64,000 bases of DNA from Hyphomonadaceae bacterium. Its GTDB lineage: Bacteria > Pseudomonadota > Alphaproteobacteria > Caulobacterales > Aquidulcibacteraceae. The translations under genes were made by a program, and so were the position numbers. Positions 1 through 64,000 of this stretch are shown here, piece by piece; position 1 is the stretch's first letter, and each line of letters opens with the position of its first letter. The notes below the pieces were generated by a model that was not told the DNA's origin, did not search any database, and saw nothing but the letters and a program-made list of their open reading frames with translations. The stretch is from positions 185,846 through 249,845 of the forward strand of contig JAEUMQ010000004.1 in the NCBI GenBank assembly GCA_016791425.1, read 5' to 3'.

Positions 1-194
1 GGATACGCAACGCCACCTTAGCTCTGCTTTGCGGCGCGGTCGCGCAAACGTTGATGCGAGGCGCGCGCGCGCCGCACGTTGGCTCGAGATTGCGGTATTG
101 CGAGAGCGAGACCTTCAGGCAGCTCCGGCGCGGCATCCGACGCGTGAGCGGCGGGGCCAGTCCGCCTTCGTTCCTGCGGAACTTCGGCGAGACA

Positions 195-263
195 GCCTTC
201 GCTCGCTTCGCATCGAGGTTGGGACTGGCTTGCCTAGCCGTAGCTCGCGAAGCGAGCGAAGGC
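195..263 (-). terminator. stem-loop directly downstream of tRNA-Val
   Basis: A perfect 17-bp inverted repeat (195-211 and 247-263, core CTTCGCTCGCTTCGC) with a 35-base loop ends exactly where the encoded CCA of the tRNA begins. It is on the 3' side of the tRNA transcript, so it may be a 3'-end processing or termination structure. There is no clear T-run after it. Bases 1-194 hold no gene that I can recognise. Confidence 0.5.
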
Positions 264-338
<75 letters not shown>

Positions 339-612
339 GACCGTGGGGAGGACGCGTATACCCCCTCTCTCGCCGCCGCCGCAAGACGTTCCCGTCGCGT
401 TCCGTCAAATGACCCGCGGCTTGGCGTGCGCGCGGCGCTGCCCAGAGCTGTGGCGTCGCGGCCGGCGGCGCCAGAAGGCGATGGCGAAGCCGACAAGCGC
501 CGCGCGGAGCGAGAGGCGACGCCGGCCCCTGCCGCCGCGTTCTCAGCTTCGTTGGTTGGCGGTTTTCCGCGTTCCAAGCGGCAAATGGACTGGCGGCTGA
601 CGCCGGCTCGCC

Positions 613-640
613 TTGCCAACCGCATGCAATTTTTTATACA
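613..640 (+). promoter_or_regulatory. predicted sigma-70-like promoter
   Basis: TTGCCA (613-618) and TATACA (635-640) are separated by 16 bases inside an AT-rich patch that stands out from the GC-rich surroundings. It is about 150 bases upstream of the first gene of the catabolic run. The rest of 339-786 shows no gene. The tRNA-Val promoter should also lie in its first part, on the minus strand. Confidence 0.5.
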
Positions 641-786
641 AAGAGATATACGGATAGCGACTGCAATCCTCCCGCTCCCGCGCGACCATCGTCCTTGGAT
701 GAGGCTCGCGACGGGAGGGCGGGGCGCGGTCTCGCGTCCCAAGACTCGGGCGTCGGCTGCGCGCCCGAGAGATGTGGGAGGAGAAG

Positions 787-1704
787 GTGGAAGCCACCGA
801 GTCGTCACGCAAGCGCATCGAGGACTATGCCCGGCTGCTGATCGCGGTGCGCGATCCCTTCATGGCGTTCGCCACGTACTTCGGCGCCGATCTCATTCAG
901 CACGATCCCGACATCGGCGATGGCAATATGGGCGACGTGGAGTTTCTCGAGGCGCGCCGCGCCGCCGATCCGACCGCTTTCGTGTCCGAAACGCAGTACG
1001 CCACCGTCGTTCACAACATCCTGGCCGATGGGAACCTCGTCGCGCTCAAATCGCATTGCTTCACCAGCCGTGACGATCGCGGGCGCGTGTTCGTCGATAT
1101 GTGGCGCATCGAAGACGGCAAGTTCGCCGAGCATTGGAGCGCGATCGAGCCGATCGCCGCGAGCGCGCGCAATCCAAAGCCGATCTGGTGCGGGCAGGGG
1201 CCCGACTATGACGCAGCCGCTGCGCTCGGAAACAGCGTCTTCGATCCGATCTGCGGCAAGTCCGGCGATCCCTCAGAGCGCGCCGCCTCGCTTGCGACGG
1301 TGCGCGCCTATCTGGACGCGCTCAGCGATCCCGCTGGCGTTCGCGCGGCGGTCGATCGGTACGTCGCCGACGATTTCGTCGAATGGAGCCCGCGTCTGGG
1401 GCAGGGCAAGGCGGCGCTGGTCGAGCATCTGGCGGCCTGCGCCGCGCGTGGCGAAACCTTCCGCGAGGCGCGTTTCCTCGCCGATGGAAATCTCGTGCTG
1501 CTGCATGGCAAATCGACGTCGCCGGAACACGCGCTCGGCTATTCGCAGATGCATTTGTTTCGCGTCGCCGGCGGCAAGATCGTCGCGCACTGGGCGGTGC
1601 GCCAGGCGATCCCGACCTACAGCGTCGCCGGCCACACGATGGTGGACGGCCCGCTCGAAGAGGGCCGCGTCAAGGGCCCGCCGCCGCCCGGATCAAGCCA
1701 CTAA
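787..1704 (+). CDS. double SnoaL-like (NTF2-fold) protein
   Basis: A protein of 305 residues with two consecutive NTF2/SnoaL-like halves (about residues 10-130 and 155-295). Each half ends with the strand pattern typical of the fold (VDMWRIEDGKFAEHW and LFRVAGGKIVAHW). SnoaL-like proteins act as small cyclases, isomerases or hydrolases on polyketide, steroid or aromatic intermediates; the substrate here is unknown. I prefer the GTG at 787, with GGAGG five bases upstream. An in-frame ATG at 772 would overlap that ribosome site and has none of its own. It is probably the first gene of the run that continues with aldehyde dehydrogenase. Confidence 0.8.
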   Translation: MEATESSRKRIEDYARLLIAVRDPFMAFATYFGADLIQHDPDIGDGNMGDVEFLEARRAADPTAFVSETQYATVVHNILADGNLVALKSHCFTSRDDRGRVFVDMWRIEDGKFAEHWSAIEPIAASARNPKPIWCGQGPDYDAAAALGNSVFDPICGKSGDPSERAASLATVRAYLDALSDPAGVRAAVDRYVADDFVEWSPRLGQGKAALVEHLAACAARGETFREARFLADGNLVLLHGKSTSPEHALGYSQMHLFRVAGGKIVAHWAVRQAIPTYSVAGHTMVDGPLEEGRVKGPPPPGSSH

Positions 1705-1736
1705 GTCGTTCAACCCCTGATCGGTGAGCGGATGTG

Positions 1737-3224
1737 ATGAGCGCTTCGCAGAATACCAGCGCGGGCATGGGGATCGCGCATCCCGACAAGATCTTCATCT
1801 GCGGGGCGTGGGTGGAGGCCTCGAGCGGGCGGTCGATCGAGATCGTCTCGCCGAACACCGAGCAGGTGATCGGCGCGGTCGTCGAGGCCGATGCGCGCGA
1901 CATGGACCGCGCCGTCGCCGCCGCGCGCCGCGCGTTCGATGAAGGCCCGTGGCCGAAGATGCCGCCGGCGGAGCGGCAGGCGATTCTGCGCCGCATGGCC
2001 GGCGAGATCGCCAACCGCGAGCCCGAGCTTGCGCGCGCCTGGACGCTGCAGGTCGGCGGGCTCGCCAGCGCGGCGCCGATGCTGATGCCGATCGGCACCA
2101 AGAGCTTCGAATACATGGTCGGCCTCATGGACGACTTTCCGTTCGCCGAGCGCGTGCCGAGCCTCACGGCGAACGCAGCGATCATCGCGCGCGAGCCGGT
2201 CGGCGTCGTCGCCGCCATCGCGCCCTGGAACGGTCCGTTCCCGATCATGGCCGCCAAGCTGGTGGCCGCGCTCGTGTGCGGCTGCACGATCGTGATGAAG
2301 CCGTCGCCGGAAACCCCGATCGAAGCCTATATCCTGGCCGAAGCGGCCGAAGCGGCCGGCATTCCTGCGGGCGTCGTCAATGTGGTCTGCGGCCATCGCG
2401 AGGCAAGCGAGCATCTCGTTTCGAACCCCGGCGTGGACAAGGTCAGCTTCACCGGCTCGACCGCCGCTGGAAAGCGCATCGCCGCCATCTGCGGCCAGCG
2501 CCTCGCGCGCGTGACGCTGGAGCTCGGCGGCAAGTCCGCCGCGATTATCCGCGACGATTTTCCGCTCGAGGAGGCCGCCGCGACGCTGGCGCGCACCATC
2601 ACCGTGCTGAGCGGGCAGGTGTGCGCGATGCTGAGCCGCGCGATCGTTCCGAAGAAATCGCATGACAGGCTGGCCGAGCTGATCAAGGGCGAGATGGAGA
2701 AGACAATCATCGGCTACAGCGACGATCCCGCGACGCAATTGGCGCCGCTGGCCATGAAGCGTCAGCTCGAGCGGGTGGAATCCTATGTCGAGGAGGGGCG
2801 CCGCACCGCCGATCTCGTCACCGGCGGAAGCCGGCCGGCGCATCTCAACCGCGGCTATTTCCTGCAGCCGACTTTGTTCGCCCACGTCGACAACAAGAGC
2901 CGCATCGCCCAGGAGGAGATCTTCGGCCCCGTGCTCAGCCTCATTCCGTGCGAGGACGAAGCCGATGCGATCCGGATCGCCAACGAAAGCGATTACGGGC
3001 TGAACGGCGCGGTATTCACACATGACGCGGACGCCGCCTATCGCGTCGCGCGCGCTGTGCGCACCGGCTATTTCGGCCAGAACGGCATGCGCATGGATTA
3101 CACGCTGCCGTTCGGCGGCTTCAAGCAATCCGGCATCGGCCGCGAAAACGGGCCCGAAGGTTTGTGGCCCTATCTCGAAACCAAGACGATCCTTCTCGAC
3201 GGCGCGCCGACGGCGCTCTCGTGA
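1737..3224 (+). CDS. NAD(P)-dependent aldehyde dehydrogenase
   Basis: A 495-residue aldehyde dehydrogenase that oxidises an aldehyde to the acid using NAD(P). The family landmarks are intact: PWNGPF near residue 160, the cofactor segment FTGSTAAGKR, the general base Glu262 in LELGGKS, the catalytic Cys296 in SGQVCAM, and EEIFGPV towards the C-terminus. The length is normal. The ATG at 1737 is preceded by an in-frame GTG at 1734; neither has a strong ribosome site. It lies 32 bases after the SnoaL-like gene and 37 before an SDR gene, so it is probably cotranscribed with them, and it would oxidise an aldehyde made in the same pathway. Confidence 0.93.
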   Translation: MSASQNTSAGMGIAHPDKIFICGAWVEASSGRSIEIVSPNTEQVIGAVVEADARDMDRAVAAARRAFDEGPWPKMPPAERQAILRRMAGEIANREPELARAWTLQVGGLASAAPMLMPIGTKSFEYMVGLMDDFPFAERVPSLTANAAIIAREPVGVVAAIAPWNGPFPIMAAKLVAALVCGCTIVMKPSPETPIEAYILAEAAEAAGIPAGVVNVVCGHREASEHLVSNPGVDKVSFTGSTAAGKRIAAICGQRLARVTLELGGKSAAIIRDDFPLEEAAATLARTITVLSGQVCAMLSRAIVPKKSHDRLAELIKGEMEKTIIGYSDDPATQLAPLAMKRQLERVESYVEEGRRTADLVTGGSRPAHLNRGYFLQPTLFAHVDNKSRIAQEEIFGPVLSLIPCEDEADAIRIANESDYGLNGAVFTHDADAAYRVARAVRTGYFGQNGMRMDYTLPFGGFKQSGIGRENGPEGLWPYLETKTILLDGAPTALS

Positions 3225-3261
3225 GCGAGTGCGAGAGCCTGGTGCGCAAGGGAGCACGCCA

Positions 3262-4056
3262 TTGAAGATCGACCTGAGCGGAAAGACGGCCGTCATCAGC
3301 GGCTCCACCGACGGCATCGGCTTCGCATGCGCCAAGGGCCTCCTGGCCGCGCGCGCCAATGTCGTGATCAACGGCCGGAAGCCGGAGGTGGTGGAGAAGG
3401 TCGTCGCCGGCCTCAAGGCGGAATTCCCGAACGCCGGGATCGTCGGCGTCGCCGCCGATCTCGGAAACGCCGCCGGATGCGCCAAGGTGATCGCGGCCGT
3501 TCCCGAATGCGACATCCTGATCAACAATGTCGGCGTCGTCGCGCGCGACGACGCACTGGCCGCGACCGACGAGATCTATCTCAAGCTGTTCGAGCTGAAC
3601 TTCATGGCCAGCCTGCGGCTTTCGCGCGCCTACCTGCGCGGCATGCTGAAGCGCAACGACGGGCGCATCGTGTTCAACGGTGCGCAGCGGCCGGTGATGG
3701 CGTACCAGGGCGGCACCGCGTATTCCGCCAGCAAGTTCGCGCAGATCAATCTGGCGCGATCGCTGGCCGAGCTGACGCGCGGCACGGCCGTGACGGTCAA
3801 CACCGTGCTCATCGGCGTCACCCATTCCGCCAGCCTCGACAGCGTGTTGACCGAGCTCGCGGCGGCCAAGGGGCGCACGGCCGAAGAGGACGAGCTCGAC
3901 TTCATCGACATGGTCTCGCCGAAATCGCTTCTGCGGCGCCTGGCGCGCGCGGAGGAGGTGGCGAATTTCGTCGTGTACCTGAGCTCTCCCTACGCCTCCG
4001 CGACGAACGGCGCCGTGCTGAGCGCCGAGGGCGGAACCCGCGACGCAATCTATTGA
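3262..4056 (+). CDS. SDR-family oxidoreductase lacking the catalytic serine
   Basis: A 264-residue classical short-chain dehydrogenase. The cofactor motif is SGSTDGIG, the NAG-equivalent is NNVG, and the active-site YSASK (Tyr-x3-Lys) is present. The position 13 residues before the Tyr, normally Ser, is Ala (the FNGAQ stretch), whereas the paralogue just downstream has Ser there. The enzyme may use a different proton-relay residue or have changed its reaction. The start is TTG at 3262, with GGGAG seven bases upstream; no better ATG exists. It is followed after 16 bases by the paralogue, which suggests a tandem duplication. Confidence 0.9.
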   Translation: MKIDLSGKTAVISGSTDGIGFACAKGLLAARANVVINGRKPEVVEKVVAGLKAEFPNAGIVGVAADLGNAAGCAKVIAAVPECDILINNVGVVARDDALAATDEIYLKLFELNFMASLRLSRAYLRGMLKRNDGRIVFNGAQRPVMAYQGGTAYSASKFAQINLARSLAELTRGTAVTVNTVLIGVTHSASLDSVLTELAAAKGRTAEEDELDFIDMVSPKSLLRRLARAEEVANFVVYLSSPYASATNGAVLSAEGGTRDAIY

Positions 4057-4072
4057 ACGATCGGAGACGGCG

Positions 4073-4867
4073 TTGATCATCGATCTGACGGGCAAGAAGG
4101 CCGTCATCACCGGCTCGAGCGACGGGATCGGCTTCGCCTGCGCGCAGGGCTTCGCCGAAGCCGGCGCCGACGTGGTGATCAACGGGCGCTCCGATGCGAC
4201 GGTGGCGCGCGCGCTGGACACGCTGCGCAAGGAATTTCCCGATCGGCGCTTCAGCGGCGTCGCCGCCGAGCTCTCCAGCGCCGAAGGCCCCGCGCGGATC
4301 GTCGCCGCCGAGCCCGATTGCGACATCCTCATCAACAATTGCGCGGTCGGCAATCTGCAGGGCGTGCTGGAAGAGCCTGACGAGATGTTCTTCAAGCTCT
4401 TTGAGATCAATTTCCTCGCCGGCGTGCGCCTGACCCGCCACTACCTGCCGCAGATGCTGAAGCGGAATTGGGGCCGCGTGCTCTTCCACAATTCCGAGCA
4501 GGCGCTGCGCCCTTCGCCGAACATGGCCGCCTACGGCGCCTCGAAGGCCGCCGAGCTGGTGTTCGCCCGCTCCAGCGCCGAATACACGCGCGGAACCGCC
4601 GTCACCGTGAACACGATCATCATCGGCCCGACGCGCTCGGCCGTGACGAGCGCGCTGCACCAGCGCATCGCCGCCGACACCGGCAAGAGCGTGCCGGAGA
4701 TCGAGGCGGACTTCTTCCGCCATTACCGCCCCGCCTCGCTGCTGCAGCGCCTGGCCGAGGGGCGCGAGGTGGCCAACATGGCCCTCTATCTGAGCTCGGA
4801 CCATGCCTCGGCGACCAACGGCGCCGTACTGAGCGTCGAGGGCGGCGTCCGCGAGGTCGTCTTCTGA
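4073..4867 (+). CDS. SDR-family NAD(P)-dependent oxidoreductase
   Basis: A 264-residue paralogue of the preceding SDR, similar along its whole length (both open with an IDL-x-GK-x-AVI-x-GS-x-DGIGFACA pattern). It has the glycine-rich cofactor motif GSSDGIG, NNCA, a serine (HNSEQ) and the catalytic YGASK, so the tetrad looks complete. The start is TTG at 4073, with GGAG six bases upstream. The C-terminus ends with the SDR pattern TNGAVLSVEGG. In the operon it probably catalyses oxidation or reduction of a hydroxyl/keto group on the pathway substrate. Confidence 0.9.
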   Translation: MIIDLTGKKAVITGSSDGIGFACAQGFAEAGADVVINGRSDATVARALDTLRKEFPDRRFSGVAAELSSAEGPARIVAAEPDCDILINNCAVGNLQGVLEEPDEMFFKLFEINFLAGVRLTRHYLPQMLKRNWGRVLFHNSEQALRPSPNMAAYGASKAAELVFARSSAEYTRGTAVTVNTIIIGPTRSAVTSALHQRIAADTGKSVPEIEADFFRHYRPASLLQRLAEGREVANMALYLSSDHASATNGAVLSVEGGVREVVF

Positions 4868-4932
4868 GCGACGGTGAACGGCTGGCGCCGATGTGCTCGG
4901 CAAGGGGCAGGGATCTTTCGGGGAGAGCTGAT

Positions 4933-5865
4933 ATGGCGATCGATGCAACCTTGCTGCCGATCCTCGTGACGGGCGGCGCCGGCAAGCTGGCGCGCCTCAT
5001 CCTTGAAGCGCTCATCGCGCGCGGCGTTCCACCCGAACGATTGATCACGACGACGCGGACGCCGGAAAGGCTTGCCGCGCTCGCCGCGCGCGGCGTGGAA
5101 GTGCGTCAAGCTGACCACGACAAGGCCGAGACGCTCGTCTCCGCCTTTCGCGGCGCACGGCGCATGCTGCTCATCAGCGGAACGCCGCAGGCTTTCATCG
5201 CCGGGATCAGGGTCAAACAGCACAAGGCGGCGATCGCTGCGGCTGTCGACGCCGGCGTGCCGCACATCTTCTACACCTCGGCGCCGAACGCCGCCGCCGA
5301 CACACTGGCCGACGCCCATGTCGATCATTGGCGGACCGAAGAGGCGATGAAGGCGAGCGGCGCCGCGTGGACCATCCTGCGGCACTGGGAATGGCCTGAC
5401 TGGCATCTCGAACATCATTGGCGCCATGCTGTCGATCACGGCGTCTTCTATGCCGGAAGCGCCGATGGCAGGATTTCCCACATCACGCGCCCGGACACCG
5501 CCGAGGCGGACGCCGGCGCTCTTCTCACCCGGGACGTCGAGAACCGGACCTTCGACATCACGGGGCCTCAAGGCCTGAGAGCCAGCGACATCGTCGATGC
5601 GCTTCGGGGCGCGGGCGCGAAGGACCTCAAGCTCGTCATGCTCGAGCCCGGCGAGCTGGCTGCAAAGCTTCTCCAGACCGGCGTTCCCGCCGAGGCGGCG
5701 CCGATCTTCGCGATGATCGCCAACGCCATTCGCGGCGGTTGCTACGACGGCGTCAGCCCCGACGCCGACATTTTCGCCGGAAGGCCGCGCACGACGATGG
5801 CCGAATGGCTCGTCGAGGCGCTTCCCAGAGTGCTGGCGAGGCCGCCGGCGGGCCTTTGGGACTAG
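4933..5865 (+). CDS. NmrA/atypical-SDR NAD(P)-binding protein
   Basis: A 310-residue protein with an N-terminal Rossmann motif VTGGAGKLAR, a second strand ending in TTTRTPERL that would bind the adenine-ribose or phosphate of the cofactor, and FYTSAPNA in place of the usual Ser/Tyr-Lys site. This is the pattern of NmrA-like quinone or isoflavone-type reductases (extended or atypical SDR). The ATG at 4933 has a GGGAGAG ribosome site. It sits 65 bases after the second SDR in the same direction and is likely the last gene of that run. The exact substrate cannot be read from the sequence. Confidence 0.82.
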   Translation: MAIDATLLPILVTGGAGKLARLILEALIARGVPPERLITTTRTPERLAALAARGVEVRQADHDKAETLVSAFRGARRMLLISGTPQAFIAGIRVKQHKAAIAAAVDAGVPHIFYTSAPNAAADTLADAHVDHWRTEEAMKASGAAWTILRHWEWPDWHLEHHWRHAVDHGVFYAGSADGRISHITRPDTAEADAGALLTRDVENRTFDITGPQGLRASDIVDALRGAGAKDLKLVMLEPGELAAKLLQTGVPAEAAPIFAMIANAIRGGCYDGVSPDADIFAGRPRTTMAEWLVEALPRVLARPPAGLWD

Positions 5866-6012
5866 CGGAAGATCACTCTCGAAAGTCGTCCCGTTTCCGG
5901 AGAGCGACAGCGCCGGGGTCTTGATTTTCCGGTCGATTTGGTTCGGACTTATGCCTGACGAGACCACTTACCGGCCGGCGCTTGGCTCCGAAAGGTGGAT
6001 GGGCAAAGGCAT

Positions 6013-6489
6013 ATGGACGTGTCACGCAACCTCATCCCGAGCCATTTCATCGTGGCGCTGCTGCAAGGCTTCTACTGGTTCGACGAGGGCCTGCAGAATT
6101 ATCTCGGCGCCAAGCATTGGCCCGAGATCACCCGGCCTCAATCCATGCTGATGGCCAATCTCGCGCTTGGCGTGACGCGGCCTTCCGATATGGCGCGCCG
6201 GCTCGGCGTCAGCCGCCAGACCGTGCATGTCACGCTGGCGCAGATGGTGGAGAAGGGCGTGCTCACCCTCGTGGACGATCCGGAGGACCGGCGCATGAAG
6301 GTCGTGGCGCTGACGCCGCTCGGCGCGAAGATGAAGGCCGACGCGCAGCGCGCGATGGACCTGATGGTCGAGGAGCTCTCCCGCCGCATCGGCCCGCGCC
6401 GCGTCGCCCAGCTGAACGCCGTCAACCCCGACGAATGGGGCCCGCCGATGACGTTCGAGGACGTTCCCCGCCCGCGCCAAAAATCCTGA
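6013..6489 (+). CDS. MarR-family transcriptional regulator
   Basis: A 158-residue winged-helix regulator. The helix-turn-helix region is PSDMARRLGVSRQTVHVTLAQM, approximately residues 55-76, followed by the wing DDPEDRRMKVVALTPLG, typical of MarR. Dimerisation helices flank it. A GTG at 5995 is possible, but the ATG at 6013 with AAAGG just upstream is favoured. It converges on the hydrolase gene that follows, with three bases between the stops. It may control the neighbouring catabolic operons, and the 12-bp palindrome at 7668-7679 is one candidate operator. Confidence 0.85.
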   Translation: MDVSRNLIPSHFIVALLQGFYWFDEGLQNYLGAKHWPEITRPQSMLMANLALGVTRPSDMARRLGVSRQTVHVTLAQMVEKGVLTLVDDPEDRRMKVVALTPLGAKMKADAQRAMDLMVEELSRRIGPRRVAQLNAVNPDEWGPPMTFEDVPRPRQKS

Positions 6490-6492
6490 GCG

Positions 6493-7626
6493 CTACGCCT
6501 TCGCCGCCACCCAGTCGCAGACGAGCGACGCCGCCGTCTCGCGAATTTCTCGCGTGTCCTCGAAATAATGTGCGCCGGGAATGAGCTCGAGGCGCTTGTC
6601 CTTGGCCCCGAGCGCATCGTGGATCGCGCGCGCGTCGCTGGGGAAGACGCCCTGGTCGCCCGTGCCCTGCACCACCAGCGCCGGCTGCGTGATCTTCTTC
6701 AGATGCGGCGCGCCCAGGCACTTGGAGGTCTCCAGGCTCCACATCGAGAGCCACGTCTTGCACGTGTTGGCGCGTCCGATGGAGAAGCTGCGGTTCGCGA
6801 CGGCGGGATGTCCGCGATAGCACCCAGGCGTCACGCGCGTTGAGGGATCGATCGTTCCGTCCATCATGCGGAGGTCGCCCCACACGCGGAACATCGGAAA
6901 GATGCGGTCCGGCACGTTCGCGGCGTTGAGGCGCTTCAGCTCGGCCTTGCACCAATCCGTGATGCGCTGGTTGCGCGCGCGCTGCGCGGTGCGGTAGCGC
7001 GCGATGAAGTCCTGCGAGTAGGGCGGTTTGTTCGCCTCGCCGAACGGATCGAGCGAGGGATCGGTCGCCAGCGGATCCCATTCGTCCGTCACCGACGCGT
7101 CCATCCAGTCGGTCAGCACTTCGGGACGGCCCTGGTGCGCGTTGAACGAGACGTAGAGATCGCCCTTCGGCAGCGAGGCGAGCGCTTCGAGCCCCGCGCC
7201 GGAGAGCTCGCTCTGCAGCGTCGGCGCGATCGCTTCGGCCTGATAGGCGCCCATCAGCGAGCCGCCGCCGGAATTGCCGAAAATCACGATGCGCTCGACG
7301 CCGGCCTTCTCGCGCAGCCAGCGCATGCCGACGCCGATATCGATCACCGCCTGCTCGAGCAGGAACTGGTCCTCCACGCCGCGATAGCGCGTGTTCCAGC
7401 CGAGGAAGCCGTAGCCGCGCGACGCGAAATAGGGCGCGATATAGTGCTCGGTGAAATCGACATTGTAGTGCGTCGCGATGAACGCGGTCTTTGGCGCCGG
7501 CTTGCCCTTCGCCGTCCAGTACAATCCCTGGCACGGATTGGCTCCCGCGCCGATGCGCGGCGCCGTCGGGGAAGGGAAGCCGAGAAAACGCGCTTCCACC
7601 TTTGCAAAGACGTCGGTTTCGTCCAT
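6493..7626 (-). CDS. alpha/beta-hydrolase
   Basis: A 377-residue alpha/beta-hydrolase. The nucleophile elbow is FGNSGGGS (G-x-S-x-G), near residue 130, in a strand-turn-helix context (ERIVIFGNSGGGSLMGAY region). A late Asp (GTGDQGVF) and a final His (GAHYFED) complete a plausible Ser-Asp-His triad. It probably hydrolyses an ester or C-C bond. The start at 7626 has a GGGAGG ribosome site seven bases upstream, which argues against the longer frame starting further upstream. It is transcribed divergently from the acyl-CoA ligase, across a 147-base intergenic region. Confidence 0.88.
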   Translation of the reverse strand: MDETDVFAKVEARFLGFPSPTAPRIGAGANPCQGLYWTAKGKPAPKTAFIATHYNVDFTEHYIAPYFASRGYGFLGWNTRYRGVEDQFLLEQAVIDIGVGMRWLREKAGVERIVIFGNSGGGSLMGAYQAEAIAPTLQSELSGAGLEALASLPKGDLYVSFNAHQGRPEVLTDWMDASVTDEWDPLATDPSLDPFGEANKPPYSQDFIARYRTAQRARNQRITDWCKAELKRLNAANVPDRIFPMFRVWGDLRMMDGTIDPSTRVTPGCYRGHPAVANRSFSIGRANTCKTWLSMWSLETSKCLGAPHLKKITQPALVVQGTGDQGVFPSDARAIHDALGAKDKRLELIPGAHYFEDTREIRETAASLVCDWVAAKA

Positions 7627-7667
7627 GGGCGCGCCTCCCGTGCGCTTGTCGTTCTCGCGATAGACAA

Positions 7668-7679
7668 TTCGATATCGAA
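7668..7679. promoter_or_regulatory. 12-bp perfect palindrome, candidate operator
   Basis: TTCGATATCGAA is a perfect palindrome in an AT-rich patch between the divergent hydrolase and acyl-CoA ligase genes. A MarR-type dimer could bind it and control both. No binding evidence exists; it is a sequence observation. Confidence 0.35.
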
Positions 7680-7773
7680 CGAATATTCTTCCGCCCGTCA
7701 GGACGCAAGCGCAACGATGACGATCCAACGACAACAATCATAAGCAACCGATAGCGAGAGCAGGGAGCCGATC

Positions 7774-9411
7774 GTGCAAGGCCTGATGCAGGATGTGCCG
7801 CTCACGCTTGATCGCCTGTTCGATCACGCGGCGCGCTGGCACGGCGCCCGCGAGATCGTCAGCCGCGACGCCGACGGCCGCGTCTCGCGAACCACCTATG
7901 CCGGCGCGCACGCGCGCGCCAAGCAGGTCTCCAATGCGCTTCGCGCCATGGGCGTCCGCGAAGGCGAGCGTGTCGCGACCTTGGCCTGGAACGGCGCCCG
8001 GCATCTGGAGGCGTGGTACGGCGCGATCGGCATCGGCGCGGTGCTGCACACGCTCAACCCGCGCCTCTTTCCCGAGCAGATCGCGTACATCGCCAACCAT
8101 GCGCAGGATCGCATGATCCTCGCCGACCCCGGCTGCGCGCCGCTCCTGGAAACGCTGCTGCCGCAAGTTCCGAGCGTGCGGGATGTGATCTTCCTCTGCG
8201 ATGAAGCGGGCATGCCGCGCACGTCCTTCGCGGCGCGCGACTATGAGAGCTGGATCGCAGATCAGTCGCAGCAAGCCGCGTGGGGCGGCTTCGACGAGCG
8301 CCTCGCCGCCGGCCTCTGCTACACCTCCGGCACCACCGGCAATCCCAAGGGCGTCCTCTACGGCCACCGCTCGAACTATATCCACGCGCTGATGACGCTG
8401 CAGGTGGACGCGCTGGCGCTCTCCGCCCGCGATACGGTGCTGCTCGTGGTGCCGATGTATCATGCCAACGCCTGGGGCGTGGTCTATTCCGCGCCATGCG
8501 TGGGCGCCAAGCTCGTGCTCCCCGGCCAGCGGCTCGACGGCGCCTCGCTGCACGAGCTCATCCTCTCCGAGGGCGTCACCTATTCCGCCGCGGTCCCCAC
8601 CGTCTGGCAAATGATCCTCGCGCACCTGAAGGAGACGAAGGGAAATCTCGGCAAGCTTGAGCGCGTCACCATCGGCGGCGCGGCATGCCCCGAATCCATC
8701 ATCCGCACGCTGCATGACGAATACGGCGTCGATGTCATCCAGGGCTGGGGCATGACGGAGACATCCCCGCTCGCCACCGTCTCGCACCCGACCGCCGAGA
8801 TCGCCGCGCTGCCCTTCGATCAGCAGGTGCCCTTCAAGCTGAAGCAGGGCCGGTTGCTCTGCAATCTGGACCTCAAGCTCACCGACGACGAGGGCCGCCG
8901 CCTCCCGCACGACGGCAAGACGTTCGGCCGCCTCAAGATCAAGGGCGAGACGATCGCCTCGGGCTATTTCGGCGGCGAGGGCGGCGACGTGCTCGACGAG
9001 GAGGGCTTCTTCGACACCGGCGATGTCTCCACCATCGACGCGCGCGGCTACATGCAGATCACCGACCGCGCCAAAGACGTGATCAAGTCCGGCGGCGAAT
9101 GGATCAGCTCGATCGATCTTGAGAACATCGCGGTCGGCCATCCCAAGGCGCATCTGTGCGCCGTCATCGGCGTGACGCATCCAAAATGGGACGAGCGCCC
9201 GATCCTGCTCGTGCAGCTGAAGCCGGGCGAGAGCGCCGAAAAGCGCGATTTCATCGACTTTCTGGACGGCAAGATCGCCAAATGGTGGATGCCGGACGAC
9301 GTTGTCTTCGTCGATGAGATCCCGCTCGGGGCTACCGGCAAGATCGACAAGAAGCTCATCCGGCAGCGCATGCAGGGCTATGCGCTGCCCTTCGACGGAA
9401 CATCGCGATGA
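7774..9411 (+). CDS. acyl-CoA synthetase (AMP-binding, long-chain type)
   Basis: A 545-residue member of the adenylate-forming family that would activate a carboxylic acid to its CoA thioester via an acyl-AMP. The P-loop-like [11 protein letters not shown] is near residue 190, GWGMTETSP is the A5 core, FDTGDVS is A7, and the C-terminal lysine motif GATGKIDK is present. The overall layout matches long-chain or aromatic acid CoA ligases of the AlkK type. The start is GTG at 7774, with GGGAG six bases upstream. The stop overlaps the start of the GST gene (ATGA), so the two are translationally coupled. Confidence 0.93.
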
Positions 9412-10130
9412 TCGATCTGCACCATGTCGTCACCCCGAACGGGCACAAGGTGAAGATCATGCTGGAGGAGACCGCCCTCCCGTACAAAATCATCCAGTAC
9501 AATCTCCTTGAAGGAACGCATCTCAAGCCGGAGTTCAGGCAGATCAATCCGAACGGCCGCCTGCCGGCGCTGGTCGATCATGATCCGATCGGCGGCGGCC
9601 CATCGATGGCCGTGTTCGACAGCGGCGCCATGCTCTTCTATCTCGCCGAGAAGAGCGGCAGGTTCTTCGGCTCAAGTCCGCGCACCCGCCATCTCGCGAT
9701 GCAATGGCTGATGTGGCAGATGTCCGGCCTCGGCCCCATGCATGGGCAGGCGCACCATTTCATCCGCTATTGCCCCGAAGACATTCCGTATGCGGTGAAC
9801 CGCTACATGAATGAATCGCGCCGCCTGCTTGAGGTTCTGGATCGACGCCTGCGCGAAGCGGACTATCTCGCCGAAGAATATTCCATCGCCGACATGGCCG
9901 TCTGGCCCTGGATCCGCGCGATCAAGCCGGTCGGCATCGAGCTTGGCGACTATCCGAACCTGCAGCGCTGGTACGAGCGCGTCGGCGCGCGCCCCGCCGT
10001 GGAGGCTGGCGCGCGCCTGCCGGAGGGACACTGGATGACCCAGACCGCGCAATCGAAAGTGAAGCTGACGGAAGAACAATGGTCCAACCTCTTCGGCGAG
10101 AACATGCTGAAGAGCGGCCGCGCGACATAA
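9408..10130 (+). CDS. glutathione S-transferase, Nu-class-like
   Basis: A 240-residue GST. The N-terminal thioredoxin-fold half has TPNGHKV near residue 10 (the Thr-Pro-Asn of Nu-class/YfcG-type enzymes that bind two glutathiones), NPNGRLPALVDH and the ESGA-equivalent DSGAML. The helical half follows, with ADMAVWPW. YfcG-like GSTs are disulfide reductases, and related proteins cleave ether or thioether bonds in aromatic catabolism. The gene is coupled to the ligase by a 4-base overlap and is followed after 10 bases by a SnoaL-like gene. Confidence 0.88.
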   Translation: MIDLHHVVTPNGHKVKIMLEETALPYKIIQYNLLEGTHLKPEFRQINPNGRLPALVDHDPIGGGPSMAVFDSGAMLFYLAEKSGRFFGSSPRTRHLAMQWLMWQMSGLGPMHGQAHHFIRYCPEDIPYAVNRYMNESRRLLEVLDRRLREADYLAEEYSIADMAVWPWIRAIKPVGIELGDYPNLQRWYERVGARPAVEAGARLPEGHWMTQTAQSKVKLTEEQWSNLFGENMLKSGRAT

Positions 10131-10140
10131 GGAGGAGATC

Positions 10141-10533
10141 TTGGCCGACACCGAAAACGACATTCGCGCCATGGCGACGCGTTTCTTCGACGCGATCGAG
10201 CAGGGCGACGTCGATACCGTGGCCGCGACCTACGCGCCGGGCGCGAAGATCTGGCACAACACCGACGAGCTGGAGAACACCCGCGAGGAGAACATCGAGG
10301 TGCTGCGCAACATGGTGCGCCGCTCCAAGAGCCGGAAATACACCGAGCGGCGCCTGCAGGTGTTCTCCGGCGGCTTCGTGCAGCAGCATGTGCTGAAGGC
10401 CGAGCGCGGCGACGGCTTCAAGCTGCATCTGCCCGCCTGCATCGTCTGCGCGGTCTCGAACGGCCAGATCACGCGCCTCGACGAGTATTTCGACTCCGCC
10501 GTCGTCAGCGCCTGGCGCGCGGGCTACGCATGA
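10141..10533 (+). CDS. SnoaL-like (NTF2-fold) protein
   Basis: A 130-residue single-domain NTF2/SnoaL-like protein. It has an N-terminal helix pair (ATRFFDAIEQGDVDTV), the strand segment AKIWHNTDE, and the C-terminal ITRLDEYFDSA, which is characteristic of SnoaL-like polyketide/steroid cyclases or hydratases. The start is TTG at 10141, with a strong GGAGGAG ribosome site. Its stop overlaps the following SDR start (ATGA), so it belongs to the ligase-GST-SnoaL-SDR operon. Its substrate is unknown. Confidence 0.85.
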   Translation: MADTENDIRAMATRFFDAIEQGDVDTVAATYAPGAKIWHNTDELENTREENIEVLRNMVRRSKSRKYTERRLQVFSGGFVQQHVLKAERGDGFKLHLPACIVCAVSNGQITRLDEYFDSAVVSAWRAGYA

Positions 10534-11324
10534 ACATCGCCGGCAAGACCGCGCTCGTCACCGGCGCCGGCAGCGGCATCGGCCGCGCGACCGTGCTGGC
10601 GCTGGCGGCGAAAGGCGCTGCGCGCATCTATCTCGTGGATCGCGATGCGGTGAGCGTCGAAGCGCTCGCGCGCGAGCTCGGCGCTTGCGAAGGCCTGCCG
10701 CGCGCGCTTGACGTTCAGGACACCGAAAAGCTCCACGCCGTGTTCGACGAGGCGGCCGCCGCCGGCGGGCTCGATATCGTCCTCAACAATGCCGGCATGG
10801 TCGTCGGCAAGCAGCTCTTCCCGAACACCTCGCGCGCCAAGCTGGATGCGATCATCGCCGTCAACGTCACGGCCGTGATCCTCGGCACGCAATGGGCCAT
10901 CGAGCAGATGCGCAAGAAGGGCGGCGGCGTGGTGGTGAACACCGGCTCCACCGCCGCCTTCCACACCGGCTACGCCGATTATCTCTACAGCGCGACCAAG
11001 GCCGCGGTGGTCTCCTTCTCCAGCGCCTGCGCCGCGCAGCATCCGATTACCGGCGTGCGCGTGAACTCCGTGCTGCCGGGCCTTGTGAACACGCCGATCC
11101 TGTTGACCACCGGCGACGGCGAGCTCGCCGATTTCATGGGGCCCGTGCTCGCCAACAATGTCGCGCTCGAGCCGGAGGACATCGCCGAAGGCGTCATCGG
11201 CCTGATCGAGGACGACGCCCGCGTCGGCGAGATGCTGGTTGTCTCCGCCGCCGATCCCGCCAAAGCCCGCTTCGACGACAGCAGGATCAGGATTTGGGAC
11301 CTAAAGCGCCCGCCATCTGGATGA
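10530..11324 (+). CDS. SDR-family oxidoreductase
   Basis: A 264-residue classical SDR with the cofactor motif GAGSGIG, an Asp at the end of strand 2 (VDRD) that favours NAD(H), NNAG, serine in NTGST and the catalytic YSATK. The length is typical. It overlaps the upstream SnoaL-like gene by four bases. Its 3' end runs 38 bases into the oppositely oriented flavin reductase gene, a tight convergent arrangement. Confidence 0.92.
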   Translation: MNIAGKTALVTGAGSGIGRATVLALAAKGAARIYLVDRDAVSVEALARELGACEGLPRALDVQDTEKLHAVFDEAAAAGGLDIVLNNAGMVVGKQLFPNTSRAKLDAIIAVNVTAVILGTQWAIEQMRKKGGGVVVNTGSTAAFHTGYADYLYSATKAAVVSFSSACAAQHPITGVRVNSVLPGLVNTPILLTTGDGELADFMGPVLANNVALEPEDIAEGVIGLIEDDARVGEMLVVSAADPAKARFDDSRIRIWDLKRPPSG

Positions 11325-11865
11325 CGCGGTCCACCAGGGTCGGGAGCATCTGCTTCGCCATCGGATCGCGGAGCTCGGCCCCTTCGAACGCCTTGTCGGC
11401 GAACGGCACGAGTACGTTCTGGGTCGCCGCCACGGTTTGGATTGTGCCGAGGATCGCCCTGAGCTGAAGGATGCCGCGCAGGCCTCCGTAGGGCGTGATC
11501 GTCGCCGCCATCAGGCCCGCGACCTTGCCGCGGAAGGCCGCCAGCGCCGGGAGCGCCTCGCCCGCGCGCGGTCGCGACGCCCAGTCGATCGCGTTCTTCA
11601 GCACGCCCGACACGCCGCCATTGTATTCCGGCGACGCGATCAGGAACCCGTCATGCGCGATGAGCAGGGAGCGCAGCTCGTCCGCCTTCGGCGGAAAGCC
11701 GCGCGCTTCCAGGTCCTCGTCGAACAGCGGCAGGTCGAAATCCTTGAGCCGGATGGCGGTGACCTCCGCCCCGGCGCCGCGCGCGTGCGCCGCCGCGATG
11801 TCGAGCAGGCGCTGATTGTACGAATCCGCGCGCGTGCTGCCGGCGAACGCCAGAAGCCTGACCAT
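11287..11865 (-). CDS. NADPH-dependent FMN reductase family protein
   Basis: A 192-residue flavodoxin-like protein. The FMN phosphate motif GSTRADSYN is at the N-terminus and the second signature SPEYNGGVSG near residue 82, as in ChrR/ArsH/SsuE-like NAD(P)H:FMN or quinone reductases. It may protect against quinones made by the pathway or supply reduced flavin. The ATG is at 11865. It is transcribed in the same direction as the VOC gene, which lies 41 bases upstream, so the two probably form a small operon. Confidence 0.9.
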   Translation of the reverse strand: MVRLLAFAGSTRADSYNQRLLDIAAAHARGAGAEVTAIRLKDFDLPLFDEDLEARGFPPKADELRSLLIAHDGFLIASPEYNGGVSGVLKNAIDWASRPRAGEALPALAAFRGKVAGLMAATITPYGGLRGILQLRAILGTIQTVAATQNVLVPFADKAFEGAELRDPMAKQMLPTLVDRVIQMAGALGPKS

Positions 11866-11906
11866 TCAAGTCTCCCTATGATGATGCCGCTACGGATGCT
11901 GCCGCG

Positions 11907-12509
11907 TCAGACCGGCTCGCTCACCCGCGCCCGCGCCGACGGCTTGATCACCGTCTCGTCGCGCACGCCCTCCGCGTTCACCGGCGCGTGCGCGACGTCC
12001 TCCGGCCCGAGCTCCTTCGTCCAGGCCGCGAATTCGAGGCAGATGCCGTCCGGATCGAAGAAATACATCGAGCGCACGAACACGTCGTCGGTGACCTCGT
12101 CGCTGACCTGGGTCGGCGAATTGTCGTGGTTGAGGATGCGCGTGACGTCCACGCCCTTGGCCTTCAGTCGATCGTGATATTCGTCGAACTTTTCCAGCGG
12201 CACGTTGAACGCGATGTGGTTCATCGAGCCGTGCGCGCTCACGAAGTCGCCGCGCGTCGGCAACGCCTTGGGGTTCGTCGCGCCCGGGTTCGCCGGCGGC
12301 GCGTCCGGGAACCAGAAGAAGGCGAGGGAATCGCCGTTGCCGATGTCGAAAAAGAAGTGCTGGCCGCGATTGCCCGGCAGATCGATCGTCTTGGTGAGCG
12401 GCATCCCGAGGATGTCGCGGTAGAAGCGAACCGTGGCGGCCATGTCGCGGCAGACGAGCGCCAGATGGTTGACCCCACGGATGTCGAATTCGGTGTTCTT
12501 GGGCTTCAT
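11907..12509 (-). CDS. VOC-family (glyoxalase/extradiol dioxygenase-like) protein
   Basis: A 200-residue vicinal-oxygen-chelate protein with metal-ligand positions visible in NHLALV (His), MNHIAF (His) and CLEFAAW (Glu). These are the usual 2-His-1-Glu set of glyoxalase I and extradiol dioxygenases. The start at 12509 has GGGAG six bases upstream. An in-frame ATG at 12578 would add 23 low-complexity residues and lacks a ribosome site. It is divergent from the TonB receptor gene across a region carrying the CTAAGYAT element. Confidence 0.87.
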   Translation of the reverse strand: MKPKNTEFDIRGVNHLALVCRDMAATVRFYRDILGMPLTKTIDLPGNRGQHFFFDIGNGDSLAFFWFPDAPPANPGATNPKALPTRGDFVSAHGSMNHIAFNVPLEKFDEYHDRLKAKGVDVTRILNHDNSPTQVSDEVTDDVFVRSMYFFDPDGICLEFAAWTKELGPEDVAHAPVNAEGVRDETVIKPSARARVSEPV

Positions 12510-12607
12510 CGGGGTCTCCCTTTTTGCGCGCTTTGGGGCGGCGTTGGCGGCCTGGATCGTGTTCGCTGTCGTGCTCATTTGGGCACACTTTGCAGAAATA
12601 TTACTAA

Positions 12608-12618
12608 TCTAAGCATTG
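12608..12618 (+). promoter_or_regulatory. CTAAGYAT element, copy A
   Basis: TCTAAGCATTG lies between the divergent VOC and TonB-receptor genes in an AT-rich stretch (about 12590-12630). The same core recurs at 21888, 25436 and 27310, each time between divergent catabolic genes. This suggests a shared operator or promoter element; no regulator is proven. Confidence 0.4.
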
Positions 12619-12744
12619 GAAGTCAAAAACGTCAGTTTGGTTGATGGTTTCGGCTGGACGTTTCCGGCCGGGTTGCGTCATCATCGCAGAAAATCGGGCC
12701 TCTACAAAAACAATCGGGGCGCGAAGTTCGGGGAGGGAATTCGG

Positions 12745-15387
12745 ATGAGCGTTCTGTCATTTGGGCGCCTGATGCGCGCGCCGTTCGGGGCTCTGGCGAT
12801 GGCGGGCGCATCGATGCTCGCGCTGCTGGCCTGTCCGCAGGCTTACGCCCAGGAGAGCGACGCGACCGAGTCCGAGGCCGTCGTGGTCACCGGCTCCTAC
12901 CTGCAGCGCGCCGTGCGCGACACGCCGACCCCGGTGTCGGTCATCGGGCCGCAGGAGCTGCAGCAGCAGAGCATCCTCGGGGCGGATTATCTCTTCAAGA
13001 ACATACCGATGGCGTCGGGTCAGCGCTCCACCCCGGACAATACCGGCGCGCCCTACCAGCTCGGCATGGCCAACATCAATCTCCGCGGCCTGGGCGTCGC
13101 CTCGACGCTGACGCTGATCAACGGCCGCCGCCAGGTCACTTCCCCGGTGCCGCTGGACGACGGCTCGAGCTTCGTCGACATCAACTCGATCCCCTTCATC
13201 ATGCTGGAGCGGATGGAGATTCTGCAGGACGGCGGCGCGGCGCTCTATGGCTCCGACGCGGTCGCCGGCGTCGCCAACTTCATCATGCGCAAGTCCTTTG
13301 ACGGCTTCCAGGTGCGCGCCTCCTACCAGACCACCACCGAGGACAATCAGGAGGATTTCAATCTCGGTCTGCTCGGCGGCGTGTCGGGCGACAATTGGGA
13401 CCTGGTCGTCGGCGTCGAGGGCCTGCACCGCACCGAGCTTGGCACCCAGGAGCGGCCCTACACCGCCAACAAGATCGTCTCCGCGCTCGGCATGCCCGGC
13501 GCCTTCGGCGTCGCGGGCACGCCGCGCATCGACCCGAACTGCGCCGCCGCCGGCGGCATCCCGACCCGGTTCGTGGCCAACACCAATATCGGCTTCTGCA
13601 GCCGCAATCTCTCCGACGCCTTCACCAGCGGCATCATCGTGCCTGAGGATCGCGTGCTCGGGTACGGCGCGCTCAACATCGACGTCGATGCCGACACCAA
13701 GGTCTATTTCGAGGTTGGCGGCGCCCATAACAGCCTGAGCGTCTTCACCTTCCCGTCCTATTCGAACCTCTCCTTCCCGACCATTCCGGCGAACAATCCA
13801 GGCAACCTTGTCGCCAATGGCGGCTTCGGCGTGCCGGTGACGTATTTCGGCCGCCCGCTCAACCTGCAGAACTCCGACATCAACGAGCAGACGCGCAGCT
13901 CCTCGATGTTCCGTTTTGTCGGCGGCATCGAGAACGAGCTCGGCGGCGATTGGCGCTATGACGCCTCCTACACCTTCGGCTGGCAGAACTATCACGCCGA
14001 CCATGTCCGCGACACGCTGAAGGACCGCTTCATCGCCGCGATCAACGGCGTCGGCGGCCCGAACAACAACCAGTTCTTCAATCCGTTCGGCTCGTCGCTG
14101 GTGAACCCCGCGCTCGCCAACGATCCGCGCGTGATCGACGATTTCACCGACGAGGCCTGGCGCGACTACAACGCCACGCTCCATTCCGCCGAAGCGATCT
14201 TCTCCGGCCCGCTGTGGCAGATGGGCGGTCGCCAGGTCCGCGGCGCTTTCGGCGGCCAGTTCCGCTACGAGACGCTCGATTTCTCCAGCGACGTGAACCA
14301 GAAGACCGGCAATTTCGTCTTCCTGTTCAGCGGCCCGGATCTCTCCGTCAACCGCACCTCGGCGGCCGTCTTCGGCGAGCTTGAGTTCCCGCTGGGCGAA
14401 AACGCCGAGCTCAACGTGCAAGCCCGCTACGAATGGTACGACAACGACGTCGGCGGCTCCTTCAATCCGAAGGCGGCGCTGCGCTGGGAGCCGGTGGACG
14501 GCCTCGTCCTGCGCGCCAACGCCGGGACCAGCTTCCGCGCCCCGTCGCTGTCGCAGATTTCCTCGATCACCACGATCAACACGGCGATCGCCGACCCCCG
14601 CAATCCAAGCACGATCCCGTACTTCAACCAGGTCGTGACGCTGCCCGGCTCCGAGCTTGATCCGGAGACCGCAATCAATCTCGGCGCCGGCGTGGTGTGG
14701 TCGCCGATCTCGGGCCTCGAATTCTCGCTCGATTATTGGCGCTACGACTACACCGACCTGATCGTGAAGGAGAACGCGCAGGGCATCGTCAACGCCAATC
14801 CGAGCGACCCGCGCATCGTGAGGCAGGGCGGCAGCCCCACCGGCCTCATCTCGCAGATCTTCGTCTCCTTCGTGAACCAGAACGACGTTCTGGCCGACGG
14901 CGTCGATGGCAGCGTCCGCTGGACGCAGGATCTCGGTCCCGGCGCGTTCGATCTCACCGTGCGCGGCACCTACCTCAACCAGTACACCGCCACCATCAAC
15001 GGCGTTGAGGTCGATCTCTCCGGCAACCGCAACTACGCCAACTTCGCCCGCTCGCTGCCGAAGACGCGCGCCAGCGCCATCGGCGCCTATTCGATCGGGC
15101 CGCACACCTTCACCGGCACGGTGAACTACATCTCGTCCTACGACGACTACACCAACGCCGCGAACCCCGCGACGATCTACGAGCTCGCCTCCTTCACCAC
15201 CTTCGACGTGAGCTACCAGCTGCGCCTCGAGGAGCGTGAGGCGGAATTCTCCATCGGCGTGATCAACCTCTCGAACATCTATCCGCCGGTGTCGCGCGTC
15301 GCCTCCGGCGACCTGCAGGGCTTCGACCGCTTCGTGCACGATCCGCGCGGCCGGCTGGCCTTCGTGCGCGTCGCCAAGACGTTCTAG
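12745..15387 (+). CDS. TonB-dependent outer-membrane receptor
   Basis: An 880-residue TonB-dependent receptor. A signal peptide ends near AYAQES; a TonB-box-like EAVVVTG follows, then the plug (PTPVSVIGPQEL, LRGLG, LINGRR, LQDGGAALYGSDAVAGV) and a long beta-barrel ending in a C-terminal Phe (VAKTF). The start at 12745 has GGGAGGG seven bases upstream; the longer upstream frame is unlikely. Its place next to a Rieske oxygenase and an MFS transporter suggests uptake of the catabolic substrate rather than iron. Confidence 0.94.
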   Translation: MSVLSFGRLMRAPFGALAMAGASMLALLACPQAYAQESDATESEAVVVTGSYLQRAVRDTPTPVSVIGPQELQQQSILGADYLFKNIPMASGQRSTPDNTGAPYQLGMANINLRGLGVASTLTLINGRRQVTSPVPLDDGSSFVDINSIPFIMLERMEILQDGGAALYGSDAVAGVANFIMRKSFDGFQVRASYQTTTEDNQEDFNLGLLGGVSGDNWDLVVGVEGLHRTELGTQERPYTANKIVSALGMPGAFGVAGTPRIDPNCAAAGGIPTRFVANTNIGFCSRNLSDAFTSGIIVPEDRVLGYGALNIDVDADTKVYFEVGGAHNSLSVFTFPSYSNLSFPTIPANNPGNLVANGGFGVPVTYFGRPLNLQNSDINEQTRSSSMFRFVGGIENELGGDWRYDASYTFGWQNYHADHVRDTLKDRFIAAINGVGGPNNNQFFNPFGSSLVNPALANDPRVIDDFTDEAWRDYNATLHSAEAIFSGPLWQMGGRQVRGAFGGQFRYETLDFSSDVNQKTGNFVFLFSGPDLSVNRTSAAVFGELEFPLGENAELNVQARYEWYDNDVGGSFNPKAALRWEPVDGLVLRANAGTSFRAPSLSQISSITTINTAIADPRNPSTIPYFNQVVTLPGSELDPETAINLGAGVVWSPISGLEFSLDYWRYDYTDLIVKENAQGIVNANPSDPRIVRQGGSPTGLISQIFVSFVNQNDVLADGVDGSVRWTQDLGPGAFDLTVRGTYLNQYTATINGVEVDLSGNRNYANFARSLPKTRASAIGAYSIGPHTFTGTVNYISSYDDYTNAANPATIYELASFTTFDVSYQLRLEEREAEFSIGVINLSNIYPPVSRVASGDLQGFDRFVHDPRGRLAFVRVAKTF

Positions 15388-15487
15388 GAGCGTGATCGGA
15401 AAAGTGGGGACCGGAGCGGGTTTGACTTCTGTTTGAAGCGGGCCCGCTCTATCCTTGGGGGAGGGGGACGCATATCGGAGAAAAGCC

Positions 15488-16588
15488 TTGGCCGACACCG
15501 TGCATGCTTCCCCCAGGAATGAGCCGCCCGAGAAGGTCGGCGCCAAATCCATCTCCGAGATGGCTGGCCGCGAGACGCCGCTCATCCGCAATTATTGGTA
15601 CGTCGCGGCTTTCTCCGAGGAGATCACCCGCGTCCCGATGCGGCGCACGATCCTCGACCGCGATATCGTCTTCTACCGCAAGGAGGACGGAACCCCCGTC
15701 GCGCTGCAGAACCGCTGCGCGCACCGCTCCTATCCGCTGCACAAGGGAACGGTGTCCGGTGATCGCATCGTCTGCGGCTATCACGGCTTCGAATACGGCG
15801 CCGACGGCCAGTGCGCGCACGTGCCTTCGCTGCCCGCCGCGCCGCGCGCGATCAAGGTGCAGCCCTTTCCGCTGATCGAGGATGGTCCGCTCGTCTGGAT
15901 CTGGATGGGCGATCCCGCCGAGCCCGATCAATCGCGCATGGTCTATCAGGACTGGTGCTCGAAGCCCGGTTGGACCCACGTGAAGGGCTACATGTACATG
16001 AAGGCCAATTATCTCGGCCTGCATGAGAACCTGCTCGACCTCTCGCACTTTCCGTTCCTGCACGGCCAGGTCCTCGGCCGCCCCGAGCATGCCGCCGCCA
16101 AGCCGAAGGTGCGCGTCGAGGGCGATGTCGTGTTCTCCGGCGTCATGCACCGCGATGTCGGCATGGCGCCGAACTATGTGAAGGCGACGGGCATCAAGCC
16201 GCCCTTCGATCGCGAGAGCGCGCACGCCATCCCGTGCCCGGGCATCCATCTGGGGCAGGCGATCCTGACCGATTCCTCCGATCCTCCCCAGACGCACATC
16301 CGCCACATCGTCCACATCATGACGCCCGAGACGCTGAAGACGACGCACTATTTCTGGGCCATCGCCCGCGACAAGGCGATCGACGATCCGGCGGTGGACA
16401 AGGAATCCCTGATGTTCGCCGACAAGGCCTTCATGGAGGACAAGGTCGCGCTGGAGGAGATCGAGGAGGTCATCGCGCGCGACAAGCGTCCCGACTTCCG
16501 CGAGAAGATCATCAGCACCGATGAAGGCGCGATCACGCTGCTGCGCGCCTTCGCCCGGATGGCCGCGCGCGAAGCGGGCGGCGAATGA
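15488..16588 (+). CDS. Rieske aromatic ring-hydroxylating/O-demethylase-type oxygenase
   Basis: A 366-residue Rieske non-haem iron oxygenase. The [2Fe-2S] ligands are Cys77-x-His79 and Cys96-x2-His99. The catalytic iron site has the LLDLSHFPFLH pattern (Asp-x2-His-x4-His). The size and layout resemble vanillate O-demethylase oxygenase (VanA-like) rather than two-subunit dioxygenases. The start is TTG at 15488, with GGAG seven bases upstream. No reductase or ferredoxin gene is in the island, so electrons must come from elsewhere. It is followed after 10 bases by an MFS gene. Confidence 0.93.
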   Translation: MADTVHASPRNEPPEKVGAKSISEMAGRETPLIRNYWYVAAFSEEITRVPMRRTILDRDIVFYRKEDGTPVALQNRCAHRSYPLHKGTVSGDRIVCGYHGFEYGADGQCAHVPSLPAAPRAIKVQPFPLIEDGPLVWIWMGDPAEPDQSRMVYQDWCSKPGWTHVKGYMYMKANYLGLHENLLDLSHFPFLHGQVLGRPEHAAAKPKVRVEGDVVFSGVMHRDVGMAPNYVKATGIKPPFDRESAHAIPCPGIHLGQAILTDSSDPPQTHIRHIVHIMTPETLKTTHYFWAIARDKAIDDPAVDKESLMFADKAFMEDKVALEEIEEVIARDKRPDFREKIISTDEGAITLLRAFARMAAREAGGE

Positions 16589-16598
16589 GCGAGCCATA

Positions 16599-17915
16599 AT
16601 GCAAGAGAAAGAGCCGCCTTCGGGCCCCTACGCCTATTATGTCGTGGGCGTGCTCATGCTCGCCTACATGTTCGCGTTCATCGATCGCATCATCCTGTCG
16701 CTGGTGATCGATCCGGTGCGCGCGGACCTGGGCCTCAGCGAAACCGAGATCAGCCTGCTCGCCGGCTTCGCCTTCGCGGCTTTCTACACGCTGCTGGGCC
16801 TTCCGTTCGGCCGTTGGGCCGACACCCGCGGCCGCCGCAACCTCATCGCCATCGGCATCGCGCTTTGGAGCGTGGCGACGGTGGCGTGCGGCCTGGCCAA
16901 CAATTTCTTCAAGCTCTTCCTGGCGCGCATGGCGGTCGGTGTCGGCGAGGCGACGCTGACGCCCTCTGCCTATTCGCTCATTCCGGACTATTTCACCGCG
17001 CACCGCCGCGCGTTCGCGATGGCGGTCTTCTCCTGCGGCATCACCATCGGCGGCGGGCTCGCGCTGCTGCTCGGCGGCTTCATCGTCGAATGGGCGACCG
17101 CGAACGCGCCGGTGCTGCCGCTGCTGGGGCAATTGAAGCCCTGGCAATTCGCGTTCGTCGCGGTCGGCGCGCCCGGCGTGCTCGTCGCGCTGCTGGTATT
17201 GCTCACCGTGAGGGAGCCGCCGCGCCGTTTGGAAGCGGGCGCGAGCGCGACCGCGCCCAAGATCGGCGAGGTGATCTCCTATCTCTTCGGCCATTGGCGC
17301 GTCTTCGCGCCGGTCATCTTCGGCCTCACCGGAATGGTCGTCGCCGGCTACGCCTTCAATGTCTGGGCGCCGGTCTATTTCATGCGCGTGCACGCAATGT
17401 CGCCGGGCGAGGTGGGCGTTCTCTTTGGCCTGAGCTTTGCGGTGCTGGGCACGCTCGGAGTGCTCTTCGGCGGCGCGCTGTCGGACCGGCTCTCCAAGGC
17501 CGGGCGCGCCGACGCGCCCGTGCGCGTGTCGCTGTGGGCCGCATGGATCCAGGCGCCGCTTTTCATCGGCTGTTATCTTTCGCCGTCCGCGCTCTGGGCG
17601 CAGATCCTCTTCGGCGCGGCGCTCTTTGTGGCGAGCATGTATGGCGGTCTGCAGGGCGCGGCAGTGCAGTCGCTGACGCCGAACCGCATGCGCGGACAGG
17701 TCGGCGCGGTCTATCTCACCATCGCCAATCTGGTCGGCCTGGGGCTGGCGCCGACGATGACCGCGCTGATGACGGAGAACGTCTTTGGCGGCCCGATGGG
17801 CGTCGGAAAGTCATTGGCGACGACGGTCGCGATCTCGCTCACGATCGCGGTGATCCTGCTCACCATCGCGTTGAAGCCGATGCGCCAGCGCGTCGAAGCG
17901 CTGCAAGCCGCTTAG
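16599..17915 (+). CDS. MFS transporter
   Basis: A 438-residue major-facilitator protein with 12 predicted hydrophobic spans. It has an early FIDRIILSL in TM1 (a membrane Asp common in aromatic-acid/H+ symporters), the loop-2/3 signature GRWADTRGRRN, and a loop-8/9 repeat GALSDRLSKAGR. The ATG at 16599 comes 10 bases after the Rieske stop, so they are probably cotranscribed. It is similar in layout to the second MFS gene at 22547 and may carry the substrate or a breakdown product across the inner membrane. Confidence 0.92.
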   Translation: MQEKEPPSGPYAYYVVGVLMLAYMFAFIDRIILSLVIDPVRADLGLSETEISLLAGFAFAAFYTLLGLPFGRWADTRGRRNLIAIGIALWSVATVACGLANNFFKLFLARMAVGVGEATLTPSAYSLIPDYFTAHRRAFAMAVFSCGITIGGGLALLLGGFIVEWATANAPVLPLLGQLKPWQFAFVAVGAPGVLVALLVLLTVREPPRRLEAGASATAPKIGEVISYLFGHWRVFAPVIFGLTGMVVAGYAFNVWAPVYFMRVHAMSPGEVGVLFGLSFAVLGTLGVLFGGALSDRLSKAGRADAPVRVSLWAAWIQAPLFIGCYLSPSALWAQILFGAALFVASMYGGLQGAAVQSLTPNRMRGQVGAVYLTIANLVGLGLAPTMTALMTENVFGGPMGVGKSLATTVAISLTIAVILLTIALKPMRQRVEALQAA

Positions 17916-17943
17916 CATTCATTGCAGAATGAGGCGCTCTTTC

Positions 17944-17980
17944 CCTCCCCTGAAAGGGGAGGGAGGGCGTCTCACCCCAC
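17944..17980. repeat. REP-like GC-rich palindrome
   Basis: CCCTCCCCT-GAA-AGGGGAGGG hairpin followed by a CTCACCCCA tail. It lies between convergent MFS and ligase genes and overlaps the end of the ligase. It belongs to the same family as the elements at 30.0, 33.7, 46.0 and 63.8 kb. Confidence 0.6.
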
Positions 17981-19537
17981 CGCGCGATCGCGGCCTTCCC
18001 AGAACGGCTCGCGCAATTGTCGCCGCAGCACTTTGCCCGAGGCGTTGCGCGGCAGCGTCTCGATGAAATCGACTGATTTCGGCAGCTTGTAGCCCGCGAT
18101 CCGCTCGCGCGCCCACGCCACGATCGCGTCCTTCGTCGGCGGCGCCTTCGGATCGGCGACGATCATCGCCTTCACTTCCTCGCCCCATTGCGCCGAGGGC
18201 ACGCCGATGATCGCCACTTCGAGCACGCCCGGGCAGCCGAAGATCGCGTTCTCCACTTCCGCCGGATAGACGTTCTCGCCGCCGGTGACGATCATGTCCT
18301 TCACGCGGTCGTGCACGTAGAGAAAGCCTTCCTCGTCGAAAAAGCCGGCGTCGCCCGTGCGCATCCAGCCGTCGGTCACGGCCTTCGCCGTCGCTTCCGG
18401 CTGGCGCCAATAGCGCTCCATGATCGTGCCGCCGCGGATGAGGATCTCGCCGACCTCGCGCGCCGCCAGCGCCGCGCCCGCGGCGTCCACCACCTTCACC
18501 TCCATGCCGCCCCAGCCCTTGCCGCAGGAGCGCAGCTTGCCGCTGCCCTCGTGCTCGGAGGGCTTCAGGTATGTGCCCGCGCCGGTGGTTTCGGTCATCC
18601 CGTAGAATTGCACGAAGCCGCACTTGAACGCCGCCTGCGCGCGCCGCAGCACTTCCTCCGCGATCGGCGAGGCGCCGTAGGCGATCGTGCGCAGGCTGGA
18701 GAAGTCGGTGTCGTCGATCGCCGGCTGCTGCAGCAGGAACTGGATCATCGCCGGAGCGAGAAAGACGTGCGACACCCGCTCCGCCGCGATGAGCGCCAGC
18801 AGCGCCGGAGGATTGAACTCCTTCATGACGATCACCCGCGATCCGTTCGCGAGCCCGGCGAAGCTGATGTTCGTCCCCGCGACATGGAAGAGCGGCATGA
18901 CGATGAGCACGGTCTCCTCGGCGCGATAATCGAACCCTTCCACCGAGACGCTGAGCTCGAAGAACGTGCGGTAATTGCGGTTGGAGAGGCACACGCCCTT
19001 GGGCATGCCCGTCGTGCCGCTCGTGTAGAGCTGCAGCACGTCGTCGCTCGGTTCCGCGGCCAGTTTGGGATCGACCGCCGGCGCCGCATCGCGCCAGGCG
19101 ACATAATCGTCTGTGTCGATCACGATCATCCGTGCCCGCCGCTGCATCCCGGCGAGCGCCGCCGCAGCCGTCTCCAGAAACTCGCTCCCCACGAAGAGCA
19201 CGTCGGGCTCGGCGTCCGCGAGAATGTAGCCGACTTCCGCCGGCGCCAGCCGGAAATTGATCGGCGCCAGGCATGCGCGCGCCTTCAAGGCGCCGAACAG
19301 CGCCTCGTAGAAGAGGTCGCTGTTCTTCATCAGCGTCGCCGCCCGCGCCCCGGGCGCGACGCCCTCGGCGATCAGCGCCTGCGCGACCTGGCTGGCGCGC
19401 CGGTCGAGCGCGCCATACGTGGTCGTGCGTCCTTCGAACTGGACCGCGACATGGTCGCCGCGATCGGCGGCGTGGATGCGCGTGATGTCCGCAAGACTGT
19501 GCAAACGGTCGAGGTCGAGCACGGGCGCCTCATGCAA
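17972..19537 (-). CDS. acyl-CoA synthetase (AMP-binding)
   Basis: A 521-residue adenylate-forming CoA ligase: YTSGTTGMPKG near residue 170, QFYGMTETTG, RTGDAGFFDEEG, DRVKDMIVTGGENVYPAEVE and the C-terminal catalytic lysine in NASGKVLRR. It is a second acid-activating enzyme of the island, distinct from the one at 7774. The listed start is TTG at 19537, which lies inside the T-run of the upstream receptor's terminator. A GTG at 19522 with GAGG five bases upstream may be the real start. Confidence 0.9.
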   Translation of the reverse strand: MHEAPVLDLDRLHSLADITRIHAADRGDHVAVQFEGRTTTYGALDRRASQVAQALIAEGVAPGARAATLMKNSDLFYEALFGALKARACLAPINFRLAPAEVGYILADAEPDVLFVGSEFLETAAAALAGMQRRARMIVIDTDDYVAWRDAAPAVDPKLAAEPSDDVLQLYTSGTTGMPKGVCLSNRNYRTFFELSVSVEGFDYRAEETVLIVMPLFHVAGTNISFAGLANGSRVIVMKEFNPPALLALIAAERVSHVFLAPAMIQFLLQQPAIDDTDFSSLRTIAYGASPIAEEVLRRAQAAFKCGFVQFYGMTETTGAGTYLKPSEHEGSGKLRSCGKGWGGMEVKVVDAAGAALAAREVGEILIRGGTIMERYWRQPEATAKAVTDGWMRTGDAGFFDEEGFLYVHDRVKDMIVTGGENVYPAEVENAIFGCPGVLEVAIIGVPSAQWGEEVKAMIVADPKAPPTKDAIVAWARERIAGYKLPKSVDFIETLPRNASGKVLRRQLREPFWEGRDRAVG

Positions 19538-19581
19538 AAAAGAAACGGGCGGGCTCCGCCAATCTAGGCAAAGCCCGCCCG
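19536..19581 (-). terminator. rho-independent terminator of the TonB receptor
   Basis: A perfect 10-bp stem (19546-19555 with 19572-19581, CGGGCGGGCT and its complement) is followed on the minus strand by TTTCTTTTTT (19545-19536). It lies 46 bases after the receptor's stop codon. The T-run touches the first possible start of the downstream ligase. Confidence 0.85.
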
Positions 19582-19627
19582 CTGGAAAAGCGCCGTGAGG
19601 GGGCGCTTGGGGCGCCCCCCATCACGT

Positions 19628-21793
19628 TCAGTTGCGAACCGTGAGCGTGAGCCCATAGGTCTCCGGCGGCTGGTAGATGTTGAGCCGCTGCTGGAAGGGC
19701 GCGAACGCGGTCGAGTGCGTCAGCACGAGCTCGTCGGTGAGGTTCTTGCCCCACGCCGCGAGCTCCCACCGGCCGCCCGCGCTCTCATAGGCGACGCGCG
19801 CATCGATCATGTCGTAGTCGGGCTGCACCTCCAGCGGCGTGTTCGACGCCTCGAGGAAGATCTCGGTCTGATACGTGTAGTCAGCACGCATCACGATCGA
19901 GCCCGCATCGGCCAGATCGAACCGGTACTGGACGCCGAGATTGTACTTGTTCTCCGGCGAGCGCGGCAGCGTGTTGCCGGTGAAGTTGGCCGTGGCGCCG
20001 GTCGCGAAATCGACGAACTCCGCATCGAGCCAGGCATAGGAGCCGTTGATGTCGAGGCCCGCGAACGGCCGCAGCACCCACTCCACCTCCACGCCGTTGA
20101 TCTCGGCTTCCGCCGCGTTGCCGATGACGACGCAGCAGAGCGGCACGAGCTGCGAGACCTGCAGATCGGTGTGCTCGGTGCGGAAGGCCGCCAGATTGAG
20201 ACGGAGGCGCCGGTCGAAGAGCTCGGTCTTGGCGCCCGCCTCGTAGGACCAGGCGTATTCCGGATTGTACGGAACCGCCGCGCTGGCGCCGGTGCCGGCC
20301 GTGCCTTGGAAGCCGCCGCTCTTGAAGCCGCGCGCCGCGCTCACATAGAGCATGACGTCGTCGGTGACTTTCCAGTCGAGCGCTGCCCGCGGCGTGAACG
20401 CCTCCCAGTCGGCGCTGGCGTTGACGTTGAACTCGGCCGAAAGCGGCGGCGGGAAGCCGGGGCCCTGCACGCGGATGCCCTGCAGGTGCGCGTCCTTTTC
20501 CTCCCACGTCATCCGCGCGCCGAGCGTGAGCCCGAGCCGATCGGTGATCGCGTAGGTGCCTTGGCCGAAGATGGCGTAGCTCTTCGAGCGCACGTCCTGC
20601 GGGAACGAGCCGTAGCCGGTCTGGGCCGGCGCCGGGAAGCGCTGATCGAGCTGCTCGTCGCGCTCCACGTCCTCGGCCAGGAAGTAGACGCCGACGACGC
20701 CGGTGAGCCGGTCATCCAACGCATTGAACGCGAGCCTGAATTCCTGGCTCAATTGCGTGGATTGCTCGAGGTTCCGGTTGATCGATTCAATCTGCGCCGG
20801 CGGATTGACCGGGTTGGAGAAGAACGGATCCTGGAAGTCGAAATCGGCCGAGCGCAGCGCGGTCAGCGACGTGAACGTGCCGATCGAGGTTTCCCATGTG
20901 GCGTCGGCGAGGAAGCCCGCCACTTCGCGGCGCAGGAACCCATCGATGATCGCGTTCGAGATGCGCGGGTCGGGATTGACGCCGACGCAATGGCTTCCGG
21001 CCTGGAAGGTGACGTCGCAGACATTGTCGCGCACCTGGCCGAACTGGTCCTGCTGCGAATAGTCCGCGGTCAGCACCACATCGAGCGTGTCGCTGGGGCG
21101 GAAGCGCAGCGAGGTGCGCGCGCCCCAGCTGTGCTCGTCGTCCACGTGGTTGCCGGTGGTTTGGTTGTAGGTGTAGCCCTCGCGGCTGCGCCCCGAGATC
21201 GCCGCGTTCCAGAACACGGTGTCGTTGATCGCGTGGTTGACGCGCACCGTGCCTTCGGCCCGGTCGTAATTGCCGACGGTGCCGGAGAACTGCCAGCTGG
21301 GATCCGCGTCCGGCCGCCGGCTGATCAGCGAGATCGCGCCGCCGACCACGTTCTTGCCGAACAGCGTGCCCTGCGGGCCGCGCAGAACTTCCACACGCTC
21401 AAGGTCGAACAATTCGAGATTTGAGCCGCCCGCGCGCCCCATATAGACGCCGTCGATGAACATCACGACCGAGGCGTCGCCACCGGCGTTGGAATTGATC
21501 CCCTCGGTGCCGATCCCGCGAATGTAGAAGTTCGGCTCCGCCGGGTTGACGTCGTTGAACACGAAGCCCGGCGTGCGCTGGGCCACGTCGAGCACGGAGT
21601 CGATCTTGTTCACGCGCAATTGCTCGGCTGTGAACGCGGTCACCGCGATCGGCACGTCCTGCTGGTTCTGCTCGACCTTCTGCGCAGTGATGACGACGTC
21701 ATCGACGGTGGTCTGCGCGAGCGCCGGCGAGGCGCCGAGCGCCATAGCGATCGAGAGGACCGCCGCGGAGCGTCCGAAGAAATCCTTGTTCAT
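19628..21793 (-). CDS. TonB-dependent outer-membrane receptor
   Basis: A 721-residue TonB receptor with a signal peptide ending at PALAQ, then the plug (DVVITAQKVEQNQQDVPIAV, FTAEQL, the RGIGTEG segment, FIDGVYMGRAGG, VEVLRGPQGTLFGKN) and a barrel with many YxF-type strands. The motif set is that of the large receptor family expanded in sphingomonads and caulobacters for non-iron substrates. The start at 21793 has GGAGG and AAAGG upstream. The promoter region contains the CTAAGYAT element, and a strong terminator follows. Confidence 0.94.
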   Translation of the reverse strand: MNKDFFGRSAAVLSIAMALGASPALAQTTVDDVVITAQKVEQNQQDVPIAVTAFTAEQLRVNKIDSVLDVAQRTPGFVFNDVNPAEPNFYIRGIGTEGINSNAGGDASVVMFIDGVYMGRAGGSNLELFDLERVEVLRGPQGTLFGKNVVGGAISLISRRPDADPSWQFSGTVGNYDRAEGTVRVNHAINDTVFWNAAISGRSREGYTYNQTTGNHVDDEHSWGARTSLRFRPSDTLDVVLTADYSQQDQFGQVRDNVCDVTFQAGSHCVGVNPDPRISNAIIDGFLRREVAGFLADATWETSIGTFTSLTALRSADFDFQDPFFSNPVNPPAQIESINRNLEQSTQLSQEFRLAFNALDDRLTGVVGVYFLAEDVERDEQLDQRFPAPAQTGYGSFPQDVRSKSYAIFGQGTYAITDRLGLTLGARMTWEEKDAHLQGIRVQGPGFPPPLSAEFNVNASADWEAFTPRAALDWKVTDDVMLYVSAARGFKSGGFQGTAGTGASAAVPYNPEYAWSYEAGAKTELFDRRLRLNLAAFRTEHTDLQVSQLVPLCCVVIGNAAEAEINGVEVEWVLRPFAGLDINGSYAWLDAEFVDFATGATANFTGNTLPRSPENKYNLGVQYRFDLADAGSIVMRADYTYQTEIFLEASNTPLEVQPDYDMIDARVAYESAGGRWELAAWGKNLTDELVLTHSTAFAPFQQRLNIYQPPETYGLTLTVRN

Positions 21794-21887
21794 CCTTTCC
21801 TCCCCCTGGGCGCGGGCCCGCGCCCTCATCGTCTTGTTGCGGCGCCGCATCGGCGGCCGGCGCCCCTTCTGCAAAATTACATAGGGG

Positions 21888-21898
21888 TCTAAGTATTA
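21888..21898 (+). promoter_or_regulatory. CTAAGYAT element, copy C
   Basis: TCTAAGTATTA is flanked by GGGG and CCCC and followed by GATACTAG, so CTAAGTAT and ATACTAG form a near-inverted repeat about 7 bases apart. It sits between the divergent TonB receptor and DUF3237 genes. The neighbourhood (TGCAAAATTAC upstream) resembles that of copy A. Confidence 0.4.
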
Positions 21899-22046
21899 CC
21901 CCGATACTAGTGCTTCGCGGCCGAAGTGCAATAAGTTTGGCCCAAGGCCCGGCCCTCAAAGCTTGGCCCCTAAGGCCCGTCTGGGGGGCGTGCCCGGGAG
22001 CGCGGGGCCAGACTTAGGGTCGCTTAAGGTCCGAGGGAGGCAAGGC

Positions 22047-22547
22047 ATGGCTGCAGACTTCACCGGCCTCGAGCTCACGCCATTGTGTGTCGCGAGCATC
22101 CGCCTGGAGGAGGGGGCGCCGATCCAGCTGGGCCGCTCGCCCTGGCGCAATCGGCGGGTCAGCTATATCGGGGCCGGCGGCACGGTGGAGGGCGCGCGCC
22201 TTACAGGCGTAGTGCGCCCCGGCGGCGGCGACTGGTCCGAAGGCGGCGCCGACGCAGCCGGCAACGCCCTCACGCTCATCGATGTCCGTTCTCTCTGGCG
22301 CACGCATGATGGCGCCGACATCTACGTCACGTACAATGGCCGCCTGAACATTCCCGCGCCGCTCCTGCCCGATTTCCGCGACCCCGCGAAGATCGATGCG
22401 ATCCCGCCGAGCGCGTATTATTTCCGCATCAATCCGCTCTTCGAGACCGCCGACGAGCGCTATGGCTGGCTGAACCACATCGTCGCCGTCGGCGCCGGCC
22501 GCCGCACCCGCGACGGCGTCGTCTACACGATCTTCGAAGTGCGCTGA
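22047..22547 (+). CDS. DUF3237 domain protein
   Basis: A 166-residue protein matching the DUF3237 pattern: an N-terminal LTPLCVASIRL strand, IGAGGTVEGARLTG, a central VDVRSLWRTHDGADIYVTYNG-like strand pair, and C-terminal YFRINPLFETADERYGWLN and GRRTRDGVVY. The biochemical function is unknown; it is often found in catabolic clusters of aromatic or steroid degraders. The start at 22047 has GAGGGAGG. Its stop overlaps the next start by one base (TGATG), so it is coupled to the MFS gene. Confidence 0.85.
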   Translation: MAADFTGLELTPLCVASIRLEEGAPIQLGRSPWRNRRVSYIGAGGTVEGARLTGVVRPGGGDWSEGGADAAGNALTLIDVRSLWRTHDGADIYVTYNGRLNIPAPLLPDFRDPAKIDAIPPSAYYFRINPLFETADERYGWLNHIVAVGAGRRTRDGVVYTIFEVR

Positions 22548-23869
22548 TGAGCGCCGCCGCAACGCCCGCAGAATCCGCTGAAAACGAGCCCTGGCCAAGC
22601 GAAGGCTATGCCTGGTGGGTCGTGGGCGTGCTGCTCATCGCCTACACGGTCTCCTTCATCGACCGCATGATCCTGAGCCTGCTGGTCGCGCCGATCCGCG
22701 CCGATCTCGGCATCTCCGACACCCAGTTCAGCCTGCTGCTCGGGCTCGCCTTCGCGGTCTTCTACACGCTGATGGGCCTGCCGCTCGGCTATCTCGCCGA
22801 CCGCGGCAATCGCCGCCGGCTTGTCACGATCGGCGTCGCGTTCTGGAGCGTCGCGACGGCCGCCTGCGGCCTCGCGCCGAACTTCCTCGCGCTCTTTCTC
22901 GCCCGCGTCGGCGTCGGCGTGGGGGAGGCGACGCTGTCGCCCTCGGCCTATTCGCTGCTCGCCGACTATTTTCCGAAGGACAAGCTCGGCCGTGTTATGG
23001 CGATCTATTCGATCGGCGTGCCGCTCGGCTCCGGCATCGCGCTCGTCATCGGCGGGCTGGTGGTGAAATGGGCGACCGGCGCCGAGGCGATGCGCCTGCC
23101 CTTGATCGGCGAGACGGCGCCCTGGCGCCTGGTCTTCTTCATCGTCGGGCTGCCGGGCCTGCTCGTCGCGCTCCTGATGCTGACGGTGAAGGAGCCCGTG
23201 CGCCGCGGCGTTTCCGCCGCGCTTTCGCCGTTCGGGGCTGTGTTCGCCCATGTCGCGCGCCATCCGGGCGCCTATGGCGCGCACTTCATCGGGCTCTCAC
23301 TGCTCGTCTTCGTGATCTATGGCGGCATGGCCTGGATCCCGACCTTCTTCGCGCGCACCTATGGCCTGGCGCCCGCCGACGCCGGCATGATCTACGGCGC
23401 CATCATGGCCTTGGGCGGCGCCGGGGGCCTCATCATGGGCGGCGCGCTGGCCGACCATCTTTTCCGCCGCGGCCGCAAGGACGCGCATCTGCGCGCGATC
23501 CTGATCGCGGTGCTGACATCGGCGCCGTTCTTCGTCGCGATGCCGCTGATGCCGACCCCGACGCTCGCCTTCGCGTGCCTCGCGCCGGCGGTGCTCCTCT
23601 CCTCGATGCATGGCGGCGTCGCCGGCTCGGCGCTGCAGCTCATCACGCCGAACCAGTTCCGCGCCCAGATCACCGCGATCTACTTCTTCATCGCCAACCT
23701 GATTGGCTTGGGCCTCGGGCCGACTGCGGTCGCCAGCCTCGCCGAGTACGGTTTGGGCGAGCTCCGCTATGCGCTGGCGATCATCGCCGCGGTGGTGCTG
23801 CCCTTCTCGGCGCTCGTGCTCTGGATTGGCCTGAAGCCCTTCCGCGAGACCGTCGCTCAGTCCGCCTGA
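22547..23869 (+). CDS. MFS transporter
   Basis: A 440-residue major-facilitator protein of the same subgroup as the one at 16599: FIDRMILSLLVAPIRADLGI in TM1-loop, GYLADRGNRR between TM2 and TM3, and GGALADHLFRRGR between TM8 and TM9. Twelve hydrophobic spans are visible. It is translationally coupled to DUF3237. The 3' end overlaps the converging MDR gene by 13 bases. Confidence 0.92.
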   Translation: MSAAATPAESAENEPWPSEGYAWWVVGVLLIAYTVSFIDRMILSLLVAPIRADLGISDTQFSLLLGLAFAVFYTLMGLPLGYLADRGNRRRLVTIGVAFWSVATAACGLAPNFLALFLARVGVGVGEATLSPSAYSLLADYFPKDKLGRVMAIYSIGVPLGSGIALVIGGLVVKWATGAEAMRLPLIGETAPWRLVFFIVGLPGLLVALLMLTVKEPVRRGVSAALSPFGAVFAHVARHPGAYGAHFIGLSLLVFVIYGGMAWIPTFFARTYGLAPADAGMIYGAIMALGGAGGLIMGGALADHLFRRGRKDAHLRAILIAVLTSAPFFVAMPLMPTPTLAFACLAPAVLLSSMHGGVAGSALQLITPNQFRAQITAIYFFIANLIGLGLGPTAVASLAEYGLGELRYALAIIAAVVLPFSALVLWIGLKPFRETVAQSA

Positions 23870-24873
23870 TCGTCGCGCACGCGCACCACGAGCTTGCCGT
23901 CATTGCCGCCGGAGAAGAGCGCCTTGAGCGCGTTCGGCGCCTCCGCCAGCGGCCCGCGCACATCCATGCGATACTTCACGCGCCCTTCGTCGATCCAGCC
24001 GCCGATCGCAGCGAACGCCTCGGGAAACCGCGGCCAGTAATCGGACACGATGAAGCCCTCGATCCTGAGCCGCTGCATCAGCACGTTGCGGAACATCCGC
24101 GGGCCCGAGGCTTCGACGATGTCGTCATAGGTCGAGATGGCGCCGCAGATCACGATCCGCGCATGCAGGTTCGCCAGCGTCAGCGCCGCTTCGAGCGCCT
24201 CCCCGCCGACATTGTCGAAATAGATGTCGATCCCGTGGGGGCAGGCGGCCCGCACCGCCTCCAGCAGGTTCCCATCGCGATAGTTCAGCGCCGCGTCATA
24301 GCCGAGCTCATCGATGAGCCAGCGCCGTTTCGCCTCCGAGCCGGCGAGCCCCACCGCCCGGCAGCCCTTGATCTTCGCGATCTGCCCCACGATCGAGCCG
24401 ACCGCGCCGGCCGCCGCCGAAACGAGCACGGTCTCTCCCGGCTTGGGATGGCCGATGTCGAGGAGCCCGAAATAGGCCGTCGCGCCGGTGTTTCCGAGCG
24501 GCCCCAGATGCACGTGCAGCGGCAGATCGCCCTGCCGCGCGACCTTCGTCAGCGCCTTGGCCTTGGCGCGGTAATATTCCTGCCAGTCGCCGCGCCCGAA
24601 CACGATGTCGCCGGCCTTGAGCGTCTCGCTCTTGCTCTCCAGCACGCGCCCGATCGTGTACCCGCGCATCACCGCGCCGAGCGCCACGGGCGTGGAATAT
24701 TGCGCCACGTCGGTCATCCAGATCCGGTGCGTGGGATCGATGGAGAGGTAGAGGTTCTCCACCAGCGCCTCGCCCTCGCCGGGAGCCGGGATCGCCTCCT
24801 CGGCGAATTCCAGATCGCCGTCCTTGAACCCGCCGACGGGCCGGCGCTTGAGGATCCAGCGTCGGTTGCTCAT
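23857..24873 (-). CDS. MDR-family NADP-dependent oxidoreductase (CurA-like)
   Basis: A 338-residue zinc-independent medium-chain reductase of the leukotriene B4 12-hydroxydehydrogenase/curcumin reductase type. It has SIDPTHRIWM, VGRG-like FGRGDWQEY, the cofactor motif AAAGAVGSIVGQIAK and FDNVGGE. Such enzymes reduce alpha,beta-unsaturated carbonyls with NADPH. The start overlaps the upstream MarR stop (ATGA), so the two are coupled. The reaction on an enone or enoyl intermediate is inference from the family. Confidence 0.9.
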   Translation of the reverse strand: MSNRRWILKRRPVGGFKDGDLEFAEEAIPAPGEGEALVENLYLSIDPTHRIWMTDVAQYSTPVALGAVMRGYTIGRVLESKSETLKAGDIVFGRGDWQEYYRAKAKALTKVARQGDLPLHVHLGPLGNTGATAYFGLLDIGHPKPGETVLVSAAAGAVGSIVGQIAKIKGCRAVGLAGSEAKRRWLIDELGYDAALNYRDGNLLEAVRAACPHGIDIYFDNVGGEALEAALTLANLHARIVICGAISTYDDIVEASGPRMFRNVLMQRLRIEGFIVSDYWPRFPEAFAAIGGWIDEGRVKYRMDVRGPLAEAPNALKALFSGGNDGKLVVRVRDDQAD

Positions 24874-25364
24874 GGCGTTTCGTCCGGCAGGTCGATCGTG
24901 TCGTCGTTGTGTTCCGCGAGGTTGGCGATCGCCTTGAGCAGCAGCCGTTTGACGGTCTGCAGCTCGTCCTCGCTCATGCCCTTGAGCGCGATGCGGTTGA
25001 CCTCCGCCACATGCGGCATCAGCTGCTTGCGCAGGCGCCTCGCCTTCGGGGTCAAGTGCACGTGCACGCGCCGGCGATCCTCTTCGCTCTGTTCGCGCAC
25101 GACGAGCGCGGCCTTCTCCAGCCCCTTGAGCGCCGTCACCGTCGTCGGCTCGCGCAGGCCCACGCGGCGGCTGAGCTCGCGCTGGGTGAGCCCGTCCTCC
25201 ACCCAGAGGACGCGCAGGAACCGCCATTGCCCGATCGTGACCCCCTTGGCGGCGAGGCGCTTCTGCAGCGCCCGCCCGAACGCCCGGAACGTGAGCCGCG
25301 CCAGATAGCCGAGGCTGTTGGTTGGGTCCTCGTAAAATTCCGGCTTTCGTGCTCCCCTGGCCAT
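24870..25364 (-). CDS. MarR-family transcriptional regulator
   Basis: A 164-residue MarR regulator with helix-turn-helix LTQRELSRRVGLREPTTVTAL (about residues 59-79) and a basic wing SEEDRRRVHVHLTPKA. It starts at 25364, with GGAG and AAGG upstream. It is the promoter-proximal gene of the MarR-MDR operon and is divergent from the MetE-like gene. A CTAAGYAT element and a CTATCGATAG palindrome lie between, so it is my leading candidate for the regulator that reads the element. Confidence 0.92.
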   Translation of the reverse strand: MARGARKPEFYEDPTNSLGYLARLTFRAFGRALQKRLAAKGVTIGQWRFLRVLWVEDGLTQRELSRRVGLREPTTVTALKGLEKAALVVREQSEEDRRRVHVHLTPKARRLRKQLMPHVAEVNRIALKGMSEDELQTVKRLLLKAIANLAEHNDDTIDLPDETP

Positions 25365-25435
25365 GCCTTGCTCCGCCCCCGGGGGCGGCCATGCCGCGAT
25401 TGACAGCGCCTTCCACCCCCGCCTATCGATAGTAT

Positions 25436-25446
25436 TCTAAGCATTG
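25436..25446 (+). promoter_or_regulatory. CTAAGYAT element, copy B
   Basis: TCTAAGCATTG lies between the divergent MarR and MetE-like genes. It is immediately preceded by the perfect 10-bp palindrome CTATCGATAG (25422-25431). AGTATTCTA and AGCATTGTA form a 9-base imperfect direct repeat across it. This makes it the best candidate for an autoregulatory operator. Confidence 0.45.
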
Positions 25447-25494
25447 TATTTGCGTAACCCGGTTTGCGGCGCGCAGGGCTTTAAAAGGAAGCTG

Positions 25495-26580
25495 ATGAAC
25501 GCCTCCGCGGGTGGAAAGCTTGTCCCGGCGCTCGCCACGACGATCGTGGGGTCCTATCCCCAGCCGGATTGGCTGATCGATCGTGATCGCCTGGGCGCGG
25601 GGCTGCCGCCGCGCATCCGCCTGCACGATCTCTGGCGCATCCCCGCACCCTGGCTCGCCGACGCGCAGGACGCCGCGGTGCTGGGCGCGATCTCGGACCA
25701 GGAGCTGGCCGGCGTGGACATCGTCGGCGACGGCGAGATGCGCCGCGAATCCTATTCCAACCGGCTCGCCAACGCGCTCGACGGCATCGACATCGATACG
25801 CCCGGCCAGGCGATGGATCGCACGGGCAAGCTGAACGCCGTCCCGCGCGTCGTCGGCCCCATCGCGCGCCGCGCGCCCATCGATGTCGCCGCTGCCCAAT
25901 TTCTGCGCACACGCACGAGCCGCCTCACCAAGGTGACGCTTCCGGGCCCCTTCACGATGGCGCAGCAGGCGCAGAACGATTTCTACCGGGACGAAGAGAG
26001 CCTCGCGCTCGCCTATGCCGCGGCCGTCAACGAGGAGGTGAAGGCGCTGTTCGCCACCGGCATCGACATCGTGCAGCTGGACGAGCCTTACCTCCAGGCG
26101 CGCCCCGAGGCGGCGCGGGCGTATGGGCTCAAAGCCATCGCCCGTGCGCTCGAAGGCGTCTCGGGCCTGACGGCGCTGCACATCTGCTTCGGCTATGCGC
26201 ACGTGCATCGCGGCGCGGCCAAGCCCGCCGGCTACGCCTTCCTGGGCGAGCTTGCCGACAGCCGCATCGACATCATCTCGATCGAAGCCGCCCAGCCCAG
26301 GCTCGATGTCGGCGTCCTCGCCGATCTCGCCGGCAAGACGATCATGTGCGGCGTGATCGATCTCGACGACCCCGCGATCGAGCCGGCGGCGCTGGTCGCC
26401 GAGCGCATCCGCGCGGCGCTCCGCTTCTGCCCGCCCGATCGCCTGATCGTCACCCAGGATTGCGGGATGAAATATCTTTCCCGCGACGTCGCCTTCGCGA
26501 AGCTGAAGGCTACGGCCGACGGCGCCCACATCGTCCGCACGGAAATCGGCGCCGCAGCGCCGCAGCGTCTCACCGCGTAA
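25495..26580 (+). CDS. MetE-like (C-terminal domain) zinc methyl/alkyltransferase
   Basis: A 361-residue protein corresponding only to the catalytic half of cobalamin-independent methionine synthase. The four zinc-ligand positions are recognisable: His-x-Cys in LHICFGY, Glu in IISIEAAQ, and Cys in TQDCGMKY. LDEPYLQARPE is also typical. Stand-alone 'core-MetE' proteins transfer methyl or alkyl groups to thiols, but the acceptor varies (the epoxyalkane:CoM transferases belong here). In this island it may accept a methyl or other group released from the substrate. The start at 25495 has AAGGA upstream. It converges on a hydrolase with an 11-base overlap. Confidence 0.85.
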   Translation: MNASAGGKLVPALATTIVGSYPQPDWLIDRDRLGAGLPPRIRLHDLWRIPAPWLADAQDAAVLGAISDQELAGVDIVGDGEMRRESYSNRLANALDGIDIDTPGQAMDRTGKLNAVPRVVGPIARRAPIDVAAAQFLRTRTSRLTKVTLPGPFTMAQQAQNDFYRDEESLALAYAAAVNEEVKALFATGIDIVQLDEPYLQARPEAARAYGLKAIARALEGVSGLTALHICFGYAHVHRGAAKPAGYAFLGELADSRIDIISIEAAQPRLDVGVLADLAGKTIMCGVIDLDDPAIEPAALVAERIRAALRFCPPDRLIVTQDCGMKYLSRDVAFAKLKATADGAHIVRTEIGAAAPQRLTA

Positions 26581-27283
26581 GCCAGTCCTTGAGAGCGGCG
26601 ATTGTCCGCTCGGGCTGCTCGAGTGTGCCGAGATGGCCGCATACCTCGATGATCTGGAGCCGCGCGCCGGCGATGCCGTCGCGCATCTCTTCCTGGTGCG
26701 CCAGCGTGACGATGCCGTCCTCGCGCCCCCACACGATCAGCGTCGGCGCATTGATCGCCGCCAGGTGAGGGCGGCTGTCCGCGCGGCTCATGATCGCGGC
26801 CTGCTGCTTGAGGAAGCGCGCTGCGCCCGTCGCCGCCGCCATCGCGCGAACCTGCGCCAGCAGCGCCGCATCGGAGCGATGCGCCGGCGCCAGCAGGATC
26901 GGCACGCGCTCCTCCACGACCTGTTCGAACTTTCCTTCCTCGACGAGGCGCGCATAGCCGAGCCGCCGCTCGGTCTGCACCGGCGTGTCGTTGGGCGCGA
27001 GCGTCCCCAGAAGCGCGACGTCCGCCACGCGCTCCGGCGCCTGGCGCAGGATCTCGAACGCGGTGAAGCCGCCCATCGCGTGCGCAACGATCGAGAACGG
27101 CCCGGTCGTTGCGGCAAGCGCGCGCCGCGCCATGCCGGCGATCGTGTCGTCTGCGCCGTTGTCGGGATGCACGAAGGTGCGGCCGGGGAGGGCGGCCTTG
27201 AGCGGCGCCCAGAAATCCTCGGTCAGCAATTGCCCGGTCAGCAGCAGGATCGGCGGAATGGACGTTCTCCCGAGGCGGCGCAA
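26570..27283 (-). CDS. alpha/beta-hydrolase fold protein with Ala at the nucleophile
   Basis: A 237-residue alpha/beta-hydrolase-fold protein. The nucleophile elbow reads AHAMGG where the family has GHSMGG, so the Ser is Ala (codon GCG, one base from TCG). The later acid (WGREDGIV) and His (VCGHLGTLEQPE) are kept. It may be inactive, use another mechanism, or act as a binding protein. The only in-frame start is TTG at 27283, without a ribosome site. It diverges from the phosphotransferase gene. Confidence 0.8.
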   Translation of the reverse strand: MRRLGRTSIPPILLLTGQLLTEDFWAPLKAALPGRTFVHPDNGADDTIAGMARRALAATTGPFSIVAHAMGGFTAFEILRQAPERVADVALLGTLAPNDTPVQTERRLGYARLVEEGKFEQVVEERVPILLAPAHRSDAALLAQVRAMAAATGAARFLKQQAAIMSRADSRPHLAAINAPTLIVWGREDGIVTLAHQEEMRDGIAGARLQIIEVCGHLGTLEQPERTIAALKDWLTR

Positions 27284-27309
27284 TGAGGCTTGTCCGCGAC
27301 ACTTTGATC

Positions 27310-27319
27310 GCTAAGCATG
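27310..27319 (+). promoter_or_regulatory. CTAAGYAT element, copy D
   Basis: GCTAAGCATG lies between the divergent hydrolase and phosphotransferase genes. It overlaps the ATG at 27317, which favours the ATG at 27353 as the real start. It is the weakest of the four copies. Confidence 0.3.
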
Positions 27320-27352
27320 AGAACGCAATACGCTCCACCTCATCCGAGCGCG

Positions 27353-28321
27353 ATGGACGATCTTGACGCAACCCGATTGAACGCGCTGGCCGCGAAGCTC
27401 GCGCCCGGGCGCGACGACCGCGTCTCCGATCTCGCGCGCCTGTCCGGCGGCGCAAGCCAGGAGACGTGGGAATTCCGGCTCGGCGATGCGCGCTTCATTC
27501 TCCGCCGCGCGCCGGGCGGCACGTTGGAGCGCAAGTCCGGCGCGGGGCTCTCTATAGAGGCGGCGGTCATCGCCGCCGTCGCCGCGCACGCCGTGCCGGT
27601 CCCGAACGTGCGCCATGTCCTGTCGCCCGAAGATGGGCTTGGCCTCGGCTTCGTCGTCGATTTCGTCGAGGGCGAAACGATCGCGCGCAAGCTCATCCGC
27701 GACCCGGCCTTCGCAGACGTGCGCACGCATCTCGCCGCCGACCTCGGCCGCATCCTCGCCGCCATCCACAACGTCCCGGTCGGCGCGCTGCCGCCGCTGC
27801 GCAGGCTTGGTCCGCGCGCCACGCTCGATGCGCTGCGCGAAGCGCTCGATGCGTGCGGCGCCGGCCGCCCCGTCTTCGAGCTGGCGCTGCGTTGGCTGCG
27901 CGATCGCGCGCCTCCCGAACCGCAGACGCTCTCGCTCGTGCACGGCGATTTCCGCCTCGGCAATCTGATGGTGTCCGCCGAAGGCGTGCGCGCCGTGCTC
28001 GATTGGGAGCTCGTGCACCTGGGCGATCCAATGGAGGACCTGGGCTGGCTCTGCGCGACGCCCTGGCGCTTCGGCGCGCTCGAAAAACCCGTCGGCGGCG
28101 TCGGAATGCGCGAGGACCTCTTCGAAGCGTACGGCCAAGTCGATGCACGCCGCGCGACCTGGTGGGAAATCCTTGCGAGCCTGCGTTGGGGAATCATCTG
28201 CGCCGGCATGGCGCCGCTTTTCGCCAGCGGAATCGATCGCTCCGTCGAGCGCGCGATGATCGCCCGCCGCGCGTCCGAAAGCGAGATCGACCTGCTGCGC
28301 CTCATGCAGGAGCACGCCTGA
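27353..28321 (+). CDS. phosphotransferase of the APH/ACAD10-like family
   Basis: A 322-residue protein-kinase-like phosphotransferase: LSGGASQETWEF as nucleotide loop, the catalytic HGDFRLGN, and the metal-binding DWELVHLGDP. This subfamily occurs next to acyl-CoA dehydrogenases and is related to the kinase half of ACAD10/ACAD11, which phosphorylates hydroxyacyl-CoA before elimination and oxidation. Here the acyl-CoA dehydrogenase is two genes downstream, so 4-hydroxyacyl-CoA processing is a reasonable hypothesis. The ATG at 27353 is preferred over 27317. Confidence 0.88.
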   Translation: MDDLDATRLNALAAKLAPGRDDRVSDLARLSGGASQETWEFRLGDARFILRRAPGGTLERKSGAGLSIEAAVIAAVAAHAVPVPNVRHVLSPEDGLGLGFVVDFVEGETIARKLIRDPAFADVRTHLAADLGRILAAIHNVPVGALPPLRRLGPRATLDALREALDACGAGRPVFELALRWLRDRAPPEPQTLSLVHGDFRLGNLMVSAEGVRAVLDWELVHLGDPMEDLGWLCATPWRFGALEKPVGGVGMREDLFEAYGQVDARRATWWEILASLRWGIICAGMAPLFASGIDRSVERAMIARRASESEIDLLRLMQEHA

Positions 28322-28322
28322 C

Positions 28323-28694
28323 ATGCACGACGATCCCGCGCCGGAAGACATCATGGCGGCCGTCGCGGCCTTTTTGCGCGAAGGGAGCGCCAATCCGAAC
28401 GCCGCCGCGCGCGCGTTCCAGGAGCGTGTCGCCCAGAACGCCGTCGATCTCGCCCAGCGCCAGATCGCCGACCCGACCAGCACGAAGGACGAGCTGGAAT
28501 CTCTGCTGGGCAAGCAAGGCGACGAGCGCGCGCTCACTGCCGAATTGGCGCGACGCATCCGCGCCGGCGAGATCGGCGAAGCCACGTCCGGCCTGATGGA
28601 CTATCTCTGGCGCACGACCATCGCGAAGGTGCGCGTGGATCAGCCGAACTATGCGGGTCTCGCTCTCGCGCTGAAGATGAAACGGGAGGCCTGA
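28323..28694 (+). CDS. DUF6285 domain protein
   Basis: A 123-residue, mostly helical protein with the DUF6285 pattern (an N-terminal FLREGS segment, a central QIADP region and a C-terminal YAGLALALK). It is regularly found between the phosphotransferase and an acyl-CoA dehydrogenase, and probably works with them as an accessory protein. The function is unknown. It starts one base after the phosphotransferase stop. Confidence 0.8.
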   Translation: MHDDPAPEDIMAAVAAFLREGSANPNAAARAFQERVAQNAVDLAQRQIADPTSTKDELESLLGKQGDERALTAELARRIRAGEIGEATSGLMDYLWRTTIAKVRVDQPNYAGLALALKMKREA

Positions 28695-28695
28695 C

Positions 28696-30018
28696 TTGGA
28701 TTTCGATCTGCCTACGGACCTTGTCGCCTATCTCGCCGAGCTCGATCGGTTCATCGACGCCGAGATCAGGCCGCTCGAGCGCGAGAACGACAATATCCGC
28801 TTCTTCGATCATCGCCGCGAGCACGCGCGCACCGATTGGGAGAAGGGCGGCCTGCCGCGTCAGGACTGGGAGGATCTGCTCGCCGAAGCCAAGCGCCGCG
28901 CCGACGCGGCCGGCCATTACCGTTTCGCGATGCCGCGCGAATTCGGCGGCAAGGATGGCTCCAACCTCTGGATGGCGGTCATCCGCGAGCACCTCGCCGC
29001 CAAGGGCCTCGGGCTGCACAGCGACCTGCAGAACGAGCATTCCATCGTCGGCAATCACCCGCTCGTCATCATGTTCCGCGATTTCGGCACGCCCGAGCAG
29101 AAGGCGCACTTCATTCCAGGCTTGCTGAGCCGCACGATCCATATCCCGTTCGGTCTCACCGAGCCGCATCACGGCTCCGACGCCACCCACATGGAGACGC
29201 GCGCGGTGGAGGAGACGCGTGACGGAATCGCCGGCTGGCGCATCGACGGCGAGAAGATGTGGATCACCGGCATGCACCACGCCTCGCATTGCGCGATCTT
29301 CGCGCGCACAAGCGGCAAGGACGGCGACGCATCGGGCATCACCTGCTTCCTCGTCGAGCGCGACGCGCCCGGCCTCGTGATCGAGGAATATCTCTGGACC
29401 TTCAACATGCCGACGGACCATCCGCGCTTGAGCCTGAGCAATGTCTGGGTTCCCGACAGCGCGCGGTTCGGCGCGCGGGATCGCGGGCTTCCGCTCGCCC
29501 AGGCCTTCGTGCACGAAAACCGCATCCGCCAGGCCGCCAGCTCCTTGGGCGCGGCTGCCTATTGCGTGAATGAAAGCGTCAGATACGCCCGTGTCCGCAA
29601 GCCGTTCGATCGTCCGTTAGCGGATAATCAGGCCATCCAGTTCCCGCTCGTCGAGCTCGCCACCCAATGCGAGATGCTGCGCCAGCTCATCCGCAAGACG
29701 GCGTGGGAGATGGACCGCATGCCTCATCCCGAGGTCGAGAAGACGCTCTCCGACAAGGTCTCCATGTGCAATTATTGGGCGAACCGGTTGGCGTGCGAAG
29801 CCGCCGACCGCGCCATGCAGGTGCACGGCGGCATCGGCTATTCGCGTCACAAGCCGTTCGAGCACATCTACCGCCACCATCGCCGCTACCGCATCACCGA
29901 GGGCAGCGAGGAGATCCAGATGCGCAAGGTCGGCGCCTATCTCTTCGGCTATGCCGGCCCGCGCCGCCAGGAAATGTCCGAGCTCACCTGGGCCGATGTG
30001 GATTATCGCAAGTCCTGA
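28696..30018 (+). CDS. acyl-CoA dehydrogenase
   Basis: A 440-residue FAD-dependent acyl-CoA dehydrogenase. Visible are PFGLTEPHHGSD and the KMWITGMHH region in the middle domain, the R-x-QAASSLGAAAY helix, and HGGIGYSRHKPFEHIYRHHR with RITEGSEEIQ in the C-terminal helical domain, as in the ACAD10/11-like group. The start is TTG at 28696, with CGGGAGG six bases upstream, directly after DUF6285. It would introduce the alpha,beta double bond after or during removal of a 4-phosphoryl group if the ACAD10-like model holds. Confidence 0.93.
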   Translation: MDFDLPTDLVAYLAELDRFIDAEIRPLERENDNIRFFDHRREHARTDWEKGGLPRQDWEDLLAEAKRRADAAGHYRFAMPREFGGKDGSNLWMAVIREHLAAKGLGLHSDLQNEHSIVGNHPLVIMFRDFGTPEQKAHFIPGLLSRTIHIPFGLTEPHHGSDATHMETRAVEETRDGIAGWRIDGEKMWITGMHHASHCAIFARTSGKDGDASGITCFLVERDAPGLVIEEYLWTFNMPTDHPRLSLSNVWVPDSARFGARDRGLPLAQAFVHENRIRQAASSLGAAAYCVNESVRYARVRKPFDRPLADNQAIQFPLVELATQCEMLRQLIRKTAWEMDRMPHPEVEKTLSDKVSMCNYWANRLACEAADRAMQVHGGIGYSRHKPFEHIYRHHRRYRITEGSEEIQMRKVGAYLFGYAGPRRQEMSELTWADVDYRKS

Positions 30019-30041
30019 AGCGATCCGTAGACGGAAGAACG

Positions 30042-30172
30042 CCCCCTCCCCTTGAGGGGAGGGGGTAGGGGGCGGGGTGAGTCTCGACATCGGAAGTGAT
30101 GGGCGCCGATCCAAGCCTGGCATGCGTCGCGGAACACCCCACCCCTTTATCCCCTCCCCTCAAGGGGAGGGG
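30042..30172. repeat. inverted pair of REP-like elements
   Basis: Two copies of a GC-rich palindrome lie head-to-head: CCCCTCCCC-TTGA-GGGGAGGGG with a GGGGCGGGGTGA tail (30042-30080), and its reverse form starting CACCCCACCCC (30134-30172). They flank about 50 bases of unrelated sequence downstream of the acyl-CoA dehydrogenase. Confidence 0.7.
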
Positions 30173-30194
30173 GCGCCAATTCTGCTGACGTCCC

Positions 30195-30226
30195 AAAAAC
30201 GACCCGCACGTCGCGAAACGTGCGGG
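30195..30226 (-). terminator. rho-independent terminator of rsr
   Basis: A 9-bp stem (30203-30211 and 30218-30226, ACGTGCGGG type) with a 6-base loop is followed on the minus strand by TTTTT (30199-30195). It lies 22 bases after the stop of the TROVE gene. Confidence 0.85.
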
Positions 30227-30248
30227 CCGCCCGGAGACGTCCAAAAGC

Positions 30249-31565
30249 TCAGCCGGCTTCTGTGGCGATGATCCAATCGAGGATCTTCTCCGAGAAGCCG
30301 TCCACGCGCCGCCACGATCCATGCCCGACGCCGTGCTGGTACGAGGCCACGTTGACCATGTACCCTACGCCCTTCGGCGCATCGACGCGGTCATGCGATT
30401 GCTCGTCGGTGAAGACGATCAGCCGCACGCCCTTCTGATCGACCTGCGTCACGGCTTTCCCAAGCTCGGTTCCGCCGTGCGGCTGCGAGTTTACGATCGC
30501 ATCCCGCAGCGCGAAGCCGCGCCGCGGCGGGATTTTCTTCACGTCGTTGGAGAACGTGTAGATCTCGACGTCCTCGCCGATCTCCCGCGCCAGCACCGCA
30601 AGGCCGCACGCGGCGTCCATCCGGCGCATTTCCGAGCGCATCGAGAGCGGCGCCTCCATCGAGCCTGACACGTCCACGAGGAGCCGCGTCTTGCCCTTGA
30701 GCTTCGCGTGGCCCTTGATCGAGCGGAACATCGCGTGCTCCAGCTCCGGCTCGAGCTCGGGCGCGTGCTGCGCGGCCGCGATGAAGCGGTAGGGCAGCAC
30801 ACGTTCTGTGCTCATGTCCTCAAGCGCCTGGCCGATCGTCTTCTTCGCCACGCCAGCATGCAGCATGCCGCGCAGGTTCCGCAGCAGCGCGAGCGCGCCA
30901 AGCTTCTTCTCCGCGATCAGCCGCTCGAACGTCGCTTTCTTGTCGGCGCCGCCGGAGAGCGAGACTTCCCAGGTGTCGGGCGAAGAGAGTTTCCCGTCGA
31001 TCAGCTCTTTCCAGACCTTCTCCTGCTTCGCGTCCTTCGGCTTGGCGTGCACCAGGAAAAGCACGTCGCGCAGACGCACTGCGCCGTCGCGGTCGTACTT
31101 CGCGAGCTGATAGGCGTCGAACTTCGCGAACGCGCGCGCCAGACCCTTCTTCGCTTGCGCGGAGACGGCGGCCTTCTTGCGCTGCTGCATGGGCCCGAGC
31201 GCGTCGGCCCAATAGATCGCCAGGAACTCGGTCAGCTCGTCCGGACGCTGGATGATGCGCTCGAGCGTGTCGGCCACGAGACCGCGATGGTCTTCGTGAC
31301 GCGCCATCTCCCGCGCGATGAGCAGCGGCGCGTGCCGCAGCTTCATGTCCTCGCGCGCCTCGATCGCCATCGCGGCCACGACCTCCGGCTTCACCTTGGG
31401 CACGAGCGCGGCCATGCGCTGCGCGATGGAGACCCCGTCCTCGTAGAACTGGTCCTCCCACAGCATCGAGTTCATCAGCGCCCGCCGCAGCTCCTGCTCC
31501 GGCGTGAACGCGCGGCCCTTGGCGCCCTCATGCGTGCGCGCGGGCTTCGGCTTGTTGATCTTCAT
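30249..31565 (-). CDS. rsr: TROVE/vWA protein, Ro60 orthologue (Rsr)
   Basis: A 438-residue TROVE-domain protein. The N-terminal two thirds are alpha-helical HEAT-like repeats that in Ro60 form the RNA-binding ring. The C-terminal vWA domain has its MIDAS motif DVSGSM at residues 298-303, with later Thr (HGGTELG) and Asp (VFTDEQ) ligands. Ro60 binds Y RNAs on the outer surface and misfolded RNA ends in the ring. Bacterial Rsr helps RNA maturation and turnover with PNPase. The start at 31565 has GAAGGTGG upstream. Five Y-RNA-like units lie directly upstream on the same strand; no rtcB or pnp gene is in the window. Confidence 0.93.
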   Translation of the reverse strand: MKINKPKPARTHEGAKGRAFTPEQELRRALMNSMLWEDQFYEDGVSIAQRMAALVPKVKPEVVAAMAIEAREDMKLRHAPLLIAREMARHEDHRGLVADTLERIIQRPDELTEFLAIYWADALGPMQQRKKAAVSAQAKKGLARAFAKFDAYQLAKYDRDGAVRLRDVLFLVHAKPKDAKQEKVWKELIDGKLSSPDTWEVSLSGGADKKATFERLIAEKKLGALALLRNLRGMLHAGVAKKTIGQALEDMSTERVLPYRFIAAAQHAPELEPELEHAMFRSIKGHAKLKGKTRLLVDVSGSMEAPLSMRSEMRRMDAACGLAVLAREIGEDVEIYTFSNDVKKIPPRRGFALRDAIVNSQPHGGTELGKAVTQVDQKGVRLIVFTDEQSHDRVDAPKGVGYMVNVASYQHGVGHGSWRRVDGFSEKILDWIIATEAG

Positions 31566-31621
31566 GGTCCACCTTCATGCCTTCCGACTTCATCACCTCT
31601 CTTGCGTCCCCGCAAACGGGA

Positions 31622-31734
31622 TTGGCGGGGAACGGCCAAGATCGCGAACCCTCCTTTCGGAGGCCCGCATGCTCTGCGCGCGGACGCGCCAGCTTCTGCG
31701 GTCCCGAAGAACCCGATCTCTTCACCACCGCCAA
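31622..31734 (-). ncRNA. Y-RNA-like unit 1
   Basis: About 113 nt. The 5' and 3' ends pair as TTGGCGG/CCGCCAA (31728-31734 with 31622-31628). The 5' strand then has the invariant TGGTGAAGAGATC and the 3' strand GTTCCCC. Inside are an AGCTGGCGC...GCGCAGAGC hairpin (D-arm-like) and a CCTCC-GAAA-GGAGG hairpin with a GNRA loop. It ends about 57 bases before the rsr start. Confidence 0.7.
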
Positions 31735-31742
31735 ACCATGAC

Positions 31743-31852
31743 CGGCGGGGAACGATCGAAATCGCGAGCCCTCCACTGAAGGAGGCGGCGCGCTCTGCGC
31801 CGAAGCGCCAGCTTTCGCCCTTGCGAAGAACGCGATCTCTTCACCACCGCCG
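31743..31852 (-). ncRNA. Y-RNA-like unit 2
   Basis: About 110 nt, closely similar to unit 1. The terminal stem is CGGCGG/CCGCCG (31847-31852 with 31743-31748), changed on both sides relative to unit 1. The conserved 5' strand TGGTGAAGAGATC and 3' GTTCCCC are present. The D-arm-like hairpin is AGCTG-GCGC-TTCG-GCGC-AGAGC with a UUCG tetraloop, followed by a CCTCC/GGAGG hairpin. Confidence 0.72.
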
Positions 31853-31869
31853 AAACTTGCCGATCCTTA

Positions 31870-31985
31870 CCGACGGGGAACGGGCGAGACGCGAGCCCTC
31901 CCTTGCGGGAGATCGAGGTGCTCTGCGCAACGTGGCGCCAGCTTTCCGTCGTTAGCGAAGAACGCGATCTCTTCACCACCGTCAG
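31870..31985 (-). ncRNA. Y-RNA-like unit 3
   Basis: About 116 nt. The terminal stem is CTGACGG/CCGTCGG (31979-31985 with 31870-31876), including a compensatory A-T pair and one wobble. The conserved TGGTGAAGAGATC and GTTCCCC strands are kept. The inner hairpin has changed to CTCCC-GCAA-GGGAG, which again keeps pairing and a GNRA loop. AGCTGGCGC...GCGCAGAGC is present. Confidence 0.72.
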
Positions 31986-31999
31986 ATGTTGAAAGCCGA

Positions 32000-32170
32000 G
32001 CCGGGGAACAGGCGAAACCTGAGACGCTGCAAGCACTCTTGCGAATGTTGCAGCTGGCGCTCTCCTTGAGCTACGGGCCCTCATTGCTTGCGCAAATTGG
32101 CGGGCCCGGCGGGACTTGCACCCGCATCCTCCTCGTTAGCAGCGAAGTAACAGATCTCTTCACCACCGGC
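32000..32170 (-). ncRNA. Y-RNA-like unit 4 with permuted tRNA-like module
   Basis: About 171 nt. The terminal stem is GCCGG/CCGGC (32166-32170 with 32000-32004), with the conserved TGGTGAAGAGATC and GTTCCCC strands. Between them, in order: a T-arm-like hairpin GCGGG-TGCAAGT-CCCGC, an acceptor-like 3' strand CGGGCCC followed by GCCA, an 18-base loop, the acceptor-like 5' strand GGGCCCG, and a D-arm TAGCTC...GAGAGC. This is a circularly permuted tRNA shape, as reported for YrlA-type bacterial Y RNAs. A further hairpin with a GCAA loop (CTGCAA/TTGCAG) follows. Confidence 0.75.
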
Positions 32171-32182
32171 GCGGCAATAGCG

Positions 32183-32228
32183 GACCGTTTCCCGAAAAGT
32201 GTTTGCGGTTTTCGGACAAGAAACGGTC
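32183..32228 (-). ncRNA. long inverted repeat between units 5 and 4
   Basis: GACCGTTTC pairs with GAAACGGTC (32183-32191 with 32220-32228), and the inner CCGAAAA pairs with TTTTCGG (32192-32198 with 32209-32215), giving a 16-bp interrupted stem. It falls just 3' of unit 5 in the transcript direction. It lacks a T-run, so a processing site or weak terminator is more likely than a classic terminator. Confidence 0.45.
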
Positions 32229-32236
32229 TCAAAAGA

Positions 32237-32430
32237 TTGTCGGGGAATAGGCGAGGCGGAACGGTCACGCACACCGCAAAGCCGAAGCCCCCTAAACTTC
32301 AAGGAAGCTCAAGCTCGAACCCGCGTCGCGACATCCCTGCCGGGACGCCTCCACGGTACGCTGCGCATGCCGGTTGAGCCGCAATATGGAGCGACTTGTG
32401 CGAAGGATCCGGTCTCTTCACCACCGACAA
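32237..32430 (-). ncRNA. Y-RNA-like unit 5 (most diverged)
   Basis: About 194 nt. The terminal stem is TTGTCGG/CCGACAA (32424-32430 with 32237-32243), a fully compensated variant. The 5' strand TGGTGAAGAGACC differs by one base from the other units, and the 3' strand is ATTCCCC. The interior is longer and differs from units 1-4. It contains GGGTTCGAGC, reminiscent of a T-loop, but I cannot fold a clean T-arm. Confidence 0.62.
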
Positions 32431-32532
32431 ACTGGTCCAGGACGGCGTGGCGCCTGTCCGCGCCTCGCCGCCTGAAGTCGAAACTCTCCTTCGTTTCCTG
32501 GAAAGGAAGCGCCGGTGGGGCCGGAAACAAAA

Positions 32533-32561
32533 ACCCCTCCGGAGCTGAGCTCGGGAGGGGT
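32533..32561 (-). terminator. rho-independent terminator
   Basis: A strong hairpin ACCCCTCC...GGAGGGGT with inner GAGC/GCTC is followed on the minus strand by TTTTTGTTT. It closes a short transcript starting near 32725 and insulates the Y-RNA array from upstream genes. Confidence 0.88.
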
Positions 32562-32587
32562 TCGAAACGAACAGCTCGAAACGGACC

Positions 32588-32686
32588 TCAGTCCATTCCG
32601 CCTCCACGAGAAAGCGCGCGCGCATCCGCGCACGGGACGAGCCCGTGTTCGCTGCGCTGCATGATGAACGTACCTGCGGTCTTCAT
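32588..32686 (-). CDS. possible 32-residue small protein or sRNA body
   Basis: A short frame of 32 codons begins with ATG at 32686 and ends 27 bases before the terminator. It lies in a transcript of about 190 nt defined by a promoter at 32732-32761. The ribosome site is weak and no family is recognised, so the transcript may be a noncoding small RNA instead. Bases 32762-32933 show nothing else that I can support. Confidence 0.3.
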   Translation of the reverse strand: MKTAGTFIMQRSEHGLVPCADARALSRGGGMD

Positions 32687-32731
32687 CGCGTGTCTCGTTT
32701 CTCGCGCACGACCATCGCACGCGAGAGCGGC

Positions 32732-32761
32732 GTATATGATTGCCGATCGTGGCGCCGTCAA
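32732..32761 (-). promoter_or_regulatory. sigma-70-like promoter of a small transcript
   Basis: On the minus strand TTGACG (32761-32756) and ATATAC (32737-32732) are 18 bases apart. It is one of the best consensus promoters in the window. The only thing downstream before the terminator at 32533 is the small frame at 32588-32686. Confidence 0.55.
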
Positions 32762-32933
32762 GGCGATTCACGACGCTGCAAAAAACTGTGTGACCTCGAA
32801 CACGCTCCCCGGACGCTGCGCAGCAGCGATCCGGGGTCCAGGGCCGTTCACGTATAACGCCGGCTCGGAGAACGCCATGTTGGACACCGGCTCTTCGCTT
32901 CGCTCGGCCGGGGAGCGTTCTCATCCGTGATCG

Positions 32934-33617
32934 CTACGTCTCCGCCCAGCGGCGCAGCAGGTTGTGATAGATGCCGGTGAGCGCAACCACTTGCGCATGC
33001 CCTTGCCCGAGCTCGCCGGCCAGGCGCTGCACCGCGATGTCGAGATCGAAGAGGAGGGCGCGCGCGCCGTCGTCGCGCACCATGCTCTGCACCCAGAAGA
33101 AGCTCGCCGTCCGCGCCCCGCGCGTCACCGGCTCGACCCGATGCAGGCTCGACGCCGGATAGAGGATCATGTCGCCCGCCGGCAGCTTCACCGAATGGCC
33201 GCCATACGTGTCCTCCACGATGAGCTCGCCGCCTTCATAGTCCGTCGGCTCCGAGAGGAAGAGCGTGCAGGAAAGGTCGGTTCGCACGTTGAGGTCGCCG
33301 GCGCGGTTTCGCCGCACGGAATTGTCGATATGGTTCCCGAACGTCTGCCCGCCCTCATAGCGGTTGAAGAGCGGCGGAAACACTTTGAGCGGCAGCGCGG
33401 CCGCCACGAAGAGCAGCGACCGCTCCAGCGCCGCCAGCACCGCCTCTCTCGCTTCGCGCGCCTTGGGATCGGTCTCGGCGAGCTGCGCGTTGCGCTTGGC
33501 CAGCGCCGCTTGCGGCCCCGACGTGACGTTCCCGTCCACCCACTGTCCCGCATCGATCAGTGCACGGACGGCGCCGACCTGCTCCTTCGTCAGCACCTCG
33601 GGAATGTGCAGCATCAT
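32934..33617 (-). CDS. piuC: PKHD-type Fe(II)/2-oxoglutarate hydroxylase (PiuC-like)
   Basis: A 227-residue 2-oxoglutarate dioxygenase-fold protein. The iron ligands are visible as His-x-Asp in FGNHIDNSV and His in SSLHRVEPV, and RGARTASF carries the 2-oxoglutarate-binding Arg. The YbiX/PiuC family is encoded beside TonB siderophore receptors and is thought to modify a siderophore or its uptake. The ATG at 33617 has GGAGG eight bases upstream. It is followed on the same strand (upstream in transcription) by the siderophore receptor, beyond a REP-like pair. Confidence 0.92.
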
Positions 33618-33664
33618 GCGGGCGACCTCCAGATGGAACGTACACGGACGTATCCGGAAGACCG

Positions 33665-33855
33665 CCCCCCTCCCCATTGAGGGGAGGGGGCAGGGGGTGG
33701 GGTGAACCTCATCTTCGGCAGTATGGTCCTCAGTTAGCTCGGCATGAGCATCGAGAATACGTGCGCGCGCCGTGAAGCGCGAGCGGCGCAGGCAAACTGT
33801 GATCGTCGCCGCAACACCCCACCCCCTGCCCCCTCCCCTTCAAGGGGAGGGGGGC
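33665..33855. repeat. inverted pair of REP-like elements
   Basis: CCCCTCCCC-ATTGA-GGGGAGGGG with a GGGGTGGGGTGA tail (33665-33704) and its inverse (33814-33855, beginning CACCCCACCCC) flank about 110 bases with no gene. They are the same family as the pair at 30.0 kb and lie between the receptor and piuC. Confidence 0.72.
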
Positions 33856-33884
33856 GCCTCGATCCCGACGGACGCGCGCAAACG

Positions 33885-33924
33885 GAAGCCCCGCCCGCGG
33901 GAGGAGACGTGCGGACGGGGCTTC
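33885..33924 (-). terminator. terminator-like hairpin after siderophore receptor
   Basis: GAAGCCCCG (33885-33893) pairs with CGGGGCTTC (33916-33924). On the minus strand this lies 23 bases after the receptor stop and is followed by CGTTTGCG, so the T-run is short. It probably reduces transcription into piuC. Confidence 0.55.
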
Positions 33925-33946
33925 GTTGTGCGGCCTGGCAGTGCGC

Positions 33947-36409
33947 TCAGAAGCGATAGGCCAGGCTCAGCACCGCCGAACGGGCGGCGCCTGGCGTCGC
34001 CCACCCGTTCGTCGGGTTGTTCCGGATGCGCTCGTAATAGTCCTCATCCGTGAGGTTGTTGATGTTGAGCTGCACCGCGAGGTTTTCCGTCACTTCGTAG
34101 CTCGCCATCGCCCGGTGCACCCAATAGCCTTGCGTGTAGTAAAGCGGCCGCGCTGCGCTTTGCCGCGCGAACGTGAGCTCGCCCTGATACGTCGCGCCGT
34201 AGCCGAGCGTGATCCCGCCCGCTGTCGTGTACGTGGTCCAGATGCTGCCCGAGTGCTTCGGCGTGGCCGGCAAGGGATCGCCGGCCTGGAAGTCGATCGC
34301 CCCGCCGCCGATCGCGATGTCCGAGATGTTCTGCACGATCTCGCTGTCGAGATAGGAATAATTGGCGAAGATCGACCATTGCTCGGTGAACTTTCCCGCC
34401 GCGCCCAGCGCCACGCCATCGACGCGCGCCTGCCCGTCGAGCTGCTGCACCGGCACCAGCGGATCGCCCGAGGCGACGCGGAACTGGTTGCGCTCGTTGC
34501 GGAAGATCGCCGCGGTGAGCAGGAGCTGGTCGTCCAGCACCGCCCACTTGCCGCCGATCTCGTAGATCGTCGCTTCTTCCGGTTCGAGGTTGCAGTTCTG
34601 CGCCGCGCCGGTGATCGCACATGCGCCGTTCACCGATGATTGCGACGGCGTGTTCGAATTGCCGTAGACGACATAGAGGCTCGACGTCTCGCTCGGCTTG
34701 TAGACGACGCCCGCGCGATAGGAGAAGAGGTCCTCCTCGTTCTCCGCGATCGGACCCGCGGTCACGACCGGGTCGCCCGAGACCGGGTAGGGGACGGCGA
34801 TCGTGAACCCCTGGCCCGAGCCTTCGTTGCGCTCGAACCGGACGCCGCCATTGATCTCCCAGTGCGCGCCGATCTCGATGCGGTCGAACGCATAGACCGC
34901 CGCATTCGGCACTTCGTTGTCGTTATAGGCCGTGCGGATGGCGTTCAGCGGCCCGCGATAGATGTGATCGGGATTGCTTATGTCCATCACCGCCAGCGTC
35001 GGATTGGGCGTGACGCCGCGCGGGTTTCGCAGCACGTTGCTGGTGTCGAGATGGTAGGTCTCTTCCGAATACGAGACGCCGAGCACCAGCGTGTGTTCGA
35101 GCCCCCCCGTCGCGAAATTCGCCGTGAGGTCGGCCTGGTTGATCCAGATTTCGTTCGTCGTATCGCGCATGCCCCCGCGCGGCCCGCTCGGCAGGTACCG
35201 CCCCGTCGTCAGCCCAGGAGCGCACGCCGCGCCGGTCCACGGATCGATGCCGGGGGCCACGCACCAGGAGCCTTGCGGCGGATCGACGATCGAGAGCTGT
35301 GACACCCGCTGCCAGCGCGTCAGATTGCGCAGCGAGAACGTGTCGTTGAAGCGGTGCTCCAGGATCGCCGTCGCTGAATCGAACGTGATCTCCTGTTTGT
35401 CGAGATTGCTGTAGCCGAAATAATCGTGCGGATCGACGCCCGGCAGCGGCCCGTTATTGAACGGCCCGAGCGCATAGGGCACGCCGTATTGCGGGACGTT
35501 GTCGTCTTCCTGGTGCACATAGAGCAGGGTGAGGCTCGTGTCCGCGCCGAGCCCGAGCGTCAGCGACGGGGCCGCCCCCCAGCGCTCGAATGCCTCCACG
35601 TCGCGCCCCGGAACTTCGTTCGTGTGCGCCATGAGATTGAGGCGGAAGCCGGAATTCTCGCCGAGCGTCCTGTTGGCGTCGACCGTCAAGCGGCCGTACT
35701 GGTCCGTGCCGACGCCGGCATTGACGACCGTTTCGTTGCGGTCGAGCGAGGGCCGCTTGGTGACGAGGTTGATGCTCCCGCCAACCGAGCCCGATCCGCT
35801 GTAGACGGAATTGGCGCCGCTCACGAGCTCGAGCTGGTCGAGATTGAACGGGTCGCTGCGCGTGTACTGGGCGCTGTCGCGAACGCCATCGACCATGATG
35901 TCGTTGTTCGCAGAATAGCCCCTGAGATTGATGCTGTCGCCGTAGCCGCCGCCGCCTTCGCCCGCGCCGAACGTGATCCCCGGCAGCGTGGAAAGGATGT
36001 CGCGCATGTTGAGCAGGCTCTGCTCTTGGATGATCTGCGACGACACGACCGTCACGGTCTGCGGCGTGTCGATCAGCGGCGCGGTGTATTTCGGCGAATC
36101 CGCCGCGCGCCGTTGCCCCGTCACCGTGATGCGCTCGCTCACCTGCGCATAGTCGCGCTCTTCGAACGTCTCCTGCGCGCCCGCGACCTGCGTGGTGAGC
36201 GCCAGCGTCGAGACGCCGAGCGCCGCGACCTGCAGCGCCGCCTTCGCGAAGCTGCGGATGCCGCCCGCGCCATGCGAGGCCGGCGGCGCCGAAGTCGCGC
36301 AGCCCGACGCGGCGCATCCTCCGCACCCTGAGCATCCGCTCCTCGGGCCCGCCGCTTTCGCGGCCCTCGCCCTTGCCTTGCGCCCCTGCTTTGTCGTTCC
36401 CCGGCTCAT
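33947..36409 (-). CDS. TonB-dependent siderophore receptor with Cys-rich N-terminal extension
   Basis: An 820-residue catecholate-type siderophore receptor of the Fiu/PiuA group: ITVTGQR, IDTPQTVTVVSSQII, DILSTLPGITFGAGEGG, the NLRGYSANNDIMVDGVRD segment, SGSGSVGGSINLVTKRP, a long barrel and a C-terminal SLAYRF. Before the signal peptide (about residues 50-78, ending VAGAQ) is a basic extension with Cys26, Cys29, Cys32 and Cys37 (C-x2-C-x2-C-x4-C). No later in-frame start is evident. A Fur-like site lies 58 bases upstream, and PiuC and PepSY genes flank it. Confidence 0.93.
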   Translation of the reverse strand: MSRGTTKQGRKARARAAKAAGPRSGCSGCGGCAASGCATSAPPASHGAGGIRSFAKAALQVAALGVSTLALTTQVAGAQETFEERDYAQVSERITVTGQRRAADSPKYTAPLIDTPQTVTVVSSQIIQEQSLLNMRDILSTLPGITFGAGEGGGGYGDSINLRGYSANNDIMVDGVRDSAQYTRSDPFNLDQLELVSGANSVYSGSGSVGGSINLVTKRPSLDRNETVVNAGVGTDQYGRLTVDANRTLGENSGFRLNLMAHTNEVPGRDVEAFERWGAAPSLTLGLGADTSLTLLYVHQEDDNVPQYGVPYALGPFNNGPLPGVDPHDYFGYSNLDKQEITFDSATAILEHRFNDTFSLRNLTRWQRVSQLSIVDPPQGSWCVAPGIDPWTGAACAPGLTTGRYLPSGPRGGMRDTTNEIWINQADLTANFATGGLEHTLVLGVSYSEETYHLDTSNVLRNPRGVTPNPTLAVMDISNPDHIYRGPLNAIRTAYNDNEVPNAAVYAFDRIEIGAHWEINGGVRFERNEGSGQGFTIAVPYPVSGDPVVTAGPIAENEEDLFSYRAGVVYKPSETSSLYVVYGNSNTPSQSSVNGACAITGAAQNCNLEPEEATIYEIGGKWAVLDDQLLLTAAIFRNERNQFRVASGDPLVPVQQLDGQARVDGVALGAAGKFTEQWSIFANYSYLDSEIVQNISDIAIGGGAIDFQAGDPLPATPKHSGSIWTTYTTAGGITLGYGATYQGELTFARQSAARPLYYTQGYWVHRAMASYEVTENLAVQLNINNLTDEDYYERIRNNPTNGWATPGAARSAVLSLAYRF

Positions 36410-36466
36410 GTTTTCCCACGCCCCTCTTGCGATTGCCTCGCGTTCTTAGCCCAACCCGTCGCCCAG

Positions 36467-36486
36467 TTGCAAACGATTCTTATTAA
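36467..36486 (-). promoter_or_regulatory. Fur-box-like site
   Basis: On the minus strand AATAAGAATCGTTTGCAA resembles the Fur consensus AATGAGAATNATTNTCA. It lies in the short gap between the PepSY gene and the receptor start, in an AT-rich patch. Iron-responsive repression of the receptor is the natural reading. Confidence 0.6.
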
Positions 36487-36499
36487 AAGATGTGGTGCG

Positions 36500-37705
36500 C
36501 TATTCCGCCGCTTGCGACGCGGCTGCAGCGCCCGCCTCGGCCGCACCGATCCGCCGCCGCACGGCCCGTCGCGCCGCTCTGCGGCGCAGCCACATCCAGA
36601 TGCCGGTGTAGCCGAGCACGGCCGGCGCCCAGCCGCCGAGGAAGATGATGATCTGCCAGGGCAGCCCCATATCGACGCCGTCATGGATCCGGCGCATGAG
36701 CCGCGCGACCTGCGTCGCCGGGTTGGGCGGACCGCGCTCGCCTTGCACGCGCGCTTCGCCAGTCTCGTCGCTCACCTGCACATTGACCGGCGTTTCCGCG
36801 CCCGCGCGGCGCACCTGTACGCGCCAGGACGGCGCCGCATCGCCGCGCCCGCCGGTCGGCAGGTTGATCGCGACGAGCATAGCGCCCGGCGCCGCTCCCA
36901 ACGCGGCGTCCGCCGCCTGGTCGATCGTGAGATTCGTGCGCGCCAGCGGCGGCGGTCCGCCGAACGGATTGGGTCCCCTCCCGCCGCCGCGCTGCTCTTC
37001 CGCCGGCAGCGCGACGAACGTCCCGAGCACGGCGCGCGCCGATTGCGGGAAGGAGATGTAGACGCCCGTCAGCGACAGCACCGCCAACGGGATGGCGAGC
37101 CAAAAGCCCGTGAAATGGTGCAGATTGAACGTCGTGCGCGGTCCGCGCTTCCACCGCAGCGCTTTCAGCAGCGCGCCGTTGCGCGGCTGCCAGAGCCAAA
37201 GCCCGGTGAGCGAGGAGGCGAGCATCGCCCAGCCCATCCAGCCCACGACCTTGCGCCCGATGTCGGGGATCATCAGCGACCCGTGCAGCACATGCATCAC
37301 CCCGAACGCCGACGCGCGCGGGTTCGCTGTGTCGAGCACGCGTCCGCTCGCCGGATCGAGCCACACGCTGCGCGTCTCCGGCCTGCGCCCTTCCGCCGGC
37401 CGTCCCTTGGCGCGCGCCTGCGCGACCACCGGCTCGCCCGCTTCCGACGCCGGCCGCAAAGCCGTCACCACGAATGTCTCGCCGACGGCCGCGCGCGCGT
37501 TGGTCAGATGCGTCGCCAGCGGCAGGGCGGGGCCGGCGCTCACCGCGTAGCGTTGCGGCTCGAACGCCTTCTCAAGCGGGTCGTGCCACACCAGCAGGCT
37601 GCCGGTGACGCCGAGGATCACGAACGGGACCAGCAGCCCGACCCCGGCCCACAAGTGCACGTCGAGCCAGAACCGCCTCAACCGCGCCAGCATCGACATC
37701 GACAT
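36500..37705 (-). CDS. PepSY-associated TM protein, ferric-siderophore reductase-like
   Basis: A 401-residue inner-membrane protein with four main hydrophobic spans: GVGLLVPFVILGVTGSLL near residue 25, a second near 180, a third near 220, and a C-terminal IIIFLGGWAPAVLGYTGIW. The His-containing segments HLWAG, MHVLHG and FNLHHFTGF are typical of PepSY_TM reductases (PiuB/FoxB type), where His residues may bind haem. It would release iron from the imported siderophore. The ATG at 37705, or that at 37699 with GGGGGG six bases away, is the likely start. Confidence 0.87.
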   Translation of the reverse strand: MSMSMLARLRRFWLDVHLWAGVGLLVPFVILGVTGSLLVWHDPLEKAFEPQRYAVSAGPALPLATHLTNARAAVGETFVVTALRPASEAGEPVVAQARAKGRPAEGRRPETRSVWLDPASGRVLDTANPRASAFGVMHVLHGSLMIPDIGRKVVGWMGWAMLASSLTGLWLWQPRNGALLKALRWKRGPRTTFNLHHFTGFWLAIPLAVLSLTGVYISFPQSARAVLGTFVALPAEEQRGGGRGPNPFGGPPPLARTNLTIDQAADAALGAAPGAMLVAINLPTGGRGDAAPSWRVQVRRAGAETPVNVQVSDETGEARVQGERGPPNPATQVARLMRRIHDGVDMGLPWQIIIFLGGWAPAVLGYTGIWMWLRRRAARRAVRRRIGAAEAGAAAASQAAE

Positions 37706-37962
37706 CCCCCCGAACCCAGGCGCCCGAAGCCGATCGGCCGCGGGGCCGCTTCTTCTAATGTTTCTGAGAAGCGCTCGCAATAGAGCCTCGGGTGTATCGC
37801 GCTCGTTCCTGGGGTTGCTGATTCTCGCCCGATCGCGCGCAAGCAGGCGGCGTTGGCGCTGTGAAACGACCCTTGGCTCGCCTCGCGCGCGAGAGGGTTA
37901 GCGCGGAATTAACCCCGTCCGGTCCCGTCTCCAGTCTGAAGAGGCCCCGATTGGGAGCGGCC

Positions 37963-39405
37963 ATGGGCGCGACGTTCGACGAGGAATCCGCGCCGCGGGA
38001 GCGACAGCCCGCCGCTGCTGGGAACGGCGCCGTTTGGGCGCTTGAGGACGGCGACATGCAAGCCGGAGCGCAACGATCGCTGCAGGAGATCTCCGCCGAG
38101 TTCGAGGCCGCCCGCGCGCTGCTGCGCGAGGCGTTCAGGATCGCGCCGGAGGAGGCGCTTCCCATCGTTCGGCTTGCGCAGGTCGCCCAGGAGACCCAGG
38201 CGGAGGCCGAGCGCGAGCTCGCCGCGCTCCGTCAGGCCGCGGCGCCTGCGCCCGAGATCGTCCGCACGCTGATCGTTCAGTGCGCCGGAATCCTCGCCGC
38301 TTTGCCCGAGGCGAGCGTCGTCGAGGTTTTGCGCGGCGGGCTGAAGCGCGTCCAGCACCCCGACGGGCGCGTCTCCCTGCGCGTGCGCGGCCGGGCGGTG
38401 AAGTTCGCGCGTCTCGCCGACCTGTTGCGTCTTGACGCCGGCCCGGACGAGGAACGCTGCGCAATCATCCTGCGCGATGGCGATCGCGCGTTCGCGATCC
38501 TCGTCGAGGAAGCCTACGGCGCCGAGGAGGTGACCCTTGAGGAGGGGCGCCGCTCGCGCGTCGTCGCCGGCGCCGCCATGCTGAGCGATGGCGACGCAAT
38601 GCTCCTGCTGGATGTGAGCGGCCTCGCCGCCGCGATCGGCTCGCGCGCAATCAGCGAGCGTTCGCCGAAGGAAGAAGCGCGGCGCGTGCCGCTGCTGGTG
38701 TTTCGCGGAACCCGCGGCGCGGTCGAGGCCGCGCCGCTGTGGCTTATTTCGCGCGTCGAGCCGCTGGAGGAGGCCGTCGATGTCGATGGCGTTTGGATGG
38801 CTGCGCAGCGCACCGGCCTCATTCCGACGCTCGACAGTCGCGGCGCCTCGGTGAAGGCGGCGGCCGGCGCTTCGCTGCTTGTCTTCGCGCGCGGCGCCGA
38901 GGAGGTCGCGCTTGTCGCCGCCGAGATCATCGAGACGGCCGAGTGCTTCGCCGATGCCCCGTTGCAGCGGGCCGGCGCCGTCGGCGCCCTGCAATTGAAC
39001 GGACGCGCCGCCGCTCTGGTCGAGATCGACGCGCTTTGGCGCGCGCTCGAGCCGCCTGATCTGGCTCGCGAGCTGACTCCCGAGCTGGCCCCCGAAGCGT
39101 TCCCCGAACTCTCCGACGCGCCGCGCATTCTGGTCGTCGGGCGGGCGTTCGCACGCCTCGCGGTATGCCTGCCTGCGTGCGATCTCACGTTCGAGGGCGA
39201 GCCGGAGGCGGCGCTCACGCGCCACGACGCGGGCGAGCGGTTCGAGCTGATCATCGTCGATGCTGAAAGCGTCACCGGTCAGCGCGTGATGCGCGTGCTC
39301 TCCCGCGCCGCCGCCTGGCGCGACATACCGATCCTCGCGCTGCCGCGCGACGGCGATGAAGCAGAGCTCGTCGCCGCGATCGAGGACGCCATCTCCGCCG
39401 TCTGA
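37963..39405 (+). CDS. CheW-like protein with C-terminal pseudo-receiver
   Basis: A 480-residue chemotaxis-like protein. The N-terminus (residues 1-80) is charged and helical. A CheW-like module follows (about 90-250: TLIVQCAGILAALPEASVVEV, RVRGRAVKFARLADLLRL, AFAILVEEAYGAEEVTLE), then a second CheW-like repeat. The end (about 385-480) has a receiver fold that keeps Asp in IIVDAES but has lost the acidic pair and the Lys. It resembles the C-terminal half of a CheA without kinase. GGGAG precedes the ATG at 37963. It sits next to a flagellin-insert-like giant protein on the other strand. Confidence 0.75.
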   Translation: MGATFDEESAPRERQPAAAGNGAVWALEDGDMQAGAQRSLQEISAEFEAARALLREAFRIAPEEALPIVRLAQVAQETQAEAERELAALRQAAAPAPEIVRTLIVQCAGILAALPEASVVEVLRGGLKRVQHPDGRVSLRVRGRAVKFARLADLLRLDAGPDEERCAIILRDGDRAFAILVEEAYGAEEVTLEEGRRSRVVAGAAMLSDGDAMLLLDVSGLAAAIGSRAISERSPKEEARRVPLLVFRGTRGAVEAAPLWLISRVEPLEEAVDVDGVWMAAQRTGLIPTLDSRGASVKAAAGASLLVFARGAEEVALVAAEIIETAECFADAPLQRAGAVGALQLNGRAAALVEIDALWRALEPPDLARELTPELAPEAFPELSDAPRILVVGRAFARLAVCLPACDLTFEGEPEAALTRHDAGERFELIIVDAESVTGQRVMRVLSRAAAWRDIPILALPRDGDEAELVAAIEDAISAV

Positions 39406-39423
39406 CGCGCCGGCTCTGCTGAT

Positions 39424-42400
39424 TCAGATGCTGCCGCCCATCCGCAGGATCGCCAGCTTGTAGGCGTTGATCTGCGCGCTCACCTCCGCCGGCGGCGCCG
39501 CCTTGAGCGCGGCTTCGCGCGCCTTCTCCTTGTCCGTCTTGTCGAGCGAGCCGGGGTTCGCAAGCGCAGTGTAGGCTTGCCCGAGGATGGAGAGCGCCGC
39601 CGAGATCTTCGCGCCCGCCGCCTTTGCGTTCGCCGCCGTATCGACCTTGAGCGCATCAGGATGCAGCCCGAGCCCGAACGCGCGCAGCTCGCCCTTCTTG
39701 GCCGGATCGTCCGGCGTCGGCTTCGGCGCGACGATCCCTTCGATGAGGCCGAGCCCGGCGAGCGCGTTTTTCCCGTCGGGTCCGCCTGCGATGCTCACGC
39801 TCTGCCCGCGCTGCGCGTTGATCACCAGGCGATCGACGCCCTTGCTGTCGCGCTCGATATGCGCCTCGCCGGCCGCGCCGATCGCCTGCCGCACGCGCGT
39901 GAGCACCGAGGAGAGCGTGTCGTTGGCGCGGATCGCGATCCGCGTCGCCAAGCGCCCGTTGATCCCGACGGAGAATTCATCGCCTGCGCGCAGCGAGGAG
40001 CGGTCGATCAGCAGCGTCGAATCCGTGGCCTTCATCGCCCCGGTCGGCAGCCCGAGCCGGTCGAGCGCGGACGCGCCGTTCGTCTGCACGCTGAGCGATG
40101 TCGGCGTGAACGTGGCGCCGGACGTGTTGAAGCTGCGCAGCCATTCGACGTCGCCTTCCTCGTCGAGCCGCGCCAGGAAGCCGCCCTTGCCGCTCTGCGC
40201 GCTGCCGGCGATCGCGGCCGCCGAATTGCCCGCCGCATAGACGCGCCCGTCCGCGATCACAACGCCCGACACGCCGTCGTCTTTCGTCGAGCCGATATAG
40301 GTCGCCCGGTCGAGCGCAGTCGAGCCGAAGTTCGTCGAGACGCGCGCCACGAAGCCTTCCAGGCCCGCGACCGCTTCGCGCGCGGTGCTCGAGAGCGTGA
40401 GCTTGTCGGCGCCGACCGCGCCGCCGACATAAAGCGCGCCATTGTCGATCGCGAGGCTGGCGATCTTCGCCCCGTCGCGGAACGCGCCGATGTCGCGCAC
40501 GGCGCCGACGGCGAGGCCGCCGGCCGTCGAATAGGTGAATTGCCGGAGCACGCCCCGCGTGCCTTCCACGCCGCCGGTCGTGATCTCGATCGCGCCGCCG
40601 CCGGCGTCGCGGATGGTGAGCGCGGTGGCCGTGTCGTCGGCGCTCGTGCCGAACTGCTTGGTGAGGATCTCGGCGCCGCTCGTGGAATAGAGGCGTAGAT
40701 AGCCGTCCGCGCCGCCCGCCGACGCCGCGAGCCCCATCTGCGTCTGCACACGTCCCGTGGCGACGAGCGTGCCGTCGGCGGCGAACGCGAGCGCGTTCAC
40801 CTGGTCGTCGCCGGCCGCTCCGCGTCGCGCCGTCCAGAGCTCGCGGCCGTCCGCGTCATAGGTCGTGACGAAGGAATCCTTTCCGCCCTTGTCGGCGCCG
40901 ACGAGCGCGCCTTCCACCGCGCCGGCCACCGCAACGCGTCCGTCGCCAGCGACCGCTAGCGCAAACCCCGACGCCGCCTCCGATGCGCCGAGCGTGCGCT
41001 GATAGAGGAGCTTGCCGGCCGAATCGTACTTCAGCAGCGCGACATCGCTTGTTCCCTTCACCGGTTGGTCGCCCGCGCCGATGTCGGCGATCACATAGAC
41101 CGAGCCGTCCGCGCCGGTGGCGCTTGCGCGCGTTGCGAGCACTTTGGCGCCGGCGGCGAGCGCGATGTCGAACACGCGGCCCGGAAACCAGCCCGACGGG
41201 TTGATGTTCGGCAGTGCGTAGGGCGAGGTCCCCGGCGTCTTCAGCAGCACCGAAGCGCCGCGCGCCGCGCGGGCTGCGACGCCGGCGGCGCCAACCGGGT
41301 CGTCGCCATGCGAGGCCGCATCGATCGGATCCAGCGTCACGGACGCCGCCGCGCCGCCGACCGTGAGCGTTTTCACGTTGGAGACGCTGAACGATGCGCC
41401 GGTGACGAAGCGCAGGCCGGCGCCGCCAGCCACGCTCGCCGCTTCCACCGAAAGGTCATAGCCTTCCGCCGCCAGAGCCTCGTTGAGACGCAGCGCCATC
41501 GTCTCCAGGTCGCGTGCGTCGCCGCCCTGCAGCGCCGCGCTGATCGTCTTCTCGCCCCAGATCGTCTGGAACGTGATCGATGCGCTCGGATCCGATGTGA
41601 GCGATGCAAGCGTATCCGTCGTCGTCGCCGCAAGCGAAGCAGACGAAGACGAACGCAGCTCTCCGAAGGCGCCGCCCCCGGCGCCCGGCGCGGCGCCGTC
41701 ATAATCGATCGTCTGCCCGTTGATCACGACCGACTTGAGCCGTTGGCCGGCGCCTTCCGCCACGACGAAGCTGTTCAGGCTGTCGCTCGCCGCATAGACG
41801 CCTGCAGCGTTGAGCGCCGCGTCGATCTTCGCCTGCAGCGCGCTGCTCAATTGCCCCGGCGCCTGGTCCGGATCGTTGAGCCGCTCGGCCGCCGAGATCG
41901 AGACATTCACCACCTTGTCGCCGGTCGCCGTCGCGATCGTGATCGCGATCTCGAGCGCCTCGTCGTTCCCCGGCAGGAGGAGGGGCGAGCCGCCGACGGC
42001 GTTGTACGTGCGCCGGGCATCGCCTGTCGGCTCGCCCGCCGCCGCATTCGGCAAGCCGCCGCTCGCCCAGGCGCCGGGCGCGACCAGCGTTCCTGCATAC
42101 GTCGTCGCCGCACTCGCGCCGTCCGGCTTGAGCGTCGCGCTCACGCTCGTCACTTCGTGCATCGCATCGATCTGCAGCACGAGCGAGCCGCCGGACTCCA
42201 CGAACGCCGCGCGCGCCCGCAGGCCGCGCTCCGCGATCTTGCCGTTGAGAATGTCCGCGACGTCGTCGGCGCTCATCGGCGTCGTCCCGACATTGATGTC
42301 GAAACTCTCCGGCCCGTTGAGCGTCTGGAAGGTGAACTTCTGCGAGCCGGTGAACATGTCGCTCGTCGTCGCGACCGCGGCGGTCTCGAACCGCCGCGCG

Positions 42401-43875
42401 AACACGCCTGCCCGCAGGCCCGCCTCGAACCCGCCGGCGGGAGCGCGCCCATCGGAAAGCGCGATCGTGCGGTCGCCGATCGTGAGGCTCGACGCCTTCA
42501 CGCCATCGCCGGTGAAGATGGAAAGGCCCGCCTTCGTGTCGTCGGTCCACACATCGACGCCCGCCGCCACGCCTTGCTCGTGCAGCAGCTGCGTCAGCCG
42601 CTCCGCAAGATCGCCGATCCGCCCCGTGTCGGTTCCTTCCCCGGCGCGGATGCGCCATGCTTCGCTGGCCTCGTCGCGCCACGCGGTCGTCACCTTCACC
42701 GTGCGCCCGTCCGTTAGCGTCAGCGACAGCACCGCTTCCCCGGCCGTCTTGAACGCGTTTTCTCCGGTGGTGACGCCGTTGTCGTCGGCGAGCACGCCGG
42801 TGCGCTTCTCGTAGGCGCTCGCCGGCGCGCTTTGGTAGGGCTCGCCCGCGCCGATGAATCCAAGCGCGGCGCCGATCGCGTCCGCCGTCGCCGCCGGCGC
42901 ATCCAGCAGCACCGGCTCGCCGCCCGCGCCGAACGCGTCTTCCAGCTTGATGAGGCGCCCTCCGCTCGCAGTCTGCCCGGTGACATAGAACGCCGGCTTC
43001 GTCGCCGCCGCCTCGAACGAAACGCTCTCGCCCGCCTTCACGTCCACCTTGAGCGCATAGATCGGGGGCCCCGAATAGCGCGTCTCGACGATCTTGCCGC
43101 CGAGCACCAGCACTTGCGTCTTCGGCGCCTGGTTCACCGCCTCGATGCGCGTCGCGACGCCGGCCGCCGAAAGCTTCGAATTGATGAATGAGATGACGCC
43201 GCCGAGCGAGCGCGGCATCGAGCCCATCTGCGAAAGATCGATCGCGACATTGTGCGTCGCGCCGCTGAGGCCCTTCACCTTGATCGTGAATTGCGCGTTG
43301 CGGTCGAGGCCCGCGATCGTCTCCGACAGCGAGCCCTTGTGGATCTGCCCGGTGATGTAGTCCTCGGACGAGGGCGTGAGGCCGAGCTTCGAGGTGACCG
43401 TGTCCACCCGATCGCCGAGCGCGACGCGGATCTTCTCGAACGTCTCCTTGCCGAAGAACGCCTCGACCTCTTTCAGGCCGCGCGCGAACGCCGCCTCCAG
43501 CCGTTCGCGGCGCGCGCCGGAGAGCTTGTCGTCCTGCAATTCCGCGCTGATCGCGCCAAGCGTCTTGAGGCCCGAATAGCTCGCAAAGAGCCGCGCATAA
43601 TCGCTCTCCACGCCTGCGTCCGCGAACTGCGCCGCCTTCTTGTCGAAGAAAGGCGCGCCCGCGAGCGCCGCCTTCACCAGCGCGTCGTCCTTCGGGAAGG
43701 TCGAGCCGACGGTCCACGGCGCGGTCGGCGCGTTGCGGTCGATGCGCGAATCGATCGCCGGGCCGAGCGCCTTCGCCTTCGACGCGGCCCATGCCGCGAG
43801 CAGGTCCGACCCGATCCCCGTCGTCGACGAGGTCGAGTTGAGGATCGTCAGCGCGGTGAGTCCCTTGATCGTCAT
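39424..43875 (-). CDS. giant protein with flagellin-insert-like modules and beta-propeller repeats
   Basis: A 1483-residue protein without a signal peptide. At least six modules resemble the flagellin insert (Flagellin_IN) pattern, alternating 'x-V-T-I-x-G' strands with a helix of the type ADVLNGKI. They lie at about residues 190-280, 430-520, 560-620, 690-790, 800-870 and 1265-1345. Residues 895-1250 form a propeller-like repeat (GDGRVAVAGAVEG, ADGTLVATGRV, DNGALYVGGAVG, ADGRVYAAGNSA) like SBBP repeats. The C-terminus is helical. Secretion through a flagellar or type I route is inference. The ATG at 43875 begins MTIKGL. Confidence 0.7.
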   Translation of the reverse strand: MTIKGLTALTILNSTSSTTGIGSDLLAAWAASKAKALGPAIDSRIDRNAPTAPWTVGSTFPKDDALVKAALAGAPFFDKKAAQFADAGVESDYARLFASYSGLKTLGAISAELQDDKLSGARRERLEAAFARGLKEVEAFFGKETFEKIRVALGDRVDTVTSKLGLTPSSEDYITGQIHKGSLSETIAGLDRNAQFTIKVKGLSGATHNVAIDLSQMGSMPRSLGGVISFINSKLSAAGVATRIEAVNQAPKTQVLVLGGKIVETRYSGPPIYALKVDVKAGESVSFEAAATKPAFYVTGQTASGGRLIKLEDAFGAGGEPVLLDAPAATADAIGAALGFIGAGEPYQSAPASAYEKRTGVLADDNGVTTGENAFKTAGEAVLSLTLTDGRTVKVTTAWRDEASEAWRIRAGEGTDTGRIGDLAERLTQLLHEQGVAAGVDVWTDDTKAGLSIFTGDGVKASSLTIGDRTIALSDGRAPAGGFEAGLRAGVFARRFETAAVATTSDMFTGSQKFTFQTLNGPESFDINVGTTPMSADDVADILNGKIAERGLRARAAFVESGGSLVLQIDAMHEVTSVSATLKPDGASAATTYAGTLVAPGAWASGGLPNAAAGEPTGDARRTYNAVGGSPLLLPGNDEALEIAITIATATGDKVVNVSISAAERLNDPDQAPGQLSSALQAKIDAALNAAGVYAASDSLNSFVVAEGAGQRLKSVVINGQTIDYDGAAPGAGGGAFGELRSSSSASLAATTTDTLASLTSDPSASITFQTIWGEKTISAALQGGDARDLETMALRLNEALAAEGYDLSVEAASVAGGAGLRFVTGASFSVSNVKTLTVGGAAASVTLDPIDAASHGDDPVGAAGVAARAARGASVLLKTPGTSPYALPNINPSGWFPGRVFDIALAAGAKVLATRASATGADGSVYVIADIGAGDQPVKGTSDVALLKYDSAGKLLYQRTLGASEAASGFALAVAGDGRVAVAGAVEGALVGADKGGKDSFVTTYDADGRELWTARRGAAGDDQVNALAFAADGTLVATGRVQTQMGLAASAGGADGYLRLYSTSGAEILTKQFGTSADDTATALTIRDAGGGAIEITTGGVEGTRGVLRQFTYSTAGGLAVGAVRDIGAFRDGAKIASLAIDNGALYVGGAVGADKLTLSSTAREAVAGLEGFVARVSTNFGSTALDRATYIGSTKDDGVSGVVIADGRVYAAGNSAAAIAGSAQSGKGGFLARLDEEGDVEWLRSFNTSGATFTPTSLSVQTNGASALDRLGLPTGAMKATDSTLLIDRSSLRAGDEFSVGINGRLATRIAIRANDTLSSVLTRVRQAIGAAGEAHIERDSKGVDRLVINAQRGQSVSIAGGPDGKNALAGLGLIEGIVAPKPTPDDPAKKGELRAFGLGLHPDALKVDTAANAKAAGAKISAALSILGQAYTALANPGSLDKTDKEKAREAALKAAPPAEVSAQINAYKLAILRMGGSI

Positions 43876-44240
43876 GCCCAGGCCTGCGCGGCGCCCAAGC
43901 CAGCTCAAGGGACCGCAGGTTTGAGAATGCTTCAGAAGGGTAAAGGAGACGTGGCCCAGGCCTCTCGGAACGGTCGCTTTCCGGCGCCGGGCGGCCGGAT
44001 TACCCGCGATTTTGCACCTACGAGCGCCTTCCCTTGGGGGAGGGGCATGAGGCTGGACGATGAACAAGGGCTTGACCATCGCCTTCGGCCGCCTCGGAGG
44101 CCCCATCGCGCGGCAATGATCCGCGCCCAGATGATGGGAAATCGCGCGCCCGGGGGCGTCTGCGGCGAACGCTTATTGCGTTTCAGGCCCGGGCGGCCGA
44201 AAGAGGCCGCAAGAATGGGTGTGCTCGAGGGAGTCTAGAC
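43876..44240. other. intergenic region, no gene seen
   Basis: About 365 bases between the divergent giant-protein and DUF885 genes. A GCGGCC/GGCCGC hairpin (near 44187-44205) and a few AT-rich spots (for example ACGCTTATTGCG near 44170) may be promoter elements. No convincing small gene or RNA is visible. Confidence 0.5.
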
Positions 44241-45965
44241 ATGCTTCGCAATTTGATGGCCGCAATCGCCTTGGCGACGCTGGCGATGGCCGCTGGCTGC
44301 GCGACGAGCGAACCGGCTGCAGAGATCGTCGCGCCGGCGCCGCAAACCTGGGCGCAGTTCGAGGCCCGCTTCATCGACGGTTATTTCCGCGCCAATCCCC
44401 CGTTCGCGGCGAACCAGGGCAAGCACGAGTTCGACGGGCGCCTGCCGGACTGGAGCGAAGCCGGCCTCGACTCCGCGGAGAACTTCCTCAAGACGTCCAT
44501 CGCCGAGGCGCAGGCCTTCGATGCGGCGTCCCTTTCGAGCGAAGAGAAGTTTGCCCGCGACTATCTGGTTGCGGTCGCGCGCGGCGAGCTCTTCTGGAGC
44601 GAAGTCGCCGATCAGCCGCACGCCAATCCGGCCTTCTATTCGGACTCGCTGAGCCCCTCGCTCTACACCACGCGCCCGTATGCGCCGGCCGACGTACGCC
44701 TGCGCGCCTACATCGCCTACCTCAACGCGATCCCGACCGCCGCGGCGCAAATCCGCGCCAACCTTCGCGCGCCGCTGGCGCTGCCGCTTCTGGAGTACGG
44801 CAAGGTCACGTTCGCCGGCTTCGCCGATTATTATCGCGGCGACGGCAAGGCTGCCTTCGCGTCCGTCGCCGATCCTGCGCTGCAAGGTCAGCTTGCGACC
44901 TCGACCGAAGCGGCGGCGACCGCGATGCAGGGCCTTGCCGATTGGCTTGAGGGGCAGCGCGCCACGGCGACCGGCAGTTTCGCGCTCGGCGCCGACCGTT
45001 TCGCGCAGATGCTGCGCGATACCGAGATGGTCGATACCCCGCTCGCCGAGCTCGAGCGCATTGGACGCGAGGATCTCGCGCGCAATCAGCAGGCGCTCCG
45101 CGAAGCCTGCGCGCGCTACGCCCCGCGCCGCTCCATCGCGCGCTGCATGGACCGCATGAACGCCGACAAGCCCGAAGGCGGCCCGGTGGCCGGCGCGCGC
45201 GCGCAGCTGGCCGGCCTCAAGGCGTTCATCCAGCAGCACGACCTCGTCTCCATTCCGGGTACGGAGGAAGCGCTGGTGGAGGAATCTCCCGCCTTCGCGC
45301 GGCAGAACTCCGCCTATATCGACATCCCGGGCCCGTACGAGACGAACATGCCGTCCGTCTATTACATCTCGCCGCCCGATCCCTCCTGGTCGCGCGCCGT
45401 GCAGGCCGCGTTCATCCCCGGCGAGCCCGATCTTCTCTTCACGTCGGTGCATGAAGTGTGGCCCGGCCACTTCCTCAACTTCCTGCACGCCAACCGCTCG
45501 CAATTCACCTTCGGCAAGGTGTTCGTCGGCTACGCGTTCGCCGAGGGCTGGGCGCATTATACCGAGGAGATGATGTACGAAGCCGGCCTCGGCGAGGGCA
45601 GGCCGGAGGTCCATATCGGCCAGCTTTCCAACGCGCTCCTGCGCGATTGCCGCTTCATCTCCGCCATCGGCATGCATTCCGGCACGATGACGCAGGAACA
45701 ATCCTTCCAGATGTTCAAGCGCGAATGCTTCCAGGATGAAGGCAATGCGCGCCAGCAGGCCGCCCGCGGCACGTATGATCCCGCCTATCTCAACTACACG
45801 ATGGGCAAGCTCCTCATCCGCCGCCTGCGCGAGGATTGGACCGCGACCCGCGGCGGCCGCACGGCGTGGAAGGCCTTCCACGACCAGTTCCTGTCGTATG
45901 GCGGCCCGCCGATCCCGCTCGTCCGTGCGCAGATGATGGGCGGCGCGCCCGAAGCGAAGTTCTAG
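44241..45965 (+). CDS. DUF885 zinc metallopeptidase-like lipoprotein
   Basis: A 574-residue DUF885 protein. A lipoprotein signal peptide ends LAMAAGC (lipobox Cys20). The metal site reads HEVWPGHFL (an HExxxxH-like variant) near residue 402, with the third ligand region EGWAHYTEEM about 35 residues later, and RDCRFISAIGMHS behind it. DUF885 proteins are related to M32/M3-like carboxypeptidases. The likely location is the periplasm or outer membrane. The length is normal. Confidence 0.88.
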   Translation: MLRNLMAAIALATLAMAAGCATSEPAAEIVAPAPQTWAQFEARFIDGYFRANPPFAANQGKHEFDGRLPDWSEAGLDSAENFLKTSIAEAQAFDAASLSSEEKFARDYLVAVARGELFWSEVADQPHANPAFYSDSLSPSLYTTRPYAPADVRLRAYIAYLNAIPTAAAQIRANLRAPLALPLLEYGKVTFAGFADYYRGDGKAAFASVADPALQGQLATSTEAAATAMQGLADWLEGQRATATGSFALGADRFAQMLRDTEMVDTPLAELERIGREDLARNQQALREACARYAPRRSIARCMDRMNADKPEGGPVAGARAQLAGLKAFIQQHDLVSIPGTEEALVEESPAFARQNSAYIDIPGPYETNMPSVYYISPPDPSWSRAVQAAFIPGEPDLLFTSVHEVWPGHFLNFLHANRSQFTFGKVFVGYAFAEGWAHYTEEMMYEAGLGEGRPEVHIGQLSNALLRDCRFISAIGMHSGTMTQEQSFQMFKRECFQDEGNARQQAARGTYDPAYLNYTMGKLLIRRLREDWTATRGGRTAWKAFHDQFLSYGGPPIPLVRAQMMGGAPEAKF

Positions 45966-45987
45966 GACGCAAGCAAGAAGAGGCGCA

Positions 45988-46128
45988 TCCCTCCCCTATA
46001 GGGGAGGGTGTCGCCGACGCAGTCGGCGACGGGTGGGGTGAGAACCGCGAGGCTCTCAGAAATGTCGCCCCACCCGTCGCTTCGCGCACGCGCGCTTCAG
46101 CGACACCCTCCCCGCAAGCGGGGAGGGA
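45988..46128. repeat. inverted pair of REP-like elements (variant)
   Basis: CCCTCCCC-TATA-GGGGAGGG, then GTGTCGCCGACG...CGTCGGCGACGGGTGGGGTGA (45988-46040), and an inverse-oriented copy beginning CCCCACCCGTCGC and ending CCCTCCCC-GCAAGC-GGGGAGGG (46066-46128). The variant has an extra stem (GTCGCCGAC). It sits between DUF885 and superoxide dismutase. Confidence 0.65.
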
Positions 46129-46140
46129 AGGAGCCCCAAC

Positions 46141-46797
46141 CTAATCCGCCAGCGCCATCGACGGCGCGGGATGCCGCCAGCCGTTCTTTCCTTCGCGCGC
46201 CAGCGTGAGCTGCCGCGTCGCGAATTGCCAATTGCACACCCCGTCGAGCCACGCCTTCAGAAATCCCGGGCGGTCGTTCTGATGGTCGAGATAATAGGCG
46301 TGCTCCCAGAGATCGCAGGTGAAGAGCGGAAACGTCTGCGCGCTCATGAGCGGGTTGCCGGCATCGTGCGTCGTCGCCAGCTTGAGCGCGCCCGCGCCAT
46401 CAAGCAGGAGCCAGATCCAGCCCGAGCCGAAATGCGCGCCGCCTTCTTGCACGAATGCGGCCTTGAACCTTTCCACATCGCCGAAAGACCGGGCGATCAT
46501 GTCCAGCAGCGTCCCCTCCGGCGCGCCGGCTTGTCCCGCGGGCGCCATGCTCTCCCAGAAGAAGGCGTGGTTCCAGGCCTGCGCGGCCTGGTTGAAGAGC
46601 GCCTGATCCTCCGCCTCGGCCGCCTTGCGGACGATCTCCTCCAGCCGCGCGCCGTCCAGTCCCCTGGCCTTGGCGAGCTCGTTCGTCTTCTTCACATAGG
46701 CGGCGTGGTGCTTGCCGTGATGAAATTCCAGCGTCCGTGCCGAAATCGTAGGCGCAAGCGCGTTGAGGTCGTAGGGCAGCGGCGGCAGCGTGATCAT
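46141..46797 (-). CDS. sodB: superoxide dismutase (Fe/Mn family, Fe-type)
   Basis: A 218-residue Fe/Mn superoxide dismutase. Metal ligands: His in LEFHHGKHH, His in AWNHAFFW, and Asp and His in CDLWEHAYYLDHQND. The AHFGSGW segment is also typical. The mix of AWNHAFFW and the DLWEHAYYLD ending fits the iron type of alphaproteobacteria, though metal preference is not certain from sequence alone. The ATG at 46797 begins MITLPPLPYD. It is cytoplasmic and removes superoxide. It converges on DUF885 through a REP-like pair. Confidence 0.95.
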   Translation of the reverse strand: MITLPPLPYDLNALAPTISARTLEFHHGKHHAAYVKKTNELAKARGLDGARLEEIVRKAAEAEDQALFNQAAQAWNHAFFWESMAPAGQAGAPEGTLLDMIARSFGDVERFKAAFVQEGGAHFGSGWIWLLLDGAGALKLATTHDAGNPLMSAQTFPLFTCDLWEHAYYLDHQNDRPGFLKAWLDGVCNWQFATRQLTLAREGKNGWRHPAPSMALAD

Positions 46798-46913
46798 GAC
46801 ATGGGCGCAACGCCCGCCGCTGCGTCCGGTTCCTGACCGCGGCATGAACTGTCCGCTAGGTTGCGTGCGCCTCCCATGCTAGCGTCGCCAACAGGGATTC
46901 CCGGCGGGTACGA

Positions 46914-48731
46914 ATGTCGCTGCTCTTTTCGGTCGTGTACGGTACGCGCTGCCGATCGACGCACCACAAGATCGCGCTCGACGCGCTCAAGCACCTGCAA
47001 GGCCCCGACGCCGCGAAATGGCGGATGCTCTTCCTTCATTTCCACCAGAACTACCTGAAGGGCGCCAAAGCGCCGGACGACGAGTTCAAGGATTTCAAGA
47101 ACCACGTCCTGCACGTCCGCGAGGGCGATTGGGGCGGCGCGCGCGAAGCCGCCGAGGCCTGGCGCCAGCGCCTCGCCAGCGCGCTGAAGGCGAAGGATTG
47201 GCCGCAGGCCGCCTGGTGCGCCGGCGTGATGAGCCATTATTGCGTCGATGTGCTGCAGCCGTTCCACACGCATCAGACGGAGGAGGAGAACGTCATCCAC
47301 CGCGCAGTGGAATGGAGCTATTTCAAATCCTATGATCAGCTGCACGGCATCGCCGAAGGGTTTGGCTGGCCGAAGATCGACCTCCCGCAAACCCAAGGCT
47401 GGCTGCCCGAGACGATCCGCAACGGCGCGCGCCATTCCACGCAATTCTACGAGTTCGTCGTCGATCACTACGACTTCGAAACCGGCGTGAAGCAGCCGCA
47501 AAAGGGGCTCGACAATCCGCTCCGCGAAACGATCGCCAAGCTGCTCGGCGCCGCGATCGTCTCGTGGGCGCGCATCCTCGATCGCGTGCTGGCGGAAGCG
47601 AACGTGAAGCCGCCATCCGTCGATGGCAGCCTGCAGGCGTTCTTCCTGTCGCTGGAGACGCCGATCCAGAGCGTGCTGAAGCTCGTCGGCGACGTGCAGG
47701 AGCGCGCCCTGCTGCAGGCGCAGTACGAGGAGTTCCGCCGCACCGGCAAGGTGCGCACGACGCTCTCTGAGGACGACGCGGCCGTGCGCCAATTGTACGC
47801 CGCCGAGGTGGTGAAGCTGCCGCTGTCCTCGCTCGATGCGCAATGGCCGCGCGAGATCGGCGCCGCGCACGACGCGAAGGCCAAGCGCACGAAGACCAAG
47901 AGGGGCGCAAAGCAGAAGGACGGCGCCCAGCCGCCAGAAGCAAAGGCGCCCGAAGCAAAGGCGCCGGCCAGGGCGCCCGATCCGAAACCGCCCGAGACGC
48001 GGGCCGCGCCTCCGGCGGCGGCCGCGCCGCCGCAAGCTCCTGCGGCCCAACCGGCCGCGCCGGCTCCGCAGGCTGCGTCGCCCTTCTTCAGCCCCGGCGC
48101 CGGGTCGCCGACGCCGCCACCCGCGCCGGCGGCCGCCGCGCCGCCGCCTTCGCCAAGGCCAGAGCCGAGGCAGGAGCCGAAGCCGGAGCCGCCCCGCGCG
48201 CCCGCCGCCGAGGATGAGCCCGCGCCGTTGCTGCTCACCAAGAAGATGAAGCCCCTGCGCGGCCCCTCCGCGGAGCCGGGGGCGCTCAAATTCTCCTTGT
48301 ACGGAGGAAGCCGGCTCGAGGACGCGCCCTCCATCGGCCCCAAGACGGCCAAGCGCTTCTACGCCGTCGGCATCCGCACGGTCTCCGAGCTGCTCGCCAT
48401 GTCGCCGGCCGGCGCCGCGGTGCTGGTCGATTACAAGCGCATCACCGCTCCGGTCATCGCCGATTGGCAGGCGCAGGCCATGCTCGCGTGTACGGTGCCG
48501 GAACTGAAGGCGCGCGAAGCCCAGGCGCTCGTCGCGCTGGATATTGTCGATGCCGAAAGCCTCGCTGAATGCGATCCCGCCGAGCTCGCGCCAGCGATGC
48601 GCGATTGGGCGAAGGCCTCTGGGCTTCCCGGCGCCGATCAGCTTGCGTTTGGCGACAAGGAAGTCGCCGCGCTCATCGGGCGCGCCAACGCCGGCATCGC
48701 CCAGCGCAACAAGAGCGCCGCTCTCGTCTGA
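46914..48731 (+). CDS. zinc-dependent PLC/S1-P1-like domain fused to DUF4332
   Basis: A 605-residue two-domain protein. Residues 1-320 are helical and resemble zinc-dependent phospholipase C/S1-P1 folds (THHKIALDAL, FHQNYL, GVMSHYCVDVLQPFHTH with His/Asp ligands, NVIHRAVEW). Residues 320-460 are a Lys-, then Ala/Pro-rich linker. Residues 460-605 are a DUF4332 helix-hairpin-helix domain (DAPSIGPKTAKRFYAVGI, then VPELKAREAQALVALDI). No signal peptide is visible, so it is probably cytoplasmic. DUF4332 usually suggests nucleic-acid or protein interaction. The function is unknown. Confidence 0.7.
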   Translation: MSLLFSVVYGTRCRSTHHKIALDALKHLQGPDAAKWRMLFLHFHQNYLKGAKAPDDEFKDFKNHVLHVREGDWGGAREAAEAWRQRLASALKAKDWPQAAWCAGVMSHYCVDVLQPFHTHQTEEENVIHRAVEWSYFKSYDQLHGIAEGFGWPKIDLPQTQGWLPETIRNGARHSTQFYEFVVDHYDFETGVKQPQKGLDNPLRETIAKLLGAAIVSWARILDRVLAEANVKPPSVDGSLQAFFLSLETPIQSVLKLVGDVQERALLQAQYEEFRRTGKVRTTLSEDDAAVRQLYAAEVVKLPLSSLDAQWPREIGAAHDAKAKRTKTKRGAKQKDGAQPPEAKAPEAKAPARAPDPKPPETRAAPPAAAAPPQAPAAQPAAPAPQAASPFFSPGAGSPTPPPAPAAAAPPPSPRPEPRQEPKPEPPRAPAAEDEPAPLLLTKKMKPLRGPSAEPGALKFSLYGGSRLEDAPSIGPKTAKRFYAVGIRTVSELLAMSPAGAAVLVDYKRITAPVIADWQAQAMLACTVPELKAREAQALVALDIVDAESLAECDPAELAPAMRDWAKASGLPGADQLAFGDKEVAALIGRANAGIAQRNKSAALV

Positions 48732-48791
48732 TCACCCGCAGAATTGCCAGCTGCGCCAAACACTCCTCCCGCCGTGAGGGGGAAGAGGGGC

Positions 48792-49205
48792 TTAGATGCC
48801 GAGTCGCGTCAGCACGGCCATCGCGACCATCAGCGGCAACCCGCCGGCCGTCAGCAGGGACGCGACCACGCGCTGCCCCTTCATCTGCCGGCGCGCGCCG
48901 GCCGGCCGCGGATCGTCGCGCGGCGCCAGCGCCCACTGGCACATCACGTAGAACGCAGCGCACATCGCCGCGATCACCGCTCCGGCGACCGCTCCCGAAA
49001 CGAGCGCGAAGCCGGCGGCCGCCAGGCAGAGCACGGCCAGCGCGCCGTGTCCGGCCTTGATGATCCGTCGCACGTGCCGGTCTGCGCGGCCATAATCCAT
49101 GTCCTTGAACGACACCGGCGCGACGACGAAGCAGAAGAGCGTGGTCCACCCCAGCGCCATTCCGGCCAGAACGAGCGCGAGCTGCTGTGCATAAGCTTGG
49201 ATCAT
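48792..49205 (-). CDS. small membrane protein, DUF4149-like
   Basis: A 137-residue protein with four hydrophobic spans (LALVLAGMALGWTTLFCFV, a second and third around residues 55-95, and LLTAGGLPLMVAMAVL). The GWTTLFCFVVAPVSFK opening resembles DUF4149/TMEM205-type proteins. The start at 49205 was chosen because the upstream frame is basic and low in complexity. It is followed by the converging end of the PLC/DUF4332 gene. Confidence 0.6.
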   Translation of the reverse strand: MIQAYAQQLALVLAGMALGWTTLFCFVVAPVSFKDMDYGRADRHVRRIIKAGHGALAVLCLAAAGFALVSGAVAGAVIAAMCAAFYVMCQWALAPRDDPRPAGARRQMKGQRVVASLLTAGGLPLMVAMAVLTRLGI

Positions 49206-49333
49206 GCCCCAAGGGTACCAGGATTCGCTCCCGCGCCGGCTTCGTTGAGCTTGTGCAACCAGCCCGGTGCATCCGCCTCTTGCGGTGATCCCGCATCGGG
49301 TCCGCGCCGTAGAAGCCGGCGAAGGGATGCTCG

Positions 49334-49723
49334 ATGCGATTTGCCACTCTCTCAGCGACGTTGCTGCTCGCCGCGTGCGCAACCACCACGCTTGCCGAAC
49401 ACGAGGCGGCGCCCGCCGCGCCGAGCACGGATATGTCCGGCGAATGGATCGTCGATCTCTCCACCGATCCCGCCGAACCTTACACCAAGCCGATGATCCT
49501 CACGCTCGCGCCCGACGGCGCGGTCGCAGGATCGTTCTACGAATCCGCGATCGAAGCCGGCCGCTGGAAGACCGATCGCGGCCGCACCTGCGTCAGCTTC
49601 CGCACGACGGACGGCGTCGGGCCTTACCACACGGCTGCCTGCCTGGTGGGCGAGCGCGTCCAGGGCCAGACCTGGGCCGAGCACCGCAACTTCCTCTTCA
49701 ATTGGAACGCAACCCGCGAATAG
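49334..49723 (+). CDS. small lipoprotein of unknown function
   Basis: A 129-residue protein with a lipoprotein signal LLLAAC (Cys15) and a mature domain with SGEWIVDLSTDP, LTLAPDGAVAGSFYES and GRWKTDRGRTCVSF. The pattern is a small beta-barrel or lipocalin-like domain with strands alternating around Trp and Gly. It is probably anchored in the periplasm or outer membrane. No specific family is recognised. It ends one base before the stop of the converging GNAT gene. Confidence 0.65.
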   Translation: MRFATLSATLLLAACATTTLAEHEAAPAAPSTDMSGEWIVDLSTDPAEPYTKPMILTLAPDGAVAGSFYESAIEAGRWKTDRGRTCVSFRTTDGVGPYHTAACLVGERVQGQTWAEHRNFLFNWNATRE

Positions 49724-50248
49724 CTACGCGATGTCGGGCCTGAGCCGCGCATAGATCAGCGTGTCGCGCACGCCGAGATGCGTCACCCAATTCGCCTTGA
49801 GATGCGCCTCGCGCGTGAAGCCCGCGCGTTCGAACAGGCGGATCGAGGCGACATTCTCCGGATCGATGTCGGCGAACAGGCGATGAAATCCGTTCCCGAA
49901 CGCCCGCTCGACGAGCAGCGCGATCGCGCGCCCCGCCAGCCCCTTTCCCTGCGCGTCGCGCCGCATCACGATCCCGAACTCCCCGACGCCGTCGCGAAGC
50001 TTGAAAAGCGCCACTCGCCCGCGCGCTTCGCCGCCATTCTCGGAAGAGTCTGTTTCGGTGATCGCCCACACTTCCGCGCCGGGCATGGCTATCGTCGCGA
50101 CGCAATAAGCTTCCGTCTCGGCAAGCGTCGCATGCGCTGGGCTCGACCAGAAATGATGCACCATCGGATCGGCATGCGCGACATGCAGCGACGCTGAATC
50201 CGAAGCCTCGAGCGGCCGCAACACCACGCCGTCCCCGCGCAGGATCAC
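49724..50248 (-). CDS. GNAT-family N-acetyltransferase (RimJ/RimL-like)
   Basis: A 174-residue GNAT acetyltransferase: [13 protein letters not shown] at the start, the acetyl-CoA pyrophosphate loop [13 protein letters not shown], and the C-terminal [18 protein letters not shown] that marks the RimJ/RimL/Acetyltransf_3 group. The GTG at 50248 has AAGGA upstream and overlaps the rlmN stop, so translation is probably coupled to rlmN. Longer in-frame forms starting further upstream lie inside rlmN and are unlikely. Confidence 0.86.
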
Positions 50249-51411
50249 GCGGTTTCCTTCACCGAAGTGCGTTCTCGGGCGCTCGCCCGGGCCTTCACAG
50301 TTTCGCTCTTCAGCTGCCCGCATGCGGCGAGGATGTCGCGCCCGCGCGGCGTGCGGATGGGGGAGGCGTAGCCGGCTTTGTTCAGCACGGCCGCGAAGCG
50401 CTCGATCGTCTCCCAGTCCGAGCATTCGTACGCCGTGCCCGGCCACGGATTGAACGGAATGAGATTGATCTTCGCCGGCGCGCCTTTGAGCAGCTTCACA
50501 AGCGCCTTCGCCTCCGCGAGCGTGTCGTTCACGCCCTTCAGCATCACGTACTCGAACGTCACCCGCCGCGCATTCCCAAGCCCCGGATAGGCGCGGATCG
50601 CCGCAAACAGCGTCTCAAGATCGTATTTCTTGTTGAGCGGCACGAGCACATCCCGGAGCGCATCGTTCGTCGCATGCAGCGAGATCGCCAGCATCGCGCC
50701 CGTGCGCTCGCCGAGCTCAGGGATCTTCGGCGCCACGCCCGCTGTGCTCACCGTGATCCGCCGCCGCGAGATGGAGATCCCGTCGCCGTCCGCGATCACG
50801 TCGATCGCCGCCGCGACCGCATCGAGATTGTAGCAGGGCTCGCCCATGCCCATGAACACGATGTTCGAGATGCGGCGGTCCTCCTTCCCCCATTCTTCGA
50901 GCGCGTCGCGCGCGACCATCACCTGACCGACGATCTCCGCGGCGGTGAGATTGCGCACCAGGGTTTGCGTGCCCGTGTGGCAGAACTTGCAGGTGAGCGT
51001 GCACCCCACTTGCGAGGAGACGCAGAGCGCGCCGGCCCGCCCCACATCGGGAATGAACACGGTCTCGACGAGGGCCCCGTCGGCCATCTTCAGGAGCCAC
51101 TTGCGCGACCCGTCGGTCGAGACGAGCGCGGTCACGACCTCCGGCCGCTCGAGCGTGAACGCCGCATCCATCTTCGCGCGCAGCTCTTTCGCGACGTTCG
51201 TCATCTCGTCGAAGCCGCGCACGCCCTGATGATACACCCAGCGCCAGAGCTGCTCGGCGCGCATCGGCGCCTTGTTCGCCTCCACCCCGATCTCCACCAG
51301 CTTCGCGGTGATCTCGGCGCGTGTCAGCCCGGCCAGGGATGGCTTGAGCTGCGACGGCTTAGGCTGCGCCGGGGCGACCGCGCGTTGGGCATCGTCGATG
51401 AGGACGGGCAT
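50245..51411 (-). CDS. rlmN: dual-specificity 23S rRNA/tRNA m2A methyltransferase RlmN
   Basis: A 388-residue radical-SAM methyltransferase that methylates C2 of A2503 in 23S rRNA and A37 in some tRNAs. The [4Fe-4S] motif is CTLTCKFC (C-x3-C-x2-C). The family's methyl-carrying Cys is expected in the C-terminal [11 protein letters not shown]. Also visible are [11 protein letters not shown] and [11 protein letters not shown]. The ATG at 51411 has AGGGG upstream. The gene ends overlapping the GNAT start. Confidence 0.96.
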
Positions 51412-51471
51412 GGCCCCTAGATAGCGGCGTTTGCCCTCCGATGCTAGGATGCACGCCCAAAGGACGTTGTC

Positions 51472-51690
51472 TTGCAGCCGCTGATCTACGAAGTGCGCTT
51501 CGACGCGGGCCGCTGGGTCGTCCGCCTCGACGGCGCGACGCTCTTTTCCTTCGCCGCGCGCGAGGAGGCGGTGCAGCGCGCCGACGACCTCGCCATCGTC
51601 GGCGCCGCCGGCCGCGACCTGCAGATCCACCTCTACGATGAGGCGGGCGTCCTCCAACAGCGCCTCACCGCCCGCGACTACGACATCTGA
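51472..51690 (+). CDS. DUF2188-like small protein
   Basis: A 72-residue protein with two beta-strands and a helix: [16 protein letters not shown], then [15 protein letters not shown] and [11 protein letters not shown]. The layout matches DUF2188-type small proteins. The start is TTG at 51472, with AAAGGA seven bases upstream. The function is unknown. It diverges from rlmN across 60 bases. Confidence 0.62.
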
Positions 51691-51805
51691 TCCGGGCTCA
51701 CGCCTCCAACGCTCCCCGGCCGAGCGCGCAGCGCGAGAGCCGGGCCCCAAGGTTCAGCGACGCTCCAGTATTGGGCCCCGGCTCTCGCTTCGCCGGGAAC
51801 GATCA

Positions 51806-52318
51806 TCAGCGCTTCGCCTTCGGCTTTTCGCTCATCTCCGGCGGCGGACCGCCCGGCATGATCGGCCGCGCCGGATAGCCCCCAACCGAGATCAGGCGGT
51901 CGTACATCACGATCGCACCCGCCAGCCCCACGTTCAAACAGAACTTCGTCGGTATCCGGACGATATGGTCGCAGCGCGCCTGCATCTCCGCCGAGAGGTC
52001 GCCGCGCTCGCGCCCGAACACATAGGCGGCTGCGGCGGGATGCTTGAACCGCGGCAGCTCCACCGCATCCTCCGTCAGCTCAACGCCGACCAGCGCGCAC
52101 CCCTTCGGCAGCCGCATTTCCTCAACGCCGCTGAACGGATAATAGGGCAGCGCATCGAAGGCCCGCGACGTATCGGCATTGTACGCTTCGCGCACCTTCG
52201 GCGCGGCGTTGATGGTGAAGAAGAACGACGCCCCGAACGCGTGCGCCGTGCGCATCAGCGCACCGAGATTCATGGGCTTGGAGATCTCCTCCGCCCCAAT
52301 CCCGAAATATCCCCGCAT
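51806..52318 (-). CDS. TrmH-family (SpoU) RNA 2'-O-methyltransferase
   Basis: A 170-residue SPOUT methyltransferase with the three family motifs: NLGALMRTAHAFGA (motif 1), YVFGRERGDLS (motif 2), and IPTKFCLNVGLAGAIVMYD (motif 3, knot). It acts on a tRNA or rRNA ribose, but the target is not defined. The start ATG overlaps the stop of the PepSY gene by one base (TGATG), with AAGG upstream, so the two are coupled. Confidence 0.92.
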   Translation of the reverse strand: MRGYFGIGAEEISKPMNLGALMRTAHAFGASFFFTINAAPKVREAYNADTSRAFDALPYYPFSGVEEMRLPKGCALVGVELTEDAVELPRFKHPAAAAYVFGRERGDLSAEMQARCDHIVRIPTKFCLNVGLAGAIVMYDRLISVGGYPARPIMPGGPPPEMSEKPKAKR

Positions 52319-53016
52319 CAGGCCTTTCCTTTGCGCGAGAAGCCAATTCGGTACGGGATCAGCACGATGCCGGCGATGACCGATAGCAGCGTCAGCCAGG
52401 CGGTTATGACGATCAGCGGGTGGTTGAAGTCCTCGTGGTTGCGCCAGTCCATGATGTGGAGCGCCCACAGCGCGTCATACAAGCGCCAGAGATCGGAGCG
52501 CCGCGCAGTCACGCTTCCTGTATTCTCTGCGACATAGACGGACAGGCCTCCATCGCTGAACTGGACCCGCCAGGCGGGCAAGGCGCCGCGATACTCGGCG
52601 CTCTCCTCGGTGACCTTCACGACAGCGGTCGGCGCCGAGGTGAGCGTGACGTGCCGCGTCGCAATCTCGCGCGCTTGCTCGGCGCCGATCGGGGAAAGGC
52701 GCGCCAGGGAATTGGCGTCGAAGAGCGCGGAGGGGCCGTCCGCGTACTCGGCCAGGACGACTGGGCCGGCGGCGCGCTGCTCGGCGGTGATCCGGACGGG
52801 CATTGCGCCGGCTTCGTTGGCCAGCGCCGCAGGCGCGGGAAGCGCACGGAGCTCCAGCGGCTGCGCGGTCGCCTTTCGGATCAGATGTTCGCTGCGAATC
52901 TCCTGAATGGGAAAGAGCGTGAAGAAAAGGCCGCTCACGACCCAGAAAACGATCTGGAGCCCAAGCAGCAGCGCCAGCCACTTATGGACGAACGAGGCAA
53001 GCAGGGCCAATCGCAT
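52318..53016 (-). CDS. PepSY domain membrane protein
   Basis: A 232-residue protein with an N-terminal TM anchor (WLALLLGLQIVFWVVSGLFF), a periplasmic PepSY-like region (AREIATRHV, YRGALPAWRVQFSDGGLSVYV) and a C-terminal TM (PLIVITAWLTLLSVIAGIVLI). It starts at 53016 with GAGGA upstream. The LWALHIMDW and HPLIVI segments are common in PepSY proteins associated with electron transfer or protease inhibition. It is coupled to the TrmH gene. Confidence 0.75.
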   Translation of the reverse strand: MRLALLASFVHKWLALLLGLQIVFWVVSGLFFTLFPIQEIRSEHLIRKATAQPLELRALPAPAALANEAGAMPVRITAEQRAAGPVVLAEYADGPSALFDANSLARLSPIGAEQAREIATRHVTLTSAPTAVVKVTEESAEYRGALPAWRVQFSDGGLSVYVAENTGSVTARRSDLWRLYDALWALHIMDWRNHEDFNHPLIVITAWLTLLSVIAGIVLIPYRIGFSRKGKA

Positions 53017-53065
53017 TTTCGTCCTCACGAGCGCAGCGTTCGATAGGGTGGGAGCCTGCGCACGA

Positions 53066-53941
53066 TCAACGAAACGTCCGCACGTCGCGCACGCCCGCGC
53101 TCGTCGCGATCCCGCGCTTCATGCCTTCGCTCACGAACGGCGTCGCGACGTTCCCGTCCGCATCCACCGCGATGAGCCCGCCGTCTCCGCCCAGCGCCTG
53201 CATGTCCGCCAGCGCGCCGGCGGCCGCAGCATGCAGAGAAAGCCGCGCATACAGCATCCGCGCCGACACGTCCGCCGCCACGTTCGCGCGGATGAAGAGC
53301 TCGCCTTGTCCGGTGCACGATACCGCGCAGCGCTGATCGGCCCATGTCCCGGCCCCGATGATCGGCGTGTCCCCGACGCGCCCCGGGACCTTGCGGATCA
53401 AGCCGCCTGTCGAGGTCGCCGCCGCCAGGCGCCCGGAAACATCGCGCGCCACTGCGCCGACGGTGCCGTGCGCGAGCTCCCCGGGCTTCACGGCCCTGAG
53501 CGTCGCCGGCGTATAATACGTGGACGGATCATCGACGCGCGCGAAGCCGTGCTCCGCGGCGAACGCCTCCGCGCCCGCGCCGACCAGAAGCACGTGCGGC
53601 GTCTTCTCCATCACCGCGCGCGCCACGCCGATCGGGGAGAGGAACCCGCGCAGCGCCGCTGCTGCGCCCGCCTTGCGCGTCGCGCCGTCCATGATCGCGG
53701 CGTCCAATTCCCATTCGCCCGCCGCGTTCGGCGCCGATCCCTTGCCGGCGATATGGAAGCCGCAGGCCTCCAAGCCAGCGACCATCCGCTGCACCACGTC
53801 GAGCGCCGCGGCGCCCGCGCCGAGCATCGCCGCGCCGTCCTCCAGGAGGCCGCGCATGTGCGCTTCCTCCTTTTCGTACCCCAGTCCGTCATGCGAACGA
53901 ACCGGGCCCGCGCCGCCGTGCAGAGCCAATGACCAGATCAT
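53066..53941 (-). CDS. isoaspartyl peptidase/L-asparaginase (Ntn-hydrolase)
   Basis: A 291-residue plant-type asparaginase. The self-cleavage site and nucleophile Thr are in HGTVGAVARD (cleavage before Thr). The start has ALHGGAG, and STGGLIRKVPGRVGDTPIIGAGTWAD follows the cleavage point. It splits isoaspartyl dipeptides and asparagine after autocatalytic processing into two subunits. The length is normal. The ATG is at 53941. Confidence 0.93.
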   Translation of the reverse strand: MIWSLALHGGAGPVRSHDGLGYEKEEAHMRGLLEDGAAMLGAGAAALDVVQRMVAGLEACGFHIAGKGSAPNAAGEWELDAAIMDGATRKAGAAAALRGFLSPIGVARAVMEKTPHVLLVGAGAEAFAAEHGFARVDDPSTYYTPATLRAVKPGELAHGTVGAVARDVSGRLAAATSTGGLIRKVPGRVGDTPIIGAGTWADQRCAVSCTGQGELFIRANVAADVSARMLYARLSLHAAAAGALADMQALGGDGGLIAVDADGNVATPFVSEGMKRGIATSAGVRDVRTFR

Positions 53942-53983
53942 GCGCGTCTATAGCGCCTGGCGCGCGCGACGCCACATGCGCCG

Positions 53984-54613
53984 TCAGACGCGCAGATTGA
54001 TCCGCCGCCCGCTCGGCCGCTCACTTTCGCCCCGATAGGCCCGCTGCGGCGCCGGCTCGGCCGCTTCCAGGCGCCCCGGCGCCGCGCTCGTCGGCCGCTC
54101 GCTCGAGCGCGCGGGGGCAAGCTCAAGCGGCGGCGCGAAGAGATGCGCCCTGAGCCTCGGCCACCAGCTCATCCAGTCCACCGGCCAGGTGAGGAAATCG
54201 TTCGCGCCCGCCTCGATGCAGTGCGCGATCGCGGCGCGCACGCGCGTCGGCAGCACCACGATGAGCGGCGTCGTCGGCGGTTCGCAGCAATTGCGTATCC
54301 GCCTGAGCGCCATGAGCTCGCTTTCGCTCGGTCCCGCCACGTCGAAGAGCACGAGGTCCGGATGCGTCCGCTCGATCGCGTTCAAGGCGCCTTCGCCCGT
54401 TTCGCACAGGAACGCACGGATTCCCTGCCGCAGCAGCAATTGCCGCAGCAGGCCGCGCGCCGCGCCCGCCTCGCCGAGCACCAGCACGCGGTACGCCGGC
54501 GGCGCGAGCGCGCTCGTATCCTCAGCCTTGCGTGCACGCATGGTCGCCGCCGTCCGCGCCGCGGGAATTGCTCGGCGCGTGTGGGACGATGGCCCAGTGG
54601 GCGTCAACGCCAT
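53984..54613 (-). CDS. degenerate response-regulator receiver protein
   Basis: A 209-residue protein with a receiver fold at about residues 40-160. The usual acidic pair is replaced by Gly-Glu (VLVLGEAGAAR), the phosphoacceptor position is still Asp (VLFDVAG), and the conserved Lys is Trp (FLTWPVDW). It is therefore a pseudo-receiver. The C-terminal 50 residues are Pro/Arg-rich. No strong ribosome site is seen; an internal ATG at 54541 is an alternative. It is divergent from a canonical receiver gene across 129 bases. Confidence 0.72.
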   Translation of the reverse strand: MALTPTGPSSHTRRAIPAARTAATMRARKAEDTSALAPPAYRVLVLGEAGAARGLLRQLLLRQGIRAFLCETGEGALNAIERTHPDLVLFDVAGPSESELMALRRIRNCCEPPTTPLIVVLPTRVRAAIAHCIEAGANDFLTWPVDWMSWWPRLRAHLFAPPLELAPARSSERPTSAAPGRLEAAEPAPQRAYRGESERPSGRRINLRV

Positions 54614-54742
54614 CTTAAACGAATGAGTAAACTGTTCTAATCTTCCGTAATAGTCGGAAACGCTAACGCGAATTCACGTAACGACTTAAGCGCGTGTTTG
54701 TCGTCTTGCGTTAGAAATGTGGGCGAGTAGAGGAGCAGCCGC

Positions 54743-55201
54743 ATGTCGCCGGCCGGAACCGACGCCCCGCGCATTCTCGTCGTCGATGACGTGGAGACCA
54801 ATCGCGGCATCCTGCGCCGTCTCGTGCAGCGCGCCGGCTTCCGCGTGACGGAGGCCGACAGCGGCTACGCCGCGATCGAGCTTGTCACGCTCTATCCTCC
54901 GAACCTCATCCTGCTCGACATGACCATGCCGGGCTTCTCCGGCCTGCAGACCCTCGCGATCCTGCGCCAGCGCTACGACGCCGCCGCATTGCCGATCATC
55001 ATGGTGACGGCCAATCACGGCGCCGAGGTCGCGCGCGAATGCCTCGCCGCCGGCGCCAACGATTACGTCACCAAGCCCGTGCAATGGCCGATGCTGCAGG
55101 CGCGCATCCAGACCCATCTTGGCCTGCACGAAGCGCACATGCAGCTGCTGGCCGACAAGCAGCGGCTTGAGGTGGCGCAGCGCTTCAAGGCTGTGGGCTA
55201 G
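54743..55201 (+). CDS. single-domain response regulator
   Basis: A 152-residue receiver with all catalytic residues: the Asp pair in VVDDVETN, Asp in LLDMTMPG, Thr in MVTAN and Lys in YVTKPV. It has no output domain beyond a C-terminal helix, so it probably acts by protein contact (a CheY- or DivK-like role). The ATG at 54743 has GAGGAG. The upstream region contains an inverted CTAACGC/GCGTTAG pair (54663-54669 and 54708-54714). Confidence 0.88.
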   Translation: MSPAGTDAPRILVVDDVETNRGILRRLVQRAGFRVTEADSGYAAIELVTLYPPNLILLDMTMPGFSGLQTLAILRQRYDAAALPIIMVTANHGAEVARECLAAGANDYVTKPVQWPMLQARIQTHLGLHEAHMQLLADKQRLEVAQRFKAVG

Positions 55202-55493
55202 CGTCCTTCGCGGGCGTGACGTCCGTGCCGCCGCGACGGAAGAGAAAGCCGTTGCGCCACCCGACATAAAGCCCAAGCAGCGATGCTGTGGGAATGAAGC
55301 CGTCGATCTGCTCGGTGACGTCGGCGAGCTCGCCGAGATAGACGAGCCCGATCGGCCCCCAGAGCGCGAAGCTGATGAGCCCGCCCACGCCTTCCCCGAC
55401 CGTGCCGAGGATCGGGATGCGGCCATAGGTGAAGTCGAGCAGATCGATCGCGACCGCGACCGCCATCCGCATCCAGAATCCGCGTCGTGTCAT
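55185..55493 (-). CDS. small membrane protein
   Basis: A 102-residue protein with two hydrophobic segments (residues 10-45 and 65-85): FTYGRIPILGTVGEGVGGLISFALWGPIG and TASLLGLYVGW. The family is not recognised. It overlaps the 3' end of the converging response-regulator gene by 17 bases. Confidence 0.55.
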   Translation of the reverse strand: MTRRGFWMRMAVAVAIDLLDFTYGRIPILGTVGEGVGGLISFALWGPIGLVYLGELADVTEQIDGFIPTASLLGLYVGWRNGFLFRRGGTDVTPAKDASPQP

Positions 55494-55587
55494 GCCGGGC
55501 AGCCCTCAGGAAAGGTGCGGAGCGGTTTTCCGTCCGAACGCACGCCAGCCTCAACGCTTGACGCCGTGTTTCGGTCGCGCGCACTAG

Positions 55588-56589
55588 ATGACCATGAAAG
55601 CGCTGCTGAGCAAGGCGCCGGGGCCGCCTGAGAGCCTCGTCCTGGAGGAAATCCCCGCGCCGGTCGCCGGCGAGGGCCAGCTCGTCATCGATGTGAAGGC
55701 TGCGAGCGTCAATTTTCCCGACTCGCTGATGATCCAGGATCTCTACCAGTTCAAGCCGCCGCGCCCGTTCGCGCCCGGCGGCGAGGTGGGCGGGATCGTG
55801 AAGGCCGTCGGCGCCGGCGTGACGCGCTTCAAGGTCGGCGACCGCGTGCTCGCCGTTCCGGGCCATGGCGGCTTCGCCGAGGAGGTCGCGGTGCCCGAGC
55901 GCGGCAACGTGTTCGCCATTCCCGACGCCATGACCTTCGAGGACGCGTCCTCGCTGCTGCTCACCTACGGCACGTCGCAATACGCGCTGAAGCAGCGCGC
56001 GAACCTCAAGCCGGGCGAAACGCTGCTCGTGCTTGGCGCCTCCGGCGGCGTCGGCGTCGCCGCGATCGAGCTCGGCAAGGCGATGGGCGCGACGGTCATC
56101 GCCGGCGTCTCCAGCCCCGACAAGGCCGCCTTCGCCGAAGCCGCCGGCGCCGACAAGACCCTCGTCTATCCGCGCGAGCTGGACAAGGAAAAGCAGAAGG
56201 CGCTCTCCGAGGCGTTTAAGCAGGCCGGCGGCGGCGGAATCGATGTCGTCTATGACGCCGTCGGCGGCGATTACGCCGAGCCGGCGTTGCGCGCGATGAA
56301 TTGGGAAGGGCGCTTCCTCGTCATCGGCTTCCCCGCCGGCATCCCCAAGATTCCGCTCAACCTGACGCTCCTCAAGAATTGCCAGATCGTCGGCGTCTTC
56401 TGGGGCGCGTTCACGCAGCGCGACCCGAAGGGCCACGCCGCCAATGTCGCCGAACTCTTCGCATTATACGAACAAGGCAAGATCAAGCCGCGCATTTCCG
56501 CGCGCTATCCGCTCGCCCGCGGCGGCGAGGCCATCCGCGAGCTGATGGACCGCAAAGCCTCCGGCAAGATCGTCCTGGTGCTGGACTAG
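55588..56589 (+). CDS. NADPH:quinone reductase-like MDR protein
   Basis: A 333-residue zinc-independent MDR: SVNFPDSLMIQDLYQF, PFAPGGEVGG, the cofactor motif GASGGVGVAAIELGKA, YDAVGGDYAEPALR and ISARYPLARGGEAIREL. This is the pattern of NADPH:quinone oxidoreductase/zeta-crystallin-type enzymes and related enoyl reductases. ATG-ACC-ATG gives two close starts (55588 and 55594). It ends a few bases before the converging GST stop. Confidence 0.93.
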   Translation: MTMKALLSKAPGPPESLVLEEIPAPVAGEGQLVIDVKAASVNFPDSLMIQDLYQFKPPRPFAPGGEVGGIVKAVGAGVTRFKVGDRVLAVPGHGGFAEEVAVPERGNVFAIPDAMTFEDASSLLLTYGTSQYALKQRANLKPGETLLVLGASGGVGVAAIELGKAMGATVIAGVSSPDKAAFAEAAGADKTLVYPRELDKEKQKALSEAFKQAGGGGIDVVYDAVGGDYAEPALRAMNWEGRFLVIGFPAGIPKIPLNLTLLKNCQIVGVFWGAFTQRDPKGHAANVAELFALYEQGKIKPRISARYPLARGGEAIRELMDRKASGKIVLVLD

Positions 56590-56591
56590 GT

Positions 56592-57242
56592 TCAGCCGGT
56601 TAGCGGGGCGTTGGCGAACACCGCCGCTTGGGCGTCGAACGCGCGCTTGAACGCCGGCCGCGCCTCGCCGCGCGCCACATACGCCGCGATGTTCGGAAAC
56701 TCCTCCAGCAGCCCCGATCCCTGCAGCCGACGCAGCACGGTGACCATGAGGAGGTCTGCCGCGCTGAAGCCGCCGTCGAGCCATTCGGCCTCACCGAGAT
56801 GCGCCGAAAGATCCCCGAGGCGCGTCCGGATGCTCTTGTCCAGCGCCTGTAGGCGCTTCTCGAACCACGGCTCGTCCTTCTCGAGGATATTCACCAGCGA
56901 GCGGTCGAAGATCGGCGGCTCCACCGTGTTGAGCGCCGCGAACATCCATGTGATCGCGCGCGCCCGCGCGTCGGCGCCGGCCGGCAAGAGGCCTGCATGG
57001 CGCTCCGCGATGTGGAGCACGATCGCGCCGGACTCGAAGAGCGTGAGGTCGCCGTCCTCATAGGTCGGGATCTGCCCGAACGGGTTGCGCGCGCGATGCG
57101 GCGCGCCCTTCATCGCCTGGAACGACACCAGCCGCACCTCGTAGGGCTGGCCCACTTCTTCGAACGCCCAACGTACGCGCATGTCGCGCGCCAGGCCGCG
57201 GCCCCGATCCGGCGAACGTTCGAATGCAGTGATGGTAGGCAT
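56592..57242 (-). CDS. glutathione S-transferase family protein
   Basis: A 216-residue GST. The N-terminal thioredoxin fold has ERSPDRGRG, NPFGQIPTYEDGDLTLFESGAI (the cis-Pro and ESGA glutathione-binding residues), and the helical domain ends ADLLMVTVLRRLQGSG. It starts at 57242. It is not the Nu-like type at 9408. It probably has a detoxifying or unknown role, and lies 55 bases downstream of the YhhN gene's stop. Confidence 0.9.
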   Translation of the reverse strand: MPTITAFERSPDRGRGLARDMRVRWAFEEVGQPYEVRLVSFQAMKGAPHRARNPFGQIPTYEDGDLTLFESGAIVLHIAERHAGLLPAGADARARAITWMFAALNTVEPPIFDRSLVNILEKDEPWFEKRLQALDKSIRTRLGDLSAHLGEAEWLDGGFSAADLLMVTVLRRLQGSGLLEEFPNIAAYVARGEARPAFKRAFDAQAAVFANAPLTG

Positions 57243-57297
57243 CGGCGATCTCCTTTCCGGAACGACGAACGGGCGCCGGAGAATCCGACAACGCCTG

Positions 57298-57975
57298 TCA
57301 GGCCATCACGCGGATCGCCATGAAGATCCCGATCACGATGAGCGCCTGCGCTCCGTAATAGGTCCACCACACGAGCGGCGTCGTGATCTTCCGCACCGGC
57401 GCGTCGGCGGGCAGCTTGAAGAGCTCCCCCGCCAGCACCGCGTCCGAAACGAGCCACGAGAACGCGCCGAGCATGATCGGCCATGCGCGCCAGTCGAGCA
57501 TCACCGCCATCGCGGCCATCGCCGAGATCGCGCCGATATAAAGGATCACCGGAATCGTCATCGCCTTGAGGTCGCGCCACAGCCACACCAGCGATCCCAC
57601 CGCGACGATCGCGATCACGCCCTGCAGAACGTGCCGCGGCCAGATCGGCGACAGGTCGCCTGAGATCAGCCAGAGCACGGTGAAGCCGGTGAGGAAGCAG
57701 AGCTGCGCCAGCAGGAACGCGACGATCCCCAGCGCCAGCGTCCACGCCTTGTCGAACGCGAGGAAGAAGTCCCCCACCGCGCTCAACGTCAGCGCCATCA
57801 CGGCGACCGGATGCAGCCCCGCCCGCGCCGCGCCGACCGCCAGCGCCCCAACGGCAAGCGTTTTCACCGCTGCGCGCGCCAGCGTCGGCGGCCGGGTGAG
57901 ATAGGCGGCCCCGTAGATGCCCGACGCGATCGCCGAGATCGCGAACGCCGCCCAAACGTCAGGTGTGAACGTCAT
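57298..57975 (-). CDS. YhhN-family membrane protein (lysoplasmalogenase)
   Basis: A 225-residue integral membrane protein with about eight hydrophobic spans and the YhhN/TMEM86 landmarks LSAVGDFFLAF (the GD pair), WLVSDAVLAGELF and VWWTYYGAQALI. The family hydrolyses lysoplasmalogens. The ATG at 57975 is preferred over the TTG at 57984. Confidence 0.88.
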   Translation of the reverse strand: MTFTPDVWAAFAISAIASGIYGAAYLTRPPTLARAAVKTLAVGALAVGAARAGLHPVAVMALTLSAVGDFFLAFDKAWTLALGIVAFLLAQLCFLTGFTVLWLISGDLSPIWPRHVLQGVIAIVAVGSLVWLWRDLKAMTIPVILYIGAISAMAAMAVMLDWRAWPIMLGAFSWLVSDAVLAGELFKLPADAPVRKITTPLVWWTYYGAQALIVIGIFMAIRVMA

Positions 57976-58177
57976 TGAAGCCAACCCCGCGCCGCCAGAC
58001 GCTGGAGTGTCGCGGACTTGTCCGCATCCGGCAATCGGCGTCCAGGAATGTCGCAGCGGCGCAGCGCGTCATAACTTCGACACGAGCCCTGACGAAGAAT
58101 TCATCGCCCGTGCAGTCCACGCGCACTTGCCGCGCCGCGGCAAAAGTCGAGAATACAGGGCTGAGGGATTCCGGTTC

Positions 58178-58879
58178 ATGTCGGTCTGGTCGAAAATCCT
58201 GGAGGCCGCGCAGCGCGCCTTTGATCCGGAGGCGGATGCTCCGGATCTGACGCAGGAATGCGCGCCGCAGGCCGGCGACGTGGGCTTCACGGCCGCCGTG
58301 ATCGGCCTCGCCGCGAAGATGGCCAAGGCCGACGGCGAAGCCACCGAGACCGAGCTCTTCGCCGCCGCGCAGGTGTTCCGTCCGCCCCCCGGCGAGGAGG
58401 CGCAGTTCCGCCGCGTGTTCAATCTGGCCAAGCAGACGGTCGCAGGCTTCGATTCCTACGCCCGCCAGATCGGCCGCAAGTACCGCGCGCGCCCTTGCCT
58501 CCTGGAGGATGTGCTCGACGGGCTTTTCCACATCGCCTCCGCCGACGGCGGGGTAGGCGAGGCCGAGCTGCGCTATCTCGCCACGGTCGCCGAGCATTTC
58601 GGTTTCTCCGAGCTCGAGTTCCGCCGCATTCGCGCGACCAATCTCGGACCCGAGATCAACGATCCCTACGCAGTGCTCGGCTTGCTGCCCGGCGCCGCGA
58701 TGGAGGATGTCCGCCGCGCCTGGCGCCGCCTTGCCGCTGAAAACCACCCCGACCGCATGACCCAGCGCGGCGCGCCGGAGGAATTCGTCGCCATCGCCAA
58801 GGAAAAGACGGCCGCCATCAACGCCGCTTATGCCCGCATCCGCGAGGAGCTCGCCGAGCCGGCTGAATCCGGAGTTTGA
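58178..58879 (+). CDS. TerB-DnaJ domain protein (DjlA-like)
   Basis: A 233-residue co-chaperone-like protein: a helical TerB-type domain (about residues 35-150) and a C-terminal J domain (about 160-225) with the HPD motif in ENHPDRM, YAVLGL at its start and AAINAAYARI at its end. It lacks the N-terminal TM of DjlA, so it is probably cytoplasmic. The ATG at 58178 has GAGGGA upstream. Bases 57976-58177 hold no recognised gene. Confidence 0.9.
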   Translation: MSVWSKILEAAQRAFDPEADAPDLTQECAPQAGDVGFTAAVIGLAAKMAKADGEATETELFAAAQVFRPPPGEEAQFRRVFNLAKQTVAGFDSYARQIGRKYRARPCLLEDVLDGLFHIASADGGVGEAELRYLATVAEHFGFSELEFRRIRATNLGPEINDPYAVLGLLPGAAMEDVRRAWRRLAAENHPDRMTQRGAPEEFVAIAKEKTAAINAAYARIREELAEPAESGV

Positions 58880-58996
58880 TCCCGCGTGTGAAACTCGATC
58901 GCCCCTTGGCGCGTTTTAACCTGCGACGATCCTGAAAACCCGCGTCCCGCTCCTATATGCGGCGGAGGGTTTAGACGAGCGAGGCGGAGAGAGGCG

Positions 58997-59248
58997 ATGG
59001 CGCAGGCTTTTCTGGATGGCATGTCGCGTCTGATGGGCGCCGTCATGATGGCCGTCGCCGGCGTCTTCGCCATGTTCCTGCTGCTCTTTGCGACCCTCGC
59101 GGTCACCTGCGTCGGCGCGCTCATGGCGGCCGTGAGCGTCGCGATGCGGCTCGCGCGCGTCGCCCGGCCGCCGCGCCGGGGCGCGCCCGTTCTCGAAGCC
59201 CGCCGCACGCCCGACGGCTGGACGGTGGAGCCGCTCCCGCGCACGTGA
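58997..59248 (+). CDS. small single-pass membrane protein
   Basis: An 83-residue protein with one long hydrophobic span (residues 14-50, rich in Ala/Val/Met) and a basic cytoplasmic tail with RRTPDGWTVEPLP. The GGAGAGAGG ribosome site is strong. No family is recognised. It precedes the amidase gene by 13 bases and is probably cotranscribed with it. Confidence 0.65.
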   Translation: MAQAFLDGMSRLMGAVMMAVAGVFAMFLLLFATLAVTCVGALMAAVSVAMRLARVARPPRRGAPVLEARRTPDGWTVEPLPRT

Positions 59249-59261
59249 TAGCTACCGGACC

Positions 59262-60038
59262 TTGAGAATCGTCGAGCGTCCCTCACCCAATTACGAAGCC
59301 CGCGAAAGCCCGGTCGCGTTCGTTGTGCTGCATTATACCGGCATGCAGGACGCCGAGACTGCGCTGGCGCGCCTCTGCGATCCCGAGCCGATGGCCGGCC
59401 GCTATCCCGGCCCCTGGCAGGATCCGGCGCTCGATCCCGAGACCCGGCTCGGCCGCGCCAGCTCGCATTATTGCGTCGCCGAGGACGGAACGATCTATCG
59501 CCTGGTCCCGGAGGATAAGCGCGCCTGGCACGCCGGCCTGTCGAGCTGGAAGGGCAAGGTCGGCCTCAACGATTGCTCGGTCGGCATCGAGATCGTGAAC
59601 GGCGGCCATGATTTCGGCCTGCCCGATTTCCCCGAGGTCCAGATCAAGACGGTGATCGATCTCGTCCGCGAGATCCTCGCCCGCCACAAGCTGACTGCGT
59701 CGGACGTCGTCGGCCATTCCGACATCGCCCCGGAGCGCAAATACGATCCCGGCGAGAAATTCCCGTGGCGCCGGCTGGCGGAGGAGGGCGTCTCGGTCTG
59801 GCCGCGAGCGGCCAGCTTCGAGGGCCTGGAAACCCTTTCGCCGGGCCAGACGGGGGAGGCGGTCGCGGCCCTCCAGCGCGACCTGGCCGCCTTCGGCTAC
59901 GGCCTGCCGCAGACGGGCGTCTACGATCCGATGACCCAGACGGTCGTGGATTCCTTCCAGCGCCGCTTCCGCCCCGAGCGCATCGACGGGATCGCCGACG
60001 GCAAGACCCGCGCGCTCCTGCACGCGCTCCTCCGCTAG
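59262..60038 (+). CDS. AmpD-like N-acetylmuramoyl-L-alanine amidase with PG-binding domain
   Basis: A 258-residue amidase. The zinc site is Val-Leu-His in VVLHYTG, with His and Asp in GHSDIAPERKYDPG; SSHYCVAEDG and the WHAG motif follow the AmpD pattern. A peptidoglycan-binding domain is at residues 190-258 (LQRDLAAFGYGLPQTGVYD). No signal peptide is visible, so it may recycle anhydro-muropeptides in the cytoplasm. The start is TTG at 59262. Bases 60039-60119 hold a weak REP-like hairpin (CCTCC...GGAGG near 60055-60078). Confidence 0.92.
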   Translation: MRIVERPSPNYEARESPVAFVVLHYTGMQDAETALARLCDPEPMAGRYPGPWQDPALDPETRLGRASSHYCVAEDGTIYRLVPEDKRAWHAGLSSWKGKVGLNDCSVGIEIVNGGHDFGLPDFPEVQIKTVIDLVREILARHKLTASDVVGHSDIAPERKYDPGEKFPWRRLAEEGVSVWPRAASFEGLETLSPGQTGEAVAALQRDLAAFGYGLPQTGVYDPMTQTVVDSFQRRFRPERIDGIADGKTRALLHALLR

Positions 60039-60119
60039 CAGGACGGGCTCTTTCCTCCCCCCTTCACGGAGGGAGGCGGCGCACACGCGCCGTCTCCAAG
60101 AATTCTCAAACAAAATCAA

Positions 60120-60535
60120 GTGTCAGCCGGTGTCTATAAGCCGGGTTCTGTGCCCCCGCCAAAGTGTTCCCATGGCGGGGCGGCGACCATTCCTCTGGAC
60201 CGGCCCTCGCGGACCGGTTCTCGCGACCAACCCGACCGCGGCCCGCAGACAGGCCTGCTCCAGTGTGACCCGAAGCGCGCGGTCCTATTCGGTCTTGCTC
60301 CCGACGGGGCTTGCCGTGCCTGCTTCCTTGCGGTCGCAGCGGTGGGCTCTTACCCCACCTTTTCACCCTTGCCTCCCAAATCTCCGGATAAATCCAGCGA
60401 CCCGGGCGGCGGACTAATCTCTGTGGCGCTATCCCTGAAGGCCGCTTGCGCAGCCCCCGGCGGGAATTACCCGCCGTCGTGCCTGCATGGAGCCCGGACT
60501 TTCCTCATGCGTCCCTAAATCACCGAGGTGACTCA
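60120..60535 (-). ncRNA. rnpB: RNase P RNA
   Basis: About 416 nt, minus strand. The catalytic core is clear: GAGGAAAGTCCGGGCTCC near the 5' end and the closing ACAGAACCCGGCTTATAGA near the 3' end. The ends pair as P1 (GTCACC/GGCTGAC type, 60533 region with 60122-60128). AGGGTGAAAAGGTG and the CCGCAAGG loop are further landmarks. It is transcribed away from rsmH, and about 180 bases of intergenic DNA (60536-60717) separate them. Confidence 0.94.
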
Positions 60536-60717
60536 GCCCCACGCACGCGGCCGCCCGACACCGACTGACGGTGGAAACATGGCGCCGATACGCCTGTCTT
60601 GAAAGCCCGAAATCTCGCCTCCGAGGCGAATCCGCCGCATGTTCCGAACTTGCTCATGGGCGCCTTGGCGCGCCGCCCGCGCAGAGAATCGCGTTATTGA
60701 CAGGGCAGGAGGGGCAG

Positions 60718-61722
60718 ATGGACGCCCCAAGCCCCGCCCGGGGCCATGCGCCAGTGATGCTTGCCGAAGCGCTTGCGGCGCTCGCGCCGCGCGACGGGGA
60801 AGCTTATCTCGACGCCACCTTCGGCGGCGGCGGTTATGCCCGCGCCATTCTCCAGGCCGCGGCGTGCACGCTCACCGCCATCGACCGCGATCCTGATGCG
60901 ATCGCGCGCGGCCGCGCCCTCGAACAGGAATTCGCGCCCCGCTTCAGGCTGGTCGAAGGCGCCTTCGGCGACATGGAAAGCTTTGTCGCCGCGCCGGTGA
61001 ACGGGATCGTCCTTGATCTCGGCGTCTCCTCCTTCCAGTTCGACGAGCCCGAACGCGGCTTCTCCTTCCAGCAGGATGCCCCGCTCGACATGCGCATGGA
61101 CCGCGCCGGCCCATCCGCCGCCGACGCCGTCAACCGCCTCTCCGAGGCCGCCCTGGCGGATCTCATCCATTTCTACGGCGAGGACGACGACGCCCGCCGC
61201 ATCGCCCGCGTCCTGGTGCAGGAGCGCGCCGCCGCGCCCATCGCCCGCACCGGCGCGCTCGCCGCGGCGGTGGAGCGGGCCGTCGGCGGCCGCAAGGGCG
61301 CGCGCACGCATCCCGCCACCAAGACGTTCCAGGCCCTGCGCATGTTGGTGAACGACGAATTGGGCGAGCTTTCGCGCGCGCTCACCGCCGCGGAAAGGAT
61401 TTTGAAACCCGAGGGAAGGCTTGTCGTCGTCTCGTTCCATTCGCTCGAGGACCGCATGGTCAAGACCTTCCTCGCCGCGCGCGCGGGCTTGAGCGCCCTC
61501 GGCTCCCGCCACGCGCCCGAAGCGCCCGATCCGCGCGCCCCGAGCTTTCGGCTCGAGCACCGCAAGACGATCGCGCCGTCCGAGGCGGAGGTCGCCGCCA
61601 ACCCGCGCGCGCGCTCCGCCTCGCTGCGCTGGGCGGTGCGCACCGACGCGCCCGGCTGGGGCGAAGCGCCTGCGTTCGAGCTCGCGCCGCGCGCCAGCGA
61701 GGAATGGTCCAGGATCGTATGA
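60718..61722 (+). CDS. rsmH: 16S rRNA C1402 N4-methyltransferase RsmH
   Basis: A 334-residue SAM methyltransferase: HAPVMLAEAL at the N-terminus, the SAM motif YLDATFGGGGYAR, DLGVSSFQFDEPERGFSF, and KTFQALRMLVNDEL. It methylates N4 of C1402 in 16S rRNA. The ATG at 60718 has GGAGGGG. No mraZ gene precedes it, unlike most dcw clusters. It is followed by ftsL after 24 bases. Confidence 0.97.
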   Translation: MDAPSPARGHAPVMLAEALAALAPRDGEAYLDATFGGGGYARAILQAAACTLTAIDRDPDAIARGRALEQEFAPRFRLVEGAFGDMESFVAAPVNGIVLDLGVSSFQFDEPERGFSFQQDAPLDMRMDRAGPSAADAVNRLSEAALADLIHFYGEDDDARRIARVLVQERAAAPIARTGALAAAVERAVGGRKGARTHPATKTFQALRMLVNDELGELSRALTAAERILKPEGRLVVVSFHSLEDRMVKTFLAARAGLSALGSRHAPEAPDPRAPSFRLEHRKTIAPSEAEVAANPRARSASLRWAVRTDAPGWGEAPAFELAPRASEEWSRIV

Positions 61723-61746
61723 GTCTCGAACGATGAGTTCCGCCAT

Positions 61747-62034
61747 ATGAGACACTGGTTTCCCATCGCCGCGATCCTGGTGATCCTCGCGCTGGCCTTC
61801 GGGCTTTACAAATCCAAGACCGACGCCGAGGCCGCACGCGCGCGCATCGCGGACCTTTCCGCCGAGGTGTCCGAGACCCGCGCGGAGGTGCGCGCGCTGC
61901 GCGCCGAGGCCGCGCATCTGGAATCGCCCGCCCACATCGAAGCGCTCGCCAGCGAGAATCTTCCTCCGGCGCCGCCCGCGCAGGTCAGGCCCGAGCGCGA
62001 TCTCGCCGGCTTGCCTGCGCCGAGAACGCCATGA
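61747..62034 (+). CDS. ftsL: cell division protein FtsL
   Basis: A 95-residue bitopic protein: a single TM at the N-terminus (FPIAAILVILALAFGLY), then a coiled coil (about residues 28-70, with heptads of Ala/Leu) and a Pro-rich C-terminus. Size, topology and position between rsmH and ftsI identify FtsL, which works with FtsB and FtsQ in the divisome. Confidence 0.92.
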   Translation: MRHWFPIAAILVILALAFGLYKSKTDAEAARARIADLSAEVSETRAEVRALRAEAAHLESPAHIEALASENLPPAPPAQVRPERDLAGLPAPRTP

Positions 62035-62044
62035 GCTGGCCTCC

Positions 62045-63670
62045 ATGAGGCAGGAGGCGGCAGCCCCATCGCCGCGCGAGGAGCGCGTGGTCGAAGCCGC
62101 GCCTGCGCGCCTGCGCGTGCGCAATCTCGCGTTCGCGCTGATGGCCGCGTTTCTGCTTCTCGCTGCGCGCGCCGTGCAGCTGGCGGTGAGCGGCGACCCC
62201 GCGCCGCCGCCGCGCGCGGTCGCTGCGACGGCGATCGCGCCCGCTGCGCGCGGCGACATCACCGACCGCAACGGCGTGCTGATGGCGACCAATGTGCGCG
62301 CCTACACCCTCGTCGCGCATCCCGCGCGCGTGTGGGATCCGGCCGCCACCGCGCGCGCGCTGCAGGCGCAATTCCCTGACCTCGACCTCGCCGCAGCCGA
62401 GCGCCGCCTGCGCGAGAAAAGCCGCCAGGTCGTCTATCTCCGCCGCGGCCTCACGCCCCGCCAGCGCGCCGAGACGCTCGCACGCGGCCTCGCCGGCATC
62501 GGCTTTGTGGAGGAGGAGCGGCGCGTCTATCCTGGCGGCGAGCTTGCCGGCCACGTGCTCGGCTTCGCCGATCCCGACATGAAACCGCTCGCCGGCATCG
62601 AGCGCGGCCTCGACGGGATCATCCGGCGCGGTCCCCTGCGCCTGACCATCGATGTGCGCGTACAGCACGCGGTTGAGGCCGAGCTTGCCGCCGCCGCGCG
62701 CGCCGTGAACGCTGAAGGCGCCGCCGCCATCGTGCTCGACGGCCGCACCGGCGACACCCTCGCGCTCGCGTCCTACCCGGCCTTCGATCCGAACCGGCCG
62801 GGCGCCTTCGGCCCTGACGCGCGGCTCAATCGCGCCGCCGCCTCGCGGTTCGAGATGGGCTCCACGCTGAAGAGCTTCACCGCCGCCATCGCGCTGCAGG
62901 AGCGGCTCGTCGCGCCGTTGGAGGCGTTTGATCTTGCCGCGCCGATGAGCGTCGATGGCCGGGCGATCCAGGATCCGCATCCGATCGAAGGCGCCGCCAC
63001 GCTCGCCGACATCATCGCCCAATCCTCCAACAAAGGCGCCGCGACGCTGGCGCTGCGCATCGGCCCGGCGCGCCAGCGCGCCTATTTCGAGCGCCTCGGC
63101 TTGCTTCAGCCCGCGCGCATCGAGCTGCCCGAAAGCGCCGCGCCGATCGCGCCGATGCGCACCGATCGGCTGTCGGTTGCGATCCTTGGTTACGGCCATG
63201 GCCTCGCGGTGTCGGTCGTCTCGCTCGCCGGCGCCTACACCGTGTTCGCCAATGACGGCCAGCGCACGAACCCGACCCTCATCGCCCGCGCGCCCGGCGA
63301 GAACGTCGCCCAGACCCGCGTCTTCTCCCGCGAGACCGCGCGCGCGACCGTGCGGCTGCTGCGCGGCGCCGTAGAGCGCGGCACCGGCCGGCGCGCCGAC
63401 GTTCCGGGCCTGGAGATCGCCGGCAAGACTGGAACCGCCGAAAAGCCTGGCGAAGCCGGCTACGATGAAAATCGCATGCTTTCTTCGTTTGCGGCCATAT
63501 TTCCGGCATCCGACCCGCGCTATGTCGTCGTGCTTGCGCTCGACGAGCCGCGCCGCACGGCGGCCGCCAGCGGCCTCGCCACGGGCGGCGCGGTTGCTGC
63601 GCCGCCGGTGGGGCGCATTGCGGCGCGCATCGCCCCGATCCTCGGCGTGAGGACGGCGGCGGCGCAATGA
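62045..63670 (+). CDS. ftsI: peptidoglycan D,D-transpeptidase FtsI (PBP3)
   Basis: A 541-residue class B penicillin-binding protein: an N-terminal TM (about residues 28-48), RGDITDRNGVLMA, and the transpeptidase motifs SxxK (GSTLKSF), SxN (SSNKG) and KTG (AGKTGTAEK). It cross-links septal peptidoglycan. It lies 10 bases after ftsL. The expected next gene, murE, does not follow within the window. Confidence 0.97.
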   Translation: MRQEAAAPSPREERVVEAAPARLRVRNLAFALMAAFLLLAARAVQLAVSGDPAPPPRAVAATAIAPAARGDITDRNGVLMATNVRAYTLVAHPARVWDPAATARALQAQFPDLDLAAAERRLREKSRQVVYLRRGLTPRQRAETLARGLAGIGFVEEERRVYPGGELAGHVLGFADPDMKPLAGIERGLDGIIRRGPLRLTIDVRVQHAVEAELAAAARAVNAEGAAAIVLDGRTGDTLALASYPAFDPNRPGAFGPDARLNRAAASRFEMGSTLKSFTAAIALQERLVAPLEAFDLAAPMSVDGRAIQDPHPIEGAATLADIIAQSSNKGAATLALRIGPARQRAYFERLGLLQPARIELPESAAPIAPMRTDRLSVAILGYGHGLAVSVVSLAGAYTVFANDGQRTNPTLIARAPGENVAQTRVFSRETARATVRLLRGAVERGTGRRADVPGLEIAGKTGTAEKPGEAGYDENRMLSSFAAIFPASDPRYVVVLALDEPRRTAAASGLATGGAVAAPPVGRIAARIAPILGVRTAAAQ

Positions 63671-63784
63671 GGCAACGTTGTATGAAGAGGGCGTGTGTGG
63701 TTTTGTCCGTCTGCGATGAGCGCAGACCTTCCCTCCGCTATTCATCCGTGGACGGATCATGTTCCTGTGCGGGACGAGCCTCTT

Positions 63785-63824
63785 CCCCTCCCTTTCGAGG
63801 GGAGGGGGCAGGGGGTGGGGTGAA
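63785..63824. repeat. REP-like GC-rich palindrome
   Basis: CCCCTCCC-TTTCGA-GGGGAGGGG with a GGGGTGGGGTGA tail, the same orientation as the element at 33665. It lies 114 bases after ftsI. The rest of 63671-64000 shows no gene. Confidence 0.65.
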
Positions 63825-63907
63825 CCTCTGCGCCTTCAAGATGAGGCGACTGGAACGGCGGAACCCACAGGAAGAATCACAGCGGACTCCAAGCCGATGG
63901 AGTAACG

Positions 63908-63948
63908 CCCCCCCCCCCGCCCCCCCCCCCCCCCCGGGGGGGGGGGCC
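63908..63948. other. poly-C/poly-G run, likely assembly artefact
   Basis: About 29 C (with one G) are followed by 12 G. The following 50 bases are A/C/G-rich and repetitive (AACGCCAGGC, AACGCCAAAA). This looks like low-quality contig-end sequence, not biology. Confidence 0.75.
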
Positions 63949-64000
63949 GCTTCAGGAAAAAACGCCAGGCAACGCCAAAAAACGAGAAACGGGGGGGACA

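What the first reader, a model, noticed from the sequence alone, without database searches (positions are those of the whole stretch)
31622..32430. Tandem array of five Y-RNA-like genes directly upstream of a Ro60 orthologue
Seen in the sequence: five units on the same strand as rsr share the 16-base core GATCTCTTCACCACCG (reverse complement), at 31715, 31834, 31966, 32153 and 32411 (the last with GGTC). The 5' and 3' ends pair in every unit, and the stem changes on both sides: TTGGCGG/CCGCCAA, CGGCGG/CCGCCG, CTGACGG/CCGTCGG, GCCGG/CCGGC, TTGTCGG/CCGACAA. This covariation is hard to explain by chance. Established knowledge: bacterial Rsr binds Y RNAs encoded next to it, usually one or two. A graded array of five, growing from 110 to about 194 nt away from rsr, is unusual and may give Rsr a set of different adaptors.
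Basis: partly seen in the sequence, partly recalled or inferred. Interest (0 to 1): 0.93.

Follow-up and report, generated by a model that had tools for sequence, protein, structure and literature searches.

The report
Ro60 RNA array with permuted tRNA
Just in front of a bacterial Ro60 gene lie five RNA-like units in a row, one of them laid out as a tRNA cloverleaf in circularly rearranged order with its anticodon arm still present; the set likely gives the Ro60 ring interchangeable RNA adaptors, and relatives carry similar arrays in which the anticodon triplet varies.

Summary
Window 31622-32430 (-) holds five tandem units (112-194 nt) between a conserved terminator-like leader and a Ro60/Rsr gene (30249-31565). 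They share one terminal helix, which covaries across rsr loci (own arms 3.81 of 5 pairs, swapped arms 2.59). The array is not a freak: 263 units were found in 76 of 85 rsr loci, four units in 32 of 39 Bradyrhizobium loci. The window has three unit classes. Unit B (31998-32172) reads as a complete tRNA cloverleaf in circularly permuted order (anticodon arm, T arm, closed acceptor, D arm), cut between D and anticodon arms where the Ro-type helix enters. Its relatives mostly keep the anticodon stem, U33, and G37 mainly where base 36 is G (10 of 12 loops, against 2 of 41), while triplet 34-36 is highly variable among Bradyrhizobium orthologues. The displayed consensus of the curated YrlA family (RF02553) has the same permutation but no anticodon arm; unit B scores 25.9, cut-off 69. 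Likely role: a co-transcribed cassette of Y RNA adaptors for Rsr, some of them anticodon-bearing tRNA mimics. Transcription, Rsr binding and partners are untested. New variant of a known kind.

The parts
30249..31565 (-). rsr: Ro60 orthologue, 438 aa, TROVE plus vWA-type domain with DVSGS
   Evidence: Pfam TROVE 8.1e-20; AF2 model pLDDT 79, pTM 0.56; the 13 best PDB matches are Ro60/Rsr/TROVE entries incl. 2nvo, TM 0.37-0.51
31622..31734 (-). Unit E (short-hairpin class), nearest rsr
   Evidence: R1 41.7 bits; class alignment and fold
31742..31853 (-). Unit D (short-hairpin class)
   Evidence: R1 37.2 bits; inner module 85% identical to a unit of relative L034
31870..31985 (-). Unit C (short-hairpin class)
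   Evidence: R1 41.9 bits; inner module 70% to D and 63% to E
31998..32172 (-). Unit B: Ro-type helix around a circularly permuted tRNA cloverleaf
   Evidence: R1 118.7 bits (member of the training set); descriptor score 22; RF02553 25.9 and RF00005 27.6 bits, both below cut-off
32131..32147 (-). Unit B anticodon-like arm CTTCG-CTGCTAA-CGAGG (5 bp with one G-T, 7-nt loop, triplet GCT)
32126..32130 (-). Unit B 5-nt variable region
32109..32125 (-). Unit B T arm GCGGG-TGCAAGT-CCCGC
32098..32108 (-). Unit B acceptor 3' strand CGGGCCC followed by GCCA
32074..32080 (-). Unit B acceptor 5' strand GGGCCCG, downstream of the 3' strand (permuted)
32059..32071 (-). Unit B D arm GCTC-AAGGA-GAGC
32237..32430 (-). 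Unit A (long class), first in reading order; carries CGTACCGTGGAGGC, conserved in relatives
   Evidence: R1 36.9 bits; class alignment, 20 of 38 predicted pairs with compensatory change
32534..32564 (-). Terminator-like hairpin of the leader before the array
   Evidence: conserved in the 10 loci aligned, window included; pattern found once in own genome
32533..32612 (-). Conserved leader: small hairpin plus the terminator-like hairpin

Best explanation
Window 31622-32430 holds five tandem units on the rsr strand that share a Ro60-type terminal helix, which covaries across rsr loci, and they likely work as a co-transcribed cassette of Y RNA adaptors for the neighbouring Rsr protein. Each unit would bind one Rsr ring by the common helix and hold out a different module. 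Shown from sequence: three module classes (long A; permuted tRNA cloverleaf B; short hairpins C-E), A and B recurring in Bradyrhizobium; one unit laid out as a permuted tRNA including anticodon arm; short gaps (64, 12, 16, 7 nt; 56 nt to the rsr start) with no terminator-like site found between units. Inferred: one precursor transcript cut into single Y RNAs; Rsr bound and kept inactive or redirected by them; the tRNA-like module recognised by proteins that read tRNAs (modification enzymes, nucleases or a PNPase-type exonuclease), so that the set decides what Rsr is tethered to.
For: Terminal helix: own arms pair at 3.81 of 5 outer positions, swapped arms at 2.59, sd 0.07, highest of 500 swaps 2.79, over 124 distinct arm pairs chosen without a pairing rule. 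RNAalifold: compensatory changes in 17 of 28 pairs (B class), 20 of 38 (A class), 7 of 25 (C-E class). Linkage: 263 units upstream of rsr in 76 of 85 loci; in 76 viral-collection rsr loci 169 of 170 R1 hits lie on the rsr strand. Permuted tRNA: descriptor score 20 or more in 78 of 263 units, 0 of 526 shuffles. Anticodon stem of at least 4 of 5 pairs in 63 of 77 such units, shuffled 79 of 385; in a second set 40 of 59, shuffled 77 of 295 (3 of the 59 were also among the 77). Loops: U33 in 45 of 53 distinct loops, purine 37 in 48 of 53, G37 in 10 of 12 with G36 and 2 of 41 without, Fisher 2e-7. rsr identity. Published precedent: Y RNA tethers Rsr to PNPase in D. radiodurans (PMC7790460, PMC4726728; passages).
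Against: No expression or binding data. Single-sequence folds weak, and the terminal helix is missing from the MFE of B and C. No sigma-70-like promoter found. A single long RNA carrying five Rsr sites, or a pure regulatory leader, fits the sequence about as well. Covariation and loop controls ignore phylogeny, and Bradyrhizobium is overrepresented. Compensatory changes in the C-E class are few. 9 of 85 loci gave no unit with this finder. In some viral-collection loci a unit lies downstream of rsr. The Rsr model is moderate, TM to Ro60 structures 0.37-0.51.
Confidence: 0.62

Rival explanations
1. The anticodon-bearing units would be decoys: Rsr-bound false tRNAs that soak up anticodon-cutting RNases or other tRNA-attacking enzymes, with the triplet changing as attackers change.
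For: Triplet 34-36 highly variable while 32, 33, 37 and the T arm hardly change in 35 orthologues, 33 of them Bradyrhizobium; G36-G37 rule kept; arrays also in viral-collection contigs; decoy role already proposed for Salmonella YrlA (PMC7790460, passage).
Against: Only one unit in the window has an anticodon arm. The first positions of the acceptor-closing loop are as variable as the triplet, so relaxed constraint is possible. Exact matches to loops of the host's own tRNAs, 11 of 53, are not above an anticodon-block permutation (1159 of 5000).
Confidence: 0.2
2. The array is a long structured 5' leader of rsr mRNA: Rsr would bind its own leader at several sites and limit its own synthesis; the units need not be cut out.
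For: Array lies between a conserved leader and rsr; last unit a median 48 nt from the rsr start over 76 loci; no terminator-like site between units.
Against: Module classes are kept distinct between orders, which a simple feedback site does not need. In some loci units lie downstream of rsr (e.g. L154, L135).
Confidence: 0.12
3. The units would mature into two-piece RNAs with an open, CCA-ended acceptor, somewhat as permuted tmRNA does (analogy from memory), and be charged or used in translation.
For: The acceptor-closing loop begins N-CCA in 38 of 136 rows (133 units, 3 counted twice) and in 15 of 85 distinct loops, chance about 1 in 64; 23 of the 38 are Bradyrhizobium; unit B has GCCA. None of the 77 units of the first set has a GNRA or UUCG-type cap. 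This last count, found on re-checking, raised the odds slightly.
Against: 19 of the 59 units of the second set close the acceptor with a GNRA or UUCG-type loop, and so do several D-loop-cut units. Permuted tmRNA model RF04321 only 15.7 bits, cut-off 47. N-CCA may be a relic or shared ancestry.
Confidence: 0.06

Closest known systems
YrlA (Rfam RF02553, Y RNA-like)
   Same: Ro-type stem enclosing T arm, closed acceptor and D arm in the same permuted order
   Different: Unit B scores 25.9, cut-off 69; different terminal-stem sequence; has an anticodon arm that the displayed RF02553 consensus lacks (in L050, which scores 73.6, a 15-nt insertion stands at that place); occurs in arrays
D. radiodurans Rsr-Y RNA-PNPase machine (RYPER)
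   Same: Rsr gene with adjacent stem-loop RNAs expected to bind it; same protein fold by model
   Different: Several different units instead of the tether described; partner enzyme unknown here; known to me only from passages in other papers
Salmonella rsr-yrlBA-rtcBA operon
   Same: rsr with adjacent Y RNAs, one with a tRNA-like domain (PMC7790460, passages)
   Different: No rtcBA beside rsr here; the genome's RtcB gene lies on another contig
Circularly permuted tRNA genes and permuted tmRNA
   Same: 3' half encoded before the 5' half (from memory; PMC3978253 seen in a search listing only)
   Different: Opened between D and anticodon arm with a Ro-type helix inserted; RF04321 15.7 bits, cut-off 47

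Membership tests
Ro60/Rsr | TROVE domain over curated cut-off | tested here: met
   71.8 bits, cut-off 23
Ro60/Rsr | Fold of Ro60 | tested here: met
   13 best PDB matches are Ro60/Rsr/TROVE entries, E 4.2e-17 to 7.9e-9, TM 0.37-0.51, on a moderate model
Bacterial Y RNA | Encoded beside rsr on the same strand | tested here: met
   five units, the last 56 nt from the rsr start; 76 of 85 loci
Bacterial Y RNA | 5' and 3' ends form a conserved stem | tested here: met
   own versus swapped arms; consensus folds
Bacterial Y RNA | Transcribed and bound by Rsr | not testable with these tools
   no RNA or binding data held
YrlA RF02553 | Gathering score 69 | tested here: not met
   unit B 25.9 bits; no RF02553 row for the other units up to E 10
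YrlA RF02553 | T arm, closed acceptor, D arm in this order | tested here: met
   unit B
YrlA RF02553 | Terminal stem of the family consensus | tested here: not met
   match covers model positions 24-84 of 114 only
tRNA RF00005 | Gathering score 29 | tested here: not met
   27.6 bits; no ARAGORN call there
Permuted tmRNA RF04321 | Gathering score 47 | tested here: not met
   15.7 bits

The most novel reading that the evidence does not exclude
Rsr loci carry a repertoire of anticodon-bearing false tRNAs: complete cloverleaves in circularly permuted order (cut at the D-anticodon junction, and in a second type inside the D loop), hung on a Ro60 ring, whose triplets are swapped over evolution while the tRNA grammar around them (U33, G37 after G36) is kept. 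They act as a changing set of decoys or baits for enzymes that read or cut anticodon loops.
Probability: 0.25. Interest if true: 0.9.

Novelty: new variant of a known kind. Interest (0 to 1): 0.72.

Why it matters
In the passages that I could read, bacterial Y RNAs appear as one or two RNAs per locus. Arrays with distinct, conserved modules make it testable whether Ro60 proteins swap partners by swapping RNAs. The anticodon arm and its varying triplet give the tRNA mimicry a concrete handle: which protein reads the loop, and why the triplet changes.

Tried and rejected
Tested and weakened: that each anticodon loop copies a real isoacceptor. Exact matches to loops of the 42 own tRNAs: 7 of 29 and 11 of 53; not above anticodon-block permutation (407 of 2000; 1159 of 5000), only weakly above column permutation (46 of 2000; 231 of 5000); above random triplets in the first set (11 of 2000). 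So loop architecture and the 36-37 rule are claimed, identity is not.

Modules rotated into tRNA order and compared with own tRNAs: the best-scoring tRNA carried the same triplet in 4 of the 21 shown (L042, L044, L073, L111). Descent from particular tRNAs is not shown.

R1 as a genome-wide detector: at E 0.001 it hits 124 of 372 class genomes. Of the places above 50 bits that I read, two (G315, G161) are plainly tandem tRNA genes, whose 3'-then-5' order resembles a permuted tRNA; others lie beside a divergent TROVE gene (e.g. G461, G150, G247); G207 contig C55 and G273 were not explained. The weak hits were not read one by one. R1 is not used for prevalence.

A first permuted-tRNA parser was faulty and replaced. 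A first D-loop-cut parser counted 32 units, many false because GAGC of the Ro strand was taken as D stem; the strict pattern gives 11. One of the 77 units (L078 -505) is in fact of that second type. A comparator with rtcBA outside the class was sought without a clear case; one such locus (L309) has an R1 hit of 62.4 bits.

Dropped or doubled rows: L041 was left out of the unit census (no core motif; the looser finder has one hit there and R1 another of 80.8 bits). 7 of the 80 named loci duplicate regions and were dropped; itself kept 80 of 129. In one search I listed 74 hits by hand (viral loci from 59.9 bits, others from 81.5), leaving out L203 and L187 (duplicates), L050, and the hits of L288-L291; 15 of 74 did not parse. 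L116, L120 and L126 are in both the set of 77 and the set of 59, so the 136 rows are 133 units and the 103 rows with an anticodon stem are 102 units; distinct-loop counts are not affected.

Full report
What is there. On the - strand, upstream of a Ro60 orthologue (30249-31565; TROVE 8.1e-20), five units follow one another: A 32237-32430, B 31998-32172, C 31870-31985, D 31742-31853, E 31622-31734. Gaps are 64, 12, 16 and 7 nt, and 56 nt to the rsr start. The exact 14-mer of the core occurs nowhere else in the genome. Rfam finds nothing here at its curated cut-offs. The protein is a Ro60: its 13 best structural matches are Ro60/Rsr/TROVE entries, although the model is moderate (pLDDT 79, pTM 0.56; TM 0.37-0.51).

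Is it more than chance. Units were collected upstream of rsr by sequence motif alone, without asking for pairing: 257 units in 76 of 85 loci. Over 124 distinct arm pairs the arms of one unit pair at 3.81 of 5 outer positions; arms swapped between units pair at 2.59 (sd 0.07, best of 500 swaps 2.79). A second finder with a pairing rule gave 263 units in 76 of 85 loci, 1 to 7 per locus, four in 42 loci. Of 39 Bradyrhizobium loci 32 have four units and 5 have three. In the own family the ten loci scanned have 4 to 6 units (the eleventh, L041, was not scanned there). A looser version of the finder gave 0 to 3 hits per set in Markov copies. So five units are normal for this Rsr clade.

Where rsr occurs. 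It is patchy: 11 of 60 genomes of the family, own genome included, 9 of 385 of the class by TROVE, 9 of 398 of the phylum. In its own genus no close copy was found in three other genomes, one of them 83% complete; another of them (G003) has a divergent TROVE gene.

The classes. Unit A belongs to a long class with the core CGTACCGTGGAGGC, found with variations from Hyphomonadaceae to Bradyrhizobium; 20 of 38 predicted pairs show compensatory changes. C, D and E are copies of one short-hairpin class (inner modules 63-70% identical); D is 85% identical to the matching unit of L034. So the window has a local expansion of that class. In the C-E class 7 of 25 predicted pairs show compensatory changes.

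Unit B. Read 5' to 3' it is: Ro-type strand, anticodon-like arm CTTCG-CTGCTAA-CGAGG, 5-nt variable region, T arm, acceptor 3' strand CGGGCCC with GCCA, 17 nt more of closing loop, acceptor 5' strand GGGCCCG, TA, D arm, Ro-type strand. That is a whole tRNA cloverleaf joined at the acceptor ends and opened between D and anticodon arms, where the Ro-type helix enters. The same layout scores 20 or more in 78 of 263 units and in 0 of 526 shuffles. In 28 aligned units RNAalifold finds the terminal helix, T arm, permuted 7-bp acceptor and D arm, with compensatory changes in 17 of 28 pairs; it does not predict the anticodon arm, which the alignment puts in two registers.

The anticodon arm. Among 77 such units 63 have at least 4 of 5 stem pairs; shuffled 79 of 385. 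A second set gives 40 of 59, shuffled 77 of 295; three units are in both sets. Together they carry 53 distinct loops: U33 in 45, purine 37 in 48, and G37 in 10 of 12 loops with G36 but 2 of 41 without (Fisher 2e-7). In the own tRNAs the same table is 8 of 12 and 0 of 30. Distinct loops are not fully independent. In 35 orthologues (33 Bradyrhizobium, 2 MAGs of related groups) positions 34, 35 and 36 have entropies of 1.2-1.4, 1.4-1.6 and at least 1.8 bits, while 32, 33 and 37 stay under 0.2; the stem pair 31-39 changes on both sides. The first two positions of the acceptor-closing loop are as variable, so relaxed constraint on the triplet is not excluded. Copying of real isoacceptors is not shown.

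A second permutation. In 11 units from 11 loci the cut lies inside the D loop: the 3' half of the D stem stands before the anticodon-like arm and the 5' half after the acceptor; none of the 11 has its own GAGC close after GCTC. The window has none of this type.

Acceptor end. The closing loop starts N-CCA in 38 of 136 rows (133 units), 15 of 85 distinct loops, against about 1 in 64 by chance; 23 of the 38 are Bradyrhizobium. GNRA or UUCG-type caps occur in 0 of the 77 units of the first set and 19 of the 59 of the second. The CCA may be a relic or a processing site.

Comparison. RF02553 (YrlA) has T arm, closed acceptor and D arm in the same order and no anticodon arm in its displayed consensus; unit B reaches 25.9 bits, cut-off 69, over model positions 24-84 of 114. 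In L050, which passes the cut-off at 73.6, a 15-nt insertion stands at that place. A review passage says YrlA resembles the D, T and acceptor arms (PMC8394870). Phage relatives (L296, L300) and a Picosynechococcus plasmid (L301) show anticodon-like loops by eye in the printed sequence, so the arm is not special to this clade. The permutation is therefore known. For the anticodon arm, its loop rule and varying triplet, and the large arrays I saw no description in the listings and passages from searches. The papers most likely to hold one (Chen 2014, Wang 2018, Sim 2020) were not held. From memory, Chen 2014 reports that each species has at least one tRNA-like Y RNA; this comes from no call.

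How it may work. Most likely one transcript starts near the conserved leader, runs through the units into rsr and is cut into Y RNAs; each holds an Rsr ring by the common helix and offers its own module. In D. radiodurans the Y RNA tethers Rsr to PNPase (PMC7790460, PMC4726728, passages). The tRNA-like unit could recruit enzymes that read tRNAs, or serve as decoy, as suggested for Salmonella YrlA (PMC7790460, passage). What is said here of this locus is inference.

The leader. Upstream of the array lies a conserved small hairpin plus a terminator-like hairpin (32533-32612), present in the 10 loci aligned, window included, and found once in the own genome. The terminator stem does not vary, so it gives no covariation; two pairs of the small hairpin have compensatory changes. 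It could be an attenuator.

Limits. No RNA data; loci are dominated by Bradyrhizobium and MAGs; controls do not model phylogeny; parses are by descriptor. Viral-collection contigs may include bacterial DNA.

Noticed in passing
window 32533-32612 (-): Conserved leader before the array: small hairpin, then terminator-like hairpin followed by a T-run, in the 10 loci aligned; GGAGG upstream could pair with CCTCC of the terminator, as in an attenuator.
   Followed up: partly
window 32436-32476 (-): Possible decayed short first unit: TTCAGG...CTGGA around a GC-rich stretch, at the place where several relatives have a 62-72 nt minimal unit. Read by eye.
   Followed up: no
L035, L036, L037, L042, about 200-370 nt upstream of rsr: 27-29 nt segment holding a near-perfect hairpin TTTGGCGGTGGTGACCGCC(A/T)A: a Ro core with no module, just before the last unit.
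   Followed up: no
window 32166-32243 (+) and L033 unit at -493: A palindromic repeat (AAAAGTGTTTGCGGTTTTC type; weak RF02599 match, 31.4 bits, cut-off 398) lies in the A-B gap and also inside the acceptor-closing loop of the L033 unit, so a repeat seems to have landed in that loop.
   Followed up: no
L168, L172: Two viral-collection contigs (308 and 280 kb) each show eight R1 hits in a row upstream of rsr; they may be bacterial or proviral.
   Followed up: no
L044: One unit has a D arm of TC-GTCC-AGTGGCA-GGAC type instead of TA-GCTC, recalling Glu/Gln tRNAs (label from memory).
   Followed up: no
G000 contig C23, 310260-311381: An RtcB ligase gene is in the genome but not beside rsr.
   Followed up: yes
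window 60121-60566 (-): RNase P RNA class A, 248.3 bits.
   Followed up: no
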